In this document: piece by piece, positions 1 through 64,000 of the stretch
Layout: every line of letters starts with the position of its first letter
Position numbering within the stretch: the first letter of the stretch is position 1
NCBI GenBank assembly: GCA_003577305.1
Contig: QEVL01000010.1
Span: forward strand, 1 to 64,000
Origin: Burkholderiales bacterium
GTDB taxonomy: Bacteria; Pseudomonadota; Gammaproteobacteria; Burkholderiales; Burkholderiaceae_E
DNA length: 64,000 bases
Direction: 5' to 3'
The notes under the pieces: model-generated
The model's database searches: none
What the model was told of the DNA's origin: nothing
Seen by the model: the letters and a program-made list of their open reading frames with translations, nothing else
Position numbers and translations under genes: made by a program

Positions 1-439
1 GGCGCGCAGCGGGCGAGGCGCGCGGCGGCAGGCCCGGCCGCGGCGGCGCGCCGGAGACCGCTGCTGTCGAGGCCGGTGCGGCCGGCGGGGGCCCAGCGAC
101 GGTCGGGGGAACAGCGATGGGCGAGGGCGCGACCGCTGGTGGCGGCGTCGCAGTCGACGCAGCCAGCGCCGCGGGTGAGGCTGCAACGGCGCGCCAGTCT
201 TCGTCGGGTTCCGCGACGATCGCCATCGTCCGGCCGACCGGAATCCTCTGGCCGGGTTCGGCAACCAGCCGCGCCATGGTGCCGGTATCCCAGATCTCGA
301 CCTCGATGGCGCCCTTCTGCGTCTCGACCACGCACGCGACCTGGCCGCGCAGGACCGGCTCTCCCGGCGATACGCGCCATTCGACGAACACGCCGTCGTC
401 CATGTCGGCGCCCAGCGAGGGCATGCGGAACTCGATCAT
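1..439 (-). CDS. Lipoyl-bearing E2 acyltransferase, N-terminal part
   Basis: This is the first ~146 codons of a dihydrolipoamide acyltransferase (E2), the core that takes the acyl group formed by E1 and passes it to CoA; it runs off the left edge. Residues 1-75 form a biotinyl/lipoyl domain: it opens [16 protein letters not shown] and has the lipoylation motif [12 protein letters not shown] with the lysine at residue 42. From about residue 80 the sequence becomes an Ala/Pro-rich flexible linker, as expected before the subunit-binding domain. The ATG overlaps the E1 beta stop by 4 nt (ATGA), so the two are translationally coupled. The ETQKGAIEV version of the motif is typical of a distinct E2 branch near acetoin/2-oxo-acid dehydrogenases rather than the classical pyruvate dehydrogenase core. 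The catalytic domain is outside the window, so the substrate cannot be assigned. Confidence 0.85.
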
Positions 440-1422
440 CGACCGAGCACCTCGCGCGCGGCGGTGACGATTCGCCCGACCTGGGGCAGCGCCGCATCCT
501 CGAGGTGCTTGGGATACGGAATCGGCACCTCGGCGCTGCACACGCGCGCCAGAGGCGCGTCGAGGTCGTAGAAGGCGTGCTCGACGATGAGCGCCATGAT
601 CTCGGCGGCGAGGCTGCAGGTCTTCCAGCCTTCGTCGACCACCAGTGCGCGCCGCGTCCTCGTCACGCTGGCGACGATCGCGTCCACGTCGAGCGGGCGT
701 AGCGTACGCAGGTCGAGTACCTCGGCATCGACACCTTCGCGCGCGAGCACTTCGGCCGCTTCCAGGCACTTGTGCAGCGATCCGCCGTAGGTGATCAGCG
801 AAAGATCGGTACCCGACCGGCGCACCGCCGCGTGGTCGATGTCGACCGCGCCGGCGTCGGCGTCGAGCTCGCCTTCCATCGGCAGCAGCATCGCGTGCTC
901 GAAGATGACCACCGGGTCGGGATCCTGCAGCGCGGTCCACAGCATGCCGCGCGCGTCGGCGAGCGTGGCAGGCGCCACCACCCGCAGGCCGGGCACGTGC
1001 GCGTACCAGACCTCGAGGCTGTGCGAGTGCTGCGCCGCCAGCTGGCGGCCGGCGCCGGTGGTCATGCGGATCACGACCGGCACTTCGATCTGTCCGCCCG
1101 ACATGTGGCGCAGCGTCGCCGCGTTGTTCACGATCTGATCGAGTGCGAGCAGGCTGAAGTTGACCGTCATCACCTCGACGATCGGGCGCATGCCGTTCAT
1201 CGCCGCGCCGATGCCCGCGCCGACGAAACCCGATTCCGACAAGGGCGTGTCGCGGACCCGGTCTTCGCCGAATTCCCCGTGCAGGCTCTTGCTGACCGCG
1301 TAGGTGCCCCCGTAGCGGGCGACGTCTTCGCCCATCAGGAATGCGCGCTCGTCGCGCGCAAGCGCCTCGCGCAGGCCCATGCGCAGTGCCTCGCGATAGG
1401 TGGTGCGGATCGTCGCGCTCAT
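436..1422 (-). CDS. 2-oxo-acid dehydrogenase E1 beta subunit
   Basis: Beta subunit (328 aa) of a thiamine-diphosphate-dependent 2-oxo-acid (or acetoin) dehydrogenase E1 component. The N-terminal transketolase-type pyrimidine-binding domain shows [12 protein letters not shown] and [18 protein letters not shown], with the active-site region [18 protein letters not shown]. The C-terminal domain follows with [13 protein letters not shown] and ALVVDEGW. Length and motifs match PdhB/AcoB/BkdB proteins. It sits in a run of four genes joined by 4-nt overlaps: AMP-forming ligase, E1 alpha, E1 beta, E2. The start ATG at 1422 overlaps the E1 alpha stop. Whether the complex acts on pyruvate, acetoin or a branched-chain 2-oxo acid cannot be told from sequence alone; the neighbouring acetate-type ligase makes acetoin breakdown plausible, as in the aco genes of Cupriavidus. 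That choice is inference. Confidence 0.9.
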
Positions 1423-2404
1423 GCGCGCGCTGCCGGCGCCGCCGGGGCGCGTGCGTAGACATCGCGCTCGAGCTCCTCGAGCGGCTCCCAGGTGCCGGCG
1501 TGCGCGAAGGCGACCGCTTCGTCGATTTCCGCGGCCACTTCGCGCTCGATCGCCGCGAGGTCGGACTCGTCCAGCCACCCGCGCTCGCGCGCGGTGCGCA
1601 CGAAGCGCTCGATCGGACAACGCGTGCGCCATTCGGCCACTTCGGCCTTGTCGCGATACAGCTCGGGATCGAACATCGAGTGGGCGCGAAAGCGGTAGGT
1701 GCGGAATTCGACGAAGATCGGCCCTTCGCCCCGGCGTGCGGCAGCCACCACGCGCTGCATCGCGTCGCGCACCGCGAGCACGTCCATGCCGTCGACCGAC
1801 AGCGCGTGCATGCCGTAGCCATGCGTCTTCTCGCACAGGTCGACGTTGGACTGCGAGCGCCCGAGCGCAGTGCCCATCGCGTACAGGTTGTTCTCGCACA
1901 GGAAGAGCACCGGCAGCTTCCACAGCGCGGCGAGGTTGGCGGACTCGTGGAACTCGCCTTCGGCCATCGCGCCCTCGCCGAAGAAGCAGGCGACCACGCG
2001 GTCGGTGCCGCGCATCTGTTCGGCCAGCGCAAAACCGACCGACAGCGGCAGCGCCCCGCCGACGATCGCGTTGCCGCCGAAAAACCGCCGCGAAACGTCG
2101 AACAGATGCATCGAGCCGCCGCGTCCGCCGCTGCAGCCCTCGCGCTTGCCGAACATCTCGGCCATGATCGCCCCGGCCGGCACGCCGCGCGCCAGTGCGT
2201 GGCCGTGCTCGCGGTAGGTGCCGAGGATGCTGTCGTCGTCGCGCAGCTCGGGCATCGCGCCGGTGGCGATCGCCTCCTCGCCGATGTACAGGTGCAGGAA
2301 GCCGCGGATGTGGCCGGCGCTGTAGAGCTCCGCGCACTTCTCCTCGAAGCGGCGGATCCGCACCATCTGCCACAGCAGCCGGCGCGCTTCGTCGGAGCCG
2401 ATGC

Positions 2405-2408
<4 letters not shown>
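1419..2408 (-). CDS. 2-oxo-acid dehydrogenase E1 alpha subunit
   Basis: Alpha subunit (329 aa) of the E1 component, which binds thiamine diphosphate and decarboxylates the 2-oxo acid (or cleaves acetoin). The thiamine-diphosphate motif runs from GEG at residues 144-146 to NN at 173-174. Upstream are the conserved [12 protein letters not shown] segment and the GGRGGSMH loop near residues 94-101, both typical of PDH/AcoA-type E1 alpha chains. The length is that of AcoA/PdhA from Gram-positive-type heterotetrameric E1, not the single ~890-residue AceE used for pyruvate by most betaproteobacteria. The ATG at 2408 overlaps the upstream ligase stop by 4 nt and the stop overlaps the E1 beta start. 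Function as E1 alpha is secure; the substrate is not. Confidence 0.92.
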
Positions 2409-4162
<1,754 letters not shown>

Positions 4163-4282
4163 GTGTGTCCCGGTGTTCCTGCGCAGGCTATCGCCGCAGG
4201 CGCACGGCCGGCATTGCGCCGGATCAATACGGGCGGGTTTTGCGGCCTCGCCCGTGCCGGTCCGGTGTGCGTCGCGCGCTCG

Positions 4283-4324
4283 CGCGGAAAAGAAAGGCCG
4301 GTGTGCACGCGGCACACCGGCCTT
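4283..4324 (-). terminator. Rho-independent terminator after tRNA-Asn
   Basis: On the minus strand a 13-bp perfect stem (AAGGCCGGTGTGC with GCACACCGGCCTT, 5-nt loop) is followed by a T-rich tract (TCTTTTCC). It begins seven bases beyond the tRNA 3' CCA. It ends the tRNA-Asn transcript and separates it from the ligase-E1-E2 operon. Confidence 0.85.
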
Positions 4325-4330
4325 CGGATC

Positions 4331-4639
4331 TGGCTCCCCGACCTGGGCTCGAACCAGGGACCTGCGGATTACAAGTGCCCGGAAGTTTCCAACCGGCTTG
4401 GACTTTCTCTTCGCCCTGGCCGGCGATACGCTCGCGCGCATCGCCCGCTGTAGGCGCACCCCGTAAAGTCTCTACACATGCCCGGCAGCGGTTGGTGGCC
4501 TCTGCCTGCTTGCTCGGGATTGCCTTAGCGCGTTGCGCCTTAGGGTTCCCCGAATTGGGGGTGTTTTCACCACGCGGTTTCCCGCGTGGGCTGCCATCGT
4601 GTCAACAGTCCGTCGCTCTACCGACTGAGCTATCGGGGA
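4331..4639 (-). tRNA. tRNA-Asn(GUU), interrupted by a group I intron
   Basis: The two exons are 4639-4605 and 4371-4331. Joined, they give a 76-nt tRNA including an encoded CCA. The acceptor stem is TCCCCGA/TCGGGGA, the D-arm stem is GCTC/GAGC, the anticodon loop is CTGTTAA (anticodon GTT, asparagine), and the T arm is CCTGG-TTCGAGC-CCAGG. The discriminator is G. The only blemish is an A27-C43 mismatch at the top of the anticodon stem. The 233-nt interruption falls between anticodon positions 35 and 36. Read without removing it, neither half is a tRNA; read spliced, every arm closes. A sigma-70-like promoter lies just upstream and a strong terminator just downstream, so the gene looks expressed. 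Confidence 0.9.
4372..4604 (-). ncRNA. Group I self-splicing intron in tRNA-Asn
   Basis: The last exon base T4605 is followed by an internal guide (GGCAG) that pairs with exon CUGU and puts a U-G wobble at the 5' splice site; the intron ends in G (4372). P2 is CCACGCGG-GAAA-CCGCGUGG with a GNRA tetraloop. The conserved core strings match the Azoarcus tRNA-Ile intron: AAUUCGGGGAACCCUAAG, UAAGGCAAUCCCGAGCAAGC, GUGUAGAGACUUUACGG (complement at 4461-4477) and AAGAGAAAGUCC (4400-4411). P7 pairs GACUU with AAGUC, where Azoarcus has GACUA with UAGUC, a compensatory change. Another hairpin is a 10-bp stem with a GCGA tetraloop. No endonuclease gene is present. The exact 5' junction could shift by one U; the final G favours 4604. 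Comparison with Azoarcus is from memory. Confidence 0.9.
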
Positions 4640-4649
4640 ACAATCTGCA

Positions 4650-4678
4650 ATTCTAGCGTGAGACCCGGGGCAATGTCG
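4650..4678 (-). promoter_or_regulatory. Promoter for tRNA-Asn
   Basis: On the minus strand a -10 element TAGAAT (4655-4650) lies 17 bp after a weak -35 CGACAT (4678-4673). Initiation would fall a few bases before the mature tRNA 5' end at 4639. It lies between the aminotransferase stop and the tRNA. Confidence 0.55.
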
Positions 4679-4693
4679 AATTGGCCGGCAACC

Positions 4694-5902
4694 CTATCCC
4701 TTGATCACCGCCGCCATCGCTTTCGCGACGTAATCGATGTTGCGAGTGTTCAGCGCAGCCAGGCAGATGCGGCCGGTGGCCACCGCGTAGATGCCGAATT
4801 CGTCGCGCAGGCGCTCGACCTGCGCCGGGTTCAGCCCCGAGTAGGAGAACATCCCGCGCTGGCGCGTGACGAAGGAGAAATCCGCGGTCACGCCATTCTC
4901 GCGCAGCTTGCGCACCAGCGCTTCGCGCATCGCGCGAATGCGCTCGCGCATCCCGGCGAGCTCGCTCTCCCAGAGTTGGCGCAGCGCGGGCGTGGACAGC
5001 ACGGCGGCAACGATCGCCGCGCCGTGCGTGGGCGGGTTCGAATAGCTGGTGCGGATGACCCGCTTGACCTGGCTGATCACGCGGGCGGTCTCGTTGCGAT
5101 CGGCAGTGACGATCGACAGCGCCCCGACGCGCTCGCCGTACAGCGAAAACGACTTCGAGAACGAGCTGGAGACGAAGAAGTCGAGGCCGGAGTCGGCGAA
5201 CTTGCGCAGTGCCAGCGCGTCGGCCTCGATGCCCTCGCCGAAGCCCTGGTAAGCCATGTCGAGGAACGCGACCAGGTCGCGTTCGCGCACCGCGGCAACC
5301 ACCGCATCCCACTGCGCGGCATCGAGATCGACGCCGGTGGGGTTGTGACAGCACGCGTGCAGCACGACGACCGAGCGCGCCGGCATCGACTTCAGCGCGG
5401 CGAGCATCGCGTCGAACTTCACGCCGTGCGTGGCCGCGTCGTAATAGGGGTAGGCACGAACCTCGTAGCCCGCCGCCTCGAAGAGCGCCCGATGGTTCTC
5501 CCAGCTCGGGTCGCTGATCCAGGTCCGCGCGGACGGATCGAGCCGTCGCAGGAAATCGGCGCCGATGCGCAGGCCGCCGGTGCCGCCGAGCGCCTCGAAA
5601 GTGGCCACGCGTCCGGCGGCGAGCAGCGGCGAGTCGGCCCCGAAGAGCAGTTGCTGCACCGCCTGGTTGTAGGCGGCGAAGCCTTCGATCGGCAGGTAGC
5701 CGCGGGCCGGTGCGCTGGCGATGCGTGCCTGCTCGGCCTGCTGCACGGCAGCCAGCAGGGGGATGCGGCCGTCGTCGTCGCAATAGACGCCGGCACCGAG
5801 GTTCACTTTCTGGCTTCGTTTGTCAGCATTGAAAGCTTCCGTGAGACCGAGAATCGGATCACGGGGCGCCATCTCGACGGTGGCGAACATCGACTGGCTC
5901 AT
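4694..5902 (-). CDS. tyrB: Aromatic/aspartate aminotransferase
   Basis: A 402-residue class I pyridoxal-phosphate aminotransferase that interconverts aspartate, glutamate or aromatic amino acids with their 2-oxo acids. The PLP lysine is K250 in SSSFSKSFSLYGERVG, and the NPTG motif is at residues 187-190. SLYGERVG resembles E. coli TyrB more than AspC, so I favour an aromatic/aspartate enzyme of the TyrB type. I start at the ATG at 5902 (MSQSMFATVEMAPRDP); the second ATG at 5890 would also give a normal family start. It is transcribed away from uvrB, the order seen in many Burkholderiales. The tRNA-Asn follows it on the same strand with its own promoter. Confidence 0.92.
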   Translation of the reverse strand: MSQSMFATVEMAPRDPILGLTEAFNADKRSQKVNLGAGVYCDDDGRIPLLAAVQQAEQARIASAPARGYLPIEGFAAYNQAVQQLLFGADSPLLAAGRVATFEALGGTGGLRIGADFLRRLDPSARTWISDPSWENHRALFEAAGYEVRAYPYYDAATHGVKFDAMLAALKSMPARSVVVLHACCHNPTGVDLDAAQWDAVVAAVRERDLVAFLDMAYQGFGEGIEADALALRKFADSGLDFFVSSSFSKSFSLYGERVGALSIVTADRNETARVISQVKRVIRTSYSNPPTHGAAIVAAVLSTPALRQLWESELAGMRERIRAMREALVRKLRENGVTADFSFVTRQRGMFSYSGLNPAQVERLRDEFGIYAVATGRICLAALNTRNIDYVAKAMAAVIKG

Positions 5903-6222
5903 GGCGGTCGGTGAAGTGGTTGAGTTGCGGGGGTGGGGGCGGGAACCGGGACTGGGTGCAATGCACAATTTTCGTGCAGGGCACTGGATTTTCGGGGGCG
6001 TCGCAGCGATAATTCCAGTTTGCCCGAAAGGCCGGCAAAAGCCTTGCGGCGAAAGACTTCCTTACCCTGCGAGCGAGCCGTGGAACGACCGCCGGACCGG
6101 TGAATCCGGCAGTGAATCCAGCCGTCGCACAGTGATTGTGCGACGCAGTATCGCGGACCCCCGCAGGCCATCCGGAACCCCGACGAGTGTAGCACGCCGA
6201 TACGCGCCACCCGAGCCACACG
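5903..6222. other. Divergent intergenic region tyrB/uvrB
   Basis: These 320 bases hold no gene I can support. They should carry both promoters. On the minus strand there are AT-richer stretches around 5970-6020 that could serve tyrB. Near uvrB there are two inverted repeats, the stronger at 6124-6144. I see no CTGT-N8-ACAG LexA-type box. Confidence 0.5.
6124..6144. repeat. 21-bp palindrome upstream of uvrB
   Basis: GTCGCACA and TGTGCGAC form a perfect 8-bp inverted repeat around GTGAT. It ends 78 bp before the uvrB start. It could be an operator or a hairpin in the leader; nothing identifies a regulator. Confidence 0.5.
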
Positions 6223-8310
6223 ATGACCGATCTCGCGCCCGAACGCCCGGCGTTCGTCGCCTTTCCAGGTAGCCCGTTCCAGCTGCACCAGCCGTTTGCA
6301 CCGGCCGGTGACCAGCCGGAGGCGATCGAGCGCCTGGTCGAGGGCATTCGCGACGGGCTGAGCTTCCAGACGCTGCTCGGGGTCACCGGTTCGGGCAAGA
6401 CCTACACGATGGCGCAGGTGATCGCACGGATCGGCCGCCCCGCGCTGGTCCTGGCGCCGAACAAGACCCTGGCTGCACAGCTGTACGCCGAGATGCGGGA
6501 GTTCTTCCCGAACAACGCCGTCGAGTACTTCGTTTCGTACTACGACTATTACCAGCCCGAGGCGTACGTCCCGCAGCGCGACCTGTACATCGAGAAAGAC
6601 TCCTCGATCAACGAGCACATCGAGCAGATGCGGCTGTCGGCGACCAAGTCGCTGCTCGAGCGGCGCGACACGGTGATCGTCGCCACCGTTTCCTGCATTT
6701 ACGGCATCGGCAACCCGCGCGACTACCACGAGATGATCCTCGTGCTGCGCACGAAAGACCGGCTGTCGCAGCGCGAAGTGCTGCAGCGGCTGGTGGCCAT
6801 GCAGTACAGGCGCAACGACGCGGAGTTCGTGCGCGGCAGCTTCCGGGTGCGCGGCGACTCGATCGACATCTTCCCCGCCGAACACGCCGAACTGGCGGTG
6901 CGCGTCGAGCTGTTCGACGACGAGGTCGAGAGCATCCAGCTGTTCGATCCGCTCACCGGACGCGTGCGCCAGAAGATTCCGCGCTTCACCGTCTATCCGT
7001 CGTCGCACTACGTGACGCCGCGCGAAACCGTGATGCGCGCGCTCGGCACGATTCGCGAGGAACTCGCCGAGCGGCTCGAGTACTTTCACCAGCAGGGCAA
7101 GCTGGTCGAGGCGCAGCGGCTCGAGCAGCGCACCCGCTTCGACATGGAGATGCTGCAGGAGCTCGGTTTCTGCAAGGGCATCGAGAACTACACCCGGCAC
7201 CTCTCGGGGGCGCGGCCGGGCGAGCCGCCGCCGACCCTGGTCGACTACCTGCCCGCCGATGCGCTGATGATCATCGACGAGAGCCACGTCACGATCGGCC
7301 AGCTGGGCGGCATGTATCGGGGCGACCGCTCGCGCAAGGAGACGCTGGTCGAGTACGGCTTCCGGCTTCCGTCGGCGCTCGACAACCGGCCGCTGAAGTT
7401 CGAGGAATTCGAAGCCAAGGTGCGCCAGTGCATCTTCGTGTCGGCCACGCCGGCCGACTACGAGGCGCGCCAGTCCGGCCAGGTGGTCGAACAGGTGGTC
7501 CGGCCCACCGGCCTGGTCGATCCGCAGGTGATCGTGCGGCCGGCGGCGACGCAGGTCGACGACCTGCTCTCGGAGATCCGCGAGCGGGTCGCGCGCTCGG
7601 GGCGCGTGCTGGTGACGACCCTGACCAAGCGAATGGCCGAAGACCTGACGGATTACCTCGCCGACCAGGGGGTGAAAGTGCGATACCTGCACTCCGACGT
7701 CGACACGGTCGAGCGCGTCGAGATCATTCGCGACCTGCGCCTGGGCGTGTTCGACGTGCTGGTCGGGATCAACCTGCTGCGGGAAGGGCTCGATCTTCCG
7801 GAGGTGTCGCTGGTGGCGATCCTCGATGCCGACAAGGAGGGGTTCCTGCGCTCCGAGCGCAGCCTGATCCAGACGATCGGGCGCGCCGCGCGCAATCTCG
7901 AGGGCTGCGCGATCCTGTATGCGGACCAGGTCACCAACTCGATGCGGCAGGCGATCGGCGAGACCGAGCGGCGCCGCATGAAGCAGATGGCATTCAACCG
8001 CGCGCACGGGATCGTGCCGCGCGGCGTCACCAAGCAGGTGCGCGAGCTGATCGACGGCGTCTACGACGTGCAGCAGGCGCGGCAGGAACTGCAGGCGGCG
8101 CAGAGGCAGACGCAGTACGAGACGATGAGCGCGAAGGGAATCGCGCGCGAGATCAGGCGCCTGGAGCGCCAGATGCTCGACTGCGCGAAGAACCTGGAGT
8201 TCGAGAAGGCCGCGCAGGCGCGCGACCAGCTCGCGGTGCTCAAGGAACGGTTTTTCGGATCGGATGGGGGCGGCAGCGTGGTTGCGCTGGCAGCGGGAGA
8301 GGCTGCGTAG
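6223..8310 (+). CDS. uvrB: Excinuclease ABC subunit B
   Basis: UvrB (695 aa), the damage-verifying helicase-like subunit of nucleotide excision repair, loaded by UvrA and bound by UvrC. The Walker A motif is [13 protein letters not shown] near residue 50, followed by the beta-hairpin region [17 protein letters not shown] and helicase motifs such as [14 protein letters not shown] and TIGRAARN. The C-terminal UVR domain ([20 protein letters not shown]) binds UvrC. The length is normal for the family. The ATG at 6223 gives a short N-terminal extension before [17 protein letters not shown], which is common in betaproteobacteria. It stands alone, divergent from tyrB. Confidence 0.97.
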
Positions 8311-8406
8311 GCCAGGCCGCGAACTGCGTGTGCTGCCCACCCGAACAGATATTTTGTGACTCAGGCAGATACCGACATGGCTAAACGAGAACCGATTTCA
8401 CTGGCA

Positions 8407-8898
8407 ATGAACACCCGTGTGCTCTTCGTGTGCATGGGCAACATCTGCCGGTCGCCGATGGCCGAAGGAGTCTTTCGGCACATGGTCCGGCAGGCCGGCC
8501 TCGAAGAAGTCGTCCGCGTAGCCTCCGCCGGCACGCACGCGTTCCACGTCGGCGAGCCGCCGGACAAGCGCGCGCAGCTCGCCGTCGCGCGGCGCGGCTA
8601 CGACATCGCCGACCTGCGCGCCACGAGGGTGAGGGAGCGCGACTTCGACGAGTTCGACATGGTCCTCGCGATGGACTGGGACAACCTCGCGCAGCTCCAG
8701 CAGCTGGCGCCGAAGTCCTCGCACCACAAGCTGCAACTGCTGATGCGCTTCGCCACCGAGCACGAGACGGCGACCATTGCCGACCCGTACTACGGCACCG
8801 TGCAGGGCTTCGAGCAGGCGCTCGATTACATCGAGGACGCCTGCAACGGGCTGCTCGAACTGGCCAAGCGACGGGCCACGCAGGTGGCGGCTGCCTGA
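8407..8898 (+). CDS. Low-molecular-weight protein-tyrosine phosphatase
   Basis: A 163-residue cytoplasmic phosphatase of the LMW-PTP family. The P-loop is C9-x5-R15 (VCMGNICRS) at the N-terminus, and the general-acid aspartate is in DPYYG near residue 125. I chose the ATG at 8407 because it puts the P-loop at the usual distance from the start; in-frame ATGs at 8356 and 8377 would add 10-17 residues without family resemblance. It lies between uvrB and iscR, a position it shares with other Burkholderiales. Its substrate is unknown: family members act on phosphotyrosine or phosphoarginine proteins. Confidence 0.92.
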   Translation: MNTRVLFVCMGNICRSPMAEGVFRHMVRQAGLEEVVRVASAGTHAFHVGEPPDKRAQLAVARRGYDIADLRATRVRERDFDEFDMVLAMDWDNLAQLQQLAPKSSHHKLQLLMRFATEHETATIADPYYGTVQGFEQALDYIEDACNGLLELAKRRATQVAAA

Positions 8899-8993
8899 GC
8901 GGCTGGCTGAGCGGCGGCCGCTCGCGCGCCGCCCGGCGCCCGCCCGTCGCGGCGCCGGGTAGCGGGCTTCGCCGGCAAAGACCACAATGGTCG

Positions 8994-9029
8994 AATGCCG
9001 ACTAAAACAGTCGGAAAAACGGGTATACT
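8994..9029 (+). promoter_or_regulatory. IscR type 1 operator and iscR promoter
   Basis: The core GACTAAAACAGTC is flanked by CC and GG and fits the IscR type 1 consensus (YYGACTRWWWYAGTCRR) exactly in its central 17 bases. A -10 element TATACT follows at 9024-9029, and the operator overlaps the -35 region. This predicts repression of iscR by [2Fe-2S]-IscR itself. Confidence 0.85.
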
Positions 9030-9072
9030 TGAGCAACCGAGTCAGGTACTCGTCTTTCCGGACGGAGCCAAT

Positions 9073-9603
9073 ATGCGACTGACTACCAAAGGGCGGTTCG
9101 CAGTTACCGCGATGATCGACCTGGCCTTGCGCCAGCATCAGGGTCCGGTCACGCTGGCGGGGATCAGCCAGCGCCAGAAGATTTCACTGTCGTACCTGGA
9201 GCAGCTGTTCGGCAAGCTGCGCCGGCACGAACTCGTCGAGAGCACGCGTGGCCCCGGGGGCGGCTACACGCTGGCGCGCTCGATGAAGGGCATCACCGTC
9301 GCCGACATGATCTTCGCGGTCGACGAACCGCTCGACGCGACGCAGTGCGGCGGCAAGGAGAACTGCCAGGACGAAAACGGCCCGTGCATGACGCACGAGC
9401 TCTGGACCAACCTGAACAAGCGGATGATCGAGTATCTCGACTCGGTCACGCTGGCCGACCTGGTCGAGCAGCAGAAGGGGCGCGAGACGCGCGCGCAGCC
9501 GAAGGAAATTTCGGTGCTCGAGGAGCACCGCGCAGCGCTCGAATTCCCCACCTCGACGCTGCAGCCGATCAAGATCGAAAAAGGCCGCATCACGACGGTC
9601 TGA
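9073..9603 (+). CDS. iscR: Fe-S cluster-sensing regulator IscR
   Basis: IscR (176 aa), an Rrf2-family winged-helix repressor that senses Fe-S cluster status through a [2Fe-2S] cluster. The DNA-binding domain is at the N-terminus (MRLTTKGRFAVTAMIDLAL). The cluster ligands are visible as C92, C98, C105 and H108. The C-terminal tail is longer than in E. coli and ends KIEKGRITTV. The ATG at 9073 was chosen because the family starts MRLT(T/S)KGR, and a type 1 IscR operator sits just upstream. It is followed 15 bp later by iscA; iscS and iscU, normally next, are absent here. Confidence 0.96.
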   Translation: MRLTTKGRFAVTAMIDLALRQHQGPVTLAGISQRQKISLSYLEQLFGKLRRHELVESTRGPGGGYTLARSMKGITVADMIFAVDEPLDATQCGGKENCQDENGPCMTHELWTNLNKRMIEYLDSVTLADLVEQQKGRETRAQPKEISVLEEHRAALEFPTSTLQPIKIEKGRITTV

Positions 9604-9618
9604 CACCGGAGAACGCGA

Positions 9619-9942
9619 ATGGCCGTGAATCTCACCGAAAGGGCTGCCCGCTACGTGGCGCGCTCGATCGAGCAGCGGGGCAAGGGTCTGGGACTGCGCG
9701 TGGGCGTCAAGGCTTCGGGCTGTTCCGGCATGTCCTACCAGCTCGAATTCGCCGACGTGCGCAACGCCGACGATCTCGAGTTCGAGAGTCACGGCATCAA
9801 GGTGCTGATCGATTCGAAGAGCCTGCCCTACCTGCAGGGGATCGAACTCGACTTCGTCCGCGAAGGGCTGAACGAGGGTTTCCGGTTCAACAACCCCAAC
9901 GTGAAGGGCACCTGCGGCTGCGGCGAGTCGTTCTCGGTCTAG
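9619..9942 (+). CDS. iscA: Iron-sulfur cluster assembly protein IscA
   Basis: An A-type Fe-S carrier (107 aa) that delivers clusters to target proteins. The three conserved cysteines are C35 (ASGCSGMSY) and C99/C101 (GTCGCGESF). It is 15 bp downstream of iscR, so it is probably in the same transcript and repressed by IscR. The [19 protein letters not shown] ending favours IscA over ErpA. The gene runs 4 bp into the end of the opposite-strand MFS gene. The usual partners iscS, iscU, hscBA and fdx are not in the window. Confidence 0.93.
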
Positions 9943-11138
9943 GGCCGCCCGGGCCGCACGAGCCGCACGACCGCGGCGATCGACGCGAGCGCGCCGAATC
10001 CGCAGGCCGCCAGCAGCAACAGTCCGGCGCGGGGCCCGATCGCCTCGACCAGTGCCGAGAGCGCAACCGGCGCGGCCGCCGCGGCGAGCAGGCCCGGTCC
10101 GGCGATCCGTCCGAGCAGTTCCGCATAGCCGCGGCTGCCGAACACCGCCAGCGGCAACGCGCCGCGCACGATCGTCATCAGGCCGTTGGCACAGCCGTAG
10201 AGCACCACGAACAGGGCCGCCGCCCACGGCTGCGCGGGCAGCGCGAGCGCGGCGACGAACGCGATCGGCATCAGCGCGATCGACGGCAGCGCGACCGCCA
10301 CCGCGCTGAAGCGCCGCTGAACCGACATTTCGACCAGGCGCGCGGCGACCTGCGCGGGGCCCATCAGCGAGGCGGTCGCGACGACCACCGCCGCCCCGTG
10401 GCCGAAGCCGCCCAGCAGAATCACCAGGTGCGCGCCCATCGCCGAGTTGATGAAGGCGTACAGCGTGAAACCGAGCGCGATCAGCGCGAGGGCGCGCCGT
10501 GCGCTTTGCTCGGGCAGCGGCGCGTACGCGGCGGCGGACTCCACGGCTTCGTCCACGTCGGGCCGGTGACGGCGCGCCCCCCCGGCGAAGCGCGCGTGCA
10601 GCAACGCGCAGGGCAGCAGGTTGAGCAGCGCATAGACCTGCAGCGCGCCGCGCCAGCCGAACGAGGCATCGAGCCAGGCGCCGATCGGCCAGAAGACGCT
10701 CGAGGCGAAGCCGCCGAACAGCGTCACCAGCGAGATCGCGCGGCGCGCCCGGTCGCCGGCCAGCACGGTGAGCGCCGCGAAGGCGCCGTCGTACAGGATC
10801 GAGCGCATCGCCAGTCCGATCAGCGTCCAGCCCGCGTACAGCCCCGGCCAGCCGCGCGCCAGCGAAATCGCCAGCAGGCCGGTCGCGGCCAGCACCGAGG
10901 CGATCGTCATCACGCGCCCGGCGCCGTGGCGGTCCATCAGGCGCCCACTCGCTCGTGCGCTCGCGCCGGCCACCAGCAGGCCCCAGGAGAATCCGCCGAG
11001 CACCGTCGTCAGGCTCAGCCCGAGTCCGCCGGCGATCGGGCCGGCGAGGATCGCCGACATGTAATGGGTGGTGCCCCAGCCGACGATCTGGGTCACCCCC
11101 AGTGCGCCGATTGCGGCGCCGATCGACCGGGACGACAC
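9939..11138 (-). CDS. Major facilitator superfamily transporter
   Basis: A 399-residue integral membrane protein with about twelve hydrophobic segments and the MFS-type loop [14 protein letters not shown] between segments 2 and 3. A long cytoplasmic loop with [15 protein letters not shown] splits the two six-helix halves. The N-terminus [18 protein letters not shown] is typical of the MFS branch related to oxalate/formate and monocarboxylate antiporters, but the substrate cannot be predicted. It is convergent with iscA, overlapping its end by 4 bp, and lies 31 bp downstream of lysS on the same strand, so it may be read through from the prfB-lysS transcript. Confidence 0.85.
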
Positions 11139-11169
11139 GCCGGGTCGCCGGATCCGGACGCGCGACGCG

Positions 11170-12711
<1,542 letters not shown>

Positions 12712-12714
12712 GGC

Positions 12715-13819
12715 TCAGACTCCCTGTTTGAGGCTGGCGACGATGAACTCGTCGAGGTCGCCATCGAGCACTGCGCGCGTATTGCTGGTCTCGACGTTGG
12801 TGCGCAGGTCCTTGATGCGCGACTGGTCGAGGACGTACGAGCGGATCTGGTGCCCCCAGCCGATGTCGGTCTTGCCGGCCTCGACCTTGTCCTGTTCGGC
12901 CCGGCGCTTGCGCATCTCGAGTTCGTACAGGCGCGCGCGCAGCATGCTCATCGCCTCGTCGCGGTTGCGGTGCTGCGAGCGGTCGTTCTGGCACTGCACG
13001 ACGATGCCGGTCGGGTTGTGCGTGATGCGCACCGCCGACTCGGTCTTGTTCACGTGCTGGCCCCCGGCGCCCGAGGCACGGTAGACGTCGATGCGCAGGT
13101 CGGCAGGGTTGATGTCGATCTCGATCGACTCGTCGACTTTCGGGTAGACGAAGACCGACGCGAACGAGGTGTGGCGTCCGCCGCCGGAATCGAACGGCGA
13201 CTTGCGCACCAGCCGGTGGATGCCGGTCTCGGTGCGCAGGTAGCCGTAGGCGTATTCGCCGTCGACGCGCACCGTCGCCCCCTTGATGCCGGCCACGTCG
13301 CCCGGCGACTCTTCGAGGATCTCGGTGGCGAAGTCCTTGCGCTCGCAGTAGCGCAGGTACTGGCGCAGCAGCATCGCGGCCCAGTCCTGGGCTTCGGTCC
13401 CGCCGGCGCCGGCCTGGATCTCGAGGAAGCAGGGGTTGGGGTCGGCCGGGTTGGCGAACATGCGCCTGAACTCGAGCTCGGCGACCCGCGTCCCGATCGC
13501 CTGCGCGTCGGCCTCGACCGCAACCAGCGTGTCGTCGTCGTTCTCGGCCGAGGCCATCTCGAACAGCTCGACGACGTCCGTCAGCCCGCGGTCGATCTCG
13601 CCGATGCGCCCGACCACGGCTTCGAGCGCCTTCTTCTCGCGGCCCAGCTCCTGTGCGTGCTTCGCGTCGTTCCAGACGTCGGGAGTCTCGAGCTCCCGGT
13701 TGATCACTTCGAGACGGGTCTTCTTCGTCTCGTAGTCAAAGATACCCCCGGAGCTCGCCGACGCGCCGGCGAAGGTCGTCGACCAGCGATTCGAGTTGGT
13801 TGAGGCGCTCGGCTTCCAT
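12715..13819 (-). CDS. prfB: Peptide chain release factor 2, +1 programmed frameshift
   Basis: RF2 (367 aa after frameshift) releases polypeptides at UGA and UAA. Translation starts at the ATG at 13819, reads 27 codons to CTT TGA, then shifts +1 by skipping T13738 and continues at 13737 to 12715. The SPF stop-recognition tripeptide is at residues 207-209 ([11 protein letters not shown]) and the catalytic GGQ at 252-254. The frame change at a canonical CTT-TGA-C site means this is the usual autoregulatory arrangement, not a mutation. Low RF2 levels favour the shift and restore synthesis. The gene is 31 bp downstream of recJ on the opposite side of its short leader and just before lysS. Confidence 0.97.
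13735..13750 (-). promoter_or_regulatory. RF2 programmed frameshift site
   Basis: The minus strand reads CGGGGGTATCTTTGAC. The GGGGG tract is an internal Shine-Dalgarno-like element placed just before the slippery CTT codon, followed by the in-frame UGA and a C. This matches the E. coli prfB site except for the first base of the SD tract (C for A). Confidence 0.93.
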
Positions 13820-13850
13820 GGGGGTGATGATCCTTCGGTAAAACCAGAAA

Positions 13851-15572
13851 TTATACCGGCTCGACTGCCTCGACGACCAGGCGCACGCTGGCGAGCCCCT
13901 GGTACTCGTCGCGCATCAGCCGATAGGCGATGCGTGCCGCCGAGGGCAGCGGCTCGACGCGGCCGAACGCGATCGCGTCCAGCGGCCGCGCCGCGCCCGT
14001 GCGCAACTGCGCGCGCAGGTGGCGGCCGGCGACGATCGACTGGCGCGCCACCGCGAACTCGCCGCAGAACAGCGGCGGCGCGAAGCCCTGGCCCCAGACC
14101 TCGGCCTCGATCGCGTCGACCAGCGGCAGGTCGATCTCGCCGGCGGCCAGCGGGCCGTCGGTAGGCAGGGATGCCGAGAAACACGACGGATCGGCGAACT
14201 CGCCGACTGCGCGCTCGAGCAGCGCCGCGAATTCGTCGCGTTGCGCGGCGCGCAGCGTCAGCCCCGCGGCCATCGCGTGGCCGCCGAAGCGCAGCAGGAG
14301 GCCCGGCGCGAGCTTGTCGACCAGGTCGAGCACGTCGCGCAGGTGCACGCCGGGAATCGAACGCCCCGAGCCGCGCAGCAGCGACGGATCGGACGCGGCG
14401 GCCGCCAGCGCGAAGACCGGCCGGTTCACGCGTTCCTTCACGCGGCTGGCGACGAGGCCGACGAGCCCTTCGTGCCAGCCCTCGCGATGCAGCACCACCG
14501 ATTTGCGGTCCGCGGCGGGTTCGGGCAGCGTGTCGAGCGCGGCGAGCGCCTGCTCGCGCATCGCCGCCTCGATGCCGCGGCGCTCGCGGTTGATCGCATC
14601 GAGCGCGGCGGCCAGTTCGGCCGCGCGCGCCGGGTCGTCGGCGAGCAGGCACTCGATGCCGATCGAGATGTCGGCGAGGCGACCGGCCGCGTTCACCCGC
14701 GGGCCCACCGCGAAGCCGAGATCGCCGCTGCCCGCGCGTCGCTCGTCGCGGCCGGCCACCCGCAGCAGGGCGCGCACGCCGGCGCAGGCCGCGCCAGCGC
14801 GGATCCGTTGCAGCCCGGCCGCCACCAGCAACCGGTTGTTCGCGTCGAGCCGCACCAGATCGGCTACGGTACCCAGCGCGACCAGATCGAGCAGTCGCTG
14901 CAGTGGCGCGCGCGCCGCCGGACTCGAGGGGTCGCGACGGCGCCACTGCGCGCGCAGCGCGAGCAGCAGGTAGAACATCACGCCGACGCCGGCCAGGTGC
15001 TTGCTGGGGAACGCACAGCCGGGCTGGTTCGGATCCACGATCGCCTCGGCTGGCGGCAGCGTCGCACCCGGCAGGTGATGGTCGGTGACGATGACGCGCA
15101 TGCCGGCGGCGTGCGCTGCCGCGACCCCGTCGTGACTCGCGATCCCGGCGTCCACGGTGAGCAGCCAGTCGGGGCGGCCGAGGCGCGGATGAGCGGCGGC
15201 CAGCGCGGCCACCGGCGGTGTGAGACCGTAGCCGTGCTCGAAGCGGTTCGGCACGATGTAATCGACCTGGGCGGGGGCAGCGCCGAGCGCCCTGAGGCCG
15301 CGGATCGCCACCGCGCAGGCGGTCGCGCCGTCGCAGTCGTAGTCGGCCACCACGCAGATCCGCTCACCGCGCGCGATCGCGTCGGCGAGCAGGCCCGCAG
15401 CGTGGGCCAGCCCCTTCATCGAGTCGGGCGCCGCCAGGCCCGCGAGATCACGCGAGATCGCCCGCGCGTCGTCGACGCCGCGGGCAGCCAGCAGCCGCGC
15501 CATCACCGGGTGCACGCCGGCGGCCAGCAGGCGACCGAGCGCTGCCTGCGGCACTTCGCGGACAGTGATCAC
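13851..15572 (-). CDS. recJ: Single-strand-specific 5'-3' exonuclease RecJ
   Basis: RecJ (573 aa), used in recombination and mismatch/base-excision repair. The DHH phosphoesterase motifs are clear: DYDCDG at residues 77-82 and VTDHHLPG with DHH at 164-166, followed by the DHHA1 domain ([14 protein letters not shown]). The start is a GTG at 15572 ([14 protein letters not shown]), which overlaps the stop of the RpfE-type gene as GTGA. That overlap and family alignment favour it over an in-frame ATG 42 nt upstream. It is slightly shorter than E. coli RecJ. The order RpfE-type, recJ, prfB, lysS suggests one long minus-strand operon. Confidence 0.95.
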
Positions 15573-16678
15573 GCGTCCTCGCGCAGCAGTGCCGCGAGCG
15601 CGAGACGGCGCCACGGCTTCCAGCGATCGGCGGGCAGACCCAGCAGTTCGATGGTGCTGCGCTCGCCGGTCAGCACCAGCCGTATCCCGCCCGCGGCCAG
15701 CTGTGGGCTGGCCGCGAGTAGCGCCTCGAACCAGCGATCGAAGGCCCGCCAGGCCTGCGTCCAGCCCGGTTCGTCGCCGTCACCCACGGCGCGTCGCCAG
15801 AACTCGGGCACGAGCAGCAGGGCGCCCGATCCGGCGAGCGCATCGCCCACCCGCTGCAAGGCGGGATCGTCGGCGCCGGGCTCCGCGGCGAGCGGGTGCG
15901 ACTCGATGCCGGCGCGCCGCGCCAGCCCCGCGACCGTTTCGTCGGCGCTCAGCACGCGCTCGAAGGGGCGCGCCGCGGGACGGCCCGCGCGTCCTTCGAG
16001 CCACAGGCCGTTGACCACCGGGCGTCCGTCGGCCTCGCGCGCGAGGTTCAGCGGATGCTCGAACCAGCTCATCTGCACGAGGTTCGAGAGCTGGCGCCAG
16101 CGCCGCGCGGCCGCGCCGCTCGGCAGGTAGGCATCGACGTTGCGGCCGATCGCCATGCGTGCGCTGCGCGCCAGCAGCCGCGCGAGCGCCGCGATCTCGT
16201 CCCGTGCGCGCTCCGCATCGATCGCCTCGAGCCGCCACGCGCCCGGATCGAGCGCGCGCAGGCGCAGGCCCTCGTCGGCGAGCACCGCGTTGGCACGCTC
16301 GGCGAGCTGCGCGGCTTCGTCGGCGTCGAGCCCGAGGCCTTCGGGCGGCGCGAGCACGAGATGATCCAGCGCGAGGTGCAGGTGCACCGGGCGCACCATC
16401 AACCCGCACGCGTCGGCTCCGTCGATCGCCGGCAGCGCGCAGGCGGCCACCGCTCCTTCGAGCGCGAAGCGTTCGCGCAGCCAGGCTTCATGGGGCAGTT
16501 CGTCGGGCACCAGCGCGCTCTGCCGGCTGCGGCCGACGATGCGCGCACGCCGGATCGTGCGGGCGAGCGCGCCGTCGGCAGCCAGCGCGAGCGTGCCGGC
16601 GCCGGTTTGCGGATCGTCGCCCGGCGTGACCGGGCGTGGACGGGCGAGCGCCCCGGCACACAGGATCGTCGTGGTCAC
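15569..16678 (-). CDS. RpfE-type conserved protein
   Basis: A 369-residue soluble protein resembling the RpfE-type regulatory proteins annotated next to recJ in Xanthomonas, Burkholderia and Bordetella. Visible segments are [36 protein letters not shown] and [20 protein letters not shown] near the middle. No catalytic motif is obvious. Phosphoglycerate-mutase-like folds have been suggested for such families, but I see no clear active site. Its stop overlaps the recJ start by 4 nt, so coupling with RecJ is likely. It is divergent from lolC with only 34 bp between starts, which must hold both promoters or leave one weak. Function unknown. Confidence 0.75.
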
Positions 16679-16712
16679 CGGGGGATTCTATGGCAAACTG
16701 CCGCGGTCCCAG

Positions 16713-17965
16713 ATGCCATTGCCCTACGAACTCTTCATCGGCCTTCGCTACACGCGAGCCAGCAGGCGCGCGGGTCGGCGCAACGGCTTCATCTCGTTCA
16801 TTTCGGCGCTGTCGGTCGCGGGCATCGCGCTCGGCGTGGCGGCGCTGATCACCGTGCTGTCGGTGATGAACGGCTTCCAGAAAGAGGTGCGCGACCGGAT
16901 GCTCTCGGTGCTCGCGCACATCGAGGTGCTGGCCGGCCGCACTCCGATGACCGACTGGGAATCGGTGCTGGCGCAGGCGCGGCGCAACCCGGCGATCGTG
17001 GGCGGCGCGCCCTACGTCGCCGGTCAGGCGATGCTCACCCACGACGGCAGCGTGCGCGGCGTGCTGGTGCGCGGCATCGACCCGGCGCTCGAGCCTCAGG
17101 TGGCCGATTTCGCGCGCAAGATGCTGCGCGGCAGCCTGGCCGGGTTGCGCCCGGGCGAATTCGGGGTAGCCGTCGGCAGCGAGCTCGCCGACCAGTTGCT
17201 GCTCGACGTCGGCTCCAGGCTCACGCTGATCGCCCCGCAGGGCACGGCGACGCCCGCGGGGCTGGTGCCGCGGCTGCGCCAGCTCACGGTCGTGGCGGTG
17301 TTCAGGGCCGGGCACTACGAATACGACTCGAGCCTGCTGCTGATGAACATCGAGGACGCGGCGAAGCTGTTCCGCGTCGAGGGGGTGAGCGGCGTGCGGC
17401 TGAAGACGCGCGACATGCTCGCCGCGCCCGGGGTCGCCGACCAGCTGGCGCGCTCGATGAGCGGCGACCTGATGATTCGCGACTGGTCGGCCGAGAACCG
17501 CAACTGGTTCGCCGCGGTGCAGATCGAGAAGCGGATGATGTTCATCATCCTCACGCTGATCATGGCGGTCGCCGCGTTCAACCTGGTCTCGATGCTGGTG
17601 ATGACGGTCACCGACAAGCAGTCCGACATCGCGATCCTGCGCACGCTCGGCGCCACGCCGGCGAGCATCATGCGCATCTTCGTGGTGCAGGGCGCCTCGG
17701 TCGGGCTGCTCGGCACGCTGCTCGGCGTGGTCTTCGGCGTGCTGCTCGCGCTGAACATCGGTCCGGCCACGGCCTGGGTCGAATCGGTGTTCGGCTTCCA
17801 GGTGCTGCCCAAGGGCATCTATTTCATCAACTACCTGCCCAGCGACCTGCGGCTGCCCGACGTAGTGGCGATCGGCGGCACCGCCTGCGCGCTGGCGCTC
17901 GGCTCGACGCTGTATCCGAGCTGGCGCGCCTCGCGCGTGCGGCCGGCCGAAGCGCTGCGCTACGA

Positions 17966-17969
<4 letters not shown>
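16713..17969 (+). CDS. lolC: Lipoprotein-releasing ABC permease LolC/E
   Basis: Inner-membrane permease (418 aa) of the Lol system, which extracts outer-membrane lipoproteins from the inner membrane and hands them to LolA. It has one N-terminal membrane segment ([20 protein letters not shown]), a large periplasmic domain of roughly 200 residues, and three C-terminal segments, the MacB/LolC-type FtsX layout. The typical [19 protein letters not shown] loop lies between the later segments. The start at 16713 ([16 protein letters not shown]) matches the family. Only one permease gene is present, so it probably forms a homodimer (LolF-like arrangement). Its stop overlaps the lolD start by 4 nt. 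Confidence 0.94.
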
Positions 17970-18715
<746 letters not shown>

Positions 18716-18767
18716 GCGCGGCCGGCCGGGTCGTCGCAGGGCAGGCCAGGACGCTGTGGGGGCCAGG

Positions 18768-19574
18768 ATGCTGATCGACACCCATTGCCATCTCGATGCC
18801 GCCGAGTTCGACGCCGATCGCGACGCGGTGCGCGAACGGGCGTTCGCGGCGGGGCTGGCGGCGATCGTGGTGCCCGCGGTCGAGGTCGCGAACTTCGGCG
18901 CGGTGCGCGCGCTGGCCGCGGCCGATCGGCGCATCGGCTACGCGCTCGGCATTCACCCGATGTACGTCGGGCGCGCCGGCGAGCGTGATCTCGCGCTGCT
19001 GCGCCAGGCGATCGAGGCCTCGCTCGGCGATCCGGCGTTCCTCGCGATCGGCGAGGTCGGGCTCGATTTCTTCGAGCCGGGCCTGGATCGGGTACGCCAG
19101 GAGCGCTACTTTCGCGCCCAGCTGGAACTCGCGCGCGAATTCGGGCTGCCGGTGCTGATGCACGTGCGGCGCTCGCAGGACGTGATCCTGAAGCACCTGC
19201 GCAGCGTGCGCCCGCCCGGCGGGATCGCGCATGCGTTCAGCGGCAGCCTGCAGCAGGCGGGGCAGTTCCTCGGGCTGGGCATGGTGCTGGGCTTCGGCGG
19301 CGCGGTGACTTTCGATCGCGCCTCGCGGCTGCGCCGACTGGTGCGCGAGCTTCCCGCCGAGGCGCACGTGCTCGAGACCGACGCACCCGACATCCCGCCG
19401 GCGTGGATCGTGCGACGCCGCAACGAGCCGGCGCAACTCGCGCGCATCGCGCAGGTGTTCGCCGATGTACGCGGCGAGCCGGTCGGGCTGGTCGTGCAGC
19501 GCACGGGAGCCAACGCCGGCCGCGCGATCCCGAGGTTGTCGGCGCTTCTGGCGCGAGCGGACCGGAACCTTTGA
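18768..19574 (+). CDS. tatD: TatD family metal-dependent deoxyribonuclease
   Basis: A 268-residue TatD-type hydrolase with a TIM-barrel metal site. The metal ligands are visible in IDTHCHLD at the N-terminus, IGEVGLDF, PVLMHVRRSQD and LETDAPDIPP, with HAFSG between them. Family members act as 3'-5' exonucleases in DNA repair and degradation. I start at the ATG at 18768 (MLIDTHCHLDAAEFDADRD), the standard family start; the 52 bp after lolD carry no obvious promoter, so it is likely cotranscribed with lolCD. Confidence 0.94.
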   Translation: MLIDTHCHLDAAEFDADRDAVRERAFAAGLAAIVVPAVEVANFGAVRALAAADRRIGYALGIHPMYVGRAGERDLALLRQAIEASLGDPAFLAIGEVGLDFFEPGLDRVRQERYFRAQLELAREFGLPVLMHVRRSQDVILKHLRSVRPPGGIAHAFSGSLQQAGQFLGLGMVLGFGGAVTFDRASRLRRLVRELPAEAHVLETDAPDIPPAWIVRRRNEPAQLARIAQVFADVRGEPVGLVVQRTGANAGRAIPRLSALLARADRNL

Positions 19575-19606
19575 ACGTGCGCCGGCCTCGCGCAACCGCG
19601 CACCGA

Positions 19607-20716
19607 TCAGGCCAGAATCGCCCAGTGGTTGCCGGCCGAGAGTCCCTGTGGCCAGCGCAGCATCCCGGCAGGTTCGCTCGGATGCCAGCGCGCCAGCCCC
19701 AGGCCCGCTCCTACCGCGACGCCGGGAGCGTCGTCCATCGGCCAGAGGCCGCAGGGGTTTTGCACCTTGCCGATGATCGTGAAGTCGGCGGATCGCTGCG
19801 GCTGCCACAGCAGAAGGCGGTTGGCGAACTGCGCCGTGAGCACGAAGCCGCCATTGGGTCCGGGCGCGATGTCGCCCGTGTAGCCATTGGCCATCGTGAA
19901 GCTGGGAATGGCGAGATCCTTGCCGTCCCACAAGGCCAGCAGCGGCGCTTCCCGGCGCCGATCGGGATCGTCGTGCTCCGCCTGCAGGCCGATGCCCAGC
20001 AGCGTGGGGCCACCCGCACCGGCCGGGCGGTTCCAGGCGATGTGATGCGGGCTCAGGCGCTTGTCGCGCAGGCGCCATTCTCCGAGCTTCTCGCCGGTTG
20101 CGGCATCGAGTTGCACCAGTACCGGATTCATCGACTCCAGGTTGCGCTTGTGCCCGGTGGGCGTGCGTGGAATGCCGCCGTTGGCGATCAGGAGCCTGCC
20201 TTGCCGGTCTACCAGGATCTGGTGCGGATCGATGCCATGCGTCCGGTGCTGTCCCACCTTGCGCAGGTTGCGCACGTCGCGCACGCTGACCCAGCCTTCA
20301 CCGGTCTTGCGGTCGGTCTCTCCGGTATACAGCCAGTCGCCGTCGTTGCTCGCGATGACGTGCCCGTCGAACGTGCGCGCATCGCCCTCGTCGGACGCCG
20401 ACAACTGGTGGACGACGCGTCCCTGCGCATCGAGACGCAGCATCCAGGTGCCCGGGCGCGTGGCCACCGCGAGAAAGCCTCCTCCCGGCTCGGGAACGAT
20501 CGCATGCGGCAGTGTCGGCGTCGTCACGGCGTACTCGATGACCACCTGGCCCCGGGTCCAGTCCACGCGCAGCGCCCCGACCTGGTAGTCGCGCTCGTCC
20601 ATGCGCCAGCCGCCTCCCACGCGCATGACGCCACCCTCGTCGGCGATCGCCGGCACCACCGAAGAAGCTGTCGCGGCAACGGCACCCAGTTGCAGCAGAA
20701 AATGTCGTCGATCCAT
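19607..20716 (-). CDS. DUF1513 periplasmic protein, iron-uptake associated
   Basis: A 369-residue exported protein of the DUF1513 type, a beta-propeller-like family found with iron transport genes. It begins MDRRHFLLQLGAVAATASS, a twin-arginine-like signal peptide ending near AIA at residue 25. Repeated segments such as VPEPGGGFLAVATRPGTW and HVIASNDGDWLYTGETD and the histidine-containing GIDPHQILVDRQGRLLIANGG support a propeller fold. It is the last gene of the tonB-exbB-exbD-receptor operon. The biochemical role is unknown; a periplasmic step in iron or siderophore handling is inferred from context. Confidence 0.85.
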   Translation of the reverse strand: MDRRHFLLQLGAVAATASSVVPAIADEGGVMRVGGGWRMDERDYQVGALRVDWTRGQVVIEYAVTTPTLPHAIVPEPGGGFLAVATRPGTWMLRLDAQGRVVHQLSASDEGDARTFDGHVIASNDGDWLYTGETDRKTGEGWVSVRDVRNLRKVGQHRTHGIDPHQILVDRQGRLLIANGGIPRTPTGHKRNLESMNPVLVQLDAATGEKLGEWRLRDKRLSPHHIAWNRPAGAGGPTLLGIGLQAEHDDPDRRREAPLLALWDGKDLAIPSFTMANGYTGDIAPGPNGGFVLTAQFANRLLLWQPQRSADFTIIGKVQNPCGLWPMDDAPGVAVGAGLGLARWHPSEPAGMLRWPQGLSAGNHWAILA

Positions 20717-20776
20717 GATCGCTCCCGTGCGTAGTGCTTCGCGAACGTCGTCGCTCGTGCCTGTCGACGCTCCCGG

Positions 20777-23062
20777 TCAGAACCGGTAGGAGACAGCAGC
20801 CTGCAGCGTGCGCGGGCGCCCGGGGACGTAGTGCCCCCGATACAGGAAGTCGGCGTAATGCCGATCGGCGAGGTTGAACAGGTTCAGCTTGAAGCTGAAG
20901 TCGCCGCGGATGTACTCGGCCATCAGGTCGACCGACACGAAGCCGGGCGCCTGCACGCGGCTGGTCGCGGCCAGTCCGACCGGCTTGTCGTTGCTGCGCG
21001 CGGTGACGCCTCCCCCGACGCGCCATTCGGGACTCAGTCGCAAGGTGCTCCACAGCGATGCGGTGTGCTTCGGCGTCAGCCCCGGTCGCGAACCGACGGG
21101 CTCGGTGCCCGCTGCGCCGCTCGAATCGTCGACCCGTGCGACCGGGATGAACGCGTAGGACGCATAGATCTCCCAGCGCGGCGTGATTCGCCCGGCCAGG
21201 TCGAGTTCGAGGCCCGCGGCGTGGCGCTTGCCCGAGAGCACGTAGTTGCACGCGTCGACGGTGTCCGCGTCGCGATTGCGCTCGTTGTACTTGGTCGAGT
21301 GGAACAGTGCGAAGCGCGTCGACAGCCGGCCGCTGGCGGACTCGATCCGTCCGCCGAGCTCGATGTTGCGGCTCTTCTCCGGGTCGACGTCCACGGTGCC
21401 GGCGTCGTACTGATAGGCATCGCCCGACGTGTTGAACGAAGTGCCGTACGACAGGTGGTACGACTGGTGCGGCGTGGGCTGGTAGAGCAGGCCCAGCCGC
21501 TGGCTGAGCAGCGAATCGCTGCGGCCGATCGTGGTCGCGGGCGTCACCGAGCACGGGTTGGCCGCGTTGGCGGCCACCGCGATGTTCCGGTAGGTACCCT
21601 CGAAGCGGTCCCAGCGCAGGCCACCGAGCAGCTTCCACGACGGCGCGATGGTGACCAGGTCCTGTGCGTACACGCCCAGCGCCTGTGCCTCGAAAGTGCG
21701 GTTCTTCGTGAGCACACGCGTCGCCTCGCTGACCCGCGCGCCGTCGTCGGGCGTGCCCACCGTGGTCGTCGGCTTGGCGAGCGAGACGCCGGGCGGCACG
21801 CCTGCGGCGAAGTTCTCGAAGTCTTCGTCGGCCAGGTCGACGCCCGCCTGCACCGAATGCTCCAGGCCGAACCAGCGGTGCCTGCCGCTGTAGTCGCTCT
21901 GCAGGTAACGGGTGTCCATGTTCATGATCTTGTTGTTGGTGCCCCGCCTGAGCACGGTCGCATCGCCGAACGTGTCGGTGTTGACCGCCAGGCCGGAGGG
22001 CTGCAGGGTCGCGGCCGCGAAGCGGATCGCGCTCGCGCGCTGGTCACGCTCGTACTCGGCGACGCGCATCGCGGTGCGCAACTCGGCGTCGTCGCCGAAG
22101 CGGAACACGTGGGTGAAACCGGCCTGCGTGGTGCCGGTCTTCGCGTAGTCGCTCGCCATGCCGTAGTAGTTCTTCGGATCGGTCTTCCACAGATAGTTGC
22201 CGCCGGAGACGGGGCCGGGGGGCAGCCACGGCAGGCCGTAGTGGATGCCGTTGTCGTTGCGCAGGTGATACAGGCTGGCGGAGAACTCGTGCCGCGTTCC
22301 GATGCCCCACCGCAAGGTCGGCGCGACACCGTAATTGTCGAGCGGCACGCCGTAGTTGTCAGCGCGCGTCACGACCATGTTCAACCGCAGCGCCGCGTTC
22401 TGGCCGGTGCGCTTGTTGAAGTCACCGAGGGTGCGAAGGTATCGACCGGTGCCGAAGGTTACGCCCACCTCGTTCTGGTCGACCAGCAGCGGTCGCTTGC
22501 TGACCTGGTTGACCGCGCCGCCGGTGGAGCCGCGGCCGAACAGCATCGAGGCCGATCCGCGCAGCACCTCCAGGCGGTCCCAGTTGAAGCTGTCGCGCTC
22601 GTAGAACGCCGGATCGCGCATGCCGTCGATGAAGATGTCGCCCGAGGCCTGCAACGAGAAACCGCGCAGGCGGATGTCTTCCTCCGCGCCCTCGGCTGCC
22701 TGGAAGCTCACTGCGGAGGTCTGCTTGAGCGCCTCCTTCAGCGTGTCGAGATTGCGGTCGTCGATCAGGCGTTCGGTGATCACGGTGACCGACTGGGGAA
22801 TGTCGCGAAGCGGCTGGTCGCCCTTGCCGATCGTGCTCGTCGTCGCCCGGAACGACTCCTTGCTGCCGGTGGTCGTCTCGGGTGCCGCGGTAGCGCGCAC
22901 CGCGGGCAGGACCGCGTCGCCCGAAGAAGCGTTCTGGTTGCGCGTTTCGGGCGCCGTTTGTGCGAGCGCGAGGCCGAATGTGCCGAGGCCGGCCACGAGT
23001 GCGGCGATCGGCGACAGGCGCAGCGAAGCGGACTGAGGGCGTCGAGTGCGATCAGCGTGCAT
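20777..23062 (-). CDS. TonB-dependent siderophore receptor
   Basis: A 761-residue outer-membrane receptor. A signal peptide covers about residues 1-35. The plug domain has DIPQSVTVITERLIDDRNL and DIRLRGFSLQASGDIFIDGM, the typical siderophore-receptor pattern, and the 22-strand barrel ends in the aromatic C-terminus QAAVSYRF. GSASMLFGRGSTGGAVNQVSK in the plug is like FcuA/Fiu-type catecholate receptors, though the ligand cannot be fixed by sequence. It is downstream of tonB, exbB and exbD, which would energise it. The 54 bp before it hold no clear promoter, so it is most likely read from the Fur-controlled tonB promoter. Confidence 0.93.
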   Translation of the reverse strand: MHADRTRRPQSASLRLSPIAALVAGLGTFGLALAQTAPETRNQNASSGDAVLPAVRATAAPETTTGSKESFRATTSTIGKGDQPLRDIPQSVTVITERLIDDRNLDTLKEALKQTSAVSFQAAEGAEEDIRLRGFSLQASGDIFIDGMRDPAFYERDSFNWDRLEVLRGSASMLFGRGSTGGAVNQVSKRPLLVDQNEVGVTFGTGRYLRTLGDFNKRTGQNAALRLNMVVTRADNYGVPLDNYGVAPTLRWGIGTRHEFSASLYHLRNDNGIHYGLPWLPPGPVSGGNYLWKTDPKNYYGMASDYAKTGTTQAGFTHVFRFGDDAELRTAMRVAEYERDQRASAIRFAAATLQPSGLAVNTDTFGDATVLRRGTNNKIMNMDTRYLQSDYSGRHRWFGLEHSVQAGVDLADEDFENFAAGVPPGVSLAKPTTTVGTPDDGARVSEATRVLTKNRTFEAQALGVYAQDLVTIAPSWKLLGGLRWDRFEGTYRNIAVAANAANPCSVTPATTIGRSDSLLSQRLGLLYQPTPHQSYHLSYGTSFNTSGDAYQYDAGTVDVDPEKSRNIELGGRIESASGRLSTRFALFHSTKYNERNRDADTVDACNYVLSGKRHAAGLELDLAGRITPRWEIYASYAFIPVARVDDSSGAAGTEPVGSRPGLTPKHTASLWSTLRLSPEWRVGGGVTARSNDKPVGLAATSRVQAPGFVSVDLMAEYIRGDFSFKLNLFNLADRHYADFLYRGHYVPGRPRTLQAAVSYRF

Positions 23063-23116
23063 GAACGGGTCCGTGATGTCGGTGAAAGGGGACGAGTGCA
23101 GGGGTGAAGCGCTGCG

Positions 23117-23536
23117 TCAGTGGCGCTCGGGCTCGCTGATGAAGCCGATCCGCGTGAGTCCGGCGCGTGCGGCGTCGGCGAGCGTCTCGGCCACGAAGCG
23201 GTAATTGGCTGACTGGTCGGCGCGCAGGTGAATCTCGGGCTGCGGCTCGCGCTGGCTTGCGGCGGCGAAGCGCTGCGCGGCTTCCTCCCGGCTGACCGGT
23301 TCGCCGTTCCAGAAGCGTTCTCCAGCCGCGCCGATCGCGAACTCGATGCGATCCGGCTCGGCATGGTTGACCTGTGAATCCGCCCTGGGCAGTTCCAGTC
23401 TGACCGCGTGGGTGAGCAGCGGCGCGGTGACGATGAAGATCACCAGCAGCACCAGCATCACGTCGATCAGCGGCACCATGTTGATGTCCGCCATCGGCGC
23501 GGTTCCGCTCTTGCGGTCGAACGAGGCGAAGGCCAT
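23117..23536 (-). CDS. exbD: Biopolymer transport protein ExbD
   Basis: ExbD (139 aa), part of the proton-driven ExbB-ExbD motor for TonB. A single membrane segment (VPLIDVMLVLLVIFIVTAPL) contains the essential aspartate D25, and the C-terminal ~90 residues form the periplasmic domain. It follows exbB by 13 bp and precedes the receptor. Confidence 0.95.
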   Translation of the reverse strand: MAFASFDRKSGTAPMADINMVPLIDVMLVLLVIFIVTAPLLTHAVRLELPRADSQVNHAEPDRIEFAIGAAGERFWNGEPVSREEAAQRFAAASQREPQPEIHLRADQSANYRFVAETLADAARAGLTRIGFISEPERH

Positions 23537-23549
23537 GACGATCGCTCCT

Positions 23550-24299
23550 TCAGGCGCCGGCCACTGCGTGCAGCGACGGCATCGAACCTTGTTGCGGACG
23601 TTCCGCCGACTGCAGCGCCTGCCCCATCGACAGGAAAGTGAGCAACTCGAACGCGAATGCGTCGAGCTTGCCGTTGAGCACGCGGTTGCCGCGCGAGAAC
23701 GCGTTGTAGGCGACGACCGCGGGTACCGCGACCGCCAGGCCGATCGCGGTCATGATCAGCGCCTCACCGACCGGGCCGGCGACCTTGTCGAGCGTGCCGG
23801 CCCCCGAGATGCCGATCGCGACCAGCGCGTGATAGACGCCCCAGACGGTGCCGAACAGCCCCACGAAAGGCGCGGTCGCGCCGATCGTCGCGAGCGTGGT
23901 CAGTCCGTTTTCGAGCCGGGTGTTCTCCTCGTCGAGCACTTTCTTGATCGTGCGCGTGACGAAGTCCTGCGCGCTGCCGGCTTCGGACAGGCGCGCTGCA
24001 CCGTATTTCGCGTGATGCGCCTGCGCGTGCATCGCATGCGCGGCCAGGTGCGAAAAGGGGTCGCGGGCACCGTGCGTCGCGATCTCGGCGTTCACCTCCT
24101 CGAGCGAGCGCGCGTTCCAGAACAGGCGCAGGAACTGTTCGCTTCGGCGTGCGCGCACCGCCTGCGACACGCCCTTGATCGCGATCAGCACCCAGGAGAT
24201 GACCGACATCGCGAGCAGCAGCACCAGCAGTGCCGTGCCCACGAAGTCGGTCTGCGCAAGGAAGTGGGAGATTCCCAGCGGGGTTTGGGGTTGCGGCAC
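23550..24299 (-). CDS. exbB: Biopolymer transport protein ExbB
   Basis: ExbB (249 aa), the pentameric scaffold of the TonB energising motor. It has three membrane segments: about residues 18-40 (FVGTALLVLLLAMSVISWVL), a middle one with LATIGATAPFVGLFGTVWGV, and a third in GEALIMTAIGLAVAVPAVVA. These last two carry the conserved MotA/TolQ/ExbB residues. It starts 1 bp after the tonB stop, so the three motor genes are tightly coupled. Confidence 0.95.
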   Translation of the reverse strand: MPQPQTPLGISHFLAQTDFVGTALLVLLLAMSVISWVLIAIKGVSQAVRARRSEQFLRLFWNARSLEEVNAEIATHGARDPFSHLAAHAMHAQAHHAKYGAARLSEAGSAQDFVTRTIKKVLDEENTRLENGLTTLATIGATAPFVGLFGTVWGVYHALVAIGISGAGTLDKVAGPVGEALIMTAIGLAVAVPAVVAYNAFSRGNRVLNGKLDAFAFELLTFLSMGQALQSAERPQQGSMPSLHAVAGA

Positions 24300-24300
24300 G

Positions 24301-25080
24301 TCAGCTCTCCAGTTCGAAAATCAGCGGCATCACGACCCAGAACGGCATCGCGACGCCGTTCTCGGTATAGGGCTTGAAGCGGGTGGCGCGCACCGTGGCA
24401 AGTGCCGCTTCGTCCAGGCGCGGGTAGCCCGAGGAGCGCAGGACGACGGTGTCACGCGGCGCGCCGCCCGCGTCGACCAGCACCCGGACGTCCACGCGTC
24501 CTTCCTCGAGCAGCCGGCGCGACGCCGGCGGATAGCGCAGCACCGGCAGCTTCAGGTATTGCACCGCGCGGATCGAGACGTCCTTCGGTGCGGGGGGGGG
24601 CGGTGCGACGGGCGCCGGCGGCGACGGGGCGGCCGCGATCGGCGGCTGCGCAGCCGGCTCGGGCGCCGCAGCGGGCGGGGCGGTCGCGGCGGGCGCGGCC
24701 GGCTCGGCCGGGGCGGGAGACGGCTCGGGAAGCTTCTCCGGCTTCGGTGGTTCGGGCGGCGCGACGAATGCCGGTGCGACCTGCTTCCTGGTCTTCCTGG
24801 CCGCGATCACCGGACGGCGCGGCGCAGGCTCGGGAGCGGCGGCCGGGGGCAGGGGCGGCGGGGGTGGCGCAAGTCTCGGCGGCTCGGGAGCCGGCGGGAC
24901 GATCAGCTGGGCAAAGATCGGGGCGTCTGTCGCGACGGCGGGGCGCAGCGGTGCCAGCTGGATCAGCGCGTAGATGGCCAGCGCGTGCAGCGCGAGCATC
25001 GCGAGCGCGATCGCGGTGCGCGCCGTACAGGGCAGCGGGACGATCGGGTCCGGCACGGACTTGCGCAGACAGGCTTGCAC
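24301..25080 (-). CDS. tonB: Energy transducer TonB
   Basis: TonB (259 aa) links the ExbBD motor to outer-membrane receptors. The membrane anchor is at about residues 15-38 (TAIALAMLALHALAIYALIQ). A very Pro/Ala-rich periplasmic spacer covers residues 60-160, and the C-terminal domain has the YP motif (LRYPPASRRLLEEGRV), then DEAALATVRATRFKPY. I see no ATG at the right place; the start is a GTG at 25080 with an AAGAGA ribosome-binding site about 10 nt upstream. It is the first gene of the iron operon, 27 bp downstream of a promoter with a Fur-like box. Confidence 0.92.
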   Translation of the reverse strand: MQACLRKSVPDPIVPLPCTARTAIALAMLALHALAIYALIQLAPLRPAVATDAPIFAQLIVPPAPEPPRLAPPPPPLPPAAAPEPAPRRPVIAARKTRKQVAPAFVAPPEPPKPEKLPEPSPAPAEPAAPAATAPPAAAPEPAAQPPIAAAPSPPAPVAPPPPAPKDVSIRAVQYLKLPVLRYPPASRRLLEEGRVDVRVLVDAGGAPRDTVVLRSSGYPRLDEAALATVRATRFKPYTENGVAMPFWVVMPLIFELES

Positions 25081-25106
25081 GTCGCAGTTCTCTTGCGGAT
25101 CAGGAC

Positions 25107-25139
25107 GCGAATGATAATGGTTCCGACTCGCAAATACAA
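25107..25139 (-). promoter_or_regulatory. tonB promoter with Fur-like box
   Basis: On the minus strand -35 TTGTAT (25139-25134) and -10 TATCAT (25116-25111) are 17 bp apart. A 19-bp Fur-like site at 25107-25125 (GCGAATGATAATGGTTCCG on the plus strand) matches the classical consensus at 12 of 19 positions and covers the -10, so iron-dependent repression of the tonB-exbBD-receptor operon is likely. Confidence 0.7.
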
Positions 25140-25283
25140 CTCGTTCTCGATCGTGGGTGCGGCCGCCGGACCCCGGATCCGGGATCGATCGCCATCCGAT
25201 CGCGGATTCGCGCCGCACGAGGCGTGCCGGCCTAGCACGCTCGTCCAATGGGCGAACGCGCCGCGCCTGCCTAGCATCGGCGC

Positions 25284-27959
25284 ATGCGATCGGTCGTCGC
25301 TCTTGCAGGCTCCGTGCCGCTGGCCGCGGCGATCGTGCTCGCGGCCCTGCTGGTGCACCGGCTTCCGGCACTGCCCGGCCAGGGGGTCGCGCAGGGCCTG
25401 CTGGCCGCGGGGCTGGGTGCGTTCGTCGCCGCGTCCCGGCGTGAAGCGCGACACGGCTGGCAGTGGCTGGCGGTCGCCGTCGCCGCGGCCGGCTGGACCC
25501 TGCTGGTCGCCGGGCGCGCGCTCGACGAACGGCTGCTGCCGGAGCAGGAGGGGCGCGATTACGTGGTCGTGGGGCGCGTCGCGTCGATGCCGATCGAGGC
25601 CGAACGCGGCACCCGGTTCACTTTCGACATCGAGCGCTGCATCCAGGCGCCGGCCCCGTGTCCGCAGCGCCGTCGCGTCCGGCTGAGCTGGCTGGCCTTC
25701 GGCTCGGCGGGCGATGGCGGCGTCACGGGCGGTACGGCGCCACAGGCGCATGGTTCCGGAGCGCAAGCGGGTCCGGCGCCCGGCGAACGCTGGCAACTGA
25801 ACCTGCGGCTCAAGCGGCCGCACGCGCTCCACAACCCCGGAACCTTCGACGCCGAACTGCGCGCGCTCGAAGAGGGCATCGCGGCCAACGGCTACGTGCG
25901 TTCGTCGCGGCGCCAGGCGCTGCCGAACCGGCGGCTCGACGCAGGCCTCGCCGTGGCCGCCGTCTTCGAAACCGCGCGAACGCGCCTGCGCGCCGCGATG
26001 CGCGAGGCGCTCTCCGGCACCCGTGACGATGCCGCCGGCGTGCTGGTCGCGCTGGTGGTGGGCGACCAGGCGGCGATTTCCGGTCGCTGGTGGGAGATTT
26101 TCAACAAGACCGGCATCGGCCACCTGATGAGCATCTCGGGCCTGCACATCACGATGCTCGCAGGGCTGTCGGTGCTGCTCTCGCGGCGCGCACTGCGCAC
26201 CCGTCTGGCCGCGCGCAGCGGGGTGCTGTTGCGCTGGCCGGCGCATCGCATCGCCTGGCTTGCGGGCGTGGCGACCGCCTTCCTCTATTCGGGCCTGGCA
26301 GGGTGGGGCATCCCGGCGCAGCGCACCTGCTGGATGCTGATGGTGGCCGGCCTGTCGCTGGCGGCCGGACGTTCGCGCTCGATGCTGCACGTACTCGCGC
26401 TGGCCGCCGGGGTGGTCACGGTGCTCGATCCTTGGGCACCGCTGGCGCCCGGCTTCTGGCTCTCGTTTGCCGCGGTCGCCGCGATCACGCTGCACGGATC
26501 GGCGCGCACCGCGCGTGCGGTGCGCCCAGCCGGCCTGCGGCCGCGTACGCGAATCCTGCTGGTCGAGGCGGTGCGCACGCAATGGGCCGCGACGCTCGCG
26601 CTGGTGCCGCTCGGCGCACTGTTCTTTTCTTCGGTGTCGCTGGTCGGGCCGATCGCCAATGCATTCGCGATTCCGCTGGTTTCGGCGCTGATCACGCCGC
26701 TGGCGATGCTCGCCGCCGCCTGCCTGCCGTGGGCGCCGGCCCTCGGTTCGGCGCTGCTCGCGCTCGCGGCACTCGCCACCGGCATGATGCTCGATCTGCT
26801 CGAGCCGCTCGCGGCCTCGCCGCTGTCGACGATCGTGCTGGCCCGCCCCGACGAACCGGCGATGCTGCTCGCGGCCGCCGCAGTGGCGCTGCTGTTGTGG
26901 CCGGCTGCGGTGCCGGCGCGCCCCGCAGCCATCGCGGGCCTGCTGCCGCTGCTGGCGCCCGGGGGCGAGCTGCCGCCCGGCGGTTCGTTGCGGATCACCG
27001 CGCTCGACGTCGGCCAGGGAATGGCGGTGCTGGTCGAGACGCCGCAGCGGCGCCTGCTCTACGACGCCGGGCCTCTCTACGGCGGCGATTCGGAAGCCGG
27101 CGCGCGCGTGATCGTGCCGTGGCTGAGGGCGCGCGGCATCGACCGGCTCGACGCCCTGGTGGTTTCGCACCTCGACTCGGATCACTCGGGCGGCCTGCCG
27201 ACGCTGCTGCGCAGCCTGCGCATCGACTGGCTCGCCGGCTCGCTGCCGGCGGAGCATCCGGCGCGCGAGGCGGGGCGCCCGTTTCACGACTGCAGGCGCG
27301 GACACGCGTGGCGCTGGGGCGAGGTTGCGTTCGAGATGCTGCACCCGGGGCCGGACGCCACGCGCGGCGCGAAGTCGCCGACCAACGCATCGAGCTGCGT
27401 GCTGCGCATCGTCGCGCCTGCGGCGCGCGTGCTGCTCACCGGCGACATCGAGGCCGCGCAGGAGCGGGCGCTGGTCGCCGCCTACGGATCGGCCGGCCTG
27501 CGCTCGGAGCTCATGCTCGCTCCACACCACGGCAGCGCAACCTCGTCGAGCCCCGAGCTGCTCGCGGCGGTGGCGCCCGCACACGCGATCGCGCAGCTCG
27601 GCTATCGCAATCGCTTCGGACATCCGGCGGCGCGCGTGCAGGCGCGCTATCGCGAGGCCGGCATCGCCGTGCTGCGCAGCGACCGCGACGGCGCGATCAC
27701 GCTCACCTATGCACCGGGACAGGCACCGCTCGTGCAGCGCGCGCGCGTCGACGATCGCCGCTACTGGCGGGTGCGGCTCGCCGACGACCTGAACGAGGCC
27801 GGGGTCGAAAACCGGGATGCCGATGCGGCCGGCGAACCTGGCGCCAGGCCGGCCCCGAAACCCGCCGGCAAACCGGCTACTGCGCCGTCCAGCCCCCGTC
27901 GATCGCCCAGGCCACGCCGCGCACCTGGTCGGCCGCCGGCGAGCACAGGAACACCGTGA
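25284..27959 (+). CDS. comEC: DNA uptake channel ComEC/Rec2
   Basis: ComEC (891 aa), the inner-membrane channel that imports single-stranded DNA during natural transformation. An N-terminal membrane/OB region is followed by the competence domain (TGIGHLMSISGLHITMLAGL) and multiple hydrophobic segments. A C-terminal metallo-beta-lactamase-like domain has ITALDVGQGMAVLVETPQ, VVSHLDSDHSGG and LLTGDIEAAQE. It carries its usual N-terminal DUF4131 region. The C-terminal ~50 residues are low-complexity (ARPAPKPAGKPATAP) and the last 83 bp overlap the end of the opposite-strand dehydrogenase gene. It is divergent from tonB. Confidence 0.94.
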   Translation: MRSVVALAGSVPLAAAIVLAALLVHRLPALPGQGVAQGLLAAGLGAFVAASRREARHGWQWLAVAVAAAGWTLLVAGRALDERLLPEQEGRDYVVVGRVASMPIEAERGTRFTFDIERCIQAPAPCPQRRRVRLSWLAFGSAGDGGVTGGTAPQAHGSGAQAGPAPGERWQLNLRLKRPHALHNPGTFDAELRALEEGIAANGYVRSSRRQALPNRRLDAGLAVAAVFETARTRLRAAMREALSGTRDDAAGVLVALVVGDQAAISGRWWEIFNKTGIGHLMSISGLHITMLAGLSVLLSRRALRTRLAARSGVLLRWPAHRIAWLAGVATAFLYSGLAGWGIPAQRTCWMLMVAGLSLAAGRSRSMLHVLALAAGVVTVLDPWAPLAPGFWLSFAAVAAITLHGSARTARAVRPAGLRPRTRILLVEAVRTQWAATLALVPLGALFFSSVSLVGPIANAFAIPLVSALITPLAMLAAACLPWAPALGSALLALAALATGMMLDLLEPLAASPLSTIVLARPDEPAMLLAAAAVALLLWPAAVPARPAAIAGLLPLLAPGGELPPGGSLRITALDVGQGMAVLVETPQRRLLYDAGPLYGGDSEAGARVIVPWLRARGIDRLDALVVSHLDSDHSGGLPTLLRSLRIDWLAGSLPAEHPAREAGRPFHDCRRGHAWRWGEVAFEMLHPGPDATRGAKSPTNASSCVLRIVAPAARVLLTGDIEAAQERALVAAYGSAGLRSELMLAPHHGSATSSSPELLAAVAPAHAIAQLGYRNRFGHPAARVQARYREAGIAVLRSDRDGAITLTYAPGQAPLVQRARVDDRRYWRVRLADDLNEAGVENRDADAAGEPGARPAPKPAGKPATAPSSPRRSPRPRRAPGRPPASTGTP

Positions 27960-28659
27960 GCTCGCCCAGTTGCGCGGGCGTGACGAACTCCTGCGAAGGC
28001 TGCTTCTCCGAGACCAGCGCGAGCTTCGCCTGTTCGACTGTCTGTCCGGACTGGGCCGCGCGCGCGTCGATCTGCTTCTGCACCAGCGGGGTGAGCACCC
28101 AGCCCGGGCAGATCGCGTTGCAGGTGATCCCGGTGCGCGCATTCTCGAGCGCGACCACCTTGGTGAGTCCGACGATGCCGTGCTTGGCCGCCACGTAGGC
28201 CGCTTTTTCGACCGACGCGACCAGCCCGTGGGCCGAGGCGATGTTGACGATGCGGCCCCAGTTGCGCTGCTGCATCGCGGGCAGCGCGCAGCGCGTCGCG
28301 TGGAACGCCGCCGACAGGTTGATCGCGATCACGGCGTCCCAGCGTTCGGGCGGGAACTGCTCGACCCGGGCGACGTGCTGGATGCCGGCGTTGTTCACCA
28401 GGATGTCGACGGTGGCGCCGCGCGCCGCGATGCGCGCGAACATCGCGTCGATCTCGGCGGGCCTGGAGAGATCCGCGCCTTCGTAGCTCGCCTCGATGCC
28501 GAACTCCGACGCCAGCCCGGCGCGCAGCCGCTCGATCTGCGCCGCGTCGCCGAAGCCGTTGAGCACCAGGTCGGCGCCCTGGCGCGCCAGCGCCCGGGCG
28601 ATGCCGAGTCCGATGCCGCTGGTCGAACCGGTGACGAGCGCGAGCCTGCCTTTCAGCAT
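27877..28659 (-). CDS. bdhA: 3-hydroxybutyrate dehydrogenase (SDR)
   Basis: A 260-residue short-chain dehydrogenase that oxidises 3-hydroxybutyrate to acetoacetate with NAD+, part of polyhydroxybutyrate turnover. The nucleotide motif is TGSTSGIG from residue 10, then NNAGIQHVARVEQFP, the catalytic YVAAK, and the family-specific ICPGWVLTPLVQKQID. These last segments are characteristic of D-3-hydroxybutyrate dehydrogenases. The start is the ATG at 28659 (MLKGRLALVTG) behind a strong AGGGAGGA ribosome-binding site. It is divergent from the alpha/beta hydrolase over 71 bp. Confidence 0.93.
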   Translation of the reverse strand: MLKGRLALVTGSTSGIGLGIARALARQGADLVLNGFGDAAQIERLRAGLASEFGIEASYEGADLSRPAEIDAMFARIAARGATVDILVNNAGIQHVARVEQFPPERWDAVIAINLSAAFHATRCALPAMQQRNWGRIVNIASAHGLVASVEKAAYVAAKHGIVGLTKVVALENARTGITCNAICPGWVLTPLVQKQIDARAAQSGQTVEQAKLALVSEKQPSQEFVTPAQLGELTVFLCSPAADQVRGVAWAIDGGWTAQ

Positions 28660-28672
28660 GATTCCTCCCTGT

Positions 28673-28691
28673 ACAATTGGCTCCGATTGTA
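28673..28691. promoter_or_regulatory. Dyad and -10 in the bdhA/hydrolase divergent promoter
   Basis: ACAATTGG and CCGATTGT form an almost perfect inverted repeat (7 of 8 bp) around CT. The right arm overlaps a minus-strand -10 element TACAAT (28691-28686) for bdhA. The position fits an operator for a repressor of bdhA, the divergent hydrolase, or both; the factor is unknown. Confidence 0.45.
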
Positions 28692-28730
28692 GCGACTCGG
28701 CACACACTCCAGGATCAGTGGTCTCCGAAG

Positions 28731-29603
28731 ATGCTCGAACCCAGATTGCGCCACGTCACCTGCGCCAGCCCGAAGGGCCTTCACCGGCTCGCCTACTGGG
28801 AATGGCTGCCCCCGGCGATGGCGCCCGGCGCTGCGCCCACCGTGGTCTGCGCGCACGGCCTGACCCGCAACGGACGCGACTTCGATGCGCTGGCTGCGCG
28901 GCTGTCGCGGCGCTGGCGGGTGGTGTGTCCCGACATGATCGGGCGCGGCCGCTCCGATCGGGTCGCCGATCCGCAGCTGTACGCGCTGCCGCAGTACATC
29001 GCCGATTGCGTCACGCTCGTGGCGCGGCTCGACGTCGAGCGGGTGGCCTGGGTGGGCACCTCGATGGGCGGACTGATCGGCATGCTGCTCGCGGCCCTGC
29101 CCGGCACGCCGATCGGCCGCCTGGTGCTCAACGACATCGGGCCCGAGATCGACGCGGCCGGGCGCGCGCGCATCGGCGGCTACGTCGGCCAGGATCCGCA
29201 GTTCGCGACCGAGGCGGAAGGCGTCGCTGCGCTGCGTGAGCTGATGCGCGACTTCGGCCCGCACACCGACGACCAGTTCCGCCTGCTCACCCGAAATTTC
29301 CTGGTGCCGCGCGACGCCGGTTTCACTTTTGCCTACGACCCGGCGATCGCGCTGGCGTTTCGCGAACAGCAGGCCGCACCGGCGCCCGATCTCTGGCCGG
29401 TCTACGACGCGATCCGCTGCCCGACGCTGGTCACGCGCGGCGCGCAGTCCGACATCCTCTCGGCGACGACCGCGGCGGCGATGACGCAGCGCGGGCCGAG
29501 GGCGCAATGCGTCGTCTTCGACGGCGTCGGCCACGCGCCGACCTTCATCGCTGCCGACCAGGTCGACGCGGTCGAACGCTTCCTGTCGGCGCAATTGCAA
29601 TGA
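28731..29603 (+). CDS. Alpha/beta hydrolase
   Basis: A 290-residue alpha/beta-hydrolase-fold enzyme. The nucleophile elbow is GTSMGG with S111; the oxyanion region is CAHGLTRNGRDFD; the likely acid and base are Asp in GAQSDILS and His in GVGHAPTF near the C-terminus. It resembles enol-lactonase/esterase-type hydrolases, but the substrate is not predictable. The start at 28731 (MLEPRLRHVTCASPKGLHR) was chosen over an in-frame ATG 54 nt upstream that would overlap the bdhA promoter. It overlaps the RidA-family gene by 4 nt. Confidence 0.85.
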   Translation: MLEPRLRHVTCASPKGLHRLAYWEWLPPAMAPGAAPTVVCAHGLTRNGRDFDALAARLSRRWRVVCPDMIGRGRSDRVADPQLYALPQYIADCVTLVARLDVERVAWVGTSMGGLIGMLLAALPGTPIGRLVLNDIGPEIDAAGRARIGGYVGQDPQFATEAEGVAALRELMRDFGPHTDDQFRLLTRNFLVPRDAGFTFAYDPAIALAFREQQAAPAPDLWPVYDAIRCPTLVTRGAQSDILSATTAAAMTQRGPRAQCVVFDGVGHAPTFIAADQVDAVERFLSAQLQ

Positions 29604-29950
29604 CGATCCGGCGGCTGCACGTGGGCTCGCGCATGTCCGAGGCGGTGATCCACAACGGCGTGGTCTACCTGGCCGGGCAGGTGGCCGAAGATCCCGCCCT
29701 GGACGTGGGCGGGCAGACCCGCCAGGTGCTCGAGGCGATCGACCGCCTGCTCGCCGAGGCCGGCAGCGACCGCACCCGCATCCTGCAGGCACAGGTGTTC
29801 CTGGCCGACATCGGCGATTTCGCCGCGATGAACGCGGTCTGGGACGCGTGGGTACCGGCCGGGCACACGCCGGCACGCGCCACGGTCGAGGCGCGGCTCG
29901 CCGCGCCCCGGTACCGGGTCGAGATCAAGGTCGTCGCCGCGCAGGCCTGA
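29600..29950 (+). CDS. RidA family protein
   Basis: A 116-residue YjgF/YER057c/UK114 (RidA) family protein. RidA itself hydrolyses reactive enamines/imines from PLP enzymes. The family pattern is visible: VVYLAGQVAEDP, QTRQVLEAIDRLLAEAGS, ILQAQVFLADIGDFAAMN and the C-terminal PARATVEARLAAPRYRVEI. In the last motif the arginine that binds the substrate carboxylate in true RidA is present (PARATVEA). It is translationally coupled (ATGA) to the alpha/beta hydrolase, suggesting a shared catabolic step. Confidence 0.9.
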   Translation: MTIRRLHVGSRMSEAVIHNGVVYLAGQVAEDPALDVGGQTRQVLEAIDRLLAEAGSDRTRILQAQVFLADIGDFAAMNAVWDAWVPAGHTPARATVEARLAAPRYRVEIKVVAAQA

Positions 29951-29975
29951 CCAACACCCTCGCGGCGGCGGTGCG

Positions 29976-31025
29976 TCAGCGCCAGCCGGTGCGATCGATG
30001 ATCTTCGAGGCGGCGATCTGCGCGCGCCCGATCGAGGCGAGCGGCAGCGAGTCGGCCTTGAACGCTCCGAGCGACTCGAGTTCGCGGTTGTTCAGCTTCA
30101 CCGAACTCACCACCGGCCACTCGTTGTTGCCGCCGGCCAGATAGGCCTGTGCCGCATCGCCGGCCAGGTATTCGATGAAGCGCACCGCGTTCTCGCGATG
30201 CGGGGCATGGCGGGCCAGCGCCGCGCCCGAGACGTTGACGTGGGTGCCGAAGCTCTTCTGGTTCGGCCAGACCATGCCGACGCGCTCGGCGACTTCACGG
30301 TCGGCCGGCTTGTTCGAGCGCATCAGCCGCACCAGATAGTAGGTGTTGGTCAGCGCCACGCCGCATTCGCCGGTGGCCACCGCGCGGATCTGGTCGGTGT
30401 CGCCGCCGCGCGGCGAGCGCGCGAAATTGGCCACGACGCCGCTCGCCCACTGTTCGGCCTTCGCCTCGCCCAGGTGCTCGGACATCGCACCGATCAGCGA
30501 CAGCATGTACGGGTGTGCGCCGGAGCGGGTGCAGACCTTGCCCTTCAGTTCGGGGCGCGCAAGATCCTCGTAGTTCTGCACCAGCGCCGGATCGATCTTC
30601 GCCTTGTTGTAGACGATCACGCGCGCGCGCGTCGAGATGCCGAACCACTCGCTGCCCTTGCCGTCGTCCTTGCCGCGCAGCGTCGGCGGGATCCGCGCCT
30701 CGAGCAGCGCCGACTTCAGAGGCTGGAACAGGCCCTCGACCTGCGCCTTCCACAGCCGCGCCGCGTCCACCAGCAGGATCACGTCGGCAGGGCTGTTCGC
30801 GCCCTCGTTGCGCAGGCGCTCCAGGATCGCCTCGTCTCCGGCCTCGATGCGGTTGATCCTGATGCCGGTCTGCCTCGTGAATTCGGCGTACAGATTCTCG
30901 TCGGTCTGATAGTGGCGCGCCGAGTAGAGGTTGAGCACCTTGTCCTGCGCCTGTACGGCCGGGACGGCGACTGTGGTGCCGAGCGCCAGGGCGGCGGCGA
31001 TCGCGGAGAGCTTGGATCGGAGCAT
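29976..31025 (-). CDS. Iron(III) ABC transporter substrate-binding protein
   Basis: A 349-residue periplasmic binding protein of the FbpA/FutA/AfuA type. A signal peptide covers residues 1-28 (MLRSKLSAIAAALALGTTVA then AVQAQD). The mature part opens KVLNLYSARHYQTDENLY and includes RARVIVYNKAKIDP and the tyrosine pair in GVALTNTYYLVRLM, the usual Fe3+ ligands. The start is the ATG at 31025. No permease or ATPase gene is adjacent, so it is an orphan binding protein whose membrane partners must be elsewhere. The promoter region carries a Fur-like box. Confidence 0.9.
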   Translation of the reverse strand: MLRSKLSAIAAALALGTTVAVPAVQAQDKVLNLYSARHYQTDENLYAEFTRQTGIRINRIEAGDEAILERLRNEGANSPADVILLVDAARLWKAQVEGLFQPLKSALLEARIPPTLRGKDDGKGSEWFGISTRARVIVYNKAKIDPALVQNYEDLARPELKGKVCTRSGAHPYMLSLIGAMSEHLGEAKAEQWASGVVANFARSPRGGDTDQIRAVATGECGVALTNTYYLVRLMRSNKPADREVAERVGMVWPNQKSFGTHVNVSGAALARHAPHRENAVRFIEYLAGDAAQAYLAGGNNEWPVVSSVKLNNRELESLGAFKADSLPLASIGRAQIAASKIIDRTGWR

Positions 31026-31136
31026 TGCGGGGATCTTTCGGTATGGTGGATCGGGGAGGAGCGGGAAGAGAGGGAAAAGAGCGGCAGGCGCCGCTGGGAA
31101 CCAATCTAAACGAGAAACACTCGCAATAGGCATGAC

Positions 31137-31166
31137 ATTTAAGTGGGAATGGATATCATTTGTCAA
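31137..31166 (-). promoter_or_regulatory. Promoter with Fur-like box for iron-binding protein
   Basis: On the minus strand a consensus -35 TTGACA (31166-31161) is 18 bp from -10 TTAAAT (31142-31137). A 19-bp Fur-like site at 31145-31163 (minus strand ACAAATGATATCCATTCCC) matches the consensus at 12 of 19 positions and fills the spacer and part of the -35. Confidence 0.65.
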
Positions 31167-31240
31167 GCAGCGCCTGCGGCTACGATACGTCACGACGGCC
31201 ACGACGCCCGGCAGGGCGCACCGACGCACGGGACACGAAG

Positions 31241-31564
31241 ATGAAGGCTCTGGTGGTAGGCGCCGACAGGCTCGGCAACATTCCGCAGGTGCTCACCGAA
31301 TACGGCATCTCGATCATGCGTCATGTCTCGGGACGCGACCCGTCGGCGCAGCGCGCCGACCGCTCGGTGCCGGCCGGCGCCGAACTGCTGATCCTGTTCA
31401 CCGACTTCCTGGGCCACAACGTCATGCGCGGCTACCGCGACGCGGCACGCCGCCAGGGGCTGCCGGTGCTCGCGTGCCGCCGCTCCACCTGCAGCCTGCG
31501 CGGCGCGATCGAGTCCTGCTCGTGCTGCCCGCATCGGCGCGACTGTTCCCGCCAGGAGCAATAG
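31241..31564 (+). CDS. DUF2325 protein, cysteine-rich
   Basis: A 107-residue protein of the DUF2325 type (MKALVVGADRLGNIPQVL...). The first ~75 residues look like a small Rossmann-type fold. The last 32 contain six cysteines (ACRRSTCS then ESCSCCPHRRDC), a plausible metal or Fe-S/zinc site. It is divergent from the iron-binding protein across 215 bp with the Fur-like box, so joint iron control is possible. The ATG at 31241 follows a weak GGACACGAAG leader. Function unknown. Confidence 0.8.
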   Translation: MKALVVGADRLGNIPQVLTEYGISIMRHVSGRDPSAQRADRSVPAGAELLILFTDFLGHNVMRGYRDAARRQGLPVLACRRSTCSLRGAIESCSCCPHRRDCSRQEQ

Positions 31565-31673
31565 CCGGCCCGCGCCACGGCGTGCGCCGGTGGTGCGCAC
31601 CGGTGCGTCGCGCCCGTATCGCCTGGTCGTAGAATGCGGATCAGACCGCAATCGACGCAACGGAGGAGACGGA

Positions 31674-33596
31674 ATGGGTGCTGGCGACGTCATCGGGGCG
31701 GGCAGCCTGAGCGGGTTTCACGCGCGCTCGATTGCCGATCGCGAGGGGTTCTGGGGCGAACTGGCGGCCCTGATCGACTGGCAGGCGCCGTTCGAGCGCG
31801 TGCTCGACTACTCCAGGCCGCCGTTCACGCGCTGGTTCGTCGGCGGGCGCACGAATCTCTGCCACAACGCGGTCGATCGCCACCTGGCGGCGCGGCGCGA
31901 CCAGCCGGCGCTGATCTACGTCTCGACCGAAACCGACGACGAGCGCGTCTACAGCTTCGGCGAGTTGCACCGCGAGGTGATGCGCATGGCCGCGATCATG
32001 CGCGAACTGGGCGTGCGCCGCGGCGACCGGGTGCTCATCTACATGCCGATGATCCCCGAAGCGACCTTCGCGATGCTCGCCTGTGCGCGCATCGGTGCGA
32101 TTCACTCGGTGGTGTTCGGCGGTTTCGCCTCGCACAGCCTGGCCAGCCGCATCGACGACGCGAGCCCCGTGCTGGTCGTCAGCGCCGACGCCGGCTCGCG
32201 CGCCGGCAAGGTGGTGCCGTACAAGCCGCTGCTCGATGCGGCGATCGACCTGGCGCGCAACAGGCCGGCCAACGTGCTGATGGTCGATCGCGGTCTCGTG
32301 CCCTTCGAGCGGGTGGCCGCGCGCGATCGCGACTACGCGCAGCTGCGCGAGCGGCACCTCGACGCCGAAGTGCCGGTCGAGTGGCTCGAATCGAACGAGA
32401 TCAGCTACACGCTCTACACCTCGGGCACCACCGGCGTGCCCAAGGGCGTGCAGCGCGATGTCGGCGGCTACGCGGTCGCGCTGGCCGCTTCGATGAAGTA
32501 CATCTTCTGCGGCAACGCCGGAGAGACCTACTTCTCGACCAGCGACATCGGCTGGGTGGTCGGCCACTCCTACATCGTCTACGGACCGCTGATCGCCGGC
32601 ATGGGCACGATCATGTACGAGGGCACGCCGCTGCGCCCCGACGCCGGCATCCTCTGGAAACTGGTCGAGAAGTACCGCGTGACCGTGATGTTCTCGGCGC
32701 CCACCGCGATCCGCGTGCTGAAGAAGCAGGATCCGTCCTGGCTCACCCGCTACGACCTGTCGTCGCTGCGCACGCTGTTCCTGGCCGGCGAGCCGCTCGA
32801 CGAACCCACCGCGCGCTGGATCGGCGAGGCGCTGGGCAAGCCGATCGTCGACAACTACTGGCAGACCGAAACCGGCTGGCCGATCCTCACTGTCGCGCAC
32901 GGCGTCGAGAAGACCCCGACGCGCCTCGGCTCGCCCGGCATGCCGATGTACGGCTACGACGTGCGGCTGCTGCACGAACAGACCGGCGAGGAGGTCGGCA
33001 CCAACGAAAAAGGGGTCGTGGCGATCATGCCGCCGCTGCCACCGGGCTGCATGCAGACCGTCTGGGGCGACGACGAACGCTTCGTGAAGACTTATTTCTC
33101 GACCATTCCGGGTCGCCTGGCCTATTCGACTTTCGACTGGGGGATCCGCGACGAGGACGGCTACTACTTCATCCTCGGGCGCACCGACGACGTGATCAAC
33201 GTCGCCGGCCATCGGCTCGGCACGCGCGAGATCGAGGAGAGCCTGTCGAGCCATCCGGCGGTCGCCGAGTGCGCGGTGGTCGGCGTGGCCGATGCGCTCA
33301 AGGGCCAGGTCGCGATGGCGTTCGTGGTGCTGAAAGATCCTTCGCGTGCTGCCGCCGACGATGCGCGCATGGCGCTCGAAGGCGAGCTGATGGCCACGGT
33401 CGACAAGCAACTCGGGGCGGTCGCGCGGCCCTCGCGGGTGCACTTCGTGACGCTGCTGCCCAAGACCCGCTCGGGCAAGGTGCTGCGTCGCTCGATCCAG
33501 GCGATCTGCGAGGCGCGCGATCCGGGCGACCTCACCACGATCGAGGACCCGGGTGCGCTCGAGCAGCTGCGCCGGGCGGTGGGTTTGCAGGCATGA
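31674..33596 (+). CDS. prpE: Propionyl-CoA synthetase
   Basis: A 640-residue ANL-family ligase that activates propionate (and related short acids) to propionyl-CoA. It has the acetyl-CoA synthetase N-terminal cap (FWGELAALIDWQAPFERVLD), the motif YTSGTTGVPKGVQRD, the NYWQTETGWPI segment, and the C-terminal [16 protein letters not shown] with the acetylatable lysine. YTSGTTGVPKGVQRDVGGYAVAL and GWPI are typical of PrpE rather than Acs. A strong GGAGGAGACGG ribosome-binding site precedes the ATG at 31674. No prpBCD genes are adjacent. It is followed 25 bp later by a GlcG/HbpS-like gene. Confidence 0.9.
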   Translation: MGAGDVIGAGSLSGFHARSIADREGFWGELAALIDWQAPFERVLDYSRPPFTRWFVGGRTNLCHNAVDRHLAARRDQPALIYVSTETDDERVYSFGELHREVMRMAAIMRELGVRRGDRVLIYMPMIPEATFAMLACARIGAIHSVVFGGFASHSLASRIDDASPVLVVSADAGSRAGKVVPYKPLLDAAIDLARNRPANVLMVDRGLVPFERVAARDRDYAQLRERHLDAEVPVEWLESNEISYTLYTSGTTGVPKGVQRDVGGYAVALAASMKYIFCGNAGETYFSTSDIGWVVGHSYIVYGPLIAGMGTIMYEGTPLRPDAGILWKLVEKYRVTVMFSAPTAIRVLKKQDPSWLTRYDLSSLRTLFLAGEPLDEPTARWIGEALGKPIVDNYWQTETGWPILTVAHGVEKTPTRLGSPGMPMYGYDVRLLHEQTGEEVGTNEKGVVAIMPPLPPGCMQTVWGDDERFVKTYFSTIPGRLAYSTFDWGIRDEDGYYFILGRTDDVINVAGHRLGTREIEESLSSHPAVAECAVVGVADALKGQVAMAFVVLKDPSRAAADDARMALEGELMATVDKQLGAVARPSRVHFVTLLPKTRSGKVLRRSIQAICEARDPGDLTTIEDPGALEQLRRAVGLQA

Positions 33597-33621
33597 AGGG
33601 CACCGCCCGCACGGAGAACCG

Positions 33622-34032
33622 ATGAACACCAGGCCGGTACTTGCCGCAGTCGACGTGAAGGCGATCGCCGCCGCGGCCGAAGCCGAGGCGCTGCGCAACC
33701 AGTGGGCGGTGTCGATCGCGATCGTCGACGACGGCGGCCACCTGTTGTGGCTGCAGCGCCTCGACGGCGCGGCGCCGGTCTCGGCGCAGATCTGCGAGGC
33801 GAAGGCACGCACCGCCGCGCTCGGGCGGCGCGAGTCGCGGATCTACGAGGAAATCATCAACGGCGGGCGCACTGCGTTCCTGTCGGCGCCGGCGCTGGAA
33901 GGCATGCTCGAAGGCGGGGTGCCGATCGTCGTGGACGGGCACTGCGTCGGCGCGGTGGGTGTCTCGGGCGTGAAGTCTTCGGACGACGCGCGAATCGCCC
34001 GGGCGGGAATCGCGGCGCTGTCCGCAGGCTGA
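33622..34032 (+). CDS. GlcG/HbpS family protein
   Basis: A 136-residue protein of the GlcG/HbpS (DUF336) family: SIAIVDDGGHLLWLQRLDGA, SAQICEAKARTAALGRRES, GGVPIVVDGHCVGAVGVSG. Family members include a haem-binding secreted protein and the GlcG protein of glycolate operons, but there is no signal peptide here and the function is not known. It is probably cotranscribed with prpE. Its stop is 23 bp from the convergent coaX stop. Confidence 0.85.
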   Translation: MNTRPVLAAVDVKAIAAAAEAEALRNQWAVSIAIVDDGGHLLWLQRLDGAAPVSAQICEAKARTAALGRRESRIYEEIINGGRTAFLSAPALEGMLEGGVPIVVDGHCVGAVGVSGVKSSDDARIARAGIAALSAG

Positions 34033-34054
34033 GTTGTCCGCCTCACCCGCCGCC

Positions 34055-34822
34055 TCAGCCGAGCGAGCTCGCGATCTGGTACAGGCCTTCGAGCACCAGG
34101 TTGTCGTGGTAGGTGAATTCGATCGTCAGGCGCGGCCCGAGCGTGCGCGCCGCGCCGCCCGACAGGATGCAGCGCAGGTCGGGATGGTTGCGCTTGTGCA
34201 GGTAGTAGAGCCGCTCGACCGCGCCTGCCTGCGCGTGTGCGCACCCCGACGCGATCGCGTCCACCGTCTGACGCGGGTAATCGACGTATTCGCCCTGCGC
34301 ATCGGGCAGCGTGGCCGTGTTCTGGTGCAGCGCGCGCACCATCAGCCCCAGCCCCGGCATGATGCCGCCCCCAAGGAAGTGCCCGTCGGCGGTGAGCAGG
34401 TCCATCGTGGTCGCGGTGCCGCACACCACGACCAGCGCGGCGCGCTCGCCCACCAGCGCGCGAGCGCCGATCATCGCGGCCCAGCGATCACAGCCCAGCG
34501 CGGCCGGATTCAGGTAGCCGTTCTTCACGCCGCACTGCTCGGCGCGCGAGGTGATCCAGTGCGGCTCGGGTGCGTCGGGCCAGATCTCGAGCGAGCGCAG
34601 CGTCGGGTTCACGACGCCGGTGCCGGCGACGTTGGAGATCACGATCGCGCCCGGAGTCGGCTGGCGTCGCCACTCCTTGGTCACCATCGAGACTTCCTCG
34701 AGCAGCACGCGGCCGAAGGCCAGTTGCTTGTCCTGCGCGAGCGACCGGCCGGCCGATGACGGCGGAGAGTAGGTTCCCCACTTGAGGAACGTGTTGCCGA
34801 TGTCGATCAGCAGGTAGCTCAT
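34055..34822 (-). CDS. coaX: Type III pantothenate kinase
   Basis: CoaX (255 aa) phosphorylates pantothenate, the first step of CoA synthesis. The N-terminal phosphate-binding motif is LLIDIGNTFLKWG; other family motifs are VVCGTATTMDLL, GGGIMPGLGLM and SGGAARTLGP. In most betaproteobacteria coaX follows birA; here it follows fumarase, its ATG (34822) overlapping the fumarase stop by 4 nt. Start choice is fixed by the MSYLLIDIGNT family start. Confidence 0.95.
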   Translation of the reverse strand: MSYLLIDIGNTFLKWGTYSPPSSAGRSLAQDKQLAFGRVLLEEVSMVTKEWRRQPTPGAIVISNVAGTGVVNPTLRSLEIWPDAPEPHWITSRAEQCGVKNGYLNPAALGCDRWAAMIGARALVGERAALVVVCGTATTMDLLTADGHFLGGGIMPGLGLMVRALHQNTATLPDAQGEYVDYPRQTVDAIASGCAHAQAGAVERLYYLHKRNHPDLRCILSGGAARTLGPRLTIEFTYHDNLVLEGLYQIASSLG

Positions 34823-36342
34823 TCGGAGCTCACCGGGAGTTTCCCTATCCGGGCCTGCCACTCGCGCGGACCGGTCTCGTGCACCGAGGTGCCACTGGCA
34901 TCGACCGCCACCGTCACCGGCATGTCCTGCACCTCGAACTCGTAGATCGCCTCCATGCCCAGGTCGGCGAAGCCCACCACGCGGGCCCTGCGGATCGACT
35001 TCGAGACCAGGTAGGCAGCGCCGCCCACTGCCATCAGGTAGGCCGCCTTGTGCCGGCGGATCGCGTCGATGGCCCCGGGTCCGCGTTCGGCCTTGCCGAC
35101 CATCGCCAGCAAGCCGGTCTGCGACAGCATCATGTCGGTGAACTTGTCCATCCGCGTCGAAGTCGTCGGCCCCGCCGGCCCCACGACCTCGTCGCGCACC
35201 GGGTCGACCGGGCCGACGTAGTAGATCACGCGCCCGGCGAAGTCCACCGGCAACTTCTCGCCGCTCGCCAGCATGTCCTGGATGCGCTTGTGGGCCGCGT
35301 CGCGGCCGGTGAGCATCCGCCCCGAGAGCAGCAGCGTCTGCCCCGGAGCCCAGGAGGCCACTTCCTCGCGCGTGAGCGTGTCGAGGTCGACCCGCCTCGA
35401 GCTGCGTACGTTCGGCGTCCAGTGCACGTCGGGCCAGGCCGACAGCGGCGGAGGTTCGCAGAAAGCGGGTCCGGAGCCGTCGAGCACGAAGTGTGCGTGC
35501 CGGGTCGCGGCGCAGTTCGGGATCATGGCCACCGGCTTGGAGGCCGCGTGGGTCGGGAACATCGCGATCTTCACGTCGAGCACCGTGCTCAGGCCACCCA
35601 GCCCCTGCGCACCGATGCCCAGTGCGTTCACCTTCTCGTACAGTTCGACGCGCAACTCCTCGAGCCGGTTCGACGGTCCGCGTGCCAGCAGGTCGAACAT
35701 GTCGAGCGGCTCCATCAGCGCCTGCTTGGCCATCAGCACCGCTTTCTCGGCGGTGCCTCCTATGCCGATGCCGAGCATTCCCGGCGGGCACCAGCCGGCG
35801 CCCATCGTCGGCACCGTCTTCAGGACCCAGTCGACGATCGAGTCCGAGGGGTTGAGCATGGCCAGCTTCGACTTGTTCTCCGAACCGCCACCCTTGGCGG
35901 CGACCGTCACCTCGACCGTGTCGCCCGGCACGAGTTCCACGTTCACCACCGCCGGCGTGTTGTCGCGGGTGTTCCTGCGCTCGAACTGCGGGTCGGCGAC
36001 CACCGAGGCGCGCAGCGTGTTCGACCGATCGAGATAGGCGCGACGCACGCCCTCGTCGATCGCGTCGGCGAGCGAGCCGCCGAAGCCCTCGAAGCGCACT
36101 CCCATGCCGATTCTCAGGAACACGTTGACGATGCCGGTGTCCTGGCACAGCGGGCGGTGCCCTTCCGCGCACATCCGCGAATTGGTCAGGATCTGGGCGA
36201 TCGCGTCTCTTGCAGCCGGGCTCTGCTCGCCCTCGTGGGCTCGCGCCAGGTGCTCGATGTAGTCGCGCGGATGGTAGTAGCTGATGAACTGCAGCGCAGC
36301 ACGCACCGATTCGATCAGATCGTCCTGCCTGATGACGGTCAT
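34819..36342 (-). CDS. fumA: Fumarate hydratase, class I
   Basis: Class I, oxygen-sensitive [4Fe-4S] fumarase (507 aa) that interconverts fumarate and malate in the TCA cycle. The N-terminal domain has HRPLCQDTGIVNVFLRIGMG and KGGGSENKSKLAML; cysteines in PLCQDTG, IPNCAATRH and PAFCEPPP are candidate cluster ligands. The C-terminal beta domain includes PVDPVRDEVVGPAGPTTSTR and GKAERGPGAIDAIRRHKAAY. The start ATG at 36342 follows AGCGAGGACAGGCC; an in-frame extension upstream has no family support. It is divergent from acs and overlaps coaX by 4 nt. Confidence 0.94.
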   Translation of the reverse strand: MTVIRQDDLIESVRAALQFISYYHPRDYIEHLARAHEGEQSPAARDAIAQILTNSRMCAEGHRPLCQDTGIVNVFLRIGMGVRFEGFGGSLADAIDEGVRRAYLDRSNTLRASVVADPQFERRNTRDNTPAVVNVELVPGDTVEVTVAAKGGGSENKSKLAMLNPSDSIVDWVLKTVPTMGAGWCPPGMLGIGIGGTAEKAVLMAKQALMEPLDMFDLLARGPSNRLEELRVELYEKVNALGIGAQGLGGLSTVLDVKIAMFPTHAASKPVAMIPNCAATRHAHFVLDGSGPAFCEPPPLSAWPDVHWTPNVRSSRRVDLDTLTREEVASWAPGQTLLLSGRMLTGRDAAHKRIQDMLASGEKLPVDFAGRVIYYVGPVDPVRDEVVGPAGPTTSTRMDKFTDMMLSQTGLLAMVGKAERGPGAIDAIRRHKAAYLMAVGGAAYLVSKSIRRARVVGFADLGMEAIYEFEVQDMPVTVAVDASGTSVHETGPREWQARIGKLPVSSE

Positions 36343-36489
36343 GGCCTGTCCTCGCTGGAACCGGGCGTCGATTCTAGCGGAACGTGGATATGGCTCCCTC
36401 GCGGGCCTCATCGGGACTATCCTATTGCGACGCATCAAGCGCATGGGGCGGCGCACGGGGTCCGACCGGAAGCGGTCGGCGTAAGCGAG

Positions 36490-36511
36490 TCGTAAGGCAT
36501 CGCTCGTAAGG
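36490..36511. repeat. Direct repeat TCGTAAGG in acs upstream region
   Basis: TCGTAAGG occurs at 36490-36497 and 36504-36511, 14 bp apart, about 50-70 bp before the acs start. A related GCGTAAGC lies just upstream at 36479. The rest of the 215-bp fumA/acs divergent region shows a minus-strand -10-like TAGAAT for fumA and no clear sigma-54 site. Confidence 0.4.
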
Positions 36512-36557
36512 TGGCCGCAGTCGACAAAGGCAGGAAGTGCGAACAGGAGGGTGAGCG

Positions 36558-38543
<1,986 letters not shown>

Positions 38544-38625
38544 GCCAGGCAGGCCGGGCCGCCGTGGCGGGCCGCAACAGGGGCGGGCAGGCAACGGATC
38601 TGCCCGCCAGGGGGAGACAGCAAGC

Positions 38626-38907
38626 GTGCTGGGCGTGGTGATCGTACTCAAGGGGTTCGTCGAGTTCGTCGGGCTGCTGCTGCTCGCCCAGGGGCTCGTC
38701 TTCCTGATGAGCTTCGGTCGGCACGAGTCCAACCCGGTCTACCGTCTGATCCGTTTCCTCGCCTCTCCGGTCACCCGGCTCGTGCGGCGCGTCGCGCCCC
38801 GGTTCGTCGTCGATCGCCACGTTCCGGCGCTGGCGTTCGTTCTGTTGTTCTGGATCTGGGTGGCCCTCGCGGTGGCCAAGCTCAGGCTCCAGATGCCGAC
38901 GGGCTGA
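38626..38907 (+). CDS. Small YggT-like membrane protein
   Basis: A 93-residue protein with two hydrophobic segments: residues 3-26 and about 66-87, separated by a basic loop (FLASPVTRLVRRVAPRFVVD) that resembles YggT-family proteins. The start is a GTG at 38626 with a strong GGGGGAGA ribosome-binding site. It lies between acs and a TPR gene 4 bp downstream. Function unknown. Confidence 0.75.
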   Translation: MLGVVIVLKGFVEFVGLLLLAQGLVFLMSFGRHESNPVYRLIRFLASPVTRLVRRVAPRFVVDRHVPALAFVLLFWIWVALAVAKLRLQMPTG

Positions 38908-38911
38908 ACCG

Positions 38912-39541
38912 ATGGGTGCCGCCGCGATCGGCTTTCTCGAAGTCTGGTACTACCGCCAGATGGCGCTCTGGGCCGGACTGCTCGGACGCACCGGACTCGA
39001 GCTCGAATACTGGGAGCGCGTGCGCGCGCTGCGCCCGCGCGACACCGGCACGCTGGCGGCGATCGCGAACCGGCGCGCCGCGCAGGGGGACACGCACGGC
39101 GCGATCGCGGTGCTCGAGTATTCGGTGCAGGTCGATCCCGGCACGTCTCACGCCTGGTTCAACCTCGGTTTCCTGCGGCAGGAGCTCGGCGAGCACGAGG
39201 CTGCCTGCGATGCGTTCGACCGGGCGATCGCGCTCGATCCGAAGCTCGACCGCGCCTGGTACGGCAAGGCGCTGTCGCTGGTCAAACTCGGCCGCGTCGA
39301 GGATGCGGTCGGGCCGCTGAAGAAAGCGATCGAGCTGCAGCCGATGTCACCCTACGGCTACTACCAGCTCGCACACGTCTGGCACCGGCTCGGAGACGCC
39401 GGGCGGGTCGCGTCCACCATTCGCAGGCTCTCGGAGTTCGAGCCGAAGGTGGCGCTGCAGCTGCAGCGCGAAACCGGCGTGGACGCCGGCGTCGAGGATC
39501 CGTTCCGGCCGGGCGCGCGCGCGGCCCGCAATGGTTCGTGA
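38912..39541 (+). CDS. Tetratricopeptide repeat protein
   Basis: A 209-residue protein with about four TPR-like repeats between residues 40 and 160: AAIANRRAAQGDTHGAIAVL, HAWFNLGFLRQELGEHEAAC, RAWYGKALSLVKLGRVEDAV and YGYYQLAHVWHRLGDAGRVA. A hydrophobic/aromatic N-terminus (AIGFLEVWYYRQMALWAGLL) may be a membrane anchor. TPR repeats are protein-interaction modules, so it may help assemble or regulate the neighbouring transporter; this is inference from location. Confidence 0.82.
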   Translation: MGAAAIGFLEVWYYRQMALWAGLLGRTGLELEYWERVRALRPRDTGTLAAIANRRAAQGDTHGAIAVLEYSVQVDPGTSHAWFNLGFLRQELGEHEAACDAFDRAIALDPKLDRAWYGKALSLVKLGRVEDAVGPLKKAIELQPMSPYGYYQLAHVWHRLGDAGRVASTIRRLSEFEPKVALQLQRETGVDAGVEDPFRPGARAARNGS

Positions 39542-39585
39542 CACGGGTGGCAAGCACCCGACGAGGAGAGGAGAGGAGAGCAGAC

Positions 39586-39849
39586 ATGGAACTGAGTGCC
39601 AAGCACCATGAGTACTGGCGACGAAACCTGCGCATCGCGTCGATACTGCTCGCGATCTGGTTCGTCGTCACTTTCGTGATCGCGTATTTCGCGCGATCGC
39701 TGACCTTCGATTTCTTCGGCTGGCCATTCTCGTTCTGGGTGGCCGCGCAGGGGGCGCTGGTCGTCTACCTGCTGCTGATCATCTACTACGCGCGCTACAT
39801 GAACAAGATGGACCAGGAGTTCGGCGTAGCGGAAGGAGACCTCGAATGA
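39586..39849 (+). CDS. DUF4212 symporter small subunit
   Basis: An 87-residue membrane protein with two hydrophobic segments (LRIASILLAIWFVVTFVIAY and FWVAAQGALVVYLLLIIYYA) and the family ending RYMNKMDQEFGV. DUF4212 proteins are the small partners of VC_2705-type sodium:solute symporters. The ATG at 39586 follows a repeated GAGGAGAG tract. Its stop overlaps the symporter start by 4 nt. Confidence 0.9.
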   Translation: MELSAKHHEYWRRNLRIASILLAIWFVVTFVIAYFARSLTFDFFGWPFSFWVAAQGALVVYLLLIIYYARYMNKMDQEFGVAEGDLE

Positions 39850-41915
39850 GCGCCGCCCAGCAATCGCAGAAAGCGTTCACCCAGCAGCTGAAGAAGGTCT
39901 ACGCCTTCTACACCGGGGGCTTCGTCGCCTTCGTGATCGTGCTGGCGATCCTCGAGCAGATGGGGATGCCGCGGCAGATCATCGGCTACGTGTTCCTGAT
40001 GGCCACGATCCTGCTGTACGCCGGCATCGGCATCATCAGCCGCACCAGCGAGGCGGCCGAGTACTACGTGGCGGGACGCCGCGTGCCGGCGGTGTTCAAC
40101 GGCATGGCGGTGGGCGCCGACTGGATGTCGGCCGCTTCGTTCATCGGCCTGGCGGGCACCTTCTACCTGGCCGGCTACAACGGCCTGGCGTTCGCGATGG
40201 GATGGACCGGCGGTTACGTGCTGACCGCGATGTTCCTCGCGCCGTACCTGCGCAAGTTCGGGCAGTTCACGATTCCCGACTTCCTGGGCGCGCGCTACGG
40301 CGGCAACATCCCGCGCTTCATCGGCATCGTGATCGCGATCCTGTGCTCGTTCACCTACGTGGTGGCGCAGATCTACGGCGTGGGCATCATCACTACGCGC
40401 CTGACCGGCGTGGCCTTCGAGATCGGCGTGTTCCTCGGTCTGGCCGGCATCCTGGTGTGCTCGTTCCTCGGGGGCATGCGCGCGGTCACCTGGACGCAGG
40501 TGGCGCAGTACATCATTCTCATCATCGCCTACCTGATTCCGGTGGTCTGGCTGTCGGTGCAGCAGACCGGTTTCCCGATCCCGCACCTGATCTACGGCAA
40601 GCAACTGCAGCGGGTGACCGCGCAGGAGGAGAAGCTGATTGCCGATCCGAAGGAGATCGAGGTCAGGAAGATCTTCGCCGACCGGGCTGCAGCCGCATCG
40701 GAGAAGCTGAAAGACCTGCAGGGTTCGTTCGCCGCCGGCAAGGCCGCGCTCGACAAGGCGGTGGCCGACGCGACCGCCTCGGGCGACGCCGCCGCGCTGA
40801 AGAAGGCGCAGGACGACCTGGCCAAGTATCCGCAGACGGTCGAGGACGCCCGCACCGCGTGGGCGAAGGAGAGGGGGCTGGCGGCCCGTGCCGCACCGCC
40901 GCTGCGGCATGCCGAGCCGTTCCCCGGCAAGGACGAGGCCGCGCGCGACGTCTCCCGCAGGAACTTCCTCGCGCTGATGTTCTGCCTGCTGGTCGGCACG
41001 GCCTCGCTGCCGCACATCCTGATGCGCTACTACACCACGCCGTCGGTGCGCGAAGCCCGCGTCTCGGTCGGATGGTCGCTGTTCTTCATCCTGCTGCTGT
41101 ACCTGTCGGCGCCGGCGCTGGCGGTGCTGGTGAAGTACGACATGTATCACGACGTGGTGGGCCTTCCGTTCGCGAGCCTGCCGGCGTGGGTGCAGTCGTG
41201 GGCGGCGGTGGATCCGGGCCTGCTGTCGATCTCCGACGTCAATGGCGACGGCATCGTCCAGGCCGCGGAGATCTCGATCGGCGGCGACATCGTGGTGCTG
41301 GCCACTCCGGAGATCGCGGGCCTGCCATACGTGATCTCCGGCCTGGTCGCCGCGGGCGGCCTCGCGGCTGCGCTGTCGACCGCCGACGGCCTGCTGCTCA
41401 CGATCGCCAACGCGCTGTCGCACGATCTCTACTACAAGATGATCGACCCGACCGTCTCGACGCAGCGGCGCGTGCTGCTCTCGAAGATGCTGCTGCTGGT
41501 GGTCGCCGTCCTGGCTGCGCTCACCGCCGCGCAGAAGCCGGCCGACATCCTGTTCCTGGTGTCGGCCGCGTTCTCGTTCGCCGCGGCCGGGTTCTTCCCG
41601 GCGCTGGTGCTCGGCATCTTCTGGAAGCGCGCCACCGGCATCGCCGCCACCCTGGGCATGCTCGCGGGCATCGGCATCACGTTCTACTACATGACGCTGA
41701 ACCAGGTCTGGCTGCGCGAGATGTTCTACGGTACTCCGCGCGCCGTGCCGATCACCGATCTGTGGTGGGACATCCAGGCGATCTCGGCCGGCGTGTTCGG
41801 CGTGCCGCTGGGCTTCGCAGTGATGATCCTCGTGTCGCTGGTCACGCCGGCGCCCGATCGCACCACGCAGGAACTGGTGGAGAACGTCCGCTATCCGAGC
41901 CTGAAAGCGGCCTGA
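39846..41915 (+). CDS. Sodium:solute (acetate) symporter, VC_2705 type
   Basis: A 689-residue sodium:solute symporter related to ActP. It has about 13 membrane segments, with family motifs EYYVAGRRVPAVFNGMAVGADW and PYVISGLVAAGGLAAALSTA near residues 500-520. Two features mark the VC_2705 subfamily: a charged, coiled-coil-like insert around residues 258-345 (PKEIEVRKIFADRAAAASEK and ALKKAQDDLAKYPQ) and an EF-hand-like loop DVNGDGIVQAAE at residues 464-475. The acs and DUF4212 neighbours point to acetate uptake. A terminator follows at 41993. Confidence 0.9.
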   Translation: MSAAQQSQKAFTQQLKKVYAFYTGGFVAFVIVLAILEQMGMPRQIIGYVFLMATILLYAGIGIISRTSEAAEYYVAGRRVPAVFNGMAVGADWMSAASFIGLAGTFYLAGYNGLAFAMGWTGGYVLTAMFLAPYLRKFGQFTIPDFLGARYGGNIPRFIGIVIAILCSFTYVVAQIYGVGIITTRLTGVAFEIGVFLGLAGILVCSFLGGMRAVTWTQVAQYIILIIAYLIPVVWLSVQQTGFPIPHLIYGKQLQRVTAQEEKLIADPKEIEVRKIFADRAAAASEKLKDLQGSFAAGKAALDKAVADATASGDAAALKKAQDDLAKYPQTVEDARTAWAKERGLAARAAPPLRHAEPFPGKDEAARDVSRRNFLALMFCLLVGTASLPHILMRYYTTPSVREARVSVGWSLFFILLLYLSAPALAVLVKYDMYHDVVGLPFASLPAWVQSWAAVDPGLLSISDVNGDGIVQAAEISIGGDIVVLATPEIAGLPYVISGLVAAGGLAAALSTADGLLLTIANALSHDLYYKMIDPTVSTQRRVLLSKMLLLVVAVLAALTAAQKPADILFLVSAAFSFAAAGFFPALVLGIFWKRATGIAATLGMLAGIGITFYYMTLNQVWLREMFYGTPRAVPITDLWWDIQAISAGVFGVPLGFAVMILVSLVTPAPDRTTQELVENVRYPSLKAA

Positions 41916-41992
41916 GCGCCACGCTCTGGCCGCGGCGCGCGAGCCGCAGCGGCCAGCGCGCGAAGCCGCGGCCGACCCGGCCGCGGCGCATC

Positions 41993-42024
41993 GGGGGCGA
42001 TCGGAGGATCGCCCCCTTTTTCTT
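41993..42024 (+). terminator. Rho-independent terminator after the acetate module
   Basis: A perfect 10-bp stem GGGGGCGATC/GATCGCCCCC with a GGAG loop is followed by TTTTTCTT. It ends the acs-symporter transcript 78 bp after the symporter stop. Confidence 0.92.
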
Positions 42025-42085
42025 TTGTTTTCAGGGTCTTGGATGCGGGCTTCGCAGCCCCGGGTGCGGTATACTGCGCGCCCTC

Positions 42086-42176
42086 GGAGGGATGGATGAG
42101 TGGTTTAAGTCGCACGCCTGGAAAGCGTGTAGGGGTGAATAGCCCCTCGGGGGTTCGAATCCCCCTCCCTCCGCCA
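42086..42176 (+). tRNA. tRNA-Ser(GGA)
   Basis: A 91-nt class II tRNA with encoded CCA. The acceptor stem is GGAGGGA/TCCCTCC, the anticodon loop CTGGAAA gives anticodon GGA (serine), the long variable arm is TAGGGGTGAATAGCCCCT, and the T arm is GGGGG-TTCGAAT-CCCCC. A -10-like TATACT at 42070-42075 lies just upstream; no good -35 is visible. Confidence 0.97.
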
Positions 42177-42235
42177 GAAACACGGTGCAAGCCGGCTGCG
42201 CTCGGCACCGGCCCCCGCTGCAAGGCGCCCGCCGG

Positions 42236-43720
42236 TCAGCGCGGCAACAGGCTCGCGCCCATCAGGAAGGCGTCGATCGCGCGCGCGGCCTGCCGGCCCT
42301 CGCGGATGGCCCACACCACCAGGCTCTGGCCTCGGCGCATGTCGCCGGCAGCGAACACGCCCCTGACGTTGGTGCTGTAGCCGCTCGCGTCCGAAGTGTC
42401 GGCTCTCGCGTTTCCGCGGCTGTCCTTCTCGACGCCGAAGCCCTCGAGCACGGAGGCCACCGGACTGCTGAAACCCAGGGCGAGCAGAACCAGGTCGGCC
42501 GGCCACTCGCGTTCGGTACCGGGCAGTTCGACCAGCCTGCCGTCCTGTTGCTTCACCTGCACCGTCTCGAGTGCTCGCACGCCGCCGGCCTTGCCGCGGC
42601 GGCCGATGAAGCCCCGGGTGGAAATCGCGAATTCGCGCCTTGCGCCTTCCTCGTGGCTGTCGCTGGTGCGCAGCCTGAGCGGCCAGTAGGGCCAGGTGAG
42701 CAGCCTGTCTTCGTGCAGCGGAGGCATCGGCATGAGTTCGAACTGCGTTACGCTCCTGGCGCCATGGCGATTGCAGGTGCCCACGCAGTCGCTGCCGGTG
42801 TCGCCGCCACCGATCACGATGACGTGCTTGCCGCTGGCCGATATCGGGTCCCCGACGCGGTCGCCCGCGTCGATGCGGTTCTGCTGCACCAGCAGTTCCA
42901 TCGCGAAGTGGATGCCGTGCAGTTCGCGTCCCGGCACCTGGAGGTCGCGCGATTGCTCGCAGCCACCCGCGAGCAGCACCGCATCGAATTCCTGCAGAAG
43001 TCGAGCCGCCGGCACCGCCTCGCGCGACATGTCGGCGATCTTGCCCGCCGGCCCCTTTCCCGGCAGGGAACCCACGAGCACGCCGGGGCGGAAAGCGACG
43101 CCCTCGGCCTGCATCTGCTCGATGCGCCGGTCGATCCAGGACTTGTCGAGCTTGAAGTCGGGGATGCCGTAGCGCAGCAGCCCTCCGATGCGATCGTTCT
43201 TCTCGAACACCGTCACCGCGTGACCGGCGCGCGCCAGTTGCTGCGCCGCCGCCAGACCCGAAGGACCCGAGCCGACCACTGCCACTGTCCTGCCGGTCTT
43301 CCGCGCTGCGATCTGCGGCACCACCCAGCCTTCCTTCCAGGCGCGATCGACGATGGCGCGCTCGAGCGACTTGATCCCCACCGCTCGACTGTTGATGTAC
43401 AGCGTGCACGCGGCCTCGCACGGGGCCGGGCAGATGCGGCCGGTGAACTCGGGGAAATTGTTGGTCGAGTTCAGGACCCGGAACGCGTTCTTCCAGTCGT
43501 TGCGGTAGACGAGATCGTTGAAGTCGGGGATGACGTTGTTGACCGGGCAACCGTGGCTGCAGAACGGGACGCCGCAATCCATGCAGCGCGCCGCCTGCTG
43601 GCGCGCATCGGCCTCGCCCAGTGTCGTGACGAACTCGCGGAAGTGTCCGAGCCGCTCGGCGACCGGCGCATGCGGTTCCTCGATGCGGTCGAACTCCAGG
43701 AAACCGGTGACCTTGCCCAT
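42236..43720 (-). CDS. gltD: Glutamate synthase small subunit
   Basis: GltD (494 aa) carries FAD and NADPH-binding sites and passes electrons to GltB for glutamate synthesis. The N-terminal cysteine-rich region has [17 protein letters not shown] and [16 protein letters not shown], which hold the two low-potential 4Fe-4S clusters. The FAD motif is [20 protein letters not shown] and the NADPH motif [16 protein letters not shown]. It ends [20 protein letters not shown], also typical. It follows gltB by 42 bp. Confidence 0.97.
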
Positions 43721-43762
43721 GAAGTGATGTCCTGCTCGGGGTTCTGGCGTGCTGGCGCCGCC

Positions 43763-48559
<4,797 letters not shown>

Positions 48560-48632
48560 GGCATTCCCCGATGCATCTGCGATGTACCAGCAACACTAGC
48601 ACCCGATCTGGTGCACCACAACAAAAAATAAA

Positions 48633-48694
48633 TGGGGTCGGAGCATAATTTAATGGTCATGTTCCAGATGGTAGTTTAATTGGGGACATATTAA
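48633..48694. repeat. AT-rich RAYT-associated repeat remnants
   Basis: Two related AT-rich units lie between gltB and the transposase-like gene: TGGGGTCGGAGCATAATTTA at 48633-48652 and TTTAATTGGGGACATATTAA at 48675-48694. Both share TGGGG and an AT tail and contrast with the G+C-rich surroundings. Such TGGGGTC.GAGC and TGGGGACATA strings are familiar next to Y1/REP-associated transposase genes, so I read them as remnants of the element's ends. Confidence 0.55.
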
Positions 48695-49362
48695 GAAACG
48701 GCCGATGCCCTGCGACGCGGGCGCCCCCGCGGGCGCGGCGCGCCGGGGCGGCCCGGGCGCGCGGCAGAGGCAGCGAAGGCGGGCGAACCGAAAGCCCAGC
48801 CACCGCGCAGTGCGCGCTCGAGGCGTTCGGCCAGGCGCTCGTCCACGCCGGCTTCGAGGCGGCGGCGCCACGCGGCTTCGCGCTCGAAGGGGGTGTTCCC
48901 CAGACCCCAGTAAGCCTGGGGGTCGGTGATCAGCGTGTCGCGCCGGGCGCCGACGTGGTGCGTTGCACTGCTCGCCTTGCCGGCCGCTTCGCTGCCTTCG
49001 ACCCAGGCCATCGCCGCCAGCACGAATTCGCCCGGTTCTACCGGGCAGGCGCGAAAGCGCCCGTCCCACAGCGTGCCGCGCCGACCGTGCCGCCGGTTGC
49101 AGGCCGCGACATAACGTCGGCCGATTGCCTGCATCAGGCGCGCGAGCGCCTGCGGCACGGCCGGGGTGACGAGCAGCCGCAAGTCGCCGGCCTGCAGTCC
49201 GTAGGCGTGCAACTGCACCTGCTCCATCGCCAGGCCCTCGCGCAGGATGCCCATGAAGTGCGCCCGGTCGGTGTCGTCGGCGAACGCGGTGCGCCCGTCG
49301 AGCGCACGCTGCTGCACCAGGTGCGGGTGCCCGGCGAGCACGAGGCGCGGCAGTCGTGCCAT
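48691..49362 (-). CDS. Degenerate REP-associated (Y1) transposase-like protein
   Basis: A 223-residue protein related to RAYT/Y1 single-strand transposases: it opens MARLPRLVLAGHPHLVQQRA and has the family segment GRRYVAACNRRHGRRGTLWD with the candidate catalytic Y84. The essential His-U-His motif, expected as NHVHLL after LHAY.L, reads AGDLRLL (D60-L61-R62), so both histidines are lost and catalysis is unlikely. The C-terminus (ALRGGWAFGSPAFA then RPRGRPRRR) is basic and may bind DNA. It has a complete frame, suggesting a domesticated protein rather than a decaying one. It lies between ntrC and gltB on the same strand. Confidence 0.8.
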   Translation of the reverse strand: MARLPRLVLAGHPHLVQQRALDGRTAFADDTDRAHFMGILREGLAMEQVQLHAYGLQAGDLRLLVTPAVPQALARLMQAIGRRYVAACNRRHGRRGTLWDGRFRACPVEPGEFVLAAMAWVEGSEAAGKASSATHHVGARRDTLITDPQAYWGLGNTPFEREAAWRRRLEAGVDERLAERLERALRGGWAFGSPAFAASAARPGRPGAPRPRGRPRRRASAVS

Positions 49363-49463
49363 GCAGCAGTATTCGGCGGGTGGCGGGTCAATCGCCGCCG
49401 CGGCGCCGCGGCGCGCGTCGTGCGCGTGGGCAGGTGCGGAGCGCGCACGGATTCCGTGGCCGT

Positions 49464-50884
<1,421 letters not shown>

Positions 50885-50888
<4 letters not shown>

Positions 50889-51988
50889 TGCGCGCCGCCG
50901 TTTCCGGCCTGCCCGTTCGCAGCGCCCAGCGGGAGCAACAGCGTGAACCGCGTCGCTCCGGGGCGGCTGTCGCATTCGATCGTGCCGCCGTGCTGCTGCA
51001 CGAAAGCCTGCGTCAGCGTGAGTCCGAGCCCGTGACCGGCCGGGCTGCCCGACACCAGCGGCTGGAAGATGCGCTCGCGCAGCGCTTCGGGCACGCCGGG
51101 GCCGTTGTCTTCGACCTGCAATTCGATCGCCAGCCTGAAGCGCTGCCCGCCAAGCGTGACCTGGCGTGCGATGCGCGTGCGCAGCACGATGCGCGCATCG
51201 CCCGCCGCGATCCGCCCGGCGAGCGCCTGCGCGGCGTTGCGCACGATGTTGAGCAGCGCCTGGACCAGTCGTTCGCGGTCGCATCGGAGTACGGGCAGCG
51301 AGGGGTCGTAGTCGCGCTGCACCTCGAGGCCGCAGGGAAACTCGGCCAGCGCCAGTGTGCGCACGCGCTCGCAGATCTCGTGGATGTTGACTTCGGTCCA
51401 CACCGGCGCCCCGCGGTGCGGTGCCAGCAGCCGGTCGACCAGCGCCTGCAGGCGGTCGGCTTCCCGGACGATGACCTCGGTGTAGTCGCTGAAACCGCTC
51501 GTCGCGGACTCCAGCGCCAGCAGCTGCGCGGCGCCGCGGATGCCGCCCAGCGGATTCTTGATCTCGTGCGCAAGATTGCGCAGCAGTTCCTGGTGGGCGC
51601 GTATGAGGCCGTGCATGCGCGCCTCGCGATCGGACTGGACCTGCCGCTCGACTTCGATCATCTCCAGCATCGCGCAGGCGTCCGGGCCGCCGCGCCCGAT
51701 CGGACTGACGATCACCCGTACCGGGAGTTCGTGCGTGTCCGGCGGCTGGCAGCGCAGCGTCGCCTCGAAGCGGCTGACGACCAGGTGTTGGCCGGCCACG
51801 CTTTGCAGCGCCGCCTGCAGCGGCGCCGGATCGGCGAACCAGTCGAGCACCCGGGCGTGCACCAGCCTGCGGCGAGATTGCCGGATGGCATTCTCGAGCG
51901 CGGAATTCACCATCAGGCAGCTTGCGTCCATGCGCACGATCACGACCATGCTGGCCAGCCGGTCGTAGGCCTCCTGGTCGTGGGTCAT
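50885..51988 (-). CDS. ntrB: Nitrogen sensor kinase NtrB
   Basis: NtrB (367 aa), the cytoplasmic histidine kinase/phosphatase that controls NtrC in response to PII. An N-terminal PAS-like domain (ASMVVIVRMDASCLMVNSAL) is followed by the H box LAHEIKNPLGGIRGAAQLL, the N box LLNIVRNAAQAL and the G boxes VEDNGPGVP and HGLGLTL. I start at the ATG at 51988 (MTHDQEAYDRLAS); in-frame ATGs at 52006 and 52114 would add 6 or 42 residues without family resemblance. It follows dapL rather than glnA directly. Confidence 0.94.
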
Positions 51989-52117
51989 CGCGGGCGCGGG
52001 GCGCATCGGAACCACAGGGATGAAACGGATCGGCAGGCGCCTGGCGCGACCCTGCCCACGCATCAGTGTAATGCGACATCGCCGATACCCCTCGATGCCG
52101 GATGTGCCGTCCATCTC

Positions 52118-53350
52118 TCAACGGCCTTCGGCATCGACGAATGCCAGGACGCGCTCGAGCGCCTCGCGCGTGCGCTCGGCGGTGTTGAAGGCCGTCAGGC
52201 GCAGGTAGCCTTCGCCGGCGGGGCCGAAACCCGATCCGGGAGTGCCGACCACCTGCGCCTGGTGCAGCAGGCGATCGAAGAACTCCCAGGAACCCTGGCC
52301 ACCTGGTGTCCGCAGCCAGACATAGGGCGCGTGCAGGCCACCGAAGACCTCGAGCCCAGCGCCCCGAAGCGCCGCCACGATGCGATGCGCGTTGTCGGTG
52401 TAGGTGCGCACCTGGGCTGCGACCTGCGCACGTCCTTCGGGCGAGAGCGCGGCCTGCGCCGCACGCTGGACCGGGTAGGACACGCCGTTGTGCCGGCACG
52501 CGGCGCGGCGCCGCCACAGGGTGTTCAGGTCGACCTTCTTCCCGCCGGCCCGGCCGACAAGCGCCTTCGGGACGATGGTGTAGGCGCAGCGCGTGCCGGT
52601 GAAACCGGCGGACTTCGAGAACGAGCAGCATTCGATCGCGACCCGGTCGGCGCCCGGAATCTCGTAGATGGAGCGCGGAATGGCGGGATCGGTGACGTAG
52701 GCCTTGTAGGCGGCGTCGAAGACGATCAGCGTTTCGGTCTCGAGCGCGTAGCCGACGAAACGCGCGAGCTGCTCGCGCGTCAGGACGGTGCCGGTGGGGT
52801 TGTTCGGATAGCAGAGGTAGAGCAGGTCCAGGGGCCGGGTCGGCAGTTCGGGAACGAAGCCGTTCTCGGCCCGGCAGGGCAGGGTGACGAGTTCGCTCCA
52901 GGCGCCGCGCCGGTATCGGCCCAGCCGCCCGGCCATGGCGTTCGCGTCGACGTAGGCGGGATACACCGGATCGGTGACACCCACTCGCGCATCTGCCGCC
53001 AGCAGTTCCGGCAGCGCCGAGGTATCGGTCTTGGCGCCGTCGCTCACGAAGACCTCGTCCAGCTCGAGTTGCACGCCCAGCGGCGCATATTCGGCCTCGA
53101 CGATGGCGTGTCGCAGGAATGCATGGCCCTGCTCGGGGGGGTAGCCGTGGAAGCCCCCGGGGCTGCCCATTTCCTGCGTGGCGCGGACCATCGCCTCGAC
53201 GATGGCCGGTGCCAGCGGTTGCGTCACGTCGCCGATGCCCAGGCGGATGAGCGGTCGCGGGGCGACGGGTTCGTAGGCCTGGACGCGGCGCGCGACTTCG
53301 GCGAACAGGTAGTCGCCGGGCATCGCGGCAAGGTGTGGATTGAGCCGCAT
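52118..53350 (-). CDS. dapL: LL-diaminopimelate aminotransferase
   Basis: A 410-residue PLP enzyme that makes LL-diaminopimelate directly from tetrahydrodipicolinate and glutamate, bypassing DapD/C/E. The N-terminus MRLNPHLAAMPGDYLFAEVA and LIRLGIGDVTQPLAPAIVEA are diagnostic of DapL. Other motifs are GYPPEQGHAFLRHAI, CYPNNPTGT, FDAAYKAYV and the PLP lysine in CSFSKSAGFTGTR. DapL is common in cyanobacteria, plants, Chlamydia and some deltaproteobacteria and unusual in betaproteobacteria. The adjoining dapF, 1 bp away, encodes the next step. The pair is inserted between glnA and ntrB. Confidence 0.93.
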   Translation of the reverse strand: MRLNPHLAAMPGDYLFAEVARRVQAYEPVAPRPLIRLGIGDVTQPLAPAIVEAMVRATQEMGSPGGFHGYPPEQGHAFLRHAIVEAEYAPLGVQLELDEVFVSDGAKTDTSALPELLAADARVGVTDPVYPAYVDANAMAGRLGRYRRGAWSELVTLPCRAENGFVPELPTRPLDLLYLCYPNNPTGTVLTREQLARFVGYALETETLIVFDAAYKAYVTDPAIPRSIYEIPGADRVAIECCSFSKSAGFTGTRCAYTIVPKALVGRAGGKKVDLNTLWRRRAACRHNGVSYPVQRAAQAALSPEGRAQVAAQVRTYTDNAHRIVAALRGAGLEVFGGLHAPYVWLRTPGGQGSWEFFDRLLHQAQVVGTPGSGFGPAGEGYLRLTAFNTAERTREALERVLAFVDAEGR

Positions 53351-53351
53351 G

Positions 53352-54188
53352 TCAGGCTTCGAGCCAGACGCCGTCGAACACGAAGGCTGCCGGGCCGCTC
53401 TGATGAACACGGTTGCTGTGCGCATCCCAGTCGATGAGCAGTTCGCCGCCCGCCAGTCTCACCACTGCACGGCGATCGGCCGCGCCATGCATGACCGCAG
53501 CCACCAGGCTGGCCGCGGCTCCTGTGCCGCAGGCGAGCGTCTCGCCGCTGCCGCGCTCCCAGACGCGCATTTCGAGCAGGTCACGCCGCACGACGCGGAC
53601 GAACTCGACGTTGGTGCGATTCGGAAACAGCGGATCGCTTTCGATCCGCGCGCCGATGCCGTGAACGTCGATCGACTGTGGGTCGTCCACGAAGATCACC
53701 GCGTGCGGGTTGCCCATGCCCACACAGGTGATGGCCCAGGTTCGTCCCATCACGACCAGCGGGTGATCCTGCACCACGTCGCCCGGCAGGTCGACCGGAA
53801 TGCCTGCCGGGGCGAGCGTGGGCTCGCCCATGTCCACCGTGACCCGTTCCACGCGGCCACCGCGCACCTGGAGCTCCAGCGCCTTCGTGCCACCGCGGGT
53901 CGCCAGCGTGAGGCGGGTCTTGCGGGTCAGTCCGCGTTCGTACACGTACTTGCCGATGCAGCGTGCGGCGTTGCCGCACATCTCGCCTTCGGAGCCGTCC
54001 GCATTGAACATGCGCATCGCGAAATCGGCTTCGGCAGACGGTCCGATCAGCACCAGTCCGTCGGCGCCGACCCCATGGTGCGGGCGCGACATCGCGACTG
54101 CCAGCGCCCGGGGGTTCGCCACCGTTTCGGTGAAGGTGTCGACATAGACGTAGTCATTGCCCAGGCCGTGCATCTTGGTGAACTTCAT
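53352..54188 (-). CDS. dapF: Diaminopimelate epimerase
   Basis: DapF (278 aa) converts LL- to meso-diaminopimelate for lysine and peptidoglycan. The two catalytic cysteines are in GEMCGNAARC and LACGTGAAAS, and the N-terminus KFTKMHGLGNDYVYVDTF is typical. It sits 12 bp after glnA and 1 bp before dapL; with DapL it completes the route from tetrahydrodipicolinate. Length and start are normal. Confidence 0.97.
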   Translation of the reverse strand: MKFTKMHGLGNDYVYVDTFTETVANPRALAVAMSRPHHGVGADGLVLIGPSAEADFAMRMFNADGSEGEMCGNAARCIGKYVYERGLTRKTRLTLATRGGTKALELQVRGGRVERVTVDMGEPTLAPAGIPVDLPGDVVQDHPLVVMGRTWAITCVGMGNPHAVIFVDDPQSIDVHGIGARIESDPLFPNRTNVEFVRVVRRDLLEMRVWERGSGETLACGTGAAASLVAAVMHGAADRRAVVRLAGGELLIDWDAHSNRVHQSGPAAFVFDGVWLEA

Positions 54189-54200
54189 GGCGGCCGCGGC

Positions 54201-55616
54201 TCACAGGCTGTAGTACATGTCGAACTCGATCGGGTGCGTGGTCATGCGCAGCCGCGTCACCTCCGCCATCTTGAGTTCGAGATAGGCGTCGATCATCGCG
54301 TCGGTGAACACGCCGCCCCGGGTGAGGAAACCCCGGTCCCGGTCGAGGTAGTCCAGCGCCTGCTCCAGGCTGTGGCAGACGGTCGGGACCCTGGCGTCCT
54401 CCTCGGGGGGCAGGTGGTACAGGTCCTTGTCGAGCGGCTCGCCGGGGTCGATGCGGTTCTCCACGCCGTCCAGTCCGGCCATCAGAAGGGCGGCGAACGC
54501 CAGGTAGGGATTCGCCGTGGGATCGGGGAAGCGCACTTCGATGCGCCGGCCCCTGGGATCGGTCACGAACGGGATGCGGATCGACGCCGAGCGGTTGCGG
54601 CTGGAATAGGCCAGCTTGACCGGAGCCTCGAAGTGCGGAACCAGGCGCTTGTAGCTGTTGGTGCCCGGGTTGGTGATTGCGTTCAGCGCGCGGGCGTGCC
54701 TGATGATGCCGCCGATGTAGTGAAGCGCCATCGGGCTCAGGCCCGCGTAGCCATCGCCGGCGAACAGGTTGTGCCCGTCCTTCCAGACCGACTGGTGCAC
54801 GTGCATGCCCGAGCCGTTGTCGCCGACGATCGGCTTGGGCATGAAGGTCGCGGTCTTGCCGTGGAGGTGTGCGACGTTGTGGATGACGTATTTCTGCAAC
54901 TGGAGCCAGTCGGCCCGCTGCACCAGCGTGGAAAAGCGCGTGCCCAGTTCCATCTGGCCCGCGGTGCCGACTTCGTGATGGTGCAACTCGACCGGCACCC
55001 CCATCTCTTCGAGCCGCATGCACATCTGCGAGCGCAGGTCCTGGAAGCTGTCGACCGGGGGCACCGGAAAGTACCCGCCCTTGACCGCCGGACGGTGGCC
55101 GCTGTTGCCGTGCTCGTAGTCCTTGCCGCTGTTCCAGGCGGCTTCCTCCGATTCGATCTCGACCATGCAGCCTGACAGGCCTGCGTGCCAGCGCACGCTG
55201 TCGAAGACGAAGAACTCGGGCTCGGGACCGAAATAGGCGACGTCACCGATCCCGCTGCCCTTCAGATAGACCTCGGCGCGCCGCGCCAGCGAACGCGGAT
55301 CGCGTTCGTAAGGCAGGCCGTTGCCCGGTTCCAGGATGTCGCAGGTGAGGATCAGCGTCGGCTCCTCGAAGAAGGGGTCGAGGCTGGCGGTGCCCGGGTC
55401 GGGCATCAGCAGCATGTCCGATGCCTCGATGCCCTTCCAGCCGGCGATCGACGAACCGTCGAACGGATGGCCGGAACTGAACTTGTCCTCGCCGAACGCG
55501 CTGGCCGGCAACGTGACGTGCTGCTCCTTGCCGCGCGTGTCGGTGAAGCGCAGATCGATGAACCTGACCGCGTTCTCCTTCACCATCTTCATGACGTCTG
55601 CTACGGTTCTCGACAT
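54201..55616 (-). CDS. glnA: Glutamine synthetase, type I
   Basis: GlnA (471 aa) makes glutamine from glutamate and ammonia. Motifs: [47 protein letters not shown] (metal sites), [16 protein letters not shown] (ATP site), and the adenylylation region [11 protein letters not shown] near residue 400, with Tyr conserved, so GlnE control is expected. The start ATG at 55616 follows TGGAGCGCACGC. The upstream 167 bp hold a sigma-54 promoter and two NtrC sites. Downstream lie dapF, dapL and ntrBC. Confidence 0.97.
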
Positions 55617-55652
55617 GCGTGCGCTCCATTTGCGACCTGAATGCCGGATTCG

Positions 55653-55670
55653 AAGCACGGACCGTGCCAG
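55653..55670 (-). promoter_or_regulatory. Sigma-54 promoter of glnA
   Basis: The minus strand reads CTGGCACGGTCCGTGCTT, matching YTGGCACG-N4-TTGC with a single mismatch (G for T) in the -12 element. It lies about 37 bp before the glnA ATG. Confidence 0.85.
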
Positions 55671-55733
55671 TGGCGGTGCCAGGCCACGATCGACGAACGC
55701 GAAGGCCGCGTGATGCCGCGAGCGCGACCGAAG

Positions 55734-55750
55734 TGCACCGACCTGGTGCA
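55734..55750. promoter_or_regulatory. NtrC-binding site 1 (glnA)
   Basis: TGCACC-GACCT-GGTGCA is a perfect match to the NtrC consensus TGCACY-N5-GGTGCA. Its centre is about 100 bp upstream of the predicted glnA start point. Confidence 0.9.
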
Positions 55751-55766
55751 ACCCGGGCCCGGCGCG

Positions 55767-55783
55767 TGCACCGCACAGGTGCA
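55767..55783. promoter_or_regulatory. NtrC-binding site 2 (glnA)
   Basis: TGCACC-GCACA-GGTGCA is a second perfect NtrC site, its centre 33 bp (three helical turns) from site 1. Paired sites at this distance form the enhancer for NtrC oligomers at glnA in enteric bacteria. Confidence 0.9.
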
Positions 55784-55801
55784 TCGCGCTGCCCCCTGGA
55801 A

Positions 55802-56179
55802 TCAGGCCCCCTGTCGTGCGATCAGGGTCACGCCGAGCACGATGAAGGCGATCCCGAGCCAGCCGTTCAGGCCCATGGTCTCGCCGAGCCAGAAACGCGC
55901 GATCAGCGCGTTGATGATGTAGCCGATCGACAGCATCGGGTAGGCGACCGTGACCGGCACGCGGGTGAGCGCGGCGATCCAGACCACCAGGCTCACCGCG
56001 TAGCAGGCCAGCCCGAGCAGGAACGGCCAGTCGCCCAGGACGCGAAGGCCCACCGGCAGCGCCTGCGACAGCGAGAACCCGACCGGACCGAGCCGGTTGG
56101 TGCCGTGCTTGAGCAGCGTCTGCGCCACCGCGTTGAGCACGACGCCGGTGAGCACGAGCGCGAGACTGAGCGGATTCAT
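55802..56179 (-). CDS. Small four-helix DMT/EamA-like membrane protein
   Basis: A 125-residue protein with four hydrophobic segments, starting [20 protein letters not shown]; its third and fourth segments are [20 protein letters not shown] and [20 protein letters not shown]. The layout fits SMR/EmrE-like or ArnE-type half transporters of the drug/metabolite superfamily, and the segment [20 protein letters not shown] resembles the lipid-linked sugar flippase subunits. Substrate unknown. It ends just upstream of the NtrC sites of glnA. Confidence 0.82.
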
Positions 56180-56212
56180 CGGCGCACATCTTAGCTGCTA
56201 AACTCGCCGCCC

Positions 56213-58084
56213 ATGTCCGCAAGCGAGCGCCCAGGCCGGCCCGCGGTGACGCTCGCCGCGCTCGGCGTCGTCTACGGCGACATCGGCACGAGTCCGCTGT
56301 ACGCGTTCAAGGAAGCCTTCGGCGGCACGCACTCGCTGCCGCTCACGACGGGCAACGTCTTCGCGGTGCTGTCGATGATCTTCTGGGCGGTGACGATCGT
56401 CGTCTCGCTCAAGTACGTGTCGATCATGCTGCGCTTCGACAACCGCGGCGACGGGGGCGTGCTCGCGCTGCTGTCGTACTGCGCGCAGCAGGTGCGCGAG
56501 CGGCCGCGGCTGCTGTGGCTGGTCACGATCCTGGGCGCGTTCGCGGTGTCGCTCTTCTACGGCGATGCGGTGATCACGCCGGCGATCTCGGTGCTCTCGG
56601 CGGTGGAGGGAATCGTCGTGCTCGCGCCGGGGCTGCAGGTGCTGGTGGTGCCGATTGCGCTGGGCATCATTCTGGCGCTTTTCGTGCTGCAGCGCCGCGG
56701 CACCGCGGCGGTCGGGGCCTTCTTCGGGCCGGTGATGCTGGCCTGGTTCCTCGTGCTCGCCGGGCTCGGAATCTCGGGCATCGTGCAGAATCCGGCGGTG
56801 CTGCAGGCGCTCGACCCGCGCCATGCGCTCGCGTTGATCGTCGAGCAGCCGGGACTCGCCTTCGTGGCCGCCAGCGCGGTGTTCCTGTGCATGACCGGGG
56901 CCGAGGCGCTGTACGCGGACATGGGCCATTTCGGCCGGCGCCCGGTGCAGAGGGCGTGGTTCGCGCTGGTGCTGCCGTCGCTCACGCTCAATTACTTCGG
57001 CCAGGGCGCGCTGGTGCTGCGCGACGCCGGGGCGGCGCGCAATCCGTTCTACATGCTCGCGCCCGAGCCGCTGCTGCTGCCGCTGATCGCGCTGGCCACC
57101 GCAGCCACCGTGATCGCTTCGCAGGCGACCATCTCGGGGGCGTTCTCGGCGACCCAGCAGGCGTCACGCCTGAACTTCCTGCCGCGGCTGCGCGTGCTGC
57201 ACACCTCCGACGTGGCGCAGGGGCAGGTCTACATCCCGGCGGTGAACTGGCTGCTGCTGGTGTTCGTGCTCGCGCTGGTGCTCGGCTTTCGCAGTTCGGG
57301 GGCGCTGGCCTCGGCCTACGGGATCGCGGTTTCGGGCGATCTGCTGATCACCAGCCTGATGATGCTGATCGTGCTGCCGCTGGCGATCGACGCGCGGCTG
57401 CGCTGGCTGTGGCCGCTGTTCCTGCTGTTCGCCGCCCTCGAGGCGTCGTTCTTCGCGGCCAACGCCGCGAAGCTGCTGCACGGCGGCTGGTTCCCGATCG
57501 TGCTGGCGCTGGCGGTGTTCACCGTGCTGACCACCTGGCGGCGCGGAATCGAGATCATGCGTGCCCGCAAGGAGGCGGCGCCGAACGCGGTGCGCGACGG
57601 ACTGAGCCTGGACCTTGCCGAGGTGCCGCGCGTGCCCGGCGCCGCGGTGTTCTTCTCCTCGTCTGCCGGCGGCTGCCCGAGCGCGTTCCTGCACAACCTG
57701 AAGCACAACCGGATCGTGCACGAGCAGACGGTGTTCCTCACGGTGCAGTTCGACGAGGCGCCGCGCGTGCCCGACGACGAGCGCATCGAGGTGATGCGCG
57801 GCGCCAACGGGATCGTCCGGATCACGGCGCACTTCGGCTATCGCGAGCAGCCCGACGTCGACCGCGTGTTGCGCCTGGCGGCGCGCAAAGGGGTGGCCTG
57901 CCCGGTCGGGCAGACTTCGTTCTTCACCAGCAAGCCGACGCTGGTGTCGGTGAGCAGGCGGGGGCTGTTCGGCTGGCGACGCTCGCTGTTCGGCTGGATG
58001 CTGCAGAACAGCACCAGCGTGGCGAACTACTTCGAGCTGCCGCCCGACCGGGTGGTCGAGCTGGGCACGCAAGTTGCGATATAG
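56213..58084 (+). CDS. kup: Low-affinity potassium transporter Kup
   Basis: Kup (623 aa), a proton-coupled K+ uptake protein. The family start [20 protein letters not shown] is at residues 16-35, with about twelve membrane segments and the motifs [20 protein letters not shown] and [16 protein letters not shown] ~170-residue C-terminal cytoplasmic domain ends [16 protein letters not shown]. The 33 bp before the start contain a TAAACT -10-like box. It is divergent from the small DMT-like gene. Confidence 0.96.
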
Positions 58085-58089
58085 GCGTC

Positions 58090-58851
58090 ATGCTGATCGT
58101 CCTTTCCGATTCGCAGCGGCTCGATTTCGGGTCCGCGCAGCGGGTCGGCCGCCACACCCGGCCGCGCTTCCTGGCGCAGGCACGCCTGCTGGCCGGGTTG
58201 CTGAAGAAGCTCGATCCGCGCGAACTCGCGTCGTTGATGTCGATCAGCGACCCGCTGGCGGGATTGAACGCCGCGCGCTACGGTCAGTGGAAGCCGCCGT
58301 TCACCTCCCGCAATGCGCGCCCGGCAGCGTTCGCGTTCGCGGGTGATGTCTACCGCCAGCTCGATGCGCGGACACTCGACGAATCCGGCCTGGACTGGGC
58401 GCAGCGGCATGTGCGCATCCTCTCCGGTCTGTATGGCCTGCTGCGCCCGCTCGACCTGATCCAGCCGTACCGGCTCGAAATGGACGCGCCGCTGCGCAAT
58501 CCGGGCGGCGCCGATCTCTACGCGTTCTGGGGTGAGCGGTTGGCGCGCGCGCTGGACCGGGAACTCGCTGCGCATCGTGTGCCGGTCGTGGTGAACCTGG
58601 CATCGGTCGCGTGCTTCAAGGCGCTCCGCGCCTCGCGTTCGCGCATCGTGAAGCCGGTCTTCCAGCAGCGGCGAGCCGATCGCTGGAAGGTCCTCGCCTT
58701 CGACGCCAAGCGTGCGCGCGGCGCGATGGCGCGCTACGCGATCGAGCGGCGCATCGACGATCCGTACGAACTGCGCGACTTCGATGCGAATGGATATCGC
58801 TTCGCACCTGCCGCGTCGGAAGCATCGATCTGGGTCTTCCGGCGCGACTGA
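58090..58851 (+). CDS. yaaA: Peroxide stress protein YaaA
   Basis: A YaaA/DUF328 family protein (253 aa). In E. coli YaaA is induced by peroxide and lowers free iron, limiting Fenton damage. Family segments seen: LIVLSDSQRLDF, SISDPLAGLNAARYGQW, LSGLYGLLRPLDLIQPYRLE, NLASVACFKA and the C-terminal YRFAPAASEASIWVF. It starts 5 bp after kup, at the ATG at 58090, and is likely cotranscribed with it. Confidence 0.92.
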   Translation: MLIVLSDSQRLDFGSAQRVGRHTRPRFLAQARLLAGLLKKLDPRELASLMSISDPLAGLNAARYGQWKPPFTSRNARPAAFAFAGDVYRQLDARTLDESGLDWAQRHVRILSGLYGLLRPLDLIQPYRLEMDAPLRNPGGADLYAFWGERLARALDRELAAHRVPVVVNLASVACFKALRASRSRIVKPVFQQRRADRWKVLAFDAKRARGAMARYAIERRIDDPYELRDFDANGYRFAPAASEASIWVFRRD

Positions 58852-59177
58852 CCGCTCGGTGCCGACGGTCGTGGCGATCGCGCCACGCAAGCCTCGACCT
58901 CCATGGTTCCGGCAACCACGAGCACGTCACGACAACCATTGTTCCGCGATCGTCCGGATGCTATGGTGTGCGCGCCCCTGCAGTCAGTGTTCCCTCGGGG
59001 CGTGCGGCACGGGCGGCACGCCATTTGCGGTCACCAGCACTCGAAGTCGGGCCATCTATTCTGGACAAGGCCGGTTGGCGGGTGTCGAACGGATCGCGAA
59101 TGGCCATCCGCCCGCGACCGCGACAAGCCACCATCCGCCGATGAACGGGTGGCGTCGAACGACAAGGAGACCTCGCG
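58852..59177. other. Intergenic region upstream of formate dehydrogenase
   Basis: These 326 bases hold no convincing gene. They contain a candidate sigma-54 promoter at 59014-59028 and, before it, a short inverted repeat ACAACCATTGT near 58932. I see no TTGAT-N4-ATCAA FNR box. A GGAG ribosome-binding site (AAGGAGACC) lies just before fdnG. Confidence 0.5.
59014..59028 (+). promoter_or_regulatory. Candidate sigma-54 promoter of the fdn operon
   Basis: CGGCACG-CCAT-TTGC matches TGGCACG-N4-TTGC with one mismatch (C for T at the first base). Transcription would start about 59040, giving a ~138-nt leader before fdnG. No activator site was identified. Confidence 0.6.
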
Positions 59178-62100
59178 ATGGACATGAACCGCAGACAGTT
59201 CTTCCGCGTCAGCGCGGCAGGACTGGTCGGGTCCAGCCTTGCGGCAATGGGTTTTTCACCCACCGCCGCACTGGCCGAGACCCGCGCCTTCAAACTCGCC
59301 CACGCCAGCGTGGCGCGCAGCACCTGTCCGTACTGTTCGGTCAGCTGTGGAATGCTGATCTACAAGCTCGGCGACGGCGCGAAGAATGCGAAGGAGCGCA
59401 TCATCCACGTCGAGGGCGACCCCGATCATCCGGTGAGCCGCGGTTCGCTTTGCCCGAAAGGCGCAGGCGTTCTCGACATGATCAACTCGCCCAACCGCGT
59501 GAAGTACCCGCAGGTGCGCGAGCCCGGCAGCAAGGAGTGGAAGCGCATCGGCTGGGACGAAGCCCTCACGCGCATCGCGAAGCTCATGAAAGCCGACCGC
59601 GACGCGAACTTCGTGCAGAAGAACGACGCCGGCGTCACCGTGAACCGCTGGCTCACGACCGGCTTCCTGATCTGCAGTTCTTCGTCCAACGAATCCAGTT
59701 ACCTCACCGTCAAGGTCGCGCGCGGCCTCGGAATGGTAGGAATCGATACGCAGGCACGTGTCTGACACGCACCGACGGTGACCAGTCTGGGCCCGACGTT
59801 CGGTCGCGGAGCGATGACCAACTCCTGGAACGACATCAAGAACGCTGATCTCGTTCTCGTGATGGGCGGCAATGCCGCCGAAGCCCACCCCGTGGGGTTC
59901 AAGTGGGTGATCGAAGCGATGCGCAAGCGCAAGGCGCGTCTGATTTCGGTCGACCCGCGCTTCAACCGCACCTCCGCAGTGGCGGATCTGTACGCGCCGA
60001 TCCGCAACGGCAGCGACATCGCCTTCCTGGGCGGCGTCATCAACTGGCTGTTGAGCAACGACAAGATCCATCGCGATTACGTCAAGTTCAACACCGACGC
60101 CACGTTCCTGCTCAAGCCGGGCTTCAGCTTCGACGGCGGCTTCTTCAGCGGCTACGACGAAGCGAAGCGCAGGTACGACAAGTCGACCTGGGGCTACCAG
60201 CTCGACGAAAACGGCCACATCCGGGTCGACGACAGCATGCAGGATCCGCTGTGCGTGTTCCAGCAGCTGAAGAAGCACTACAGCCGCTACACGCCGGAAA
60301 TGGTGAGCCGCATCTGCGGCACGCCGCAGGACAAGTTCCTGAAGATCTGCGAGATGCTCGGCGAGATGTCGGCACCCGACAAGACCAGCACCATCCTGTA
60401 TGCGCTGGGCTGGACGCAGCACACGGTGGGCAGCCAGAACATCCGCACCATGGCCATGATCCAGCTTCTGCTGGGCAACATGGGACGGCCGGGCGGCGGC
60501 GTGAACGCGCTGCGCGGGCACTCGAACGTGCAGGGCGTCACCGACATGAACGCCTACGCCGAGGTGTTCTCGGGCTACATGACCGCGCCGGGCGACAGCG
60601 ACGACACCTACGCGAAGTTCCTCGCGCGGGCCACGCCGAAGGCGCTGCGCCCGAACCAGTTCAACTACTGGAGCAACTTCCCGAGGTTCTGGGTCAGCCT
60701 GATGAAGTCGTACTACGGCAAGGCGGCCCAGCCCGAGAACAGCTTCTGCTACGACTGGGTGCCCAAGTTCCCGGGCGGCTTCGACGTGATGCATATGTTC
60801 GAGCTGATGCACCAGGGCAAGATGAACGGCTTCATCTCGTCGGGTTTCAACCCGCTGGCCACGGTGCCGAACAAGAACAAGCTGTCGGCGGCGCTCTCGA
60901 AGCTGAAATACCTGGTGATCATCGATCCGCTCGAAACGGAAACGAGCGAGTTCTGGCAGAACTTCGGGTCTGTCAACGACGTCAAGCCCGAGAGCGTCCA
61001 GACCGAGGTCTTCCGCCTGCCGGCCGCGTGCTTCGCCGAAGAGGCGGGCAGCTTCACCAACTCCAGCCGCGTGATGATCTGGAAGGAAAGGGCGATCGAT
61101 CCGCCCGGCGAAGCGAAGGTGGATGCCGAGATCATGGCCCGGCTCTTCGTCAGGCTGCGCGAGATGTACGCGAAGGAAGGAGGGGCGCTGCCCGAGCCGA
61201 TCCTCGGGATGGCCTGGGACTACGTCCAGCCCAACGAACCCTCGTCGAGCGAGTTGCTGCGCGAGATCAGCGGCAAGGCGCTCTCCGACGTCCTCGCTCC
61301 GCCCGACCCTGCAAACCCGTCGGCGCCGCGCGCGGTGCTGGTCAAGGCCGGGCAGCAGGTGCCGGGCTTTGCGATGCTGCGCGACGACGGTTCGACCGCC
61401 TGCGGCAACTGGCTGTATTCGGGCTGCTGGTCCGAGGCCGGAAACCTCACCGCCCGGCGCAGCCTCTCCGACCCGACCGGCCTGGGCGTCTATCCGCAGT
61501 TCGGGTATTCGTGGCCGGCCAACCGCCGCATCATGTACAACCGCGCGAGTGCCGACAAGGACGGCAAGCCCTGGTCGGAGAACAAGAAGTACGTGTACTG
61601 GAACGGCAAGACCTGGACCGGTGCCGACGTGCCCGACATGCTGCCGACCGCGGCGCCGAGCATCGGCATGGGCTCGTTCATCATGACCCCCGAAGGCGCG
61701 GCGCGACTGCACGCCATCGGCATGGCCGACGGGCCGTTCCCGGAGCACTACGAACCGTTCGAGACCCCGATCGGCGTCAATCCGATGCACCCCGACAACC
61801 CGAAGGCGATCAGCAATCCGGTCGCACGGGTGTTCAAGAGCGACATGGACGCGTTCGGCAAGAAGGACGAGTTCCCGTATTCGGCAACCACCTACCGGCT
61901 CACCGAGCACTTCCACTACTGGACGAAGCACTCGAAGCTCAATGCGATCGTGCAGCCCGAGTCCTTCGTGGAAATCAGCGAGGAACTGGCCAGCGAGAAG
62001 GGCATCCGCCACGGCGACACGGTCAAGGTGAGCAGCAACCGCGGCCATATCGTCACCAAGGCGGTAGTCACCAAACGCATCAGGCCGTTCGACGTCAACG

Positions 62101-62258
62101 ACCAGAAAGTGCATCTGGTGGGCATTCCGTTCCACTGGGGTTTCAAGGGGCTGACGAAGACCGGCTATCTCGCCAACACGCTGGCGCCGTTCGTGGGAGA
62201 CGCCAACTCGCAGACGCCGGAGTTCAAGGCGTTCCTCGTCAACATCGAAAAGGTGTGA
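59178..62258 (+). CDS. fdnG: Formate dehydrogenase catalytic subunit, selenocysteine
   Basis: Catalytic molybdopterin subunit (1026 aa) of a periplasmic, membrane-bound formate dehydrogenase. A twin-arginine signal (MNRRQFFRVSAAGLVGSSLA) covers residues 1-33. The 4Fe-4S cluster uses C50, C53, C57 and C92. The in-frame TGA at 59763-59765 is selenocysteine 196: the context is TQARV-U-HAPTVTSLGPTFGRGA, the same as E. coli FdnG U196. Downstream the frame continues without interruption through DLVLVMGGNAAEAHPVGFKW and GGVNALRGHSNVQGVTDMN to 62258. Automatic annotation may split it in two; it should be one gene. fdnH starts 3 bp later. Confidence 0.96.
59763..59806 (+). promoter_or_regulatory. SECIS element following the fdnG UGA
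   Basis: Directly after TGA the sequence can fold with CCGA/TCGG and CG/CG as a lower stem and CC-AGTCT-GG at the tip. The position and the loop sequence resemble bacterial SECIS hairpins that recruit SelB; the fold was made by eye. Confidence 0.6.
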
Positions 62259-62261
62259 ACC

Positions 62262-63170
62262 ATGTCGAGTCTGCAATCACAGGACGTGGTCGCGCGCTCG
62301 GCCACGACGACCCCGACGCCCCAGGCGCGCTCGCAGGTGCCGCGGGTTGCCAAGCTCATCGACGTCTCCGCGTGCATCGGCTGCAAGGCCTGCCAGGTGG
62401 CGTGCATGGAGTGGAACGACCTGCGCGACGAGGTTGGCAGCAACATCGGCGTCTACGACAACCCGACCGACCTGACGCCCGATTCCTGGACGGTGATGCG
62501 GTTCTTCGAGGTCGAGCCGGAGAAGGGCAGGCTCGAGTGGCTGATCCGCAAGGACGGTTGCATGCACTGCGAGGATCCGGGCTGCCTGAAGGCCTGCCCC
62601 GCGCCGGGTGCCATCGTCCAGTACGCCAATGGCATCGTCGACTTCATCAGCGAGCACTGCATCGGCTGCGGGTACTGCGTCAAGGGCTGCCCGTTCGACG
62701 TGCCGCGCATCAGCGAGAAGGACAACAAGGCGTACAAGTGCACGCTGTGTTCGGATCGCGTCGGCGTGGGCCTGGAGCCGGCGTGCGTGAAGGCCTGCCC
62801 CACCGGTGCAATCACTTTCGGCCCGAAGGACGATATGCTGGCCGCGGCCGGAGAACGCGTGGCCGAACTCAAGGAGCGCGGCTGGGCGAACGCGGGGGTC
62901 TATGACCCGGCCGGCGTGGGCGGTACGCACGTCATGTACGTGCTCAAGCACGCCGACCAGCCCGGACTGACCGGGTTGCCGGACAATCCGGCCATCAGCC
63001 CGTGGGTCTCGCTGTGGAAAGGCTGGGCCAAGCCGGTGGCCCTGGCCGTCATGGCGGGCGCGACCCTCACCGGGTGGTTCCACTACCTGCGCAAGGGTCC
63101 GCTCGAAGTCCCTGAAGAGGAGGAGGAGTACGAAGGCGGCACTTCCGGCGCCAAAGGAGAGCAGCGATGA
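62262..63170 (+). CDS. fdnH: Formate dehydrogenase iron-sulfur subunit
   Basis: Electron-transfer subunit (302 aa). Four ferredoxin-type clusters are visible: [50 protein letters not shown] and [22 protein letters not shown]-terminal membrane anchor ([20 protein letters not shown]) is followed by an acidic tail ([12 protein letters not shown]). Its stop overlaps the fdnI start by 4 nt. Confidence 0.96.
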
Positions 63171-63796
63171 AAAAGGTTCAACTGCAACGCTACAGTGGCG
63201 CCCAGCGGTCGAATCACTGGGCAGTGGTGGCCTGCTTCGTCTGCGCGGGCATCACCGGATTCGCGCTGTTTCATCCGGCGCTGTTCTGGCTGAGCTCGCT
63301 GGCGGGCGGACCGCAGTGGACGCGCATCCTGCATCCGTATCTGGGCATCGCGATGTTCCTGCTGTTCCTGGTCATGTTCTTCACTTTCGCCGGCGCCAAC
63401 GTCTGGCGAAAGGAAGACTCGGCCTGGCTGGGATCGGCCGGAAAACTCGTGTCCGGAGGGCAGGTGCCGGCGGCGGGCAAGTACAACGCGGGCCAGAAGC
63501 TGGTGTTCTGGGTGTTCACCCTGAGCCTGATCGTGCTGCTCGTGACCGGCCTGTCGTTCTGGCAGGCCTGGTTCGCCGGCAGTGTCCCGATCGGGGTGCA
63601 GCGCATTGCCGTGCTGCTGCACGCCATTGCCGCTTTCGTCCTGGTGCTGGCCGTGATCGTCCACGCGTATGCGGCCATCTGGGTCAAGGGTGCCGTGGGT
63701 GCGATGGTGCGCGGAACGGTGAGCGCCGGCTGGGCGAAACACCACCACCTCTTGTGGTACCGCGAGCTCACGCAGGGCCGTCCCCCGAAGGCATAG
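63167..63796 (+). CDS. fdnI: Formate dehydrogenase cytochrome b556 subunit
   Basis: Membrane subunit (209 aa) that passes electrons from the iron-sulfur subunit to quinone through haem b. About four membrane segments, with histidines in the first ([20 protein letters not shown]), in [19 protein letters not shown], in the [20 protein letters not shown] segment and in the terminal [11 protein letters not shown]. The gene order fdnG-fdnH-fdnI is standard. Confidence 0.94.
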
Positions 63797-63878
63797 CGGG
63801 GAGTGCCCGGCTTTCGCTGATCGACGGCTGCCGTGCGGCGGCACCCACCGCCGGCAGCCCATTCTGCTGCTGCCCACC

Positions 63879-64000
63879 TTGACCTCCACGACCCACTCCT
63901 CCAGCGCTCACGCGCCCGAAGAGATCGCGCTGCGCTCCGGGATCGAAGTTCCCCCGTTGCTGCTGCCCGATCCCGCAAGAGTGTTTGCCGCGCGCGGGCT
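63879..64000 (+). CDS. fdhE: FdhE-type formate dehydrogenase accessory protein, N-terminal part
   Basis: The frame from about 63879 to the right edge reads EEIALRSGIEVPPLLLPDPA then RVFAARG, which resembles the N-terminus of FdhE (IPPLL.P....F..R). FdhE is needed for assembly of respiratory formate dehydrogenases and usually follows fdnI/fdoI. The start is uncertain: no ATG or GTG is in frame, and a TTG at 63879 is the best candidate. The gene continues outside the window. Confidence 0.65.
   Translation, partial: MTSTTHSSSAHAPEEIALRSGIEVPPLLLPDPARVFAARG

Follow-up and report, generated by a model that had tools for sequence, protein, structure and literature searches.

A group I intron of predicted IC3 type in the anticodon of tRNA-Asn(GUU) in a genus of Burkholderiales, with introns at the same site in other bacteria and in virus-collection contigs

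Among the bacterial tRNA genes that carry group I introns, the tRNA-Ile(CAU) gene of Azoarcus, whose group IC3 intron was reportedly described by Tanner and Cech in 1996, resembles the one treated here in that a small IC3-type intron lies in the anticodon loop of a betaproteobacterial tRNA, but the tRNA and the insertion point are different. The intron of the cyanobacterial and plastid tRNA-Leu(UAA) gene likewise belongs to group I and resides in a different tRNA, and in the proteobacterial Leu(UAA) introns of the genomes examined here the anticodon itself is split too (34/35). The cyanobacterial tRNA-fMet intron, said to have been found with an endonuclease by Bonocora and Shub in 2001, shares with the Asn introns its position in the anticodon loop and the existence of a mobile form with an endonuclease, but it has a different host tRNA, and in the Asn set such a gene (HNH or LAGLIDADG) was seen in distant introns only. 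Introns in tRNA-Ile2 of Acidovorax and Burkholderia are mentioned in the passages of the tRNAscan-SE 2.0 paper that deal with them (PMC8450103); like ours they are missed by tRNA finders and occur in related bacteria, but their host is tRNA-Ile2, and Asn is not named in the context of those passages. A survey of chloroplast genomes, in the section concerned, places tRNA-Asn among the intron-free isotypes (PMC9840617), and a 2014 review states, in its passage on phage introns, that those then known were all located in protein-coding genes, despite the many phage tRNAs (PMC3984707). No report of a group I intron in a bacterial tRNA-Asn gene was found in the open-licence literature, and therefore the suggestion, made in the initial annotation, that this is a new insertion site stands as far as that literature goes; the same site is also used in other phyla and in phages.

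The DNA analysed was a stretch of 64,000 nucleotides of a Burkholderiales bacterium (contig QEVL01000010.1, hereafter the window). A tRNA-Asn(GUU) gene is present on its minus strand (4331-4639) in two halves around a 233-nt group I intron, which is inserted inside the anticodon (35/36). The coordinates, the length of 233 nt and the spliced product of 76 nt were found as first described, and so were the U-G pair in P1, the terminal G and the GAAA loop of P2; the strand was absent from that description. The features of the locus are:

4694-5968, minus strand: aromatic amino acid transaminase gene, the neighbour, used as synteny marker of the orthologous locus
4650-4679, minus strand: promoter-like site upstream of tRNA-Asn, a consensus match only (10/12 matches)
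4639-4605, minus strand: tRNA-Asn 5' exon, 35 nt, positions 1-35, last bases G34-U35
4604-4372, minus strand: 233-nt group I intron, inserted between positions 35 and 36 of the tRNA
4589-4595, minus strand: internal guide GGCAGCC, pairing with GGaCUGU of the 5' exon to form P1, with U-G at the splice site
4571-4588, minus strand: P2 hairpin with GAAA loop, both-side changes in 4/7 pairs
4457-4563, minus strand: P3-P6 domain including the 5' strand of P7 (4466-4472), from the structure alignment
4412-4456, minus strand: P8 region, four pairs in the structure alignment
4400-4405, minus strand: 3' strand of P7, forming the guanosine-binding helix with 4466-4472
4379-4396, minus strand: P9 hairpin with GAAA loop, two mismatches (U-U) in the window copy
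4371-4331, minus strand: tRNA-Asn 3' exon, 41 nt, U36 to the encoded CCA
4288-4325, minus strand: terminator-like hairpin directly after tRNA-Asn (14 pairs, then CTTTT), seen in the fold alone and absent from the list of the promoter/terminator scan

When the exons were joined in silico, a 76-nt tRNA with a CCA end was obtained for the window copy and likewise for all 12 copies of the genus. The intron ends in CUUG and the 3' exon starts with UAAUCC. In the window's genus the first base of the intron is a U, so that the 5' side alone fits 35/36 as well as 36/37; the boundaries were placed from the terminal G and at 35/36 because tRNA-Asn introns at the same site elsewhere start with C or A. 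ARAGORN called no tRNA at 4331-4639, and the sole tRNA that it listed in the window was a tRNA-Ser(GGA). Elsewhere in the window (59760-59818, plus strand) a SECIS_3 element was found over an in-frame TGA (71.5 bits, cut-off 63), which looks like the selenocysteine site of a formate dehydrogenase gene (gene named by eye).

A cmscan of 4250-4720 with a permissive threshold, a check proposed in the initial annotation, yielded a match to Intron_gpI (RF00028) at 4379-4615 on the minus strand that spans the whole length of the model (1-253) and is significant (E 6.3e-6), but its 30.2 bits remain below the curated gathering score of 50, which is why a default Rfam scan is silent on the intron. The same family at E 0.01 recovered only 8 of the 12 Asn introns of the genus, and when six 35/36 loci were scanned, four passed 50 bits (L302 92.8, L108 75.4, L299 70.7 and L303 53.0) and two scored below it (L306 40.6, L090 33.4). 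Our own core model R1, built from 11 introns, matched the window intron with 120 bits (E 8e-37), the window copy being one of its training sequences. The intron has a P3-P8 core with the P3/P7 pseudoknot. Introns of subgroup IC3 are small, lack P7.1/P7.2, reside in tRNA genes and have a P2 and a P9 capped by GAAA, and all of these features were read by eye in the window intron. We conclude that it is an ordinary ribozyme of predicted IC3 type in a previously unreported host gene. With its 233 nt it has room for at most 77 codons and shows no gene for the homing endonuclease of a mobile group I intron.

Comparison of the 12 orthologous copies (56 pairs, 672 cells) showed standard pairs in 96.4% of the cells. 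Both-side changes were observed in seven of the 56 pairs (20 cells), located in P2, P3 and P9. Shuffling gave a mean of 6.5 covarying cells and never as many as 20 (0/500), and slides of 1-3 columns gave 0-3; the paired changes in the intron thus exceed chance. The pairs of P1 (six), P4 and P7 are formed in all 12 copies and are invariant within the genus, and therefore are uninformative on covariation there; the final U of the 5' exon is paired with G in P1, and the intron ends in G, in every copy. A compensatory pair in P7 had been noted earlier; over 11 related introns (six of the window's genus, four other Asn introns and one from tRNA-Ile(CAU)) the last pair of P7 is UA in seven, AU in three and CG in one.

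The 18 genomes of the genus comprise 12 with a split tRNA-Asn gene (the window's included), three with an intact orthologue (G001, G002 and G003) and three, 83, 94 and 86% complete (G009, G010 and G015), in which neither was found. In G001 the homology to the window extends from the transaminase gene up to exactly both ends of the intron, marking its intact gene, by sequence comparison, as the orthologous empty site. Structure, covariation, the orthologues and this empty site all support the claim of a group I intron in tRNA-Asn(GUU). The exons are identical in the 12 copies except for three, two of which have a paired change in the T-stem and one two single changes. A full-length intact tRNA-Asn gene, which had been named as evidence that would count against the proposal, was found neither in the window's genome nor in the 11 intron-bearing sister genomes searched; five of the 12 are at least 95% complete, and in the window's genome, which is 90.7% complete, an intact copy may have been left unassembled. 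The remaining tRNA matches fetched from five genomes of the genus were tRNA-Met (three), tRNA-Lys and tRNA-Phe, those in intron-bearing genomes being the tRNA-Met of G000 and the tRNA-Lys of G008. Because these 12 genomes show no intact gene, predicted splicing looks essential to the intron-bearing members of the genus. As to the identity of the genus members, G013 has identical 1-kb stretches in a record named Lautropia sp. SCN 69-89, and four others match records named Burkholderiaceae bacterium. Two further introns were seen in the genus: G004 (L039, G004:C20) has, beside its tRNA-Asn intron, a second tRNA intron at 33/34 of a gene with anticodon CAU, and G011 (G011:C28, L031 1501-2222) has, in what reads as a 23S rRNA gene, a group I intron (66.2 bits) that carries a LAGLIDADG gene (PF00961, E 7.2e-23).

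Very probably, then, the gene is a tRNA-Asn split by an IC3-type group I ribozyme that is removed by splicing, on which the cell depends. The chemistry and efficiency of splicing, and the dependence on it, we infer as follows. Transcription would give a precursor tRNA-Asn in which the intron folds as an IC3-type ribozyme and P1 forms between the guide GGCAGCC and GGaCUGU at the end of the 5' exon; an exogenous guanosine bound in P7 would attack after U35, and the freed U35 would then attack behind the intron's terminal G, so that G34-U35 would be ligated to U36 and the anticodon GUU restored. Since the split gene is the only tRNA-Asn found, the reading of AAU and AAC codons should rely on this splicing. 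That the intron is instead a degenerate group I element without unaided splicing, kept by virtue of a host protein or of another tRNA-Asn, seems improbable to us: the Rfam score below threshold, the mismatches in P9 (two in 9 of the 12 copies) and the incomplete genome would fit such an element, but the pairs of P1, P4 and P7 are formed in 12/12 copies, and no intact tRNA-Asn was found in the 12 intron-bearing genomes, of which five reach a completeness of 95% or more. An archaeal-type intron spliced by proteins, or a chance break in a tRNA pseudogene, would share with our locus the interrupted anticodon loop and nothing further, and is hardly credible, being already refuted by the group I structure; the group I core, the covariation and the near-identical exons in 12 copies argue against it.

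Two histories of the intron were weighed, descent within the genus and separate recent insertions of a mobile element in its members. A tree of the transaminase gene pairs the intronless G001 with the intron-bearing G016 (100/100), groups the intronless G003 with the intron-bearing G007 and G008 (100/100) and places G002 within a clade of ten, nine of them intron-bearing, its exact place in that clade being poorly resolved. Well-supported branches force at least four changes of presence and absence over the 23 rows, other intron types being scored as present. These three intronless species inside clades with intron-bearing ones speak for separate transfers, as do the endonucleases of introns at the same site elsewhere and a split gene (L145) at one end (positions 1-306) of a contig assigned by binning to Gallionellaceae, whose similarity to the window (91.8% identity, blastn) is confined to the 306 nt of the gene and would reflect either transfer or misbinning. 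Against this, the distances between introns agree with those between the neighbouring transaminase genes (Mantel r 0.63 for 13 rows and 0.66 for 12 rows, 0/10,000 permutations as high), no endonuclease gene was seen in the window copy or the other copies of the genus, and the transaminase gene adjoins the split gene in all 12 copies; in G073, a member of another genus of the family, it shares a contig with a related split tRNA-Asn about 3.6 kb away. We therefore regard separate transfers as unlikely, if still a history to be reckoned with. Old presence with several losses within the genus fits best, and the window copy looks mostly vertically inherited; regain within the genus may also have occurred.

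Related introns occur in other tRNA genes as well. R1 found a match in 28 of the 74 family genomes (E 0.001), in 60 of a sample of 399 genomes from the order and in 40 of a sample of 398 from the phylum (both E 0.0001); the samples overlap. A script assigned a host to 86 of 108 loci (22 were left without) and to 24 of 28 new loci in a further set, and one of the 86 (L224, score 30) is probably spurious; the labels His, Phe and Leu 33/34 were doubtful and left out. Commonest were tRNAs with anticodon CAU (33/34 or 36/37), inferred to be tRNA-Ile2, Leu(UAA) at 34/35 and the Asn gene of the window's genus, next to one Arg(CCU) and two Thr(UGU). Among the host-assigned loci of the order and phylum samples, for which all but nine places of the phylum were fetched, no Asn host was found outside the window's genus. 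The Asn introns of this genus form their own group in the trees drawn, apart from the Leu introns, and the introns of CAU tRNAs group apart from them too. The two Thr(UGU) cases (L201 and L218), from two genomes that belong to a single genus of the order, have a group I intron of 215-216 nt at 36/37; we know of no report of one in this tRNA. The tRNA-Leu introns L178, L179 and L248 (window's genus) and L186 (same family) have GAGC/GCUC in P7 instead of the usual GACU/AGUC, by eye a paired swap in the guanosine-binding helix. In a plasmid collection the window locus matched 14 records, with intact or partial tRNA-Asn exon matches; a partial core match on the E. coli plasmid pHum4b proved to be a tRNA-Leu(UAA) intron. 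On this plasmid (NZ_OR724977.1, L156, about 1451-1747), typed as conjugative, a 211-nt IC3-like intron interrupts the tRNA-Leu(UAA) gene at 34/35, and its gene table shows no RNA genes, the split tRNA-Leu being absent from it.

A search of other genomes for tRNA-Asn introns had been recommended, and such introns were found at the same site in other phyla and in virus-collection contigs. A pattern scan of GTDB gave at least 115 loci, from which no prevalence can be derived since the pattern demands a GGCAG guide. Among the listed loci ARAGORN called a tRNA in 93 and none in 22. In 18 of these 22 the two exons flank a group I core at the 35/36 site: five of the window's genus identified via twin records (L052, L072, L096, L129, L151), L145 with an intron of that type, six further records from betaproteobacteria (L048, L065, L090, L112, L123, L147, of which L065 and L123 share an identical intron), three from Nitrospirota (L060, L108, L117), two from Omnitrophota (L078, L134) and one from Planctomycetales (L081). 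Rejected or incomplete were L093 and L130, cut by contig ends (L130 ends after an HNH-like start), L086, an intact tRNA-Asn gene cut by a contig end, and the archaeal L042, with a short insert only (by eye); L062 and L089, which stood out among the 93 by odd ARAGORN isotypes, showed no group I-sized insert on reading. By eye, eight of the 18 (L048, L065, L108, L112, L117, L123, L134, L147) are IA-like, with an extra stretch between P7 and P3, and the other ten look IC3-like. Endonuclease genes among the introns at this site were found only in distant ones, namely an HNH gene from the P1 loop into the core of L108 (PF01844, E 2.1e-4, score 21.8, cut-off 21.4) and a LAGLIDADG gene in the virus-collection locus L306; L117 has an apparent decayed HNH remnant. 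The genomes of L065 and L145 also hold an intact tRNA-Asn, so dependence on splicing is not universal. At L065 and L123 a second, partial 3' half of tRNA-Asn was seen about 100 bases downstream of the split gene, which might be the trace of an element integrated at the tRNA.

A pattern scan of IMG/VR, with a pattern that demands GGCAGC, gave 24 loci, in 17 of which a script found tRNA-Asn(GUU) split at 35/36 by 193-207 nt. An eighteenth, L306, has its 3' exon beyond the LAGLIDADG gene (PF03161, E 1.5e-23); the locus (L306 about 4661-5590, from a 232,533-base contig) has an intron of about 0.84 kb in all. Of L297, L298, L307 and L315 only the 5' part was found, and L311 and L313 were chance pattern matches. 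The sequence retrieved around each of the 18 virus loci contains one or more further tRNA genes, in most cases at least four, and in three cases a tmRNA. Of four scanned with Rfam, L302, L299 and L303 pass the cut-off and L306 falls below it. A match to the terminase large subunit was found in five of 20 virus records (L299, L298, L306, L309, L316) and none in the 470-kb record of L302, and this family has matches in 11 of 14 cellular genomes used as controls as well; the remaining records are viral by the IMG/VR call, and L296, L302, L312 and L319 also by some PHROG matches. In a phage collection the best 20 of the 28 records matched by the window locus showed exon matches, some phages having the 3' exon only or the 3' exon with the last bases of the intron, and immunity repressors lie beside the exon matches in several of them. 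No record of the plasmid (14) or phage (28) collection matched over 80% or more of the query. A phage Asn intron as query matched 14 records, of which five were examined; the annotation of four of these gives genes for capsid or tape-measure proteins or hypothetical genes, without a tRNA (from the annotation alone). The match to phage RIO-1 is annotated as a primase/helicase intron, and that to LR756501, the fifth record examined, was rejected as an Asn case, its host being tRNA-Leu. In this 735,411-base phage record (L320, about 190,296-190,452) a 205-nt group I intron interrupts a tRNA-Leu(UAA) at 34/35; ARAGORN missed this tRNA-Leu, and the record is without annotation.

Common ancestry of all Asn introns was neither shown nor rejected by the trees. 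These were built from 100 different introns, none of them longer than 300 nt and all with a score of at least 37, seven IA-like introns having been set aside beforehand and L182, L183 and L243 dropped as IA-like after the first tree, in which the Asn rows formed no clade and two changes were needed. With whole introns and the IA-like rows removed, the 18 bacterial Asn rows lie on one side of a branch (99/97), though the host gene dictates both P1 and the guide, and these may draw the rows together. On P3-P7 only, 17 Asn rows hold together (100/100) in a run from which L078 was left out after its long branch had shown, and with L078 the 18 rows form no clade (p-AU 0.413). With phage rows added the Asn introns fall into several groups (p-AU 0.432 for one clade).

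With the intron of the window, tRNA-Asn joins the bacterial genes that host group I introns, and in the window's genus the decoding of asparagine seems to rely on a predicted ribozyme; the wider set at 35/36 matters more than this single intron. In the broadest reading, which in our judgement has an even chance of being right, the 35/36 phosphate of tRNA-Asn(GUU) would be a widespread unrecognised homing site, used by at least two structural types of group I intron in several bacterial phyla and in tRNA-rich phages that move introns between hosts, with HNH and LAGLIDADG forms sustaining mobility; in the window's genus the intron would have become the sole gate to asparagine decoding, and the site would have stayed hidden as tRNA finders skip split genes. 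The introns in tRNA-Asn of virus contigs and in tRNA-Leu of a 735-kb phage contrast with what the 2014 review says of phage introns in the passage cited above (PMC3984707), and make phage carriage of tRNA introns directly testable. Split genes of this kind could also explain 'missing' tRNA-Asn genes in annotations.
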